DNA of 36,642 nt from Oscillospiraceae bacterium (GTDB lineage: Bacteria; Bacillota; Clostridia; Oscillospirales; Oscillospiraceae): contig JAFQNL010000032.1 of the NCBI GenBank assembly GCA_017395935.1, positions 1 to 36,642 on the forward strand. The letters are read 5' to 3'. Position 1 is the first letter of the stretch. Every line of letters begins with the position of its first letter. The notes beneath the pieces were generated by a model, which was given only the letters and a program-made list of their open reading frames with translations, searched no databases and was not told where the DNA came from. This document shows, in pieces, positions 1 to 36,642 of this stretch. The translations under genes and the position numbers were made by a program.

Positions 1-40
1 CTTAGGAGGCGTGTGCTCTATCCAACTGAGCTACTGCGAC
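1..40 (-). tRNA. tRNA-Arg (anticodon CCT), cut by window start
   Basis: On the minus strand, positions 40 to 1 read as the first half of a tRNA: acceptor strand GTCGCAG, TA, D-arm GCTC...GAGC, a 5-nt anticodon strand CACGC and the anticodon loop CTCCTAA, giving anticodon CCT (arginine, AGG codons). The variable loop, T-arm and 3' acceptor strand lie outside the window. A transcript from the promoter at 220-248 would read into this gene, so the tRNA seems to be made from a longer precursor. Confidence 0.9.
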
Positions 41-49
41 ACGGCTAAT

Positions 50-215
50 TTATATGATTAAGCCCGAAGAAACGCGAGCTTGAATCCTGTAGGAAGGGTT
101 TGAGCGGGGGACCCTCGATCCCGCTGAGATACAAAGGCATATACGATGCCATTCAAACCTATGGCCGTTTTCCGTTTGGGGCAAGGAGAACGTGAAGCCG
201 CCCTCCTTGCCTGAG
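50..215 (-). ncRNA. candidate structured leader or ncRNA before tRNA-Arg
   Basis: There is no convincing reading frame between the promoter at 220-248 and tRNA-Arg, but several inverted repeats are packed together. Pairs seen (plus coordinates) are 180-188 with 203-211 (9 bp), 97-103 with 153-159 (7 bp) enclosing 104-108/120-124 and 136-140/146-150, which makes a three-way junction, and 56-63 with 78-86 (bulged). The enclosed junction looks like a folded RNA rather than chance. I do not recognise the class: it lacks tmRNA, SRP, 6S and T-box landmarks. It could be a free ncRNA processed from the tRNA precursor, or a leader. Confidence 0.4.
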
Positions 216-219
216 GAGT

Positions 220-248
220 ATTATACCCGTAAGAGGAGGAAAATGCAA
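220..248 (-). promoter_or_regulatory. promoter for structured RNA / tRNA-Arg
   Basis: The minus strand reads TTGCAT, 17-nt spacer, TATAAT (-35 at 243-248, -10 at 220-225). Transcription would begin near 213, about 170 nt before the tRNA. Confidence 0.75.
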
Positions 249-253
249 GCAAC

Positions 254-1000
254 TCAATCCAGCGAACGCAGGATGGAACTGGCGGCCCGAACAGCTTCTG
301 AGTCAGTCTCCCAGAGCTGATACTCGTCGAAACCGGGCAGGCCCATACTGACGTCCTGCCGGCGAAAGCGCATGGCGCTGTCCTTGATCCGCTTGCCTGA
401 CATATGAAAAGCCCGGATGCCGGTGGTCTCGGCCAGTGCCCGGAGATTGCCGGGCCCTACTCCGGCGCCTGCCAGAATCTCGGTCCTGCCGGCGCTCTGG
501 CTGACCAGCTGCTTCAGCAGTGTCCGGCCCTCCCAGGCGGAGTTCTTCTGACCGCTGGTGAGAATGGTACTCACACCCAGAGAGATGGCCTCCTCCAGTG
601 TCCGGAACGGGTCCCGGCACATATCAAAGGCCCGATGGAGGGCCAGCGTGGTGGTGCCGATGGCCGAGCGGATCCGCTCCATAGCGGCCAGATCCAGATG
701 ACCGTCGGGGGTGAGCATACCGGTGACAATGGCGTCCACACCCAGCGCGGCATACTCGGCGGCCTCATCGGCCATCTGCTCCAGCTCGTAACGGTCATAG
801 CAGAAGTCGCCAAACCGGGGCCGGAGAAGGACACGGATCTTTAGGTCGGTATGGTACCGGACCTGCTTTGCCAGGTGGAGACCGGGGGTAGTGCCGCCAA
901 TGAGCAGATTGGAACAGAGCTCTACCCGGTCCGCGCCACCCAGCTGGGCGTTGACGGCCGAGGAGACAGAGCCAACACAGACTTCCAGAACAGCTGCCAT
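254..1000 (-). CDS. cutC: CutC family copper homeostasis protein
   Basis: A 248-residue protein of the CutC TIM-barrel family. It begins MAAVLEVCVGS and carries the family motifs GGADRVELCSNL, GGTTPG, LRPRFGDF, LHRAFDM, LTSGQ and AGAGV. CutC was named from copper tolerance in E. coli, but its biochemical role remains unclear, so the function is by family only. The start at 1000 is chosen because an AGAAAGGACG ribosome site sits about 8-15 nt upstream and homologues start at this methionine; the frame is open 24 codons further but without a ribosome site. It is transcribed divergently from typA. A CsoR-type copper sensor lies far away in the same window, and there is no visible link. Confidence 0.9.
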   Translation of the reverse strand: MAAVLEVCVGSVSSAVNAQLGGADRVELCSNLLIGGTTPGLHLAKQVRYHTDLKIRVLLRPRFGDFCYDRYELEQMADEAAEYAALGVDAIVTGMLTPDGHLDLAAMERIRSAIGTTTLALHRAFDMCRDPFRTLEEAISLGVSTILTSGQKNSAWEGRTLLKQLVSQSAGRTEILAGAGVGPGNLRALAETTGIRAFHMSGKRIKDSAMRFRRQDVSMGLPGFDEYQLWETDSEAVRAASSILRSLD

Positions 1001-1043
1001 AGTACGATCGTCCTTTCTTTCCGCAAAGAGTCCCTTTGACCTG

Positions 1044-1072
1044 ATTTTATCAGCTTTCCTTCGGAAAAGCAA
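1044..1072 (-). promoter_or_regulatory. cutC promoter
   Basis: The minus strand reads TTGCTT, 17 nt, TAAAAT (-35 at 1067-1072, -10 at 1044-1049). Just upstream lies an exact tandem repeat AAATGGCA/AAATGGCA (1075-1090), a possible but unproven regulator site. Confidence 0.65.
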
Positions 1073-1160
1073 CCAAATGGCAAAATGGCAAAAAGCTTGG
1101 GAAGAGAGGGGGGATGTTTTACTGAAAGTGCTGATTTTGAAACAAAGTGTGGAAAAATGG

Positions 1161-1188
1161 TTGCCATTGGCGATGAACGGACTATAAT
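1161..1188 (+). promoter_or_regulatory. typA promoter
   Basis: TTGCCA (1161-1166), 16-nt spacer, TATAAT (1183-1188). The transcript would start near 1195, giving a leader of about 48 nt with AGAGGAGG at 1226-1232 before the ATG. Confidence 0.75.
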
Positions 1189-1242
1189 GTATATGTGATT
1201 TTTTGGCTCTTTTTATGAGAAAACAGAGGAGGCATCTCCATT

Positions 1243-3075
1243 ATGCAGCAGAACAAGCTGAGAAACGTCGCTATTATCGCTCACGTTGACCACGGCAAGA
1301 CCACCCTGGTGGACGCACTGCTCCAGCAGAGCGGTGTCTATCGCGACAATCAGGAAGTGGTAGAGCGTGTCATGGACTCCGGCGATCTGGAGCGGGAGCG
1401 CGGCATTACGATTATGGCGAAGAATACCGCCGTTACCTACGGCGATACCAAAATCAATATTATCGACACCCCGGGCCACGCCGACTTTGGCGGTGAGGTG
1501 GAGCGGATTCTGAAGATGGTCAACGGCGTTATCCTGCTGGTAGACGCTGCCGAGGGCCCCATGCCCCAGACCCGCTTTGTTCTCTCCCGGGCCCTGGAAC
1601 TGGGCCACCGGGTTATCGTAGTGGTCAATAAGGTAGACCGCCCTGACCAGCGGGTTCATGAGGTCATCGACGAGGTGCTGGAGCTGCTGATGGATCTGGA
1701 TGCTACCGACGAGCAGCTGGATTCCCCCATGCTCTTCTGCTCCGGCCGGGCCGGCACCGCTTCTTACTCTCCCGACGTGGCCGGTACCGATCTGAAGCCT
1801 CTGTTCGAGACCATTCTGGAGTATATCCCCGCTCCTGAGGTGGAGCTGGAAGCTCCCTTCCAGATGCTGGTCTCCTCCATCGACTACAACGAGTTTGTGG
1901 GCCGGATCGCTGTGGGCCGGATCGAGCGGGGTACCATTCGCCAGAATCAGGAAATCGTGGTCTGCAACTACCACGACAAGAGCAAGGTCTCCAAGAAGAT
2001 GAAGGCTACCGCTCTCTTCCAGTTTGACGGCCTGTCCCGTGTTCCTGCCGAGATGCAGGAGGCCGGCAACATCATCGCCCTGTCCGGTATCGGCGATATT
2101 ACCATCGGCGACACCATCTGTGCCCCTGACTGCGTGGAGCCTCTGAGCTTCGTTCAGATCTCCGCACCGACCATGGAGATGACCTTCTCGGTCAATGACT
2201 CTCCCTTTGCCGGCAAGGATGGCAAATATGTCACCAGCCGGAATATCCGGGACCGGCTCTTCCGGGAGACACTGAAGGACGTTTCCCTCCGGATCAGCGA
2301 ACTGGAGACGGCCACCGACTCCTTCAATGTGGCCGGCCGTGGCGAGATGCACCTGTCCATCCTCATTGAGACCATGCGCCGGGAAGGCTATGAGTTCCAG
2401 GTCTCTCCTCCCCGTGTCCTCTTCCAGGAGATCGATGGCGTCAAGTGCGAGCCCATCGAGCGGTTGGTGCTGGATGTGCCCGCTGAATATGTGGGTGCCG
2501 CCATTGAGGCGCTGGGCACCCGCAAGGGCGAGATGGTGGACATGAACCCGGTAGGCAACCGGATGAAGGTGGAGTTCCTGATCCCCTCCCGCGGCCTCTT
2601 CGGCTATCGGAACGAGTTCCTCACTGCTACCAAGGGCGAGGGTATTATGACCTCTGTCTTTGACTCCTATGCGCCCTATAAGGGTGACCTCCAGCGCCGG
2701 AATACCGGCTCTCTTATCTCCTATGAGACGGGCGAAGCAGTGGCCTACGGCCTCTTTAACGCTCAGGAGCGGGGCGCTCTGTTTATTGGCGCCGGCACTC
2801 CCGTCTATGAGGGCATGGTAGTGGGTGTCTCTCCCAAGATTGAGGATATCACCGTCAATGTCTGCAAGAAAAAGCAGCTGACCAATATGCGTGCTGCCGG
2901 CTCTGATGAGGCGCTGCGTCTGGTGCCGCCTCGCCAGATGAGTCTGGAGCAGTGCCTGGAATTCCTGGCCGACGACGAGGTGCTGGAAGTTACGCCTCAT
3001 AACCTTCGCCTGCGTAAGCGGATCCTGAATCACGAACTGCGTATGAAGGCGCTGAAGGGCCATAAGAATAAGTGA
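1243..3075 (+). CDS. typA: TypA/BipA translational GTPase
   Basis: A full-length 610-residue member of the TypA/BipA family, a ribosome-binding GTPase related to EF-G and linked to stress adaptation and large-subunit assembly. GTPase motifs are visible in order: P-loop AHVDHGKT (13-20), switch I RERGITI (51-57), DTPGH (75-79) and NKVD (129-132). Domain II, EF-G-like domains III and V, and the TypA-specific C-terminal domain with the basic tail [13 protein letters not shown] follow. The start has a strong ribosome site (AGAGGAGG, 1226-1232). It is a single-gene unit with its own promoter and terminator. Confidence 0.97.
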
Positions 3076-3086
3076 TGACCCCTTTG

Positions 3087-3120
3087 CCGGTCCGGAGCAC
3101 TCCGGACCGGCTCTTCTTTT
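3087..3120 (+). terminator. typA intrinsic terminator
   Basis: An 11-bp perfect stem (CCGGTCCGGAG 3087-3097 with 3100-3110) with a tight apex is followed by CTCTTCTTTT. Confidence 0.85.
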
Positions 3121-3195
3121 GCAAAGAAGAGGGCGGCTGTTCACAGACTGTTCCCAATCCCTTTGCAATTTCTTCATCCTTTCCTCCGGACAAGG

Positions 3196-3204
3196 TGATA
3201 TACT
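3196..3204 (+). promoter_or_regulatory. extended -10 promoter of sRNA-A
   Basis: TGATATACT forms an extended -10 element (TGn plus TATACT 3199-3204). No good -35 is seen, which an extended -10 can tolerate. The same arrangement (TGCTATAAT) precedes sRNA-B at 20989. Confidence 0.55.
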
Positions 3205-3206
3205 TC

Positions 3207-3307
3207 CTATTGTCAGGAAACAAGGATCAAATAAACTTCTCTCTCTTTTCTTTCTCTTTTTCTCTTTCAAAACAGGAAGCACCGGCTTTGCCGGTGCTTT
3301 TTGTTTG
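3207..3307 (+). ncRNA. sRNA-A: candidate small RNA with conserved 5' box
   Basis: A non-coding interval of about 95 nt with its own extended -10 and intrinsic terminator (stem 3277-3286 with 3290-3299, then a T run). Right after the -10 lies CTATTGTCAGGAAACAA (3207-3223), which recurs exactly at 21000-21016 in the same position relative to a second promoter. A C/U-only tract follows (about 3238-3268). TTGT...ACAA could form a short hairpin with CAGGAA in the loop, and CAGGAA recurs at 3273-3278. The C/U tract could pair with A/G-rich ribosome sites, and the loops with GGA resemble CsrA-binding sites; both are hypotheses. It sits between typA and the convergent uracil permease gene. Confidence 0.5.
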
Positions 3308-3325
3308 CTGCGGGAGGGCGGACAG

Positions 3326-3357
3326 GAAAAAGCCCCTTCCGCAGAGCGGAAGGGGCT
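3326..3357 (-). terminator. uraA terminator
   Basis: On the minus strand a 12-bp perfect stem (3346-3357 with 3331-3342, loop of 3) is followed by TTTTT. Confidence 0.85.
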
Positions 3358-3379
3358 GAGGAAAGCAGAGAGAAAAGCC

Positions 3380-4702
3380 TTACTGCTCGGCGTCGAACTG
3401 ATAGTCGTTGCCGGGGAGAATGGCGTTGAGCAGGATGCCGGAGAGAGAGGCGATGGCCAGACCGGACAGAGTGATCTGGGTACCGGCAACCATAAAGCTG
3501 ATGCCGCCGGCGGCGCTGAAGTTGAAGCCCAGAGCGCAGACCAGAATGACAGCAGCGATGATCAGATTGCGGCTCTTGGTGAAGTCCACCTTGTGCTCAA
3601 CCACGTTGCGCACGCCGATGGCGGAGATCATGCCGTAGAGGATCAGGGAGACACCGCCGATAATGGCAGAGGGAACAGAGCGAACCAGCTCGGCAAAAGC
3701 GGGGAAGAAGGACAGAATCACAGCGACCACAGCGGCAATGCGAACCACGGCGGGATCATAGACCCGGCTCAGAGCCAGAACGCCAGTGTTCTCGCCGTAG
3801 GTAGTGTTGGCAGGGCCACCGAAGAGAGCGGCGAAGATGGTAGCGATACCGTCGCCAAGCAGGGTGCGGTGGAGACCGGGATCCTTGATAAAGTTCTTCT
3901 CTACGGTAGCGCCAATGGCAGAGACGTCGCCCACGTGCTCCATCATGGTAGCCAGAGCCAGGGGAGCGATGGTCAGGATGGCGCTGATATCAAACTTGGC
4001 GAAGTTGGAGGTGCTCAGGGGGATGGCCACAATGCCGCCCACCAGACCCTGATCCAGGGTGGCCTGTACACCGGAGAAGTCCACGTTGCCGGTAACCACG
4101 GCCACCACATAGGAGACCAGAATGCCCAGCATAATGGGGATGATCTTGATCATGCCGCGACCCCAGATGTTGCAGATAATAACGGTGAAGAGAGCAACCA
4201 GAGCCAGAGGCCAGTTGGTCTCGCAGTTGGAGATTGCGGAGGGAGCCAGGATAAGGCCGATGGAGATAATAATGGGACCGGTGACAACGGGGGGAAAGAA
4301 GCGCATGACCCGGGCAGCGCCCACAGCCTTGACCAGACCTGCCACGATCAGATACAGCAGGCCGGCCACGACCACGCCGCCGCAGGCATAGGGAAGCATC
4401 TCAGTGTTGGGCTGGCCGTCTACCAGAGGAGCCACAGCGGCATAGCCGCCCAGGAAGGCGAAGGAGGAGCCCAGGAAGGCAGGGATCTGACCCTTGGTCA
4501 TAAAGTGGAAGATCAGAGTGCCCAGACCTGCCATGAGCAGGGTGGTGGAAACGCTGAGACCGGTCAGCAGGGGAACCAGCACGGTGGCGCCGAACATGGC
4601 AAAAGTGTGCTGCAGGCCCAGCAGGAACATCTTGCCGGTACCCAGCTGCCGGGCGTCGTAGATGGGAGCGTCAGTGTTTTCGCTCTTGATGTTGAATTTC
4701 AT
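3380..4702 (-). CDS. uraA: uracil permease, NCS2 family
   Basis: A 440-residue polytopic membrane protein of the nucleobase:cation symporter-2 family, importing uracil (possibly xanthine) with protons. The diagnostic QHTFAMFGATVLVPLLTG in the first membrane segment is typical of UraA/PyrP, and GPANTTYGENTG in the middle carries the substrate-binding region of NCS2 carriers. About 12-14 hydrophobic helices fill the length, which is normal for the family. The ribosome site AAAGGATCG lies about 9 nt upstream of the ATG. It is monocistronic with its own promoter and terminator. Substrate preference for uracil over xanthine is inferred from motif similarity. Confidence 0.92.
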   Translation of the reverse strand: MKFNIKSENTDAPIYDARQLGTGKMFLLGLQHTFAMFGATVLVPLLTGLSVSTTLLMAGLGTLIFHFMTKGQIPAFLGSSFAFLGGYAAVAPLVDGQPNTEMLPYACGGVVVAGLLYLIVAGLVKAVGAARVMRFFPPVVTGPIIISIGLILAPSAISNCETNWPLALVALFTVIICNIWGRGMIKIIPIMLGILVSYVVAVVTGNVDFSGVQATLDQGLVGGIVAIPLSTSNFAKFDISAILTIAPLALATMMEHVGDVSAIGATVEKNFIKDPGLHRTLLGDGIATIFAALFGGPANTTYGENTGVLALSRVYDPAVVRIAAVVAVILSFFPAFAELVRSVPSAIIGGVSLILYGMISAIGVRNVVEHKVDFTKSRNLIIAAVILVCALGFNFSAAGGISFMVAGTQITLSGLAIASLSGILLNAILPGNDYQFDAEQ

Positions 4703-4764
4703 TTCTGCGATCCTTTCTTTCTTTTCTCAGTCATATTTGGAATGGACAAAGGCCAATCCTGTAT

Positions 4765-4792
4765 ATTTTACTCCTGAGAAAAAGAAAGTCAA
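4765..4792 (-). promoter_or_regulatory. uraA promoter
   Basis: The minus strand reads TTGACT (4787-4792), 16 nt, TAAAAT (4765-4770). The leader of about 55 nt has no convincing PyrR attenuator or terminator. Confidence 0.75.
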
Positions 4793-4834
4793 TGGGCGAA
4801 GCGCAACATTTTATAGCAGGATCTGACTATGATT

Positions 4835-6205
4835 TTAGAGAACCAATGTGCCGCTCTCGTCCTCCAGCAGCAGAAGCAGCCTCTGCTCTGAACCGTCGGC
4901 GGCGCTGATATAGCTGATTACCCGCTCTCCCTCTTCGTTTCGGCAGACAAACTCCCAGCAGAGCACTTCCTCTTCGCCCCGGCTGGGGATGAGAGCCAGC
5001 CGACTCTCCAGCACCTCCAGGCGGGAGGAGACGGCTTGTTCAGCCTGGACGCGGGAAATTCGGGGCTGCGGAAGGGAGCGGTCCCGGTGGTTGGCCAGAT
5101 ATCCGTGGCCTTCAAAGGCGAGGGGAGCGCCGTCGGCCAATGAGACAGAGACCTTGACCAGATCGGTGTAGCAGCGCACATCCTCCGGCTGGTCCTCTTC
5201 CTCATAGTGATAGTTGACGGTGAGAATGTTTCGCCGGATCTGATAGTAGCTCTCCTCCATATCCTCGTAACCCATTCTCTCCAGCAGCTCGTCTGCGGCC
5301 TCCATTCCCTCTTCCAGAGAGAGTCGGCGCTCGGAGGGGGTGCCCTCGGTCACAAAGCAGAGAAGATGCCCGCCCTGCCGGGTGAGATAGACCGTGCAGC
5401 GGCCAAGCGCCGCCTGACAGGAGAAGACATAGCAGGGCAGGTCGCCCTCTACCGTTCCTTCAAAGGAGAAGGCCTTGCCCTCCAGCAGCCCGGCCAGCCG
5501 ACGCTCGGCCTGCTCACGGCTCAGCTCCGGCTCACCTTCCAGCATGGCCGGCGCTTTCCCGCTCAGATGCTGGGAAAAGGGACCGTCGTAGATCAGACTG
5601 GGCAGCTGGGGAAACTCAGCCTCTACCAGAGAAAAACCGTCTGCCGGGAGGGCCTCCCCCTGGCTGACCTGATCCAGCCGGGCTTCGGCGGACTCCAGAT
5701 CGCCGATGGAGAAATTGCCCTCCAGCAGCCTGAGCTCCAGCTCTTCCAGCTGGCCGGAGAGGGTCCGGGCGGCCTGAGAGAGCTCCAGCCAGTTGGTCTG
5801 CTCCTGCTCCTGATAGATTCCCTGATGCCCGGCCGAGCGGGAGAGGGCCAGAGCGTAGTCGCCCACGGTGGAGAGAAAGCTGGCCGTCTGCTCCAACTGG
5901 ATGTGAGCAAGGGGGAGCTGAGCCAGCGCCATCTGGCCGGTTTGGCTCTGGGCGTAGACCTCGCCGCAGAGAGAGCAGAGCATGGAGGAGGTAGTGACGT
6001 AGCGGCCTTTCTGCAGAGCGGTATCCATTTTATCCAGACTGGTAGTCAGCTGGGAGAAGGCCCGGGCATAGCTGTTGGAGACCGCCCGGCGCAGCTGGAG
6101 ATTCTCGCCTTCAGAGCGAAGGGCGGCCAGCCCCAGCAGCAGGATCAGGGCGGTAAGATAACTGACGAGGCGGATTCTGCCCCGGCGGGTAGAGATGGAA
6201 AACAT
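4835..6205 (-). CDS. ypeB: spore germination protein YpeB
   Basis: A 456-residue protein of the YpeB family, which in Bacillus localises and stabilises the cortex-lytic enzyme SleB in the spore inner membrane region. An N-terminal membrane anchor (about residues 12-30) precedes a helical region with LGQLPL-like and VGDYALALSRSAG motifs (around residue 95-125). The C-terminal half carries PepSY-like repeats ending with ESRLALIPSRGEEEVLCWEF, a very typical YpeB block. Length matches the family. The start has AGGAAGGAG upstream. Unusually, no sleB gene is adjacent: the next gene upstream is divergent and the next downstream is the uracil permease. No clear sporulation sigma promoter was recognised. 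Confidence 0.88.
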   Translation of the reverse strand: MFSISTRRGRIRLVSYLTALILLLGLAALRSEGENLQLRRAVSNSYARAFSQLTTSLDKMDTALQKGRYVTTSSMLCSLCGEVYAQSQTGQMALAQLPLAHIQLEQTASFLSTVGDYALALSRSAGHQGIYQEQEQTNWLELSQAARTLSGQLEELELRLLEGNFSIGDLESAEARLDQVSQGEALPADGFSLVEAEFPQLPSLIYDGPFSQHLSGKAPAMLEGEPELSREQAERRLAGLLEGKAFSFEGTVEGDLPCYVFSCQAALGRCTVYLTRQGGHLLCFVTEGTPSERRLSLEEGMEAADELLERMGYEDMEESYYQIRRNILTVNYHYEEEDQPEDVRCYTDLVKVSVSLADGAPLAFEGHGYLANHRDRSLPQPRISRVQAEQAVSSRLEVLESRLALIPSRGEEEVLCWEFVCRNEEGERVISYISAADGSEQRLLLLLEDESGTLVL

Positions 6206-6297
6206 GGGAGATCGGCTCCTTCCTGAACTGGAAATGGAGTTAGTTTTGCCCGGAGGAAGAAATCTATACCCGAAAGCGGGGAATGAGCACGGCGCAG

Positions 6298-6326
6298 TTG
6301 CCTTTTTTCTTCAAAACAGGTACAAT
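6298..6326 (+). promoter_or_regulatory. promoter of thioredoxin reductase-thioredoxin operon
   Basis: TTGCCT (6298-6303), 17 nt, TACAAT (6321-6326), giving a leader of about 25 nt. Confidence 0.75.
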
Positions 6327-6357
6327 AGACAGGAACAGTCAGGAAAGGAGATCTCCT

Positions 6358-7227
6358 ATGGACGGTACGTATGATATTCTGATCATTGGCGGCGGACCTG
6401 CCGGCCTGTCGGCGGCAGTGGCTGCCCGGGGCCGGGGCAGGAGTTGTCTGGTCATCTCTAATCCCCGGGAGGACAACCCGCTGAGCAAGGCGCCGCTGGT
6501 GGATAACTATCTGGGACTGCCCGGGCTGACCGGAGCTGAGATGATGGAGACCTTCCACAGCCACGCCCGGCAAATGGGGGCCCACTTCCGCTCCGGGCGG
6601 GTGCTCAGCGCCATGGATATGGGGACTTCCTTTTTCCTTACCATAGGCGAGGAGGTGGCAGAGGGCCGGAAGATCATTTTGGCTCCCGGCATCCAGCGCG
6701 GGGTGAAATACCCGGGCGAGGAGGCTCTGCTGGGACGGGGTGTCAGTTACTGCGCCAGCTGTGACGGGATGCTCTACCGGCAGAAGGAGGTCATCGTGGT
6801 GGGAAGAGCCAAGGACGCGCCCCACGAGGCCAATTTTCTCCACGGGATCGGCTGCAAGGTAAGCTATGTGAGTCCCGGAAAGCCGGAAGCGCTGATGGCA
6901 GAGATCCCGTGGATCAAGGCCGGAAACCTTCGGGTGCTGGGTCAGGACCGGGTGACCGGTCTGCTGGCCGACGGCCGGGAGCTGCCTTGTCAGGGACTCT
7001 TTATCCTCCGGGACACCATCGCTCCCAACGACCTCTTCCCCGGTCTGGCACTGGAAGAGGGACATATTCAGGTTAATCGCCGGATGGAAACCAACCTCGC
7101 CGGCGTCTACGCTGCCGGTGACTGCACCGGAAAACCCCTTCAGATCTCCAAAGCGGTGGGAGAAGGGCTGATCGCAGGCCAGTCCGCCGCCGAGGCGCTG
7201 GAAGCAGAAGACAAAGAAAGGAAGTAA
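6358..7227 (+). CDS. thioredoxin reductase-like flavoprotein, probably ferredoxin-dependent (FFTR type)
   Basis: A 289-residue flavoprotein. The FAD site GGGPAG (11-16), the redox-active CASC (132-135, in YCASCDGM) and the C-terminal YAAGDC (251-256) are typical of low-molecular-weight thioredoxin reductases. The NADPH half is not: where TrxB has GGGDSA, this protein has GRAKDAPHEA (149-158), and the HRRxxxR motif is replaced by VSPGKPEAL. This is the pattern described for the ferredoxin-dependent flavin thioredoxin reductases of clostridia, which take electrons from ferredoxin instead of NADPH. Assignment to that class is inference. The start uses AGGAAAGGAG at 6341-6350. Thioredoxin follows after 5 nt, so the two are surely co-transcribed. 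Confidence 0.82.
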   Translation: MDGTYDILIIGGGPAGLSAAVAARGRGRSCLVISNPREDNPLSKAPLVDNYLGLPGLTGAEMMETFHSHARQMGAHFRSGRVLSAMDMGTSFFLTIGEEVAEGRKIILAPGIQRGVKYPGEEALLGRGVSYCASCDGMLYRQKEVIVVGRAKDAPHEANFLHGIGCKVSYVSPGKPEALMAEIPWIKAGNLRVLGQDRVTGLLADGRELPCQGLFILRDTIAPNDLFPGLALEEGHIQVNRRMETNLAGVYAAGDCTGKPLQISKAVGEGLIAGQSAAEALEAEDKERK

Positions 7228-7232
7228 GGATC

Positions 7233-7553
7233 ATGGCAGAAGTCATCCATTTCAGCAAAGCAGGTTTTGAGCAGGCAGTGGCCGCCGGCAAGCCGGTCAT
7301 TGTTGATTTCTGGGCCACTTGGTGCGGCCCCTGCAGAATGATTGCCCCCGCCATTGAAAAGCTGGCCGCCGAATACGGCAGCGATGTGGTGATCGGCAAG
7401 GTGGACGTGGATCAGGAGGGCCTGCTGGCCCAGCAGTTCGGTATTATGAGCATTCCCTGCGTAGTCGCGATTCAAGGCGGCCGGGAGGTCAAGCGGATCG
7501 TGGGCGCTCGTCCCTATGGTGACTATGCCGCTCTGGCTCAGAGCCTGAAGTAA
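7233..7553 (+). CDS. trxA: thioredoxin
   Basis: A 106-residue single-domain thioredoxin with the canonical WCGPC active site (in FWATWCGPCRM, about residues 28-38), VDVDQ and the cis-proline loop. The residue after the cis-proline is Cys (MSIPC) rather than the usual Thr, placing a third cysteine beside the active site. It is translated 5 nt downstream of the flavoprotein reductase, which is almost certainly its reductant. GGAAGTAAGGA at 7220-7230 supplies the ribosome site. It would reduce protein disulfides in the cytoplasm. Confidence 0.95.
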   Translation: MAEVIHFSKAGFEQAVAAGKPVIVDFWATWCGPCRMIAPAIEKLAAEYGSDVVIGKVDVDQEGLLAQQFGIMSIPCVVAIQGGREVKRIVGARPYGDYAALAQSLK

Positions 7554-7564
7554 GGAGCGATACA

Positions 7565-8080
7565 GTGGATAACAGCAGCTATTGTGAGGTGCTGGTCAAG
7601 GTTAAGCGGCCCCGCTGGGAGATTATTCTGAGCAAGGCGCTGTGGATTGCCCTTGCCGTCTATCTTGTGGCAGGCCTCTTTTACCTGATCGCGTGGATTC
7701 TTGCCATTCCCTTCCTGATCGGTGCTATTTTGATGAAGCGCCGGGTGAATCAGGAGTTTGAGTATCAGTATCTGGACGGCACCCTCCGGGTGGACCGGAT
7801 CATCAATATGAAAAAACGCAAGAAGGTTGGCAGCTATGACGTGGAGAATCTGACCGTCATGGCTCCGGAGGGAAGCGATAAGCTGACCGGCGCTCTCATG
7901 GACAAGAGTATGAAGACGCTGGACTGCTCCTCCGGCGACAAAAGCGCGGCCAACCGCTACATGGCCGTCTACCGGGGCAGAGAACCCCTCTGCCTGATTC
8001 TGGAGCCCAACGACCATCTGCTCCAGCTCATGTGGCGCTCCGCTCCCAGCAAGGTGACCAGAAAGGCCAAGAGCTGGTAA
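7565..8080 (+). CDS. small two-helix membrane protein (DUF6106-like), copy 1
   Basis: A 171-residue protein of unknown function. It begins MDNSSYCEVLVKVKRP, then has two closely spaced membrane segments (about residues 22-60), an EFEYQYLDGTLRVDRI block, and a soluble C-terminal domain with a basic end. The start is GTG at 7565 with AAGGAG about 8 nt upstream. It follows thioredoxin by 11 nt and is probably in the same operon. A second copy at 20376-20927 shares the order YCEVL, two helices, EYEYQ and a terminal L-x-MW region. From memory it resembles the clostridial DUF6106 group; that name is unverified. Possibly a membrane-associated accessory factor, but no function can be assigned. Confidence 0.8.
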   Translation: MDNSSYCEVLVKVKRPRWEIILSKALWIALAVYLVAGLFYLIAWILAIPFLIGAILMKRRVNQEFEYQYLDGTLRVDRIINMKKRKKVGSYDVENLTVMAPEGSDKLTGALMDKSMKTLDCSSGDKSAANRYMAVYRGREPLCLILEPNDHLLQLMWRSAPSKVTRKAKSW

Positions 8081-8091
8081 ATCAAGCGAAA

Positions 8092-8132
8092 AGACCCCGG
8101 ACACTGTGGAGTGTGTCCGGGGTCTAGTTTTT
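8092..8132. terminator. bidirectional intrinsic terminator
   Basis: A 13-bp perfect stem (8092-8104 with 8113-8125) is followed on the plus strand by AGTTTTTT, and on the minus strand by TTTTCGC. It can end both the thioredoxin operon and the convergent B12-regulated operon. Confidence 0.85.
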
Positions 8133-8166
8133 TCCGGCTTCCGGCGGTAAAGAAACCGTGGCGATG

Positions 8167-8231
8167 AGCTGCCGAAGGGCAGCTGCTTCCGATGAAGCAG
8201 AGAACCGTCTGCCGGTGTTCCGGCAGACGGT
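8167..8231. repeat. cluster of three hairpins in the 3' region of the ECF operon
   Basis: Three inverted repeats abut: 8167-8173/8178-8184, 8183-8189/8194-8200 and 8204-8215/8220-8231 (12 bp, loop TGTT). The first two overlap by 2 nt. None has a T run. They lie between the ECF stop codon and the bidirectional terminator, so would form a structured mRNA 3' end, perhaps protecting against exonucleases. Confidence 0.6.
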
Positions 8232-8254
8232 CACGGGCCGGAGTTCCGCGGCAG

Positions 8255-8785
8255 TCAGAACCGGGAGGCGCCGGATATCAGAGCCTTTGTCACCCGGTCC
8301 AGCGGGGGGAAGAGGGTCAGTGTCAGAATGAAGTTGCTTACGCCATGGATCAGGTCGAAGGGAAGACCGGCCAGCCACCAACTGTAGGCCATCTTTATGC
8401 CCCCCAGAGCCAGATAGGGGAAGGAGCAGAGAAAGCCATAGACCAGTCCAAAGAGACCGCTGAGACCGGCCCAGAAGAGCCTGCCGCGCTGCCGGTCGCC
8501 CCGGCTGAAGAAGGTGACCAGCGCCCAGAGGATGGTCCAGACGTACAGGTACATAATCCACCAGATGTGAAAGCCGTACCAGATACCTTCCAGAAGGGCG
8601 AAGGTATAAATGGCGAGAAGGGCTTTTCGGCCGAAGCGGAGAGTGAAGAGGATGATGAGCAGACTGATCAGCTCAATATTGGGCAAAGCGGCCATAGCCA
8701 CCTGCAGGGCAAAGAGAAGGGCGGCGCAAAGAGCCTGCAGGGCAATGTCCCGAGGGCAGAGTCGGCCGGGATCAGAAGCTCTCAT
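8255..8785 (-). CDS. ECF transporter S component, probably cobalamin/corrinoid
   Basis: A 176-residue integral membrane protein with about six hydrophobic segments, the size and shape of an energy-coupling factor S subunit (substrate-binding protein that docks on a shared EcfAA'T module). Recognisable blocks include LPNIELISLLIILFTLRFG and IWWIMYLYVW, which belong to an ECF S family. The start overlaps the end of the lipoprotein gene by 14 nt and has no good ribosome site, so translation is probably coupled. No EcfA or EcfT gene is nearby, so it would be a group II system. Corrinoid as substrate is inferred from the upstream cobalamin riboswitch and the DUF4430 partner. Confidence 0.8.
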   Translation of the reverse strand: MRASDPGRLCPRDIALQALCAALLFALQVAMAALPNIELISLLIILFTLRFGRKALLAIYTFALLEGIWYGFHIWWIMYLYVWTILWALVTFFSRGDRQRGRLFWAGLSGLFGLVYGFLCSFPYLALGGIKMAYSWWLAGLPFDLIHGVSNFILTLTLFPPLDRVTKALISGASRF

Positions 8786-9167
8786 AGATCAGAGCGCAGA
8801 GGTCGCCGTCTGCGATGGGCTGGGCATCAATGCTGTACAGACCGTATTCGCCGTTGATATAGACGGCCCAGTAGGCGCTGTCCCCGGATTCAAAGTCGGC
8901 TCTCTCACCGTTGACGGCGGTGATGGTATAGCCGAGGGCGCTTTCATAGCCTTCCAGTGAGACCACTGTTTCGGCGGCGGTCTTGAGATCGTCGGCGGTG
9001 GTGGTGACAGAGAAGCTATCCTCGCTGCCGTCGGCGTAGGTGACGGTAAGGGTGATGGTCTTCTCCTGACCGGCTTCCTCTGAGCCGGTGGCGGAGGTGG
9101 CGTCGCCGCAGCCGGTCAGACTCAGCAGCAGAGCCAGCAGCAGGGCGGTCAGCCGTATTGTTTTCAT
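8772..9167 (-). CDS. DUF4430 (transcobalamin C-terminal-like) lipoprotein
   Basis: A 131-residue lipoprotein. The signal peptide MKTIRLTALLLALLLS ends in the lipobox LTGC, lipidating Cys17; a short polar linker follows. The rest is one DUF4430-like domain, with EKTITLTVTYADG near its start, AYWAVYINGEYG near the middle and IADGD at the end. This domain is related to the C-terminal domain of eukaryotic transcobalamin/intrinsic factor. It is the first gene behind the riboswitch and would sit outside the membrane beside the ECF S component. The start at 9167 has AAGGAA upstream; the longer open frame to 9263 runs through the riboswitch terminator and is rejected. Ligand capture for the transporter is an inference. 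Confidence 0.85.
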   Translation of the reverse strand: MKTIRLTALLLALLLSLTGCGDATSATGSEEAGQEKTITLTVTYADGSEDSFSVTTTADDLKTAAETVVSLEGYESALGYTITAVNGERADFESGDSAYWAVYINGEYGLYSIDAQPIADGDLCALIYESF

Positions 9168-9219
9168 TGTTGAGTTCCTTCTTTCTTTTGAATTGGAACA
9201 GATATCTGCCCCTTTGCGC

Positions 9220-9247
9220 AAAAAACCGCCTCCCCGGAGGGAAACGG
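9220..9247 (-). terminator. riboswitch-controlled terminator
   Basis: On the minus strand a 9-bp stem (9239-9247 with 9226-9234, two G-U pairs, loop TCCG) is followed by TTTTTT, between the aptamer and the lipoprotein gene. It is the likely expression platform. Confidence 0.8.
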
Positions 9248-9295
9248 GAAAATGAGCGCGCAAAGAGACGCTCTATCCCGGTTCCGGCAGGATAA

Positions 9296-9393
9296 AGATG
9301 TCCGGCGCGTATCTGGCTGATCTCCCAAAAGGAGCCTCACAGTGACCGACTCGCGGGGCATTTGACCCCATTCCGCGCGTTTTTCGGACGCAT
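9296..9393 (-). promoter_or_regulatory. cobalamin riboswitch
   Basis: On the minus strand the segment contains the cobalamin aptamer landmarks: AAAACGCGCGGAAT, GGGGTCAAATGCCCC (the conserved GGTnAAAnnCC-like element), GTCGGTCACTGTGA (the CCACTGT core) and AGCCAGATACGCGCC (9304-9318), a B12-box variant. The flanking CATGCGTCCG and CGGACATC can pair as the closing helix. With the downstream terminator this would switch expression off at high cobalamin. Boundaries are approximate. Confidence 0.8.
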
Positions 9394-9399
9394 GAGAAC

Positions 9400-9428
9400 A
9401 GGATAACCGGTTTTTCCTCTCCGGTCAA
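9400..9428 (-). promoter_or_regulatory. promoter of the B12-controlled operon
   Basis: The minus strand reads TTGACC (9423-9428), 17 nt, TATCCT (9400-9405). The -10 is weak. Transcription would start near 9393, at the edge of the aptamer. Confidence 0.5.
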
Positions 9429-9531
9429 GAGAAAAGGGAGGGGGAGCGGGTGTTCTTGCCCACAAGATCCATTAAAAACGGGCCTTTTGCCCTCTGGATT
9501 GCTCTATTTGAACAAAAAACGAAAATCCCCC

Positions 9532-9560
9532 TTGCCAAGGAGCGGAAGCGGTGCTACAAT
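9532..9560 (+). promoter_or_regulatory. glyQS promoter
   Basis: TTGCCA (9532-9537), 17 nt, TACAAT (9555-9560) with an extended TGC just before the -10. Confidence 0.8.
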
Positions 9561-9566
9561 AGCCAC

Positions 9567-9842
9567 ATTCGAAACAGGCTGTGAGAAGGGACAGTACAGT
9601 ATCTTTCCCCACATCAGAGAGAGGATGGCCGGTGAAAATCCTCGTGGGCAGAGCTGGAAGGCGCCTTTGAGCCGTGGCCCCAACGGAACCGATGTTCCCA
9701 GTAGGCGTCACCGGGTCTTTCCCGTTATAGAAGGAAGAGCGGCGCATACCGCTCGCTGAGTGCAGGAATATCCTGAATTTAGGTGGCACCACGGACAAGC
9801 AATGTTCGCCCTAAGCTGACTGGCAGCTTTGGGCGTTTTTCT
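9567..9842 (+). promoter_or_regulatory. glycine T-box leader
   Basis: A long leader before glyQS with T-box features in order: an AGTA element (about 9592), the AGAGAGAGG distal stem I arm (about 9617), GAAGGC near 9658-9663 as the probable specifier (GGC, glycine), AATTTAGGTGGCACCACGG at 9777-9794 as the T-box, and a terminator (9807-9818 with 9824-9835, one mismatch, then GTTTTTCTTTT). Uncharged tRNA-Gly would stabilise the antiterminator. The T-box UGGN is UGGC, whereas a U-discriminator tRNA-Gly would prefer UGGA. Confidence 0.85.
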
Positions 9843-9880
9843 TTTGTCCGGGCCGCAAAGATAAGAGGAGGAAACGACAC

Positions 9881-11311
9881 ATGAAGAACAATCAGAAAAC
9901 CATGGAAAAGGTCGTCGCCCTGTGCAAGGGCCGCGGCTTCATCTTCCCCGGCAGTGAGATCTACGGCGGCCTGGCCAACACCTGGGACTATGGCCCTCTG
10001 GGCGTTGAGCTGAAGAACAACGTCAAGAAGGCATGGTGGAAGAAGTTCGTCCAGGAGAACCCCTACAACGTGGGTCTGGACTCTGCCATTCTTATGAACC
10101 CCCAGACCTGGGTGGCTTCCGGCCATCTGGGCGGCTTCTCCGATCCTCTCATGGACTGCAAGGAGTGCAAGGAGCGCTTCCGCGCCGACAAGATCATCGA
10201 GGACTGGTGCGCCGAAAACGGCTTTGAACTGCCCAAGCCCATCGACGCCTTTTCTCAGGAGGAGATGGGTCAGTTTGTGGAGGAGCATCAGATTCCCTGC
10301 CCCACCTGCGGCAAGCACAACTTCACTGATATCCGTCAGTTCAACCTGATGTTCAAGACCTTCCAGGGCGTGACCGAGGATGCCAAGAATACCGTCTACC
10401 TCCGTCCCGAGACTGCGCAGGGCATCTTTGTCAACTTCCCTGCCATCCAGCGCACTACCCGTAAGAAGGTTCCCTTCGGCGTCTGCCAGATCGGCAAGAG
10501 CTTCCGTAACGAGATCACTCCCGGCAACTTCACCTTCCGTACCCGTGAGTTTGAGCAGATGGAGCTGGAGTTCTTCTGCAAGCCCGATACCGATCTGGAG
10601 TGGTTTGACTACTGGCGTACCTACTGCCATAACTGGCTGCTCAACCTGAACATGAAGGATGAGAACCTCCGCCTGCGCGACCATGATCCGGAGGAGCTGA
10701 GCTTCTACTCCAAGGCTACTACCGACTTCGAGTATCTCTTCCCCTTCGGCTGGGGCGAGCTGTGGGGCATTGCTGACCGGACCAACTATGACCTGACTCA
10801 GCATATCAATACCTCCGGCAAGGACCTGACCTATTTCGACCCCACCGACAATACCCGCTATGTCCCCTACGTGGTGGAGCCCTCTCTGGGCGCCGACCGT
10901 GTGACTCTGGCCTTCCTGGTAGAAGCTTATGACGAGGAAGTTGTGGGTCAGGACAAGAAGGGCAACGACGACGTCCGTGTGGTCATGCGCTTCCATCCCG
11001 CTCTGGCTCCCTTTAAGGCTGCTGTCCTGCCGCTGTCCAAGAAGCTGGCACCCAAGGCACTGGAGATCTATGAGCAGCTGAGCAAGTACTTCATGGTGGA
11101 CTATGATGACGCCGGCTCTATCGGCAAGCGTTATCGCCGTGAGGACGAGATCGGCACTCCCTACTGCATCACCGTGGACTTCGAGACCATCGGCGACGAG
11201 AACACCCCCGCCGACAACGCTGTTACCATCCGGGACCGTGACACCATGGAGCAGGTCAGAGTGCCCATCAGCGAGCTGAAGAGCTGGCTGGAGGAAAAGT
11301 GCTTCTACTAA
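9881..11311 (+). CDS. glyQS: glycine-tRNA ligase (single-chain, dimeric type)
   Basis: A 476-residue class II aminoacyl-tRNA synthetase charging tRNA-Gly; it is the homodimeric form, not the alpha2-beta2 form. It opens with [15 protein letters not shown] and WDYGPLG, typical of this enzyme. CKEC and CPTCGK cysteine pairs (about residues 90-150) likely make the zinc-stabilised insertion. Motif 2 (FRNEITP, then [13 protein letters not shown]) and the motif 3 region (EPSLGADR) follow, then an anticodon-binding domain ending at ELKSWLEE. The ribosome site AGAGGAGG sits about 10 nt before the ATG. Expression should be controlled by the T-box leader. Confidence 0.97.
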
Positions 11312-11356
11312 GCGTAATCGCTCATCTGCCGCAAAACTGAAAAACCAGACAAAATA

Positions 11357-11390
11357 CCCCTGCGGAGTTTGCTCCGCAGGGGCTGTTGTT
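11357..11390. terminator. bidirectional terminator between glyQS and the hexapeptide gene
   Basis: An 11-bp perfect stem (11357-11367 with 11372-11382, loop TTTG) is followed on plus by CTGTTGTTT and on minus by TATTTTG. Confidence 0.75.
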
Positions 11391-11410
11391 TGATCAGATG
11401 GAAGAAGAGA

Positions 11411-12082
11411 TTACTTTCTGATAACCAGTACGTCCTGACGCTTGTAGATGTGCCGGCCGGGGATAACGCCCCGGATGGAGGAGAGGGGATAGATGATGGT
11501 GTCCCGGCCGATAACGGTGCCCGGATTGAGCACACTGTTGCATCCCACTTCTGCCCGGTCACCCAACATGGCGCCTACCTTATTCCGGCCGGTCTCCCAG
11601 ATAAGACCGCCGGGGGCCTTGATGGAGACCTTGGAGTGGTCAGCCTTGAAGTTGGAGGTGATGGCGCCGGCGCCCAGATGAGCCCGATAGCCCAGAATGG
11701 AGTCGCCTACATAGTTGTAGTGGGGCACCTGCACTTCATCAAAGAGGATGACGTTCTTCAGCTCGGTGGAATTTCCGACTACAACCCGCTGGCCGATCAG
11801 CGCACAGCCCCGGATGAAGGCGCCGGGCCGGATATCGGTCCCGGGCCCGACAATGGTGGGAGGCAGAATGGTAGCTGTGGGAGCTACGCAGGCGCTTTTG
11901 GCCACCCAGACCTGAGGCGCGGTTTGCTCATAGACCTCCGGATCCAGCGTGGGACCCAGAGCGCGGATCAGATCGCCGATACCGCTCAGAGCTTCCCAAG
12001 GATGGACAAAGCCTTCCAGATATTCTTTGGCAAGTGTGTGCTCCAGAGCGTACAGACTCTGGATGGTGACGTCGATTGCCAT
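11411..12082 (-). CDS. left-handed beta-helix (hexapeptide repeat) acyltransferase-like protein
   Basis: A 223-residue protein. After about 70 residues with a helical start (MAIDVTIQSLYALEHTLAKE), hexapeptide repeats run through most of the rest (for example VGPGTDIRPGAFIRG and LGAGAITSNFK). The block HYNYVGDSILGYRAHLGAG closely recalls the acetyltransferase half of GlmU, and such proteins are often labelled UDP-GlcNAc pyrophosphorylase-like, but there is no nucleotidyltransferase domain here. Likely an acyl- or acetyl-CoA-dependent sugar transferase; substrate unknown. The start has AGAAGG about 10 nt upstream. Distinct terminator and spacing suggest it follows trmB in one transcript. Confidence 0.82.
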   Translation of the reverse strand: MAIDVTIQSLYALEHTLAKEYLEGFVHPWEALSGIGDLIRALGPTLDPEVYEQTAPQVWVAKSACVAPTATILPPTIVGPGTDIRPGAFIRGCALIGQRVVVGNSTELKNVILFDEVQVPHYNYVGDSILGYRAHLGAGAITSNFKADHSKVSIKAPGGLIWETGRNKVGAMLGDRAEVGCNSVLNPGTVIGRDTIIYPLSSIRGVIPGRHIYKRQDVLVIRK

Positions 12083-12172
12083 AGAGATGCCTTCTTTCAA
12101 AAAAACTGGGGTCATTATAAAGAGAGGTGAAACCGATGTCAAGGGAGAAAGTGTGAATTTTTCTCCCGAGCG

Positions 12173-12886
12173 TCATACACCCTCGGGCCGGGTGCCCGGC
12201 TCGGGCTCTGCCAGAGCCACATCCTCGATGGGAAGGGGAGGATCGGGCAGCTCGCCCTTGGTGGCCACGCACCGGTTGATATGGATACCCATGGCGGAGA
12301 ACTTGGCCTCATAGTCGGTCATGACGCCCTGAACGCCATGCTCATGGAGGTTAAAATTCACCTCGCTGAGGGAGTAGCCGGCAATGGGGAACTGAGTGAG
12401 GGAGAAGTCGAAGAGGGGTCGGTTATCCGTCTTGAAGTGGATCTGACCGCCCTCCCGAAGGGCCGCGCGATAGCTCATCAGGAAGCCGGCATAGGTCAGA
12501 CGGCGTTTGCAGTGGCGCTTGGAGGGCCAGGGGTCGGAGAAATTGAGATAGATCCGGTCAGCCTCTCCGGGGGCGAAGATCTCGCCCAGCTGATTTGCGT
12601 CCACGCAGATGAAAAAGACGTTCTTCAAATCCAGATCCCGGGCCTTTTCCATGGCTACCACCAGAGCGTCGGCCACCTTCTCAATGGCGATCATCAGGGC
12701 GTGGGGATTTTGCTTTGCTGTCTCTACGGTAAAGGTGCCCTTGCCGCAGCCGATCTCCACCCAAATTTCCTCTGCCTCGGGATAAAGCTCCCGCCAATGG
12801 CCCATCATGGAGTAAGGATCTTTGACCTGCCACCGGGCGCAGCGCTCCATACGGGGGATCAGGTTCTTTTTCTTTCTCATTCTCAT
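12173..12886 (-). CDS. trmB: tRNA (guanine-N7)-methyltransferase
   Basis: A 237-residue SAM-dependent methyltransferase that makes m7G46 in tRNA. It starts MRMRKKKNLIPRM, the usual opening of Firmicute TrmB, which decides the start at 12886 (GAGG about 7 nt upstream). The SAM motif EIGCGKGTF and the signature NFSDPWPSKRHCKRRL are plain. The C-terminal 20 residues are Pro/Glu-rich (ELPDPPLPIEDVALAEPEP), an extension of unknown value. The hexapeptide-repeat gene follows 90 nt downstream on the same strand. Confidence 0.95.
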   Translation of the reverse strand: MRMRKKKNLIPRMERCARWQVKDPYSMMGHWRELYPEAEEIWVEIGCGKGTFTVETAKQNPHALMIAIEKVADALVVAMEKARDLDLKNVFFICVDANQLGEIFAPGEADRIYLNFSDPWPSKRHCKRRLTYAGFLMSYRAALREGGQIHFKTDNRPLFDFSLTQFPIAGYSLSEVNFNLHEHGVQGVMTDYEAKFSAMGIHINRCVATKGELPDPPLPIEDVALAEPEPGTRPEGV

Positions 12887-13123
12887 AGGACAAGACCTCA
12901 TTCGTGTCGGATTTTTTCCATCATAGCATAATCCGCCTGTTCAGGCAAGGAAAGAAAATCCTTGCCCGGCGGGAGCGTCGGACGGGGAGAAGTGGTGCCG
13001 GAGTGTCAGAAATGCTTTTCCAATATAAATGCGCCGGGGGAGGTTCGCGGCTGATAAACGGTATAAAAAGAAAAGAGCGCTCCCGGCCTCACTCCGCGGC
13101 TCGACCGCCCTTCCAAAATACGG
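12887..13123. other. gene-free interval between trmB and sufC
   Basis: About 320 nt separate the divergent start codons of trmB and sufC; the sufC promoter occupies the right end. A 7-bp inverted repeat GGCAAGG/CCTTGCC (12944-12950 with 12960-12966) is the only structure seen. No gene is recognised. Confidence 0.5.
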
Positions 13124-13152
13124 ATGACAACTTTCGGAACCTGTGCTATACT
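13124..13152 (+). promoter_or_regulatory. sufCB promoter
   Basis: ATGACA (13124-13129), 17 nt, TATACT (13147-13152), with extended TGC before the -10. No IscR or SufR-type site was recognised. Confidence 0.7.
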
Positions 13153-13209
13153 GACATAAGAACTTATAGATTTCAAAAGCCCGACGATACGGGCGAAGGA
13201 GAACGACCC

Positions 13210-13944
13210 ATGCTGGAACTCAAGCATATTTCTTATACTGTGGAGAGCGAAGGTAAGCCCCTCTCCATTCTTCAGGACATCAACCTGACCTTAGACGGCC
13301 GGTTTATTGCCTTCACTGGCCCCAACGGCGGCGGCAAGTCCACGCTGGCCAAGGTGATCGCCGGCATTATCAAGCCCACCGAAGGCCAGATTCTGCTCGA
13401 CGGCCAGGATATCACCGATATGACCATTACCGAGCGGGCCAAGGCGGGTATCAGCTTTGCCTTCCAGCAGCCTGTCCGGTTTAAGGGCATCACCGTCAAG
13501 ACCCTGCTGGACCTGGCTGCCGGTAAGCGGCTGAGCGTCCATAACGCCTGTGCCTATCTGTCCGAGGTGGGCCTGTGCGCTGCCGACTATATCAACCGGG
13601 AGGTCAATGATTCCCTCTCCGGCGGCGAGCTCAAGCGGATTGAGATTGCCACCGTCATCGCCCGGGGCACCAAGCTCAGCCTCTTCGACGAGCCTGAGGC
13701 CGGTATCGACCTCTGGAGCTTCCAGAACCTGATTCAGGTCTTTGAACGGATGCACCGGGATATCCGGGGCTCCATCCTCATTATCTCTCATCAGGAGCGT
13801 ATCCTGAATATCGCCGATCAGATCGTTGTACTGGCCGCCGGCCAGGTCCAGCAGCACGGGGCCAAGGAGGAGATCCTGCCCGGCCTTCTGCAGGGCAGAA
13901 GCTGCATCAAGACCACCGGAAGCTGCTGCGGCAGAAAGGGTTGA
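13210..13944 (+). CDS. sufC: SufC-like ATPase of a minimal SUF (SMS-type) system
   Basis: A 244-residue soluble ABC ATPase. Walker A GPNGGGKST (37-45), signature LSGGELKRIEIA (136-147) and Walker B LSLFDEPEAGID (157-168) are intact. The DEPEAGID variant and the GGEL signature differ from classical SufC (GGEKKRNEI) and fit the shorter two-gene SUF-like systems of anaerobes. The C-terminal tail holds three cysteines (SC...SCC), possibly cluster- or metal-interacting. The ATG at 13210 has GAAGGAG upstream. The sufB-like gene follows after 11 nt. It powers iron-sulfur cluster assembly on the SufB partner in the cytoplasm. Confidence 0.88.
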   Translation: MLELKHISYTVESEGKPLSILQDINLTLDGRFIAFTGPNGGGKSTLAKVIAGIIKPTEGQILLDGQDITDMTITERAKAGISFAFQQPVRFKGITVKTLLDLAAGKRLSVHNACAYLSEVGLCAADYINREVNDSLSGGELKRIEIATVIARGTKLSLFDEPEAGIDLWSFQNLIQVFERMHRDIRGSILIISHQERILNIADQIVVLAAGQVQQHGAKEEILPGLLQGRSCIKTTGSCCGRKG

Positions 13945-13955
13945 GGTGACGTGAT

Positions 13956-14906
13956 ATGAGCGAAAAGAAGACTTTCCAGAAGCTGAATTTTGATCCCCTG
14001 CAGATCCAGATGGTCCAGCAGGTGGCAGAGCTCCATGAGGTGCCCGAGGGCGCCTACAGTTTCCGGCTCAATGGCCAGTCCGCTGCCGTTCAGAGCAGCG
14101 AGCATATCACCATCGTCAAAAAAGAAGATAAGCCGGGTATCGACATCTATATCGCCCCCGGCACCAAAAAGGAGAGCCTCCATATTCCTGTCGTCCTCTC
14201 CCAGACCGGCCTGAAGGATCTGGTCTACAATGATTTTCATGTGGGCGAAGACGCCGATGTGGTAATTATTGCCGGCTGCGGCATTCATAACTGTGGCGAT
14301 CAGGAGTCCTCCCACGACGGTATCCATTCGTTCTATCTGGAGAAGAACGCCCGGGTCAAGTACGTCGAGCGCCACTACGGCGAGGGCGACGGCATCGGCG
14401 GTGTAGTTATGAATCCTACTACCATCGTCGAGCTGGCCGAGGGCGCCTATCTGGAGATGGACACCACCCAGATCAAGGGCGTGGACTCCACCATCCGGGA
14501 GACCCGGGGCACGCTGGCGGAGAACGCTACCTTTATCGTCAAGGAAAAGCTCATGACCCACGGAGAGCAGTATGCTGAGACGGTTTTTAACGTCGATCTC
14601 AACGGCAGAGGCTCCAGCACCGACGTGGTATCCCGCTCGGTGGCCAAGGGCAAGTCCCGGCAGAAGTTCCTTGCCTCCATCAATGGCAATACCGCCTGTA
14701 CCGGACACAGCGCCTGCGACGCCATTATTATGGATGAGGCGTCTGTCCGGGCCATTCCGGAGCTGACGGCCAACGACGTGGACGCCGCCCTCATCCATGA
14801 GGCCGCGATCGGAAAGATTGCCGGCGACCAGCTGATTAAGCTCATGACCCTCGGTTTGACCGAGGAGGAAGCGGAAGCCCAAATTATCAACGGCTTCCTG
14901 AAATAA
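13956..14906 (+). CDS. sufB: SufB/SufD-family scaffold of a minimal SUF system
   Basis: A 316-residue beta-helix protein of the SufB/SufD family, much shorter than classical SufB (about 480). It nevertheless keeps residues matching the cluster-assembly site of SufB: Cys254 in GHSACDAI and His281-Glu282 in LIHEAAIGKI. CGIHNCG (108-114) adds a cysteine pair. With the adjacent SufC it matches the SMS type of ancestral SufBC machinery described in anaerobes. No sufS, sufU, sufD or nifS lies nearby, so sulfur may come from elsewhere or directly from sulfide (inference). It uses an ATG at 13956 with GAGGTGACGTGAT before it. Confidence 0.87.
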   Translation: MSEKKTFQKLNFDPLQIQMVQQVAELHEVPEGAYSFRLNGQSAAVQSSEHITIVKKEDKPGIDIYIAPGTKKESLHIPVVLSQTGLKDLVYNDFHVGEDADVVIIAGCGIHNCGDQESSHDGIHSFYLEKNARVKYVERHYGEGDGIGGVVMNPTTIVELAEGAYLEMDTTQIKGVDSTIRETRGTLAENATFIVKEKLMTHGEQYAETVFNVDLNGRGSSTDVVSRSVAKGKSRQKFLASINGNTACTGHSACDAIIMDEASVRAIPELTANDVDAALIHEAAIGKIAGDQLIKLMTLGLTEEEAEAQIINGFLK

Positions 14907-14915
14907 GAGAAAAAC

Positions 14916-14944
14916 AGACCGGAGGGAGCGCATCCCTCCGGTCT
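14916..14944. terminator. hairpin after sufB
   Basis: A 12-bp perfect stem (14916-14927 with 14933-14944). The plus-strand T tract is poor (CGTCGTTC), while the minus side has GTTTTTC. It may end or stabilise the sufCB transcript. Confidence 0.5.
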
Positions 14945-15011
14945 CGTCGTTCTGACTGAAAAGTGCACAAAAGCAGTGGGGTAACGAAGCGAATTTGTTT
15001 CTAAAATCCAA

Positions 15012-15040
15012 TTGTCTTTTTTTTACAGCCGTGATAATAT
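15012..15040 (+). promoter_or_regulatory. bmpA-nup operon promoter
   Basis: TTGTCT (15012-15017), 17 nt, TAATAT (15035-15040) with TGA just before the -10. The interval 14945-15011 to its left holds nothing recognised. Confidence 0.75.
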
Positions 15041-15046
15041 AAACTT

Positions 15047-15174
15047 ACCTATCTCGCTTAGTGAAACCTTGGGGAAAAGGACGCTCCTTTTTTGACCGGT
15101 TTCCGGCGGACGGGTCATGTTAGCTTCTACGGCCTGAGCCGATTGAGCACATACATTAATAGGAGGAACGAACC
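15047..15174 (+). promoter_or_regulatory. structured 5' leader of bmpA, class unknown
   Basis: A leader of about 128 nt. AAAAGGA (15075-15081) can pair with TCCTTTT (15085-15091), followed by TTT like a weak terminator. GACC...GGTC with an inner CCGG/CCGG follows. No purine, guanidine-I or PreQ1 riboswitch signature is evident. AGGAGG precedes the ATG. Confidence 0.35.
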
Positions 15175-16473
15175 ATGAAGAAACTGCTCGCAATGCTGCT
15201 GGCACTGGTCATGTGCCTGTCCCTGGTCGCTTGCGGCGCCGCTGAAGAGCCCGCCGAAGAGCCCGCTGAAGAGCCTGCTGCTGAGGAGCCCGCTGAGGAG
15301 CCCGCTGAGGAGCCTGCTGAGGAAACCGCTGCTGAGCTGAAGATCGGCCTGATCTGCGTTCACGACGAGAACTCCGGCTACGACGTGGCCCACATCGACG
15401 GTCTGAAGGGCGCTTGCGCTGAGCTGGGCATTGACCTGTCCGCTGTCACCTTCAAGTACAACATCCCCGAAGACGAAACCTGCTATGACACCGCTGTTGA
15501 CCTGGCTGAAGACGGCTGCAACCTGATCTTCTCCGACTCCTATGGCCATCAGACCTACATGCAGCAGGCTGCTGCCGAGTATCCTGAGATCACCTTCGTT
15601 GCCGCTACCGGCGATCTGGCTGCTCCCTCCGGCCTGACCAACCTGAAGAACATCTTCCCCTACACCTATGAGTCCCGCTATGTTTCCGGTGTTGTTGCCG
15701 GCATGAAGCTGAAGGAGCTCATGGACGCCGGCACTGTTACCGATCCCTATGTGGGCTATGTTGGCGCCTTCCCCTATGCCGAGGTCGTCTCCGGCTACAC
15801 CGCTTTCTTCCTGGGCATCCAGTCCATCGTTCCTGAGGCTCACATGGACGTTCAGTACACCAACTCCTGGTATGACCCCGTCGCTGAGGGCGAGGCTGCC
15901 AACGCTCTGATGAGCAAGGGCTGCGTCATCATCGGTCAGCACGCTGACTCCACCGGCGCTCCCTCCGCTGTCCAGGCCGCTCTGGACGCCGGCAACGTTG
16001 CCTACTCCGTCGGCTACAACATCGACATGCTGGCTGTTGCCCCCACTGCCGCTCTGACCTCCGCTCAGAACAACTGGTCCGTCCTGTATGCCGCCACCAT
16101 CAAGGCTTTCCAGGAAGGCAATGTTCCCACCGACTACTCCGCCGGTTCCGCTAACAATGCCGTTATGATCTCCGATCTGGGCCCCAGCTGCGCCGAGGGC
16201 ACCAAGGAAGCTGTTGACGCTGCCTGGGCTGGCATCGCTGACGGTAGCCTGAAGGTCTTCGATACCTCCAAGTTCACCTGCGCTGAGTCCGCTGACGGTT
16301 CCTACACTGTCGACGCTGACGGCCATGTCACTTCCGCTTTCGGTCTGGACACCAACGGTGACTGGGTCAACGACGCCGGCGAGGCTGTTGTTGACGGTGC
16401 TTTCGTTGAGTCCACCCTGCGCTCTGCTCCTTACTTCGCTCTGCGCATCAATGGCATCACCGAGCTGAACTGA
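15175..16473 (+). CDS. bmpA: BMP-family nucleoside ABC transporter, substrate-binding lipoprotein
   Basis: A 432-residue lipoprotein. The signal peptide MKKLLAMLLALVMCLSLVAC ends in lipobox LVAC (Cys20). A Glu/Pro/Ala linker made of repeated EEPA units (residues about 24-53) holds the protein off the membrane. The rest is a BMP/PnrA-like periplasmic-binding fold starting KIGLICVHDENSGYD, the family that binds purine nucleosides in Firmicutes and spirochaetes. AATAGGAGG gives a strong ribosome site. Codon choice is strongly biased (GCT, GTT, TCC), suggesting high expression. An ATPase and two permeases follow, completing an importer. Nucleoside substrate is by family; uridine or purine nucleosides cannot be told apart here. 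Confidence 0.9.
   Translation: MKKLLAMLLALVMCLSLVACGAAEEPAEEPAEEPAAEEPAEEPAEEPAEETAAELKIGLICVHDENSGYDVAHIDGLKGACAELGIDLSAVTFKYNIPEDETCYDTAVDLAEDGCNLIFSDSYGHQTYMQQAAAEYPEITFVAATGDLAAPSGLTNLKNIFPYTYESRYVSGVVAGMKLKELMDAGTVTDPYVGYVGAFPYAEVVSGYTAFFLGIQSIVPEAHMDVQYTNSWYDPVAEGEAANALMSKGCVIIGQHADSTGAPSAVQAALDAGNVAYSVGYNIDMLAVAPTAALTSAQNNWSVLYAATIKAFQEGNVPTDYSAGSANNAVMISDLGPSCAEGTKEAVDAAWAGIADGSLKVFDTSKFTCAESADGSYTVDADGHVTSAFGLDTNGDWVNDAGEAVVDGAFVESTLRSAPYFALRINGITELN
15244..15332 (+). repeat. in-frame 12-nt repeat coding an EEPA linker
   Basis: Near-exact copies of a 12-nt unit (GAGGAGCCCGCT and synonyms) encode about seven EEPA-like units immediately after the lipid-anchor cysteine of BmpA. Such tracts may change length by slippage without losing frame. 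Confidence 0.8.
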
Positions 16474-16500
16474 TTCGCCTCTAAACAGTAACCCCATCGG

Positions 16501-16526
16501 GAGGGGCTGCCCTCGGGCAGCCCCTC
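16501..16526 (+). other. intercistronic hairpin bmpA-nupO
   Basis: A 12-bp perfect stem (16501-16512 with 16515-16526) with a 2-nt apex and no T run. It lies in the 174-nt gap between the binding-protein and ATPase genes, where such hairpins commonly attenuate or stabilise the upstream message so the binding protein is in excess. Confidence 0.65.
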
Positions 16527-16647
16527 TTCAAGGTTTTCTCCAGCGAGAGCAAACCCTATCCTCCGGCCGAATGCCACCGGAGCCTTTTTCCCTTTTCTTT
16601 CCCTCCGGTGGTTACGGAGCCTGACAAATAAAGAAAGGAAGATCCAT

Positions 16648-18195
16648 TTGGAACTGACCAGCGCCATTGAGTTACGGGGCATCACCAAACGCTTCGGCAA
16701 AAAGGTGATTGCCAACGACCATATCAGTATGGAGATCCGTCGGGGCGAGATCCTGTCCCTGCTGGGTGAAAACGGCAGCGGCAAGACCACGCTGATGAAT
16801 ATGCTCTCCGGCATTTACTATCCCGATGAGGGCGAGATTCTGGTGAACGGCAATCCTGTCACCATTGCCTCCCCCAAAGACGCCTTCGCCTGTGGTATCG
16901 GCATGATCCACCAGCATTTTAAGCTGGTCGATGTCTTTACCGCCGCGGAAAATATTGTTCTCGGTCTGGAGACCGAGGGCAAGCTGGATCTGAAGGCAGC
17001 TGCCGCTAAGATCCGCGAGATCAGCGACAAGTACGGCTTTGTCATTGATCCCAATAAGAAAGTCTATGATATGTCTGTCTCTGAAAAGCAGACGGTAGAG
17101 ATCGTCAAGGTCCTCTACCGTGGCGCAGACATTTTGATCCTGGATGAGCCCACCGCCGTTCTGACCCCTCAGGAGACCGACCGCCTGTTCGACGTGATGC
17201 GTAATATGAAGGCTGACGGCAAGGCGATGGTCATTATCACCCATAAGCTCCACGAGGTTATGGACGTCTCCGACCGGGTTGCCGTTCTGCGCAAGGGCAA
17301 GTATATCGGTGACGTGGCCACCTGTGATACCGATCCCCAGAAGCTCACCGACATGATGGTGGGCCGGGCTACCACCCTGAATATCGACCGTCCTGAGCCG
17401 AAGAATACCGTCCCCCGTCTGGAGGTCAAAGATCTGACCATTTACGACGCGCTGGGGGTCAAGCGGCTGGACAGCGTCAGCTTTACCGCCATGGGCGGCG
17501 AGATCCTGGGCATCGCCGGTATCGCCGGCTCCGGCCAGAAGGAACTGCTGGAGGCGGTAGCCGGTCTGCAGACGGCAGAAAAGGGCGCCTCCATCCTTTA
17601 TCGTGCCATGGGCCAGGAAGATAACGCCGTTGAGCTGGTGGGCAAGGACCCCCTGCAGATCAAGCGCGCCGGTGTGGCGCTTGCCTTCGTCCCCGAGGAT
17701 CGTCTGGGCATGGGCCTGGTCGGCACGCTGGGTATGACTGGCAATATGCTCCTGCGCTCCTATCGGAAGGGCCACGGCTTCTTCACCAACCGGAAGGAGC
17801 CCGAGCAGCTGGCCAAGACGGTGAAGGAGGAGCTGGAAGTGGTAACGCCCAGCGTCAACTTCCCTGTCCGCCGTCTCTCCGGCGGCAATGTCCAGAAGGT
17901 GCTGGTGGGCCGTGAAATCGCTCAGGATCCCTCTGTTCTGATGACCGCCTACGCGGTTCGCGGACTGGATATCAATACCTCCTATACCATCTATAATCTG
18001 CTCACCGAGCAGAAGATGAAGGGCGTTGCTGTGGTCTATGTAGGCGAGGACCTGGACGTTCTGCTGGAGCTCTGCGACCGGATTCTGGTCCTCTGCGGAG
18101 GTCAGGTCAGCGGTATCGTGGATGCCCGGACCACCACCAAGGAAGAGGTGGGTCTGCTTATGACCAAGTTTAAGAAGGAGGGTGCTGAGGAATGA
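16648..18195 (+). CDS. nupO: nucleoside ABC transporter ATPase (two fused ABC domains)
   Basis: A 515-residue protein with two ABC domains in tandem, the NupO/YufO arrangement. The N-terminal domain is complete: Walker A LGENGSGKTT (about 38-47), signature SVSEKQ, Walker B ILILDEPTAVL. The C-terminal domain is partly degenerate as usual in this family: GIAGSGQKE in place of Walker A, a good signature LSGGNVQK, and AYAVRGLD where a Walker B acid would be. The start is TTG at 16648, with AAAGGAAG about 7 nt upstream; no closer ATG exists. Its end overlaps the first permease by 4 nt (ATGA), so translation is coupled. Confidence 0.9.
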   Translation: MELTSAIELRGITKRFGKKVIANDHISMEIRRGEILSLLGENGSGKTTLMNMLSGIYYPDEGEILVNGNPVTIASPKDAFACGIGMIHQHFKLVDVFTAAENIVLGLETEGKLDLKAAAAKIREISDKYGFVIDPNKKVYDMSVSEKQTVEIVKVLYRGADILILDEPTAVLTPQETDRLFDVMRNMKADGKAMVIITHKLHEVMDVSDRVAVLRKGKYIGDVATCDTDPQKLTDMMVGRATTLNIDRPEPKNTVPRLEVKDLTIYDALGVKRLDSVSFTAMGGEILGIAGIAGSGQKELLEAVAGLQTAEKGASILYRAMGQEDNAVELVGKDPLQIKRAGVALAFVPEDRLGMGLVGTLGMTGNMLLRSYRKGHGFFTNRKEPEQLAKTVKEELEVVTPSVNFPVRRLSGGNVQKVLVGREIAQDPSVLMTAYAVRGLDINTSYTIYNLLTEQKMKGVAVVYVGEDLDVLLELCDRILVLCGGQVSGIVDARTTTKEEVGLLMTKFKKEGAEE

Positions 18196-19286
18196 AACTG
18201 AGCAAAGAACCGCTGCTGCGTATCGCCAAGCGGGACGAGATCGCCCGTCCCAAGGCTTACGCCATTCGTATCGCCGCCGTCCTCCTTTCTCTGATCGTCA
18301 GCGGCCTGTTCATCTTCGCTGTCACCAAGCTCAACCCCATCGCCGTCTACGAGGCGATGTTCGACGGCGCTTTCGGCTCTGAGCGTCGGATCTGGGTTAC
18401 CATTCGCGACGCCATGATGCTGCTGTGTATCGGTGTCGGTCTGGCTCCTGCGTTCAAGATGCGCTTCTGGAACGTTGGCGCCGAGGGCCAGATCCTCATG
18501 GGCGGTATTGCTACCGCCGGTCTTATGCGGATGCTGGGCACCAGCATTCCCACCCCTACTCTGCTGTGCATTATGGCAGTGGTCAGTCTGGTGGCCGGCG
18601 CCCTGTGGGGCATCGTTCCCGCCGCTTTTAAGGCTTACTGGAACACCAACGAGACCCTGTTCACTCTGATGATGAACTATGTGGCCATTCAGCTTACCAG
18701 TTACTGCGTGGCGCTCTGGGAGAATCCCAAGGGCTCCAACACCGTAGGCGTGATCAATCAGGCCACTCAGGCCGGCTGGTTCCCCAAGATTGCCGACCAG
18801 AGCTATCTGCTCAATGTGATCATTGTCATGACGCTGGCTGTGGGCATGTTCATCTATCTGAAGTATTCCAAGCAGGGCTATGAGATCACCGTGGTAGGCG
18901 ACTCTGAGAACACCGCCCGCTATGCCGGTATCAGCGTCAAGAAGGTCACCATCCGCACCATGGCCATCTCCGGTGCCATCTGCGGTCTGGCCGGCTTCGT
19001 GGCCGTGGCCGGTGCCAGCCATACCATTTCCACCTCCACCGCCGGCGGCCGTGGCTTTACCGCGATTATTGTTGCCTGGCTGGCCAAGTTCAATACCTTC
19101 GTCATGGTCCTCATCTCCTTCCTGCTGGTCTTCCTGGAGAAGGGTGCCATTCAGATCGCTTCCCAGTTCAACCTGAACGACTTTGCCGCCGACGTCATTA
19201 CCGGCATTATCCTCTTCTTTATTCTGGGCAGTGAGTTCTTTATCAACTACCGTCTCATCCTGCGTGGAAAGGAGGCCGGCAAATGA
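18192..19286 (+). CDS. nupP: nucleoside ABC transporter permease 1
   Basis: A 364-residue membrane protein of the BPD-transp-2 (LivH/RbsC-like) family, with about 8-10 hydrophobic helices. Typical blocks are FKMRFWNVGAEGQILMG, NETLFTLMMNYVA and GDSENTARYAGI, which are characteristic of NupP/YufP-type permeases. It overlaps the ATPase gene and the next permease by 4 nt each (ATGA). Together with NupQ it forms the membrane channel of the BMP-type nucleoside importer. Confidence 0.9.
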   Translation: MKLSKEPLLRIAKRDEIARPKAYAIRIAAVLLSLIVSGLFIFAVTKLNPIAVYEAMFDGAFGSERRIWVTIRDAMMLLCIGVGLAPAFKMRFWNVGAEGQILMGGIATAGLMRMLGTSIPTPTLLCIMAVVSLVAGALWGIVPAAFKAYWNTNETLFTLMMNYVAIQLTSYCVALWENPKGSNTVGVINQATQAGWFPKIADQSYLLNVIIVMTLAVGMFIYLKYSKQGYEITVVGDSENTARYAGISVKKVTIRTMAISGAICGLAGFVAVAGASHTISTSTAGGRGFTAIIVAWLAKFNTFVMVLISFLLVFLEKGAIQIASQFNLNDFAADVITGIILFFILGSEFFINYRLILRGKEAGK

Positions 19287-20284
19287 ACGTTTCTCAGATT
19301 GTACAGCTGCTGCAGTCGGCAGTCGTCTTCGGCACCGTCATCATGTTCGGCGCTATGGGCGAGATCCTTACCGAGAAGTCCGGCAACCTGAATCTGGGTG
19401 TCCCCGGTATCATGTATCTGGGCGGCTTCGCCGGTCTGGCAGCCTCCTTCTTCTACGAGTTTGGCAACCCTGATCCCAATCCTGTGGTCTGCCTGATCAT
19501 CTCCTTCGTGGCCGCCTTCCTGGCTGCCGCTCTGGGCGGACTGATCTACAGCTTCCTGACCATCACGCTGCGGGCCAATCAGAACGTCACCGGTCTTACT
19601 CTGACCATTTTTGGCGGCGGTCTGGCCAACTTCTTTGGCGGCAGCCTGAATACCATGGCCGGCGGCGTGGGCCAGATCTCTGTGGCCGTCTCCAGCGCTA
19701 CCTACCGGACCACCATTCCCGGTCTTGCCAGCCTGACGATCGACGACTTCCCCATCGGAAGCCTGCTCTTCGGCTATGGCTTCATGGTATTTCTGGCCAT
19801 CATCACTGCCGTGGCCATGCACTTCTTCCTCAACCGGACCCGTGCCGGCCTGAACCTGCGCTCTGTGGGCGAAAACCCCGCCACCGCCGACGCTGCCGGT
19901 ATCAATGTTACCCGCTACAAGTATCTGGCCACCTGTGTAGGTGCCGGTATCTCCGGCATGGGCGGCCTGTACTACACCATGGACTACATCAAGGGCACCT
20001 GGGCCAATGACGGCACCATTGAGGCCCTTGGCTGGCTGGCTGTGGCTCTGGTTATCTTTGCCACCTGGCGGCCTCTGAACGCCATCTGGGGCTCTTATCT
20101 CTTCGGCCTGCTCTACTGGATGTATCTCTATATCCCCGGCCTGAACCGGAGCACCATGGAGCTGTTCAAGATGCTGCCCTATGTGGTCACGATTATCGTT
20201 CTTATCACCACCTCCCTGCGCAAGAAGAGAGAGGACCAGCCCCCTGCGGCGCTGGGTATTCCCTACTTCCGTGAGGAGCGCTGA
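19283..20284 (+). CDS. nupQ: nucleoside ABC transporter permease 2
   Basis: A 333-residue permease of the same family as its neighbour. It opens with VVFGTVIMFGAMGEILTEKSGNLNLG... (conserved GEILTEKSGNLNLGVPG block) and contains TLRANQNVTGLTLTIFG and LRSVGENPATADAAGI, all typical of NupQ/YufQ. About eight to ten membrane helices. It is translationally coupled to nupP and is the last gene of the transporter operon; an intrinsic terminator follows immediately. Confidence 0.9.
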   Translation: MNVSQIVQLLQSAVVFGTVIMFGAMGEILTEKSGNLNLGVPGIMYLGGFAGLAASFFYEFGNPDPNPVVCLIISFVAAFLAAALGGLIYSFLTITLRANQNVTGLTLTIFGGGLANFFGGSLNTMAGGVGQISVAVSSATYRTTIPGLASLTIDDFPIGSLLFGYGFMVFLAIITAVAMHFFLNRTRAGLNLRSVGENPATADAAGINVTRYKYLATCVGAGISGMGGLYYTMDYIKGTWANDGTIEALGWLAVALVIFATWRPLNAIWGSYLFGLLYWMYLYIPGLNRSTMELFKMLPYVVTIIVLITTSLRKKREDQPPAALGIPYFREER

Positions 20285-20296
20285 TCTTACCCTCAA

Positions 20297-20328
20297 AGCC
20301 CCGGCCAACAGGCCGGGGCTTGTTTTTA
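20297..20328 (+). terminator. nup operon terminator
   Basis: A 10-bp GC-rich stem (20297-20306 with 20311-20320, loop AACA) followed by TGTTTTTA. Confidence 0.88.
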
Positions 20329-20348
20329 GGTCGAAAAGAGTGTAAACT
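20320..20348 (+). promoter_or_regulatory. promoter of DUF6106-like copy 2
   Basis: TTGTTT (20320-20325), 17 nt, TAAACT (20343-20348). The -35 overlaps the T run of the preceding terminator. Confidence 0.5.
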
Positions 20349-20375
20349 AAGAAAAACGAATGAGGAGGCCAGACC

Positions 20376-20927
20376 ATGTTCACCGAAAACAATAACTACT
20401 GCGAAGTCCTTATCTCCCCACCCCCCGTTAAAAATGTCAAGCTCATGGGTACGCTGTATGTCGTGGTGGCCGTGATCTGCGCCGTTGTGGGCCTGCTGAT
20501 CAACCCGCTGTATCTGATTTTGACGGTGGTCTGCGGTTTCTTGGGCCGGAAGGTGCTTGGACAGGCCAATACTGAGTATGAGTATCAGTTCTGGGGCCGC
20601 CAGCTGGACGTAGAGGCTGTTCAGGGCGGGGAAACCCGAAAGCCGATCGGAACCTTTATGATGGACAATGTCCAGCTCATGGCGCAGGAGGACAGCCCGC
20701 TGGTGGCTGATTTCCGCCGGATCCATGGGGACAAAGCTAAAAAGCTGGATCTCACCGACCGGGATCCCTACGGTGCTCCGGTCTACGTCATGTTCATTCA
20801 GGAAGAGGAGCTCTTTGAGGTCCGGCTCCAGCCCAGCCGGGAGATGCTCCGGAAGATGTGGCAGGTGGCCTATCGTACGGTCCATATTCCTCAGGAGCTT
20901 AAACGTGGCGATGGTATGGATTTTTGA
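20376..20927 (+). CDS. small two-helix membrane protein (DUF6106-like), copy 2
   Basis: A 183-residue protein related to the product at 7565-8080. It starts MFTENNNYCEVLISPPP, has two membrane segments (about residues 24-58), then NTEYEYQFWGRQLDVEAV, PIGTFMMDNVQLMA and a C-terminal REMLRKMWQVAY, each matching a block in copy 1. Function is unknown. GAGGAGG lies about 8 nt before the ATG. It stands alone with its own weak promoter, whereas copy 1 is attached to the thioredoxin operon. The paralogues are quite diverged, so duplication is not recent. Confidence 0.78.
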   Translation: MFTENNNYCEVLISPPPVKNVKLMGTLYVVVAVICAVVGLLINPLYLILTVVCGFLGRKVLGQANTEYEYQFWGRQLDVEAVQGGETRKPIGTFMMDNVQLMAQEDSPLVADFRRIHGDKAKKLDLTDRDPYGAPVYVMFIQEEELFEVRLQPSREMLRKMWQVAYRTVHIPQELKRGDGMDF

Positions 20928-20988
20928 AGAGAATTCATAAATCGTTCATGGATCGTTCTTTGTTTTTTCAAGAAACGGAGAGATTTCC

Positions 20989-20997
20989 TGCTATAAT
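20989..20997 (+). promoter_or_regulatory. extended -10 promoter of sRNA-B
   Basis: TGCTATAAT forms a strong extended -10 (TATAAT 20992-20997). No clear -35 is seen. The 17-nt shared box begins 2 nt after it. Confidence 0.6.
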
Positions 20998-20999
20998 AA

Positions 21000-21087
21000 C
21001 TATTGTCAGGAAACAAATGTGTGAATTCTCTCTTTTCTCTCTCTTTCATTTGCCCCCGAAGGCTTCAGGAACCTTCGGGGGTTTTTC
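21000..21087 (+). ncRNA. sRNA-B: candidate small RNA sharing 5' box with sRNA-A
   Basis: An 85-nt non-coding unit: extended -10, then CTATTGTCAGGAAACAA (21000-21016, identical to 3207-3223), a C/U-only tract (about 21026-21047), and a 10-bp terminator (21053-21062 with 21072-21081, then TTTTT). The terminator loop repeats CAGGAA. Outside the box and the C/U tract the sequence differs from sRNA-A, including the terminator stem, so the shared parts look selected. It lies between the DUF6106-like gene and tRNA-Leu. Role unknown: C/U-rich anti-ribosome-site RNA or GGA-loop protein decoy are possible. Confidence 0.55.
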
Positions 21088-21138
21088 CTGCCCGCAGGAG
21101 GGAGGGTGAATAAAAAAGAAAAAAGTTGAAATTGCCCC

Positions 21139-21167
21139 TTGACATTTCTCGGTCGAGGTGATATATT
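21139..21167 (+). promoter_or_regulatory. tRNA-Leu promoter
   Basis: Consensus TTGACA (21139-21144), 17 nt, TATATT (21162-21167) with TGA before the -10. Confidence 0.85.
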
Positions 21168-21202
21168 ATTACCTGCGTCCGATACCAGTGCGATGCAGGT
21201 AT

Positions 21203-21286
21203 GCACGAGTGGTGGAATTGGTAGACTCGCCGGCTTCAGGTGCCGGTGCTCGCAAGGGCGTGCGGGTTCGACTCCCGCCTCGTGCA
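21203..21286 (+). tRNA. tRNA-Leu (anticodon CAG)
   Basis: An 84-nt cloverleaf with a long variable arm. Acceptor GCACGAG pairs with CTCGTGC (21279-21285), discriminator A. The anticodon arm CCGGC-TTCAGGT-GCCGG gives anticodon CAG (CTG codons). T-arm GCGGGTTCGACTCCCGC is standard. The 3' CCA is not encoded. It is a single-gene unit with its own promoter and terminator. Confidence 0.97.
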
Positions 21287-21291
21287 TCGAT

Positions 21292-21329
21292 AAGAGGTTT
21301 CAGCTTCGGTTGGAACCTCTTCTTTTTTT
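21292..21329 (+). terminator. tRNA-Leu terminator
   Basis: AAGAGGTT (21292-21299) pairs with AACCTCTT (21314-21321), then CTTTTTTT. Confidence 0.85.
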
Positions 21330-21430
21330 GTATGATTCCGCAAGAAACGAACAAGGCTCCCTTTCCAATGAAAATTTAGCGGCCGCCCCAATGGCGTATG
21401 GGCGTCTTACCGTCAGCAGATCATGAAAGT

Positions 21431-21458
21431 GCCGTTTTGCCAACGCAAAACGGCTTTT
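21431..21458 (+). terminator. orphan intrinsic terminator
   Basis: A 10-bp perfect stem (21431-21440 with 21445-21454, loop CAAC) followed by TTTT. No gene is recognised between the tRNA-Leu terminator and this one (21330-21430); that stretch has GCCC...GGGC near 21386-21405 but no clear promoter. It could back up the tRNA terminator or end an unrecognised short RNA. Confidence 0.55.
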
Positions 21459-21493
21459 CACACCCATAACAAGGCGCCAACCGGCGGATAAAG

Positions 21494-21527
21494 AAAAAGC
21501 CGGACTGGCCGCTTCGGGTCAGTCCGG
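21494..21527 (-). terminator. add operon terminator
   Basis: On the minus strand CCGGACTG (21520-21527) pairs with CAGTCCGG (21500-21507), with CTTTTTC after it. Confidence 0.8.
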
Positions 21528-21559
21528 TAGTTTGCTGCAGAGGGATTGGGCTGCTGATA

Positions 21560-22564
21560 TCAGACACCGAATTGTTCCAGCTCCCGGAGGTAGGCGTCCT
21601 TCAGCTCTTGAGGCGCAAAGGACATGAGACAGCCGTTTTTCAGCAGCTGGAGGATCTCCTCCCGGCTGGCTCCGCCCTCTTCCATAGCACGAAGATATTC
21701 CCGGTTCTGATCAGTCCGGCTGACAGTCCGGTTGTCTGTGTTCAGACTGACCCGGAGCCCGGCGGCCAGATAGTCCCTCATGGGATAGCTGGCCCAGCCG
21801 GAGGCGGCTTTGGTCTGGAAGTTGCTGGTGGGGCAGATCTCGATGCCGATCTCCTGCTTCCGGCAGAGCTTCATGAGCTCGGGATCTCCGGCCATGGCAA
21901 TTCCGTGGCCAATCCGGCAAGCGCCCAGTTCCAGAGCGGCATAGATGTTTTCCCGGCTGCCCGTCTCGCCGGCATGAATGGTGTAGGAAAGACCCAGCTC
22001 CTGTGCCCGGGAGAAGAAGGGGGCAAAGAGACGGTTGGGGAAGGCGTTCTCGTCTCCGGCCAGATCGGCGGCACAGACCAACTGAGGCCAGTGGCCGCTG
22101 GCGGCCTCCAGCATGGCCAGATTGTCGGTCATACTGTGATGGCGCATGGCGCAGACGATAAACCGGCAGCGGACGCCGGTCTCCCGCTCTCCCTGCTCCC
22201 GACCCCGCTCCAGAGCCTGAAAGACCTGATCGTAACTGAGACCCTCTTCCAGATGGAGGGTAGGAGCAAAGCGAATCTCAAGATAGCGGGTGTTTTCTGC
22301 CCGGGCGTCATGGAGCAGATCTACTACCGCCTGAGACAGACCCTCGGAGGTCTGGAGCCAACGCAGAGGCAAATCGAAGCAGCGAAGATACTCGGTCAGG
22401 CTGGGGCAGTCCTCCTCCACCGAAATCCACCGGTCAAAGTCGTCGGGAAGCGCTTTGCCGGCGGCGGCAAAGTAGTCCCGGATCCGCTGGGGATGGATAG
22501 AGCCGTCCAGATGACAGTGAAGATCCATTTTGGGCAGAGATTCAATCCAGTTCTTGTTCATCAT
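21560..22564 (-). CDS. add: adenosine deaminase family protein
   Basis: A 334-residue zinc hydrolase converting adenosine to inosine and ammonia. Metal and catalytic motifs: HCHLDGS (residues 16-22), HAGE (about 197-200), GHGI and SLNTDN. The last usually reads SLNTDDP in adenosine deaminases, so the final residue differs. Some relatives in this family deaminate adenine, and because mtnN makes adenine just upstream, an adenine substrate cannot be excluded. Its start lies inside the 3' end of mtnN (23-nt overlap), so it is translationally coupled as the last gene of the operon. The second Met codon (22561) is an equally possible start. Confidence 0.88.
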   Translation of the reverse strand: MMNKNWIESLPKMDLHCHLDGSIHPQRIRDYFAAAGKALPDDFDRWISVEEDCPSLTEYLRCFDLPLRWLQTSEGLSQAVVDLLHDARAENTRYLEIRFAPTLHLEEGLSYDQVFQALERGREQGERETGVRCRFIVCAMRHHSMTDNLAMLEAASGHWPQLVCAADLAGDENAFPNRLFAPFFSRAQELGLSYTIHAGETGSRENIYAALELGACRIGHGIAMAGDPELMKLCRKQEIGIEICPTSNFQTKAASGWASYPMRDYLAAGLRVSLNTDNRTVSRTDQNREYLRAMEEGGASREEILQLLKNGCLMSFAPQELKDAYLRELEQFGV

Positions 22565-23249
22565 TCAGTCTCTCCAGTACGGCAGCCGTGATGCTGATGG
22601 CGGACCTGGCCGTCTCGGCGGCAAAGTCGGCGAAGTTGTTGGGAACATTGCCGTCGGCGTCGTCAGAGATGGTTCGGATAACGGCAAAGGGGATCTGATT
22701 GACATAGCAGACATGGCCGATACTGCCGCCCTCCATCTCGCCGGCAATGGCGTCAAAGGTGGAGTGGATCCAGCGCTTGCGCTCTTCGGTGGCCAGAAAC
22801 TGGTCACCGGTGGCGATAGTGCCCAGCTTGTAGTTCATGCCCTTTTCCCCCACTACCTGAGCGACCAGATTGGAGAGGGTGCTGGAGGCGGGAAGATAGA
22901 CCTGATTGATACCGGAAAGCAGACCAACAGGATCGCCGAGAGGGGAGGTGTCCATATCATGCTGGACTACCTGCCGGGCAATGGCCACGTCGCCGATCCC
23001 AAGCTGGGGACAGAGAGTGCCGGCGACACCGGTATTGATAATAGCCCGGACGCCGAAGCGAAGAATCATGGTCTGGGCGCAGAGGGCGGCGAAGACCTTG
23101 CCCACGCCGCAGACAGCCAGTACCACCTCATGGCCGTGGAGACGGCCGGTGACAAAGTCGATGCCGCTGATCCGGGTGGCAGCAGCGTCTTTCAGCATTG
23201 CCTTCAGACCGTCGATCTCCACCTGCATGGCGCCGATGATTCCGATCAT
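22542..23249 (-). CDS. mtnN: 5'-methylthioadenosine/S-adenosylhomocysteine nucleosidase
   Basis: A 235-residue nucleosidase (MtnN/Pfs) that removes adenine from S-adenosylhomocysteine and 5'-methylthioadenosine. It begins MIGIIGAMQVEI and has INTGVAGTL, GIGDVAIA, the ATGDQFL block and the catalytic MEGGSIGHVC (usually MEGAAIGQV) with ISDDAD. Full length. The product S-ribosylhomocysteine is the substrate of LuxS, whose gene lies 6 nt upstream. GGAGTGATCTCTC supplies a ribosome site. Confidence 0.95.
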   Translation of the reverse strand: MIGIIGAMQVEIDGLKAMLKDAAATRISGIDFVTGRLHGHEVVLAVCGVGKVFAALCAQTMILRFGVRAIINTGVAGTLCPQLGIGDVAIARQVVQHDMDTSPLGDPVGLLSGINQVYLPASSTLSNLVAQVVGEKGMNYKLGTIATGDQFLATEERKRWIHSTFDAIAGEMEGGSIGHVCYVNQIPFAVIRTISDDADGNVPNNFADFAAETARSAISITAAVLERLNDEQELD

Positions 23250-23255
23250 GAGAGA

Positions 23256-23714
23256 TCACTCCTTATACTTGAAGTCGATATTGGGATACTGCTCCAGTAC
23301 ATCCAGATACCGGCGGCACTCCTCATGTGCCAGCGCGAGATCCAGATTGGCATAGTTGCCGCATTCGATCCGGCTGGCACCGAAGACGGGTCCCTCATAG
23401 GCCAGAATCTGCCGGAGGACATCCTTGACCACGGAAAGGACGGTCTCGTTGACGGCGTTGCGGACGAGCAGATAGAAGCCGGTCTGGCAGCCCATGGGGC
23501 CAAAATAGACCACGTCGTCCTTGAGGACGGAGTTGCGGATACAGGTGGCAAACATATGCTCCACCGAATGCATGGTGGCGTTGTCCATGTAGTCGCCCAT
23601 ATTGGGGACTCGGGTCCGCAGATCATAGGTGGTCACGTCTCCGTCTACCCGGGAGACATAGATGCCCGGCTGGAGCAGGTCGTGATTGATGGTAAAGCTG
23701 GTAATACGTTCCAT
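23256..23714 (-). CDS. luxS: S-ribosylhomocysteine lyase (AI-2 synthase)
   Basis: A 152-residue LuxS, cleaving S-ribosylhomocysteine to homocysteine and DPD, the precursor of autoinducer-2. Metal ligands His49 and His53 (in MHSVEH) and Cys118 (IECGNY) are present, with catalytic Glu52 and Cys76 in GPMGCQTGFY. Length is normal. It sits between the phosphoribosyltransferase and mtnN, 6-12 nt from each, so all act as one pathway: the activated methyl cycle. Confidence 0.96.
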   Translation of the reverse strand: MERITSFTINHDLLQPGIYVSRVDGDVTTYDLRTRVPNMGDYMDNATMHSVEHMFATCIRNSVLKDDVVYFGPMGCQTGFYLLVRNAVNETVLSVVKDVLRQILAYEGPVFGASRIECGNYANLDLALAHEECRRYLDVLEQYPNIDFKYKE

Positions 23715-23726
23715 AAACGGTTCACC

Positions 23727-24278
23727 TCAAATGGGCTGGCCCTGCTTGTTGAACAGGGGCAGGGGCTCCAGATAGATCAGATCCTCCCGGTCAATGGCGT
23801 CGCCCTCGGCCAGAATGGCCATCCGGCCGCAGATAGTGGCGCCGGTCTGCTCTACCAGCGCTTCCAGCGCCCGCAGAGATTCACCGGTGGAGATTACGTC
23901 GTCTACGATAAGTACCCGCTTGCCCTTCATGAGAGCGGCGTCGGCGGTGTCCAGATAGAGCTTCTGCTCGCCGGCGGTGGTGATGGACTGAACGGTGACC
24001 TCCATCACACCCTGCATATACAGCTTGGGCTTCTTCCGGGCCAGGAAGTACTTGCTGTCACCATGCTGACGGGCCATCTCATGGATCAGAGGGATGCCTT
24101 TTGCCTCGGCAGTGATCAGATAGTCGTACTCAGGAGCCTTCTCCAGCAGAGCCTTGGCACAGGCCACGGTAAGGGGAGCGTCGCCAAAAATGACGAAGGC
24201 GCCAATGTAGAGCTCGTCGTTAAGCTTGCAAAGGGGAAGGGCCCGGTCGAGACCGGCAATGTTCATTTTGTATTCCAT
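23727..24278 (-). CDS. adenine-type phosphoribosyltransferase
   Basis: A 183-residue type I phosphoribosyltransferase. The PRPP-binding loop VLIVDDVISTGES (122-134) is intact; TAEAKGIPL (56-64) and YFLARKKPK form the rest of the base and pyrophosphate regions. Such proteins resemble adenine or xanthine phosphoribosyltransferases. Being first in an operon with mtnN, whose product is adenine, adenine-to-AMP salvage is the likely reaction (inference). The start at 24278 is chosen since GGAGG lies 11 nt upstream; an in-frame ATG at 24287 is only 2 nt from that ribosome site. Confidence 0.85.
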   Translation of the reverse strand: MEYKMNIAGLDRALPLCKLNDELYIGAFVIFGDAPLTVACAKALLEKAPEYDYLITAEAKGIPLIHEMARQHGDSKYFLARKKPKLYMQGVMEVTVQSITTAGEQKLYLDTADAALMKGKRVLIVDDVISTGESLRALEALVEQTGATICGRMAILAEGDAIDREDLIYLEPLPLFNKQGQPI

Positions 24279-24333
24279 AGTAATCATGACCTCCAGAGAG
24301 CTGTGAGTTTCAATAAAGCTCATAGATAGCTCC

Positions 24334-24362
24334 ATTATAGTGCTTCCTTGGAGAAAATGCAA
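24334..24362 (-). promoter_or_regulatory. promoter of the luxS operon
   Basis: The minus strand reads TTGCAT (24357-24362), 17 nt, TATAAT (24334-24339). The leader is about 50 nt; no SAH or SAM riboswitch was recognised. Confidence 0.8.
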
Positions 24363-24398
24363 TTATGAAGGCGGTGAGCGCTGCTTTTTCTCCCGGCT

Positions 24399-24427
24399 TT
24401 GCATTTGGGGGAAAAGTGTGGTATGCT
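24399..24427 (+). promoter_or_regulatory. promoter of the YbaK-like gene
   Basis: TTGCAT (24399-24404), 17 nt, TATGCT (24422-24427), divergent from the luxS-operon promoter. Confidence 0.6.
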
Positions 24428-24474
24428 CAGACGGAGGACGATCCGGCTGCCGGCCGGAAGAGGGGGAGAGAAGG

Positions 24475-24957
24475 ATGAAGCAGCGAACAGACAAGACCAA
24501 CGCCATGCGCATTCTGGATCAGCAGGGCATTGCCTATCAGGTCCGGACCTACCCCCACGGCGACGAGGCGGTGGACGGGGTGACGGTGGCAAAGCTGCTG
24601 GGTCAGGACCCGGATCAGGTCTATAAGACGCTAGTGGCACAGGGAGTCAGCCGGCAATACTACGTCTTTGATATTCCTGTGGCGGAGGAGTTGGACCTGA
24701 AAAAGGCGGCCCGGGCGGTGGGAGAGAAGTCTATTGCCATGGTCCATGTGAAGGAGCTGTTTTCCCTCACCGGCTATGTCCGGGGCGGCTGCAGTCCCAT
24801 TGGAATGAAAAAAGCCTTCTTCACCACCATTCAGGAGGAAGCGCAGCTCTACGATACCATTGCCGTCTCTGCCGGAAAGATTGGAAGTCAGCTGCTGCTG
24901 AACCCGTCAGATCTGGCAGAGCTGACAGAGGGACAGTTTGCCGACGTGATCAAATGA
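24475..24957 (+). CDS. ybaK: YbaK-type Cys-tRNA(Pro) deacylase
   Basis: A 160-residue protein of the YbaK/ProX editing family, which hydrolyses cysteine mistakenly attached to tRNA-Pro. Typical motifs: KTNAMRILDQQGI at the start, QVYKTLVAQG, VAEELDLKKAARAVG, the GYVRGGCSPIGMKK block and GQLLLNPSDL-like SQLLLNPSDL near the end. Length is as in the family. GGGGGAGAGAAGG precedes the ATG; the open frame extends further upstream, without a ribosome site and across the promoter, so the short start is preferred. It is a single-gene unit. Confidence 0.93.
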   Translation: MKQRTDKTNAMRILDQQGIAYQVRTYPHGDEAVDGVTVAKLLGQDPDQVYKTLVAQGVSRQYYVFDIPVAEELDLKKAARAVGEKSIAMVHVKELFSLTGYVRGGCSPIGMKKAFFTTIQEEAQLYDTIAVSAGKIGSQLLLNPSDLAELTEGQFADVIK

Positions 24958-24986
24958 AAAAGCCGGAGAATGCTCCGGCTTTTTTA
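24956..24986 (+). terminator. ybaK terminator
   Basis: AGCCGGAG (24961-24968) pairs with CTCCGGCT (24973-24980), extended by A/T pairs, then a T run. Confidence 0.88.
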
Positions 24987-25100
24987 GCGCTTTTTAATGG
25001 AAGATTCAGAAGAAATCAGTGGACTTTGAGAAAACAATGGGGGATAATGGAACCATAAAAGCCGGAGGAAACCGCCTCCGGAGAAAGGGAGGAATTCCAA

Positions 25101-26051
25101 ATGGCAGATAAACTGGGCCGCAGGCTGGGTGTGCTGGCAGGAGTGATCCTGGCTGTGATCACGGCTGTTATGCTCGTCTCCTCTTCCGTCTACCATACCA
25201 CGGAGGATCAGTACGCGGTGATTACGACGCTGGGCAAGCCCAGCGTGGTGGAGCACTCCGGCCTGCATTTTAAGATCCCCTTTGTTCAGGAAAAGACCAT
25301 TATCTCCAAAAATATCCATGGCATCGAGATCGGCTACAACAGCAATACCGGAGAGACCATCGAGTCCGAGTCGGTGATGATCACAGTAGACTACAACTTT
25401 GTAGACGTGGATTTCTACGTGGAGTGGAAGGTCACCGACCCCATCAAGTATCTCTACGCTTCCGATGACCCGGAGAATATCCTCAAAATGCTCTCCCAGA
25501 GCTACATCCGCGACACCATCGGCCTGTACAATGTAGACTCGGTCATTACCACCGGCAAAAACGAGATTCAGGCCGCCATTCGGGAGAAGATCTCTGCCCG
25601 GCTGGAAGAGGAAGATCTGGGTATCGCTCTGGTCAACGTGACCATTCAGGATGCTGAGCCCCCCACCTCTCAGGTCCGGGACGCCTTCAAGGCGGTAGAG
25701 ACGGCCAAGCAGGGGGCCGAGACGGCCACCAATAATGCCGATCGTTACTATAACGAGGTCATCCCTTCGGCCAAGGCCGAGGCAGACGAGGCCATCCGGC
25801 AGGCGGAGGCCTATAAGGAGGCTCGGATCAACGAGGCCACCGCACAAGCAGAGCGCTTTGACGCCCTCTACGAGGAATATGCCAAGTTCCCGGAGATCAC
25901 CCGTCAGCGGCTCTTCTACGAGACGATGGAAGATATTCTGCCCGATCTGAAGGTGATTATCACCTCTAACGGTCAGCAGATTAACACCTATATGCCTGTA
26001 GGGACGGATACGCCCTCGGTGGCAGCCCCCGTATTGAAGGGAGGAGAGTAA
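25101..26051 (+). CDS. hflK: HflK-like SPFH/band-7 membrane protein
   Basis: A 316-residue protein with an N-terminal membrane anchor (about residues 9-30) and an SPFH/prohibitin domain (about 31-200), then an Ala/Glu-rich coiled coil (about 205-260). The segment DAEPPTSQVRDAFKAVETAKQ and the YYNEVIPSAKAEADEAI block mark it as HflK rather than HflC. In other bacteria HflK and HflC form a large membrane cage around the protease FtsH. GGGAGGAATT precedes the ATG. hflC begins 1 nt after its stop, so they form one operon. A GGAGG/CCTCC hairpin (25062-25068 with 25075-25081) lies just upstream. The promoter is not obvious. Confidence 0.9.
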   Translation: MADKLGRRLGVLAGVILAVITAVMLVSSSVYHTTEDQYAVITTLGKPSVVEHSGLHFKIPFVQEKTIISKNIHGIEIGYNSNTGETIESESVMITVDYNFVDVDFYVEWKVTDPIKYLYASDDPENILKMLSQSYIRDTIGLYNVDSVITTGKNEIQAAIREKISARLEEEDLGIALVNVTIQDAEPPTSQVRDAFKAVETAKQGAETATNNADRYYNEVIPSAKAEADEAIRQAEAYKEARINEATAQAERFDALYEEYAKFPEITRQRLFYETMEDILPDLKVIITSNGQQINTYMPVGTDTPSVAAPVLKGGE

Positions 26052-26052
26052 G

Positions 26053-27009
26053 ATGATCTTCCGGAAAAAGAAGTTCTATGGCGAGTCTACCGTGGTAGAA
26101 GGAGAGCCCGGCCGGGAAAAGCCGGTGAAGGCCCGGCTGCGGATTGGCCGGCTCATTCTGATCCCGCTGGCGCTGGTTCTGGTGCTGAGCCTTCTCAGCA
26201 ACAGTCTGGTGGTCACCCGGCAGGATGAGTACACCGTTATTAAGCAGTTTGGCGCCGTTGTCCGGGTGGAAGAGAAGGCCGGCCCCAGCTTTAAGATCCC
26301 CTTCATTCAGTCCACCCAGACCATTCCCAAGACGCTGATGCTCTATGACCTGGCCGTGTCCGACGTTATTACCTCGGATAAGAAGAGCATGATCGCCGAC
26401 TGCTTTGTTACCTGGCACGTCACCGATCCCAATCTCTTTATCCGTACCCTGTCGGCTAATATCGCCAATGCCGAGTTTCGAATTGACACCGTGGTCTATA
26501 ACTCTCTTAAGACCACCATCTCCAGTATGACGCAGGAGGAGATCATCTCCGGCCGAGACGGACGGCTGGCAGAGGCGATACTGGCAAACTGCGACGACAC
26601 CTTCAGCCAGTACGGCATTGATATTACCGCTATCGAGACCAAGACGCTGGATATGCCCGCGGAGAATAAGGCTGCTGTCTACGAACGCATGATTTCCGAG
26701 CGGGAGAAGATCGCTGCCGAATACCGGGCCAACGGCGAATACGAGGCCCAGAAGACCCGAAACAACGCCGACAAAGAGGTGGATATCCTTCTCTCTGAGG
26801 CCGAGGCACAGGCCACCGTTATCCGGGCTGAGGGCGACGCCGCCTACATGAACATTCTGGCCGAGGCTTACAATACTCCGGAGAAGGCCGAGTTCTATAC
26901 CTTTATGATCTCTCTGGACGCTGCCCGAGAGAGCCTGTCGGGAGACAGCAAGACGCTGATTCTGGACGAGAACTCTCCTTTGACCCAGATCTTCTACAGC
27001 GGAAACTGA
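26053..27009 (+). CDS. hflC: HflC-like SPFH/band-7 membrane protein
   Basis: A 318-residue partner of HflK. An N-terminal charged stretch precedes the membrane anchor (about residues 34-53), the SPFH domain begins with TRQDEYTVIKQFGAVVR, and the coiled coil carries ERMISEREKIAAEYRANGE and EAQATVIRAEGDAAY, classic for HflC. The C-terminus ends in a short LILDENSPL. The ribosome site is in the end of hflK (AGGGAGGAGAG). FtsH itself is not in the window. Confidence 0.92.
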   Translation: MIFRKKKFYGESTVVEGEPGREKPVKARLRIGRLILIPLALVLVLSLLSNSLVVTRQDEYTVIKQFGAVVRVEEKAGPSFKIPFIQSTQTIPKTLMLYDLAVSDVITSDKKSMIADCFVTWHVTDPNLFIRTLSANIANAEFRIDTVVYNSLKTTISSMTQEEIISGRDGRLAEAILANCDDTFSQYGIDITAIETKTLDMPAENKAAVYERMISEREKIAAEYRANGEYEAQKTRNNADKEVDILLSEAEAQATVIRAEGDAAYMNILAEAYNTPEKAEFYTFMISLDAARESLSGDSKTLILDENSPLTQIFYSGN

Positions 27010-27028
27010 GTGGAAGAAAAACAGACAG

Positions 27029-27062
27029 CCCCGCTCCGGCGTTGCCGGAGCGGGGTGTTTTC
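27029..27062. terminator. bidirectional terminator after hflC
   Basis: A 12-bp perfect GC stem (27029-27040 with 27044-27055, loop GTT), then TGTTTTC on plus; the minus side has CTGTCTGTTTTTC and may end the convergent dehydratase gene. Confidence 0.85.
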
Positions 27063-27079
27063 ATGTCTTGCGGGCGGGA

Positions 27080-28099
27080 TCAGATCAGACCCTCTGCCTT
27101 GAGCCATTCCACTTCGTCGTGGATAGTCTGCTGATAGGAGCGGGTGGTATAACCCAGCTCCTGCTGGGCCTTGGAGTAGTCAAAGGCATTGTTTCGGGCC
27201 AGATTATAGACTGAGAAGGTGGTCATCATGGGCATCTCTCCGGTCTTTTTCGCCTTCTTTTCCATAATCCGGGCGATCTTATCCGCCCAGGTCAGGGGGA
27301 GATAGAAGGAAATCTTCTGGCAGCGGCACTCCTCGTGGAGCATCTGGCACAGCTCACGGAGGGTGACCTCCTCGTTGGCCAGAATATAGCACTCGCCGGT
27401 CCGGCCCTTGTCCACGGCGGCAATGCAGCCGGCAGCCAGATCGCGGACGTCGCAGAGGTTGAAGGAACCCTCCATGCCGATGGGCATCTCGCCTTTGATG
27501 ATCTTAATCAGGGTGCTGGTGGTCTCGCCCACAGCGTGGTCGTTGGGGCCCAGAATGCCGCTGGGATGGACGACGCAGGCGTTCAGGCCCATGACCCGGA
27601 CTGTATCCAGTACCATCTGAGTGGCTTTGGCTTTGGACTGGCTGTAGGCGCCCACCACCTTGGCAGGGTCATTGGGCTCCAGTTTGGCTACTTCGCGAAT
27701 CTTCTGGCCCTTGGGCAGCTCAGGGATGGCGCCGGTGGAGCTGACATAGACCAGCTTTTCGCACTCCTTGTGAGCCAGACACATGGAGAGAATATTCCGG
27801 GTGCCGCCAACATTGACGGCCATCAGCTTTTCGCTGTAGGCGGGGTTGACGGTGACCATGCTGGCGCAGTGGATAACGACGCTGGTCATGCCGTCAGGCA
27901 CGGTGAAGAACTGCTCCAGAGAGACCAGATCGCACAGGTCGCCCAGGCAGACCTCCACATCTTTGGGGATATGCTTTGCCGACTTGTCGTTGGGAAGAAC
28001 CAGGGCCCGGACTTTTTTGCCCTGTTCCAGCAACTGGAGGCAGATATTGCTGCCCAGAAATCCTGCCGCGCCGGTTACCAGATAGATACGATTGCTCAT
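27080..28099 (-). CDS. NAD-dependent epimerase/dehydratase (extended SDR)
   Basis: A 339-residue extended short-chain dehydrogenase. The cofactor motif TGAAGFLG (8-15) and catalytic YSQSK (in VVGAYSQSKAKATQ) are present, with VSSTGA and HPSGILGPND as found in dihydroflavonol-reductase/3-beta-HSD-like and sugar-epimerase families. Substrate cannot be told. GAACAGGAGTGG precedes the ATG at 28099; the frame is open 58 codons further but crosses an A/T-rich non-coding region without a ribosome site. It is flanked by terminators, so it is likely monocistronic. Confidence 0.87.
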   Translation of the reverse strand: MSNRIYLVTGAAGFLGSNICLQLLEQGKKVRALVLPNDKSAKHIPKDVEVCLGDLCDLVSLEQFFTVPDGMTSVVIHCASMVTVNPAYSEKLMAVNVGGTRNILSMCLAHKECEKLVYVSSTGAIPELPKGQKIREVAKLEPNDPAKVVGAYSQSKAKATQMVLDTVRVMGLNACVVHPSGILGPNDHAVGETTSTLIKIIKGEMPIGMEGSFNLCDVRDLAAGCIAAVDKGRTGECYILANEEVTLRELCQMLHEECRCQKISFYLPLTWADKIARIMEKKAKKTGEMPMMTTFSVYNLARNNAFDYSKAQQELGYTTRSYQQTIHDEVEWLKAEGLI

Positions 28100-28205
28100 A
28101 ATACTGCCACTCCTGTTCAGAACGATTTCTCGGATGGGACTTATCTTATGGCTCCAGTGTATCTCGGGTCTGTTTGCGGCGAGTTTGAATTCTGTTTCCC
28201 TTTTA

Positions 28206-28252
28206 TTAAAAATAATAAAGTCGCGGCAGGCGAAAGGCGTCTGCCGCGACTT
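28206..28252 (-). terminator. htrA terminator
   Basis: On the minus strand a 12-bp perfect stem (28241-28252 with 28218-28229) is followed by TATTATTTTT. Confidence 0.88.
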
Positions 28253-28269
28253 GCTTGAGGAAACGGGGA

Positions 28270-29853
28270 TCACCAGCCTCTTCCGAAGAAGGAGTAGGGA
28301 TCAAAGAAACCGCCGAAGGGGTCGTAGCCGTACTGCTGTTGCTGCTGCTGTTGCTGCTGCTCTTCCTCGGTGGGACCGGCAGCACTCTCGGGCACTTCCT
28401 CGTCCAGAGTGATGACCATGGTGAGGTAGGTGTTCTCCCGGAAAACGGTGACAGTCATCTCGTCTCCGGCCCGAAGGGCATTCTTGGCGTCAATGAGCTC
28501 TTCGTAGGTGGTAATGTCCGTGCCGTTGACCTGAGTGATAATATCGCCCACCTGCAGGCCGGCCTTTTCCGAGCAGGAACCGGACTCCACGCCCTGAACG
28601 TAGGCGCCAACTACCATGTTGGAGTACTGCTGAGCGGTGATGCTGCTGACGGTGGAGACCGAAATGCCCAGATAGGGTTTGCCGGTGATATAGCCGTGCT
28701 GGATCAGATCGTCCAGAATGGCCATGGCGTCATTGATGGGGATGGCAAAGCCGATGCCCTCGATGGCGGCCTCGGAGGAGTAGCCGGAGTTGGAATACTT
28801 GGCGTTGACTACGCCGATGACCTCGCCGTACTCGTTGAAGAGAGGGCCGCCGGAGTTGCCGGAGTTAACGGTGCAGTCGGTCTGCAAGACGTTCATGACC
28901 GTGCCGTCGGACATGGTCAGAGCCCGATCCAGACCGGAGACCCGGCCGGAGGTGAGGGTGTTGGGGAAGGTGCCCAGGGCGTTGCCGATGGTGGTGACAG
29001 TAGAGCCTACCGGCAGCAGATCGGAGTTGCCGATGAGCATGGGCTGGAAGGGGGTCTCGCCCTCAATTTTCAGGATGGCGAGGTCAGCGTCGGCGTCGCC
29101 GCCCACATAAGTGGCCTTATAGCTGGTGGTATCAGCAAAGGTGCAGGAGAGGGCCTGATAGCCTTCCACCACATGGTAGCAGGTCATCACATAGCCGTCC
29201 TCGGTAATGACAAAGCCGGTGCCGGCGCCAATGCCCCGGGCGGTCTGGACCTCGATACTGACTACCGAGCCGGAATAGGCCTCATAGATCTGGCTCTGAT
29301 CCATCCGCTCGCCGGCCTGTACAGAGGCGCTGCCAATCTCGTAGTCCGCCCGATCGCTGATCTGAACGTCCGAGCTGGGGGCCTCGGCGGGAATCTCGGT
29401 GGGGAGGGTATCCTCGGTGCTGACAGGCTCTTTTTCGCCGCTCAGCAGATTGTAGACCAGAAAACCGGTGCCGCCGCCGAAGAGGCAGAAGGCGAGAATG
29501 AGGGCGAGGGCGGTAATGGCAATCCGACCCTTGCCCGAAGGACGCTTCTCCCGACGGGGCGGCTGGGAGGGAGGAGGATTGGAACTGCCGGGGGGCGGTG
29601 TCACGGGAGGCGTAGTTTCCGCGCTTTGGAAGCCGTAGTTGTAGTGGTACTCGCCGTTGACCCGGGAAGAGCCGGAGGGGGACTGGGGATCGAGGTCTCT
29701 GCCCATGCGCAGAGGAGAGCCGTCGTCCCGGGGAATGGAGGAGCCGGAGAAGTGGTATTCTCCGGAGGGCTTGGGCTTATCCTCCGGGGGGCGGTTGTCG
29801 CTTTCCGGAGTGAAGCCGCTGCCATAGTTCTTGTCGTACATATTGTAACCCAT
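28270..29853 (-). CDS. htrA: HtrA/DegP-like membrane serine protease with poly-Gln tail
   Basis: A 527-residue protease of the HtrA (S1C) family. A long Pro/Ser/Gly-rich cytoplasmic stretch (residues 1-105) precedes one membrane segment (about 111-134). The trypsin-like domain has His227 (TCYHVVEG), Asp257 (GGDADADLAIL) and Ser334 (VNSGNSGGPL); a PDZ domain follows (about 395-490). The C-terminus is odd: EEE, nine Gln (499-507), then an aromatic/Gly tail (YGYDPFGGFF...). Such proteases degrade or refold damaged exported proteins. AAAAGGAG precedes the ATG. No CssRS-type regulator is nearby, and its promoter is not clear. Confidence 0.93.
   Translation of the reverse strand: MGYNMYDKNYGSGFTPESDNRPPEDKPKPSGEYHFSGSSIPRDDGSPLRMGRDLDPQSPSGSSRVNGEYHYNYGFQSAETTPPVTPPPGSSNPPPSQPPRREKRPSGKGRIAITALALILAFCLFGGGTGFLVYNLLSGEKEPVSTEDTLPTEIPAEAPSSDVQISDRADYEIGSASVQAGERMDQSQIYEAYSGSVVSIEVQTARGIGAGTGFVITEDGYVMTCYHVVEGYQALSCTFADTTSYKATYVGGDADADLAILKIEGETPFQPMLIGNSDLLPVGSTVTTIGNALGTFPNTLTSGRVSGLDRALTMSDGTVMNVLQTDCTVNSGNSGGPLFNEYGEVIGVVNAKYSNSGYSSEAAIEGIGFAIPINDAMAILDDLIQHGYITGKPYLGISVSTVSSITAQQYSNMVVGAYVQGVESGSCSEKAGLQVGDIITQVNGTDITTYEELIDAKNALRAGDEMTVTVFRENTYLTMVITLDEEVPESAAGPTEEEQQQQQQQQQYGYDPFGGFFDPYSFFGRGW
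28333..28359 (-). repeat. CAG/CAA trinucleotide repeat (poly-Gln)
   Basis: Nine glutamine codons in a row on the minus strand, in the pattern CAG2-CAA-CAG3-CAA-CAG2. The CAA interruptions limit slippage, but length changes would keep the frame. Confidence 0.95.
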
Positions 29854-30069
29854 AGGGATCGCTCCTTTTCAGCCGGTAAAGGCGTTTTTGTTTCTGGGAT
29901 AACGATAGCGGGGAAATATGTCCCTGATATGAACGAAATGACGACAAAATATAAATTTAATCTGAAAGACTTTTAAGGTTGGCTGTTTTTGCGAGAAAAA
30001 GTTATAAAAAGCGGGAAAGAGAAAAGGGCTGTCAAGGTTATGATGAGCCGAAGAAGACCGATTATTCCG

Positions 30070-30103
30070 GAAAAGAAAGGCAGCCGCCAAACTGGCGGCT
30101 GCC
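30070..30103 (-). terminator. prfB terminator
   Basis: On the minus strand an 11-bp perfect stem (30093-30103 with 30079-30089, loop GTT) is followed by TTTCTTTT. Confidence 0.88.
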
Positions 30104-30124
30104 CAATTGATTCAGACAGGCAGA

Positions 30125-31252
30125 TTACTTGGTTGCCCACTGGCCGGTAGCGGCGCAGGTCAGGTAGGCATTGATAAAGCCGTCCAGATCGCCGTCCATG
30201 ACGGCGTTGACGTTGCTGGTTTCGTGAGCGGTGCGGGTGTCCTTGACCAGCGTGTAGGGCATAAAGACATAGGAACGGATCTGGCTGCCCCATTCGATCT
30301 TCATCTGAACGCCCTTCAGGTCGGAGATCTTCTCAGCCTGCTGCTGCATTTTCATCTCTACCAGCTTGGCCCGGAGCATACGCATACAGTTTTCTCTGTT
30401 CTGGGCCTGATCGCGCTCGGTCTGGCAGGAGACCACTACACCGGTGGGCTTGTGGATCAAACGGACGGCAGAGGAGGTCTTGTTGACGTGCTGGCCGCCG
30501 GCGCCGGAGGCGCGGTAGACCTGCATTTCAATATCGTCGGGACGGATATCCACCTCGGTGTCGTCGGGCAGCTCGGGCATGACCTCGATAGCGGCAAAGG
30601 AGGTCTGGCGGCGGGCGTTGGCATCAAAGGGGGAGACACGGACCAGACGGTGGACGCCGTGCTCGGAGCGAAGATGGCCATAGGCGTTGGGGCCTTCAAT
30701 GGAGAGGCAGGCAGACTTGATGCCGGCTTCTTCGCCGTCCTGATAGTCCATGGTCTTGACCGAGAAGCCGTGGCGCTCACCCCAACGCATATACATACGG
30801 AAGAGCATCTGGGTCCAGTCCTGAGCCTCGGTACCGCCGGCGCCGGCGTGGAAGGAGATAATGGCGTTATTGGCGTCGTATTCGCCGGTGAACAGGGTCT
30901 CCATCCGGGCGGCCTCAAGGCTGGCCTCCAGAGCGGAATAGCCCTCCTCCAGCTCTTCCAGCATGGAGTCGTCGTCCTCTTCGATACCCATCTCGCAGAG
31001 GACCATCAGATCCTCCAGCTGGCTGTGGCGCTTATTCTGGGCCTCCAGCTTGTCCTGAAGCTGCTTGATCCGCAGAGTAACCCGCTGGGCTTTCTTCATG
31101 TCGTTCCAGAAGCCGTCAGCTGTGGCCTGGGCCTCCAGCATATCCAGCTCCCGTCTGGCTGCGTCCAGATTCAGGCTGGCGCCCAGCTTCTCCAGCACAG
31201 GCTCGAGATTATTCAGTTTCACCTTGTATTCATCAAACTTGATGGATGCCAT
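30125..31252 (-). CDS. prfB: peptide chain release factor 2
   Basis: A 375-residue RF2 that ends translation at UGA and UAA. It has the SPF stop-codon recognition tripeptide (in [15 protein letters not shown]) and the GGQ motif in [16 protein letters not shown]. Most bacterial prfB genes have an in-frame UGA after about codon 25 requiring +1 frameshifting; here the N-terminal region ([16 protein letters not shown]) is read straight through. Start: [10 protein letters not shown] at 31252, where similarity to other RF2 begins, though its ribosome site is weak. An upstream in-frame ATG at 31285 sits right at the predicted transcription start and would give a leaderless message with 11 more residues. 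Confidence 0.93.
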
Positions 31253-31290
31253 GGAAAGATCAACTCGCTTTTCACAATAATTCATTTTGT

Positions 31291-31319
31291 ATTATAGCCT
31301 ATGAGAAGGCTGGTGTAAA
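31291..31319 (-). promoter_or_regulatory. prfB promoter
   Basis: The minus strand reads TTTACA (31314-31319), 17 nt, TATAAT (31291-31296). Transcription should start at about 31284-31285. Confidence 0.75.
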
Positions 31320-31353
31320 GCGCAAAAATGACTTTCATTTCCTGTCAAAAAGT

Positions 31354-31382
31354 TTGCTTTCAGCCGGTGCCTGTGCTATACT
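31354..31382 (+). promoter_or_regulatory. promoter of the DUF975 gene
   Basis: TTGCTT (31354-31359), 17 nt, TATACT (31377-31382) with extended TGC. Confidence 0.75.
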
Positions 31383-31412
31383 TTCCCTGTATCGCCCGGC
31401 GATACAGGGAAA
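31382..31412 (+). promoter_or_regulatory. 31-bp perfect palindrome at transcription start (operator or 5' hairpin)
   Basis: TTTCCCTGTATCGCC (31382-31396), one C, then its exact complement (31398-31412). It begins at the last base of the -10 and ends at the ribosome site AAAGGAG (31410-31416). As DNA it is placed ideally for a dimeric repressor; as RNA it would form a very stable hairpin at the 5' end touching the ribosome site. Confidence 0.75.
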
Positions 31413-31424
31413 GGAGAAATTGCT

Positions 31425-32246
31425 GTGAATCAACATGGATCTACCGAACGTGCCGTGCTGAAAGCACGGGCCAAAGAACTGATGAAGACGGTCCGGCCCG
31501 CAGCCTGGCTGATGGTTCTTGTCTATATGGCCGCCACCAATCTGGTCAGCGGTATTGTCGAGTCCGGGATTGCCGCCAACACCAATATAGAACTGCTGAG
31601 CTACTATGCCTCTCAGGGAGACACCTATATGGTGGGCAGCCTGATCCGGGAACTGTTTGCCTCTCCCGGCGGCTATCTGGCCATTTTCCTCTCTATTGCC
31701 GTTACTCTGTATACTACCGTGGTAGACTACGGCTATGTCAGCTATTCTATGCGGGTAGTTCGGAATAAACAGGCCGGCTACGGCGAGCTGTTCAGCCGCT
31801 TCTATATGGCCGGCAAGATTATCCTCTCTCTGGTTTTGGAGGTAGTCTTCGTCTCCCTTTGGAGTATGCTGTTTATTATCCCCGGCATTATCGCTGCCTA
31901 CCGCTATCGAATGGTCATCTATCTGCTGCTGGACGATCCGGATTGCCCTGTGCTAGAGGCCTTCCAGCGCAGCAAGCTGCTCATGATGGGTCGGAAGATG
32001 GAGCTGTTCCAGCTGGACTTCTCCTTCTTTGGCTGGCTGCTTTTGGCTGCGCTGCTGATTGACCTGCCTGTCACCCTTTTGGGTATGACTCCCGGGGCCA
32101 ACCTCCTGTCCAATGTGATCATGGTCGCCTTCAATCTCTTCCTGGTCCCCTATCAGCAGTTCACCTTTACCGGCTGGTACGAGGCCATCCGTCCCAGAGA
32201 GGTCGGTCAGACCTCTGACTATGAGATTGAGAACAGTTCTTTCTGA
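31425..32246 (+). CDS. DUF975 family membrane protein
   Basis: A 273-residue membrane protein with about six hydrophobic segments. It begins NQHGSTERAVLKARAKELMK, a typical opening of DUF975 (R-x-L-K-x-x-A-k), with DYGYVSYSMRVVRNKQAGYGELF and the FIIPGIIAAYRYRMVIYLLLDD block (shown in part) that marks the family. Function unknown. The start is GTG at 31425 with AAAGGAG 9 nt upstream. A dedicated promoter with an overlapping palindrome suggests specific regulation. Confidence 0.85.
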   Translation: MNQHGSTERAVLKARAKELMKTVRPAAWLMVLVYMAATNLVSGIVESGIAANTNIELLSYYASQGDTYMVGSLIRELFASPGGYLAIFLSIAVTLYTTVVDYGYVSYSMRVVRNKQAGYGELFSRFYMAGKIILSLVLEVVFVSLWSMLFIIPGIIAAYRYRMVIYLLLDDPDCPVLEAFQRSKLLMMGRKMELFQLDFSFFGWLLLAALLIDLPVTLLGMTPGANLLSNVIMVAFNLFLVPYQQFTFTGWYEAIRPREVGQTSDYEIENSSF

Positions 32247-32251
32247 GATAC

Positions 32252-32280
32252 TTGACTTTTGCGATTAAAAGCGTTAAAGT
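32252..32280 (+). promoter_or_regulatory. tyrA promoter
   Basis: TTGACT (32252-32257), 17 nt, TAAAGT (32275-32280). Confidence 0.65.
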
Positions 32281-32316
32281 GTCCTCGTCAGCCTGTTAGA
32301 AAGAAGGGATGATCCC

Positions 32317-33186
32317 ATGTCGGGTCAGAAGATTATTGCCGTTGTCGGCCTTGGCCTGATCGGCGGCTCCATGGCCGCCGCGCTCCGGGGCTTTGAGGAC
32401 TATAAGGTGGTGGGCGTGGCCCGGCGTCAGGAGACGGTGGACTATGCTCTGCGCCACCATATCTGTGATGAGGCGACCACCGACCCTATGGAGGTTCTGC
32501 CCCGGGCAGACGTGGTCTGGCTGTGTATGAATCCCAAGGGCATCGTCCGTTATCTGGATGAGTACAAGTCGGTCTTTAAGCCCGGCTGTCTGGTCACAGA
32601 TGTGGGCGGCGTTAAAACGGCGATTATGGAGGGGGCCAAAGTGCTGCCGGAGACGGTAGACTTTATTGGCTGCCATCCTATGGCCGGCACAGAGTTTTCC
32701 GGTATCGAGCACTCTTTTAAGACCATGTTTCAGCGGGCGCACTTTATCGTGACGCCCAGAGCGGAGAGCAGTCAGGCCCATTTGGACCTTATGAGCCGGT
32801 TTGCCCACTACATCGGCTGCGCCGACGTGATTACTACCAGCGCCGAAAAGCACGACGCCATTATCGCCTACACCAGTCAGGTCATGCATATTATTGCCGT
32901 GGCTGTCTGTGACGATGAGGATCTGTTCCAATGCCGAGGCTTTGAAGGCGGATCTTTCCGTGACTGTACCCGTGTGGCGGCCCTGGACGTGGGGCTCTGG
33001 ACGCAGCTCTTTTCCATGAACGCGCCTGCCCTGTCCAAGGTCATCGAGCGGCTGGAGGTCAATCTCCATGCCTACCGGGAGGCCATTGACAAAGGGGACG
33101 AGGGGTTTCTGGCCGAGAAACTGGCCTGGTCGGCCAACCGGAAGCGGCAGATGAATCTGCCCGGCCCCGGACAGGTCGTGCTGTAA
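32317..33186 (+). CDS. tyrA: prephenate dehydrogenase
   Basis: A 289-residue enzyme that oxidatively decarboxylates prephenate to 4-hydroxyphenylpyruvate in tyrosine synthesis. The NAD(P) motif GLGLIGGS (11-18), the catalytic region GCHPMAGTEFSGIEH (about 118-132) and SQVMHIIA and GGSFRDCTRVA (substrate binding) are present. There is no chorismate mutase or ACT domain, so it is the monofunctional form. GAAAGAAGGGATG precedes the ATG. Other aromatic genes are absent nearby. Confidence 0.94.
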   Translation: MSGQKIIAVVGLGLIGGSMAAALRGFEDYKVVGVARRQETVDYALRHHICDEATTDPMEVLPRADVVWLCMNPKGIVRYLDEYKSVFKPGCLVTDVGGVKTAIMEGAKVLPETVDFIGCHPMAGTEFSGIEHSFKTMFQRAHFIVTPRAESSQAHLDLMSRFAHYIGCADVITTSAEKHDAIIAYTSQVMHIIAVAVCDDEDLFQCRGFEGGSFRDCTRVAALDVGLWTQLFSMNAPALSKVIERLEVNLHAYREAIDKGDEGFLAEKLAWSANRKRQMNLPGPGQVVL

Positions 33187-33193
33187 AAGACAA

Positions 33194-33229
33194 AAAGAGG
33201 CAGCAGAGAGTATGCTCTGCTGCCTCTTT
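33194..33229. terminator. bidirectional terminator between tyrA and the XRE gene
   Basis: A 15-bp stem (33194-33208 with 33215-33229) with A and T runs on both sides, serving both convergent genes. Confidence 0.88.
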
Positions 33230-33234
33230 CGTAT

Positions 33235-34002
33235 TTACTCGTATTTTCTGCCGGTGTAGATCATGGGCAGAAAGATGGATATCAGGGTGGCGGCCAGCTG
33301 AATATACTTGGCCGGGCTCTGTTGATAGCTGTCGAAAAGCTGCCTCAGCAGCCAGTAGAGGATGGGGCTTGCTGTCATAGTAGCCATGGACCAGATCTGA
33401 CCTACGCGGACGAGATAGGGGAAATTCCGGTTGGTAAAACGGACGCCGGGGAGATTCATTTTGAACGGTCCGTCGTGATAGTGGCCGATCCGGTTCTGAT
33501 CATAGTAGTCCGGGATTCTGTCCGGAGAGAAGAAGCAGAACCAGGAACCCAGCAAAATGGGCAGCAGCAGATAGACGCCCAGATCGCGCCATACTTCCTC
33601 TCCGGCATAGCCAAGCCGGATGAGCAGGAGAAATTCCAGTCCGCCTGCCAGAATGGACAGCAGATAAGGCAGAGCCATTCTGCGTTTCCGGAGGGGGAGG
33701 CGGGAGGGTCGGCAGGAGGAAAGATCGATCACTTTGCGAACCAGATCCTCAGCGTCCTGCTTCTGAAGCGGCGCGCTTTCGGGCAGACGCGCTCCGGCGA
33801 GCAGCTCGGAGACCGATATCTTCAGCATCTGAGCCAGCGGCGTCAGCAGAGTTACATCGGGCAGACTCAGCCCCCGCTCCCACTTGCTTACCGCCTTGTC
33901 GGTCACGTGGAGCTGGGCGGCCAGCTCCTTCTGGGTCAGACCCTGCTCGTGGCGGAGCTGAGCGACAAAAAGTCCGAATTTTTCCTTGTTGAGTTCTGTC
34001 AT
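33235..34002 (-). CDS. XRE-family regulator with C-terminal membrane segments
   Basis: A 255-residue protein. The N-terminus (residues about 8-62) is a Cro/C1 helix-turn-helix: LRHEQGLTQKELAAQLHVTD and KAVSKWERGLSLPD are textbook. A linker follows, then about four hydrophobic segments (from about residue 108), with a soluble HYHDG-containing region between them. The build suggests a membrane-tethered regulator that senses envelope state; the signal is unknown. AAGAGGTGATC precedes the ATG at 34002. No partner gene is on the same strand. Confidence 0.85.
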   Translation of the reverse strand: MTELNKEKFGLFVAQLRHEQGLTQKELAAQLHVTDKAVSKWERGLSLPDVTLLTPLAQMLKISVSELLAGARLPESAPLQKQDAEDLVRKVIDLSSCRPSRLPLRKRRMALPYLLSILAGGLEFLLLIRLGYAGEEVWRDLGVYLLLPILLGSWFCFFSPDRIPDYYDQNRIGHYHDGPFKMNLPGVRFTNRNFPYLVRVGQIWSMATMTASPILYWLLRQLFDSYQQSPAKYIQLAATLISIFLPMIYTGRKYE

Positions 34003-34021
34003 AAGATCACCTCTTGGGATA

Positions 34022-34051
34022 ATTATAGACGAGAGAAGCGCCGATTTGCAA
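34022..34051 (-). promoter_or_regulatory. promoter of the XRE gene
   Basis: The minus strand reads TTGCAA (34046-34051), 18 nt, TATAAT (34022-34027). Confidence 0.7.
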
Positions 34052-34184
34052 TCGACTGTCGGTAGAGTGACGGGAAAGGAGCACAGAAAGGGGAATTCAG
34101 GCCGGGAAAAGACTGGCCGACAGAGGAGTAGTCCGCTACAGCAGAGCGGACTGCCCCTTTTAAAGGTCTATCCCCCTCTCCGAC

Positions 34185-34213
34185 TTGACGAATGGCTGGG
34201 GGTTTGCTATGCT
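34185..34213 (+). promoter_or_regulatory. csoR promoter
   Basis: TTGACG (34185-34190), 17 nt, TATGCT (34208-34213). ATCCCCC (34170-34176) and GGGGGTT (34198-34204) flank the -35 as inverted blocks and might be an operator; this is weak. Confidence 0.65.
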
Positions 34214-34247
34214 GAAAAGGAAGAGAACTGAGAGGAGGCTCCCTGCT

Positions 34248-34568
34248 ATGACGCTTTGCCGCCGCCACCATCTCCCTGCCGCCGAAGAGGGGGGAGCCCA
34301 TGGACATACCCATACCAATACCAAAGCGGTGGTCAACCGGATGAACCGGGCCATCGGCCATCTGGAGTCGGTTCGTCAGATGGTAGAGGACGGCCGTGAC
34401 TGCAGTGAAGTGCTCATCCAGCTGGCGGCAGTGACGTCGGCCATCAACGGTGTGGCCCGGGTGATTATGAAGGACCATATTGACCACTGTATTGTAGACG
34501 CGGTAGAGCGGGGAGACCGAAAGGCACTGGAGGATCTGGAGCAGGCCATAGACCGGTTTATCCGCTGA
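34248..34568 (+). CDS. csoR: CsoR/RcnR-family metal-sensing repressor
   Basis: A 106-residue all-helical DUF156 repressor. Cys52, His77 and Cys81 (in GRDCSEV and KDHIDHCIV) have exactly the spacing of the Cu(I) ligands of CsoR, so copper sensing is likely. The N-terminal extension is rich in His and Cys (MTLCRRHHLP...HGHTHT). The start at 34248 is chosen because AGAGGAGG lies 9 nt upstream. No copper exporter or chaperone gene adjoins, so its target is elsewhere or the gene itself. Confidence 0.9.
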   Translation: MTLCRRHHLPAAEEGGAHGHTHTNTKAVVNRMNRAIGHLESVRQMVEDGRDCSEVLIQLAAVTSAINGVARVIMKDHIDHCIVDAVERGDRKALEDLEQAIDRFIR

Positions 34569-34599
34569 AAACTAGACCCGCAAGAGTTTGGTTTAGGGG

Positions 34600-34629
34600 T
34601 TGAAAAGGGAAAAACAGGTGTGCTATAAT
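34600..34629 (+). promoter_or_regulatory. promoter of the yybP-ykoY leader
   Basis: TTGAAA (34600-34605), 18 nt, TATAAT (34624-34629) with extended TGC. Confidence 0.75.
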
Positions 34630-34636
34630 ACCTCTC

Positions 34637-34738
34637 GGTATGAGGGAGTAGTTCGCATTTCGTAACAAAACGGGATGTCACGGCGCTCGTCATCACGCCC
34701 TGTTGGGCCGGACGCCGTGGGAGAGGAACGAGACTTTT
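34637..34738 (+). promoter_or_regulatory. yybP-ykoY (manganese-type) riboswitch
   Basis: The leader shows the two ends that define this class: GAGGGAGTAG (34642-34651) and GAACGAGACTTTT (34725-34737), with a structured GC-rich arm between. The 3' end pairs alternatively into a terminator. Members of this class bind Mn2+ in tested cases and precede cation transporters, as here. Confidence 0.8.
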
Positions 34739-34776
34739 ATCGCATTTTGCCATGCGGTAAGGGTCTCTTTTGTTTT
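34730..34776 (+). terminator. riboswitch-controlled terminator
   Basis: GAGACTTTTATCGCAT (34730-34745) pairs with ATGCGGTAAGGGTCTC (34752-34767), including G-U pairs, then TTTTGTTTT. Its left strand is the closing strand of the aptamer, so ligand binding should prevent the terminator. Confidence 0.85.
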
Positions 34777-34805
34777 GCCCTGACCGAGGAAAAGGAGAAA
34801 TTGTT

Positions 34806-35726
34806 ATGATGTATATCATGCTGCTGGTGGGCTTTGTCCTGCTGGTCAAAGGCGCGGACTTCTTTGTGGAGGGAGCTTCCTCTGTGGCCCATCTGCTGCG
34901 CATTCCTTCGGTGGTTATCGGTCTGACCATCGTTGCCATGGGTACCAGTGCCCCGGAGGCAGCCGTCAGTGTTACTGCCGGTCTGAGCGGAAACGCTGAT
35001 ATCTCGCTGAGCAATGTAATTGGCTCCAACCTGTTCAATACGCTGGTTGTTCTGGGTGCCTGCGCTGTAATCGGAAAGCGGGTTCCTACGGATGCCGAGG
35101 TTATGAATCGGGACTTTTACTGGAATCTGGCCGCTACCGTCGTGCTGCTGCTTTTCGCTCTGGGCGGTACGATCCATCAGTGGCAGGGTCTGCTGCTGCT
35201 GGCCGTTATGGTTCTCTACCTGTTCATTATTGTTCGGACCGCGCTGAAGCACCGGACGGAGGAGGACGACCAGAAGCTGCTGAGCCCGCTGGCCAGCGCC
35301 CTGTATATCGCAGGCGGCCTTGCTGCCATTGTCTGGGGCGGAGATCTGGTGGTTGATAATGCCTGCCTGATTGCCGAGGCATGGGGTATGAGCCAGACGC
35401 TGATCGGCCTGACCATCGTCGCCATGGGCACCTCGCTGCCTGAGCTGGTCACCTCGGTGGTGGCTGCCCAAAAGGGAGAGACCGGGCTGGCGCTGGGCAA
35501 TGTGGTAGGTTCCAACCTGTTCAACCTGCTCTTTATTATGGGCATCGCCTCCAGCCTGACGCCTATCGCTGTGGCTGCTGTCAGTGTGATGGATCTTGGC
35601 GTGCTGCTGGCCTGCGGCGTGCTCACCTATTTCTTCTGCAAGAGCCGGGAGGAGATCTCCCGGACAGAAGGCCTGATCTTGCTGGCGCTCTATGGAGCCT
35701 ACATGGTCTGGATCATCCTGCGATAA
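34806..35726 (+). CDS. K+-independent/dependent Na+/Ca2+ exchanger family antiporter (CaCA, YrbG-like)
   Basis: A 306-residue membrane protein with about ten helices and the two alpha repeats of the CaCA superfamily: GLTIVAMGTSAPE with GSNLFN in the first half, and GLTIVAMGTSLPE with GNVVGSNLFN in the second. It exports Ca2+ (or another divalent ion such as Mn2+) against Na+ or H+. The start has AAGGAG 10 nt upstream; a second ATG directly follows. Control by a manganese-type riboswitch suggests it may handle Mn2+ as well (inference). Confidence 0.9.
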   Translation: MMYIMLLVGFVLLVKGADFFVEGASSVAHLLRIPSVVIGLTIVAMGTSAPEAAVSVTAGLSGNADISLSNVIGSNLFNTLVVLGACAVIGKRVPTDAEVMNRDFYWNLAATVVLLLFALGGTIHQWQGLLLLAVMVLYLFIIVRTALKHRTEEDDQKLLSPLASALYIAGGLAAIVWGGDLVVDNACLIAEAWGMSQTLIGLTIVAMGTSLPELVTSVVAAQKGETGLALGNVVGSNLFNLLFIMGIASSLTPIAVAAVSVMDLGVLLACGVLTYFFCKSREEISRTEGLILLALYGAYMVWIILR

Positions 35727-35740
35727 AGAAAATCCTCAGA

Positions 35741-35784
35741 CTCCCTTCTCGTCCTGCCCGGAGGAGAAGGGAGCTCTTTTTTTG
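35741..35784 (+). terminator. antiporter gene terminator
   Basis: CTCCCTTCTC (35741-35750) pairs with GAGAAGGGAG (35764-35773), followed by CTCTTTTTTT. Confidence 0.85.
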
Positions 35785-35914
35785 AACAAGGAAAAGTGGT
35801 ACGGAAAAGAAAGAAAAGTGTTACGAAAAGAGAAGTAAAGAGAGGAGAAGAAAGAGAAGTCGGGGGGCTGGAGTTGGAATTGATCGTTTTTCCTCTTCCG
35901 GGGAGTAAACCACC
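35785..35914. other. gene-free purine-rich stretch
   Basis: Between the antiporter terminator and the pckA promoter, about 35785-35865 is almost only A and G on the plus strand, with short repeats of AAAGTG-TTACG/TACGG. No reading frame, promoter or hairpin was supported in it. Confidence 0.5.
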
Positions 35915-35943
35915 TTGACAAAAACTGGTGTATCGTATATTAT
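35915..35943 (+). promoter_or_regulatory. pckA promoter
   Basis: Consensus TTGACA (35915-35920), 17 nt, TATTAT (35938-35943). The leader of about 77 nt has a small GGAC...GTCC hairpin. Confidence 0.85.
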
Positions 35944-36026
35944 GATACCCGTGAGAAGTTAGATTTGGACAATATCGTCCGATTTAATGCCTAAAACAAG
36001 AATTTTAAAAAAGGGGACATACTACG

Positions 36027-36642
36027 ATGGCTGAACTGAATCTGAACAAGTATGGCATCACTGGCGTCACTGAGATTATCCACAATCCTTCCTACGAAGT
36101 GCTCTTCCAGGAAGAAATGGATCCCACTCTGGAAGGCTTTGAAAAGGGCCAGCTGACTGAGCTGGGCGCCGTTAACGTTATGACCGGTATCTACACCGGC
36201 CGTTCTCCCAAGGACAAGTTCATCGTCATGGACGAGACCTCCAAGGACACCGTTTGGTGGACCTCCGACGAGTTCAAGAACGACAACAAGCCCGCTTCTC
36301 AGGAAGCTTGGGATGCCTGCAAGGCTCTGGCTCTGAAGGAGCTGTCCGGCAAGAAGCTGTACGTCATGGACGTCTTCTGCGGCACCAACAAGGACTCCCG
36401 CATGGCTATCCGCTTCATCATGGAAGTGGCATGGCAGGCTCACTTTGTCAAGAACATGTTCATCACTCCTACCGCTGAGGAGCTGGAGACCTTCGAGCCT
36501 GACTTTATCTCCTACAACGCCTCCAAGGCCAAGGTGGAGAACTACAAGGAGCTGGGCCTGAACTCCGAGACCGCTGCTATCTTCAACCTGACCTCCCGTG
36601 AGCAGGTTATCCTGAACACCTGGTACGGCGGCGAGATGAAGA
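36027..36642 (+). CDS. pckA: phosphoenolpyruvate carboxykinase (ATP), cut by window end
   Basis: The first 205 residues of an ATP-type PEP carboxykinase; the full protein is usually about 530, so the catalytic P-loop and metal sites lie outside the window. It begins [17 protein letters not shown] and contains the substrate-binding [15 protein letters not shown] (about 53-67), with VMDVFCGTN and [17 protein letters not shown], all typical. AAGGGG lies about 12 nt before the ATG. Codon use is strongly biased, pointing to high expression; in anaerobes of this group the enzyme often works toward oxaloacetate during fermentation (family knowledge). Confidence 0.95.

Follow-up and report, generated by a model that had tools for sequence, protein, structure and literature searches.

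CiaR, a response regulator of the OmpR family, controls htrA. The csRNAs of the CiaRH system occur several times per Streptococcus genome and are described with two direct repeats (TTTAAG-N5-TTTAAG) ten nt before the -10 element, an unpaired stretch complementary to Shine-Dalgarno sequences and a terminator (PMC3091779). In Listeria monocytogenes, LhrC1-5 form a multicopy family controlled by LisRK and connected with cell-envelope stress; according to PMC4132741, redundant CU-rich sites bind upstream of the start codon and no LisR consensus was known. At the promoter level, PhoB binds tandem 11-nt repeats head to tail, and PHO boxes are paired 11-nt direct repeats with the core GTTCACC in Streptomyces coelicolor (PMC4415409).

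The DNA studied here, a stretch of 36,642 nt from an Oscillospiraceae bacterium (hereafter the window), carries two intergenic spots, copies a and b, whose organization recalls these systems. We assign a probability of roughly 0.55 to the reading that they represent an undescribed multicopy family of stress RNAs, which would be controlled by a response regulator and act by pairing via a C/U tract; no description of the family was found in the open-licence literature. In the way they work, csRNAs and LhrC are probably the nearest known kinds. As with the csRNAs, several similar small RNAs per genome (1 to 5 box-bearing units in each of 17 genomes, and more when recognized by their array) each lie behind direct repeats spaced by 11 nt. 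In contrast to the csRNAs, there are four TTCACA-type repeats here, the last hexamer being about 20 nt before the -10, instead of the two TTTAAG repeats of CiaR, and the array consensus of 35 units is of the TTCACAAATCG type. In csRNAs, two stem-loops enclose the anti-Shine-Dalgarno or anti-start stretch. Here a pyrimidine tract is found, and it is long, but no 5' stem-loop is conserved in our alignment (by eye) and the tract pairs about as well as shuffled tracts do. With LhrC, the family shares the multicopy state and might share envelope stress, two-component control and CU-rich pairing with mRNAs; this likeness is one of description, the UCCC motifs of LhrC being placed in loops and a linker, whereas one long tract is present here and neither window RNA has any of the three UCCC sites (by eye). 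PHO-box promoters, in which the repeats stand in for the -35 element, are also built of tandem 11-nt head-to-tail repeats, but the 20 pstS loci examined in the same genus lack the TTCACAAATCG-type repeat. Finally, CsrB/RsmZ-type RNAs are likewise small RNAs with GGA, but CsrA was not found in the genus.

Table 1. Features of the window, with positions counted from its first letter
Feature	Position	Strand	Remarks
Copy a, repeat array TTCACAGACTG TTCCCAATCCC TTTGCAATTTC TTCATCCTTTC	3140..3183	+	Predicted OmpR/PhoB-family response regulator array
Copy a, extended -10 TGATATACT	3196..3204	+	By eye, no hexamer where a -35 would normally lie
Copy a, box CTATTGTCAGGAAACAA	3207..3223	+	Conserved core GTCAGGA from 3212, the probable +1 (distance from -10)
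Copy a, C/U tract	3236..3268	+	33 unbroken pyrimidines
Copy a, intrinsic terminator AGCACCGGC-TTT-GCCGGTGCT and T run	3278..3302	+	From the fold
Copy a, predicted small RNA, ~92 nt	3212..3303	+	Flanked by typA and a convergent Xan_ur_permease gene (Pfam)
Copy b, repeat array TTCATAAATCG TTCATGGATCG TTCTTTGTTTT TTCAAGAAACG	20934..20977	+	4 x 11 nt
Copy b, extended -10 TGCTATAAT	20989..20997	+	From sequence
Copy b, box, exact copy of CTATTGTCAGGAAACAA	21000..21016	+	Probable +1 at 21005
Copy b, C/U tract	21026..21047	+	22 unbroken pyrimidines
Copy b, intrinsic terminator and T run	21053..21086	+	10-bp stem, CAGGAA in loop
Copy b, predicted small RNA, ~82 nt	21005..21086	+	Flanked by a 183-codon gene and a tRNA
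Short protein	7565..8080	+	No Pfam match
Paralogous short protein (28% identity)	20376..20927	+	No Pfam match; precedes copy b
T-box leader	9572..9816	+	Ahead of class II (glycyl-type) tRNA synthetase gene
htrA	28273..29853	-	No R1 match
Weak, degenerate 11-nt array	~29917..29966	-	TTCAGA/TTTATA/TCGTCA/TTCATA/GACATA before likely -10 of htrA

The initial annotation had drawn attention to an exact 17-nt box shared by the two spots, placed 2 nt after an extended -10 and with a C/U tract and a terminator downstream, and this arrangement is confirmed at both (Table 1). The window holds no other match to the box at up to 3 mismatches (shuffles expect 0.04), and in the whole genome (2.07 Mb, 46 contigs) the 16-mer of the box has no third copy at up to 2 mismatches, its reversed form giving 0. 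A lone 17-mer repeat within 36 kb would be, on our own rough estimate, a few-percent event; because relatives carry the family, the repeat is more than chance. The fold of 3208-3307 has an energy of -30.8 kcal/mol (z -6.05). At curated cut-offs, Rfam gives T-box and tRNA only in the window, all permissive matches at the two spots being below cut-off.

Among 148 genomes searched with one mismatch, the 16-mer was found in 0/31 congeners; its matches in two genomes of other families (G122, G127) are attributed to chance, since the reversed control gave 3 places and the layout is missing. The 16-nt box occurs in at least 116 stretches of broad genome contigs, with about 120 expected by chance in 257 Gb (own estimate), and the seven Clostridia-like stretches inspected (L009, L010, L028, L030, L034, L047, L072) all lacked the layout. 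A 28-nt pattern joining extended -10 and box, run over 250 genomes of the family with 3 mismatches allowed, returned the two window copies and one place with a layout like theirs (G007:C48), against one for the reversed pattern (G209). Relaxing the pattern to the extended -10 plus ATTGTCAGGAA, written TGNTATANTNNNNATTGTCAGGAA, with 2 mismatches, gave 41 places in 21 of the 32 genus genomes (own genome included) and none in the 32 with the reversed control. The full layout of array and pyrimidine run accompanied 35 of these 41 matches, in 17/32 genomes with 1 to 5 units each: 25/25 of those with 0-1 mismatch and 10/16 of those with 2, the 2-mismatch matches without array or tract (L172, L178, L187, L189, L199, L207) being dropped. 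The small-RNA family under selection that had been proposed, which combines an extended -10 and a 5' box with a C/U tract and a terminator, reappeared in relatives. The genes are very probably real and belong to one family defined by its promoter.

The strongest feature of these units had been overlooked. A direct repeat, each copy exactly 11 nt long, occurs four times in a row, approximately as TTCACAAATCG TTCNCAAACNN NTCNCAATTTC TTCATCCATTC; this array stops 11-12 nt short of the TG in the -10, with no evident -35, and precedes all 35 units although it was absent from the search pattern. Tandem direct repeats with a period of 11 nt reach the -35 region; the second T of the repeat is invariant in three of the four at 11-nt steps, and conservation drops just upstream of the array. 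This layout is that of OmpR/PhoB-family sites, and as a reading of the sequence the promoter part appears well supported; control of the arrays by a response regulator is likely. In the 15 loci with ORFs listed, no two-component gene next to the units stood out by eye. Another candidate, CutR of Streptomyces, was rejected, its site being TAWATAAA (PMC12802291), which is unlike the TTCACAAATCG-type array.

Array scores for the 35 units were computed from those same units, and the scoring matrix includes both window arrays, which rank first (copy a, 34.3) and second (copy b, 27.2) in the window, ahead of a next-best score of 17.2, overlaps aside. A sequence-only profile of 27 arrays, R1, which does not include the box, gives 36.7 bits (E 8e-10) for copy a and 26.7 bits (E 1.1e-6) for copy b, both themselves among its 27 sequences. 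Eight other genomes carry a close relative of the 183-codon gene, and in two of them (G010, G025) an array unit occupies the position corresponding to copy b. Behind typA, scanning whole loci on both strands, we found a comparable array in just one of 27 other genus loci (L140, 25.0), before an Hsp20-like gene; the arrays of L125 and L148 score 18 and lie elsewhere in the locus, against 34.3 at the window's typA site. The placement of copy a behind typA is not kept across the genus. In L137 and L140, the gene behind typA is Hsp20-like and has CIRCE-like repeats (by eye), in L140 together with the array.

With the best 150 candidates per genome, R1 matched every one of the 32 genomes in the genus at E<=0.5 and at least 25 of them at E<=1e-3, the strong matches being partly circular because the arrays from which R1 derives belong to the first set. 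Among 40 further R1 places, which were chosen, a 30-nt window with at least 80% C/U follows within the next 187 nt in 36 and one with at least 90% in 29, compared with 2.2% at >=90% for 5000 random stretches of the same loci; GTCAGGA is present in 6/40. Array, extended -10, hairpin and mostly the C/U tract are common to these sister classes, and their 5' ends differ. A pyrimidine tract is lacking (below 80%) in L277 (which breaks off near a contig end), L283, L290 at 504 and L293. Of 19 weaker places in the genus, 13 resemble RNA units by eye, 4 stand before Hsp20-like genes and 2 are unclear. The window's own genome has further units at G000:C46, 94678 (E 0.0015), and in tandem on the minus strand at G000:C42, 504 and 295 (weak, E 0.015 and 0.046). 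It thus holds at least 5 array-driven units, and up to 5 box units occur in one congener, which does away with the idea of a mere pair. The tandem units lie about 200 nt apart (L290, 1-600), and adjoining arrays were also seen, among the R1 matches listed, at G030:C105 and G003:C36. A second unit class (L279, L280, L283-L285, L287, L290 at 504) has AAAGAACGA near its start but little in the way of a C/U tract, and its terminator stem is of CTGTGCCCGGCA type; one class (L291, L272, L288) sits just 3' of a gene that, by eye, resembles one for inorganic pyrophosphatase.

At the level of the family, R1 at E<=1e-3 matched at least 25 of 260 family genomes in at least 19 of 106 genera (own genus included), a lower bound because filters were stricter and 24 candidates were scored per genome. 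Of the 23 places listed outside the genus, 12 resemble RNA units by eye, GTCAGGA being present in 6 of these; another 6 stand before protein genes and 5 are unclear. For the truncated loci L321, L324 and L332 the place inspected was set by a repeat pattern, and for L324, L332 and, in the order set, L390 it is probably off the match. At the order level (345 genomes, E<=5e-4, 18 candidates scored per genome), at least 12 genomes match, and the 8 places outside the family include some before HSP20, Clp_N/AAA and M23+G5 genes; two more (G416, G475) may be starts of RNAs that have no C/U tract, and three cases are unclear.

Across the 35 units, the TG of the extended -10 is present in 34 and GTCAGGA begins 8 nt past the -10 in 33, a conservation that is partly by construction since the pattern favours the box. 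GTCAGGA sits where transcription would start, and the most fitting reading of the box is therefore a discriminator followed by the 5' end of the RNA. The initial annotation took the whole 17-nt box to be conserved; this is true of GTCAGGA, at the predicted RNA 5' end, while the TTGT/ACAA ends fail and the last letters vary. GGAAACAA is limited to the two window copies among 27 aligned units, most aligned relatives having GGAACGAAG and another clade GGAGGATGC, and ACAA is peculiar to the window copies (both alignments hold 27 of the 35 units, mainly after thinning near-identical ones). A stable hairpin lies downstream in 33/35 units, G023c being cut by a contig end and G008e being weak near one; the T run after it is short or broken in several. 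From +1 to hairpin end, the predicted RNAs measure 77-110 nt (median 99, 33 units), with hairpin ends taken by hand from fold predictions and G000a set to the terminator proper. In one clade (L174, L180-L182, L295), GTCAGGAGG could pair with a downstream CCTCC(A/T)GAC (by eye), so that the 5' end may form a hairpin masking the anti-Shine-Dalgarno core.

Pyrimidine runs extend over 16-45 nt across the 35 units. Against 32 chosen translation starts of the window, the tracts pair with mean energies of -13.4 (a) and -12.4 (b) kcal/mol, compared with -6.1 and -6.4 at 535 internal stretches; shuffled tracts of the same composition reach -12.95 and -11.93 at the starts, and the advantage is a composition effect because they pair about as well. 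The suggestion that the tract binds ribosome sites is plausible in view of the preference for starts over internal stretches, but shuffled tracts do about as well and no sequence specificity is seen. CCTCC, the anti-Shine-Dalgarno core, is modestly enriched (26/35 and 27/40 units vs 1980/5000 random stretches) and is found in neither window RNA, and CTCTTTTCT occurs in 24/35 and 21/40 units and in 87/5000 random stretches, some of which overlap units. On balance, we lean slightly towards pairing of these RNAs with ribosome sites.

Genes behind arrays include HSP20 (L368, L382, L395), Trypsin_2+PDZ (L323, L319) and Clp_N/AAA (L389), as well as HlyD (L336) and M23+G5 (L388). At the family level, they are two HtrA-type proteases (Trypsin_2+PDZ), HlyD, VTC, NPCBM_assoc and MarR; in the genus, HSP20 promoters form one set in at least 7 genomes (E 0.02-0.04; 3 inspected), plus G021, with Pfam run on L368 and L382. 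These arrays score weakly, with E from 2e-6 to 0.04 per genome on a rough calibration. A local R1 run took in the window together with 22 htrA, 20 pstS and two other loci; it matched 7/22 htrA loci (E<0.2), all close orthologues of one clade, and the region upstream of the Hsp20-like gene in L140 (E 0.025). The window's htrA is not among them; its weak array scores 12.3, equalled by 2% of simple shuffles. Several congener htrA promoters have a TTCATA/TTCACA-N5-GACATA-like pair in common. Since relatives have arrays of this sort ahead of hsp20, htrA, clp-type and envelope genes, envelope or protein-folding stress is the signal we moderately favour.

The 11-nt repeats might instead be PHO boxes bound by PhoP/PhoB, which are paired 11-nt direct repeats too (PMC4415409). 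This is quite unlikely: in the genus, R1 matches 0/20 pstS loci with a threshold as lax as E<=5, pst promoters of the genus show TTTACA-type elements (by eye), and several array-bearing genes encode chaperones and proteases. A more serious, if still unlikely, possibility concerns the tract, whose long, low-G C/U sequence might act under stress as a sponge titrating a protein that binds pyrimidines (Rho, or one of the cold-shock proteins) and not mRNAs. The binding preferences of Rho and Csp proteins fit YC-rich tracts; here the runs, up to 45 nt, are rich in YC steps, CTCTTTTCT recurs, and what is kept of the tract is mainly its composition, shuffling barely altering its pairing. Against a sponge, csRNA and LhrC, nearest in layout, are reported to pair with mRNAs.

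Titration of CsrA by GGA loops, raised in the initial annotation, is largely refuted: GGA does lie within GTCAGGA and in the terminator loop of copy b, but a family search found CsrA in 0/32 genus genomes while 3 of 14 controls (E. coli, B. subtilis, Thermotoga maritima) matched. Moreover, there is a single conserved GGA per RNA, and the loop CAGGAA is not kept in relatives' hairpins, copy b holding it by happenstance. A mobile element or dispersed repeat that looks like a promoter by accident would account for several copies per genome on different contigs and for the typA placement of copy a, not kept in the genus; it is very unlikely, as array, start and C/U character are kept while terminator stems and flanks differ, and the copy b site is seen again in two further species. 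It is equally improbable that the units are leaders or genes encoding very short peptides, even though copy b has an ATG 5 nt past AGGA with 30 open codons: an ATG falls in the first 70 nt of just 12/33 units, at unlike places and with unlike lengths, and copy a has none. Overall, the first interpretation stands for a selected small-RNA family; it does not stand for the pair or for CsrA, and it missed the four 11-nt promoter repeats.

In the reading we prefer, that of stress RNAs pairing via their tract, the two window spots would be 2 of at least 5 array-driven genes of a multicopy family in this genome. An OmpR/PhoB-family response regulator would bind the array head to tail under envelope or protein-folding stress and recruit RNA polymerase to the extended -10. 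The resulting RNAs, of about 77-110 nt, would pair by their C/U tract with purine-rich ribosome-binding sites, and translation of some mRNAs might fall as levels of chaperones and HtrA go up. A second conserved site is the 5' end with GTCAGGA, most likely a stabilizing or seed element. More tentatively, and with a low probability in our view, this could be a stress regulon of the bacterial family whose strongest promoters drive, instead of proteins, a large and class-rich set of pyrimidine-tract RNAs acting collectively by composition. If so, decoy anti-Shine-Dalgarno strands or protein sponges would damp translation generally, without individual seed pairing.

Small RNAs in this bacterial group, Clostridia-type judging by its genes, seem little charted. 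The clear promoter signature allows the family to be listed genome by genome and might offer a handle on the stress regulon and its two-component system. To conclude, these RNAs appear to be an independent parallel to the CiaR csRNAs and LhrC, suggesting that multicopy pyrimidine RNAs under envelope-stress regulators may have evolved more than once.
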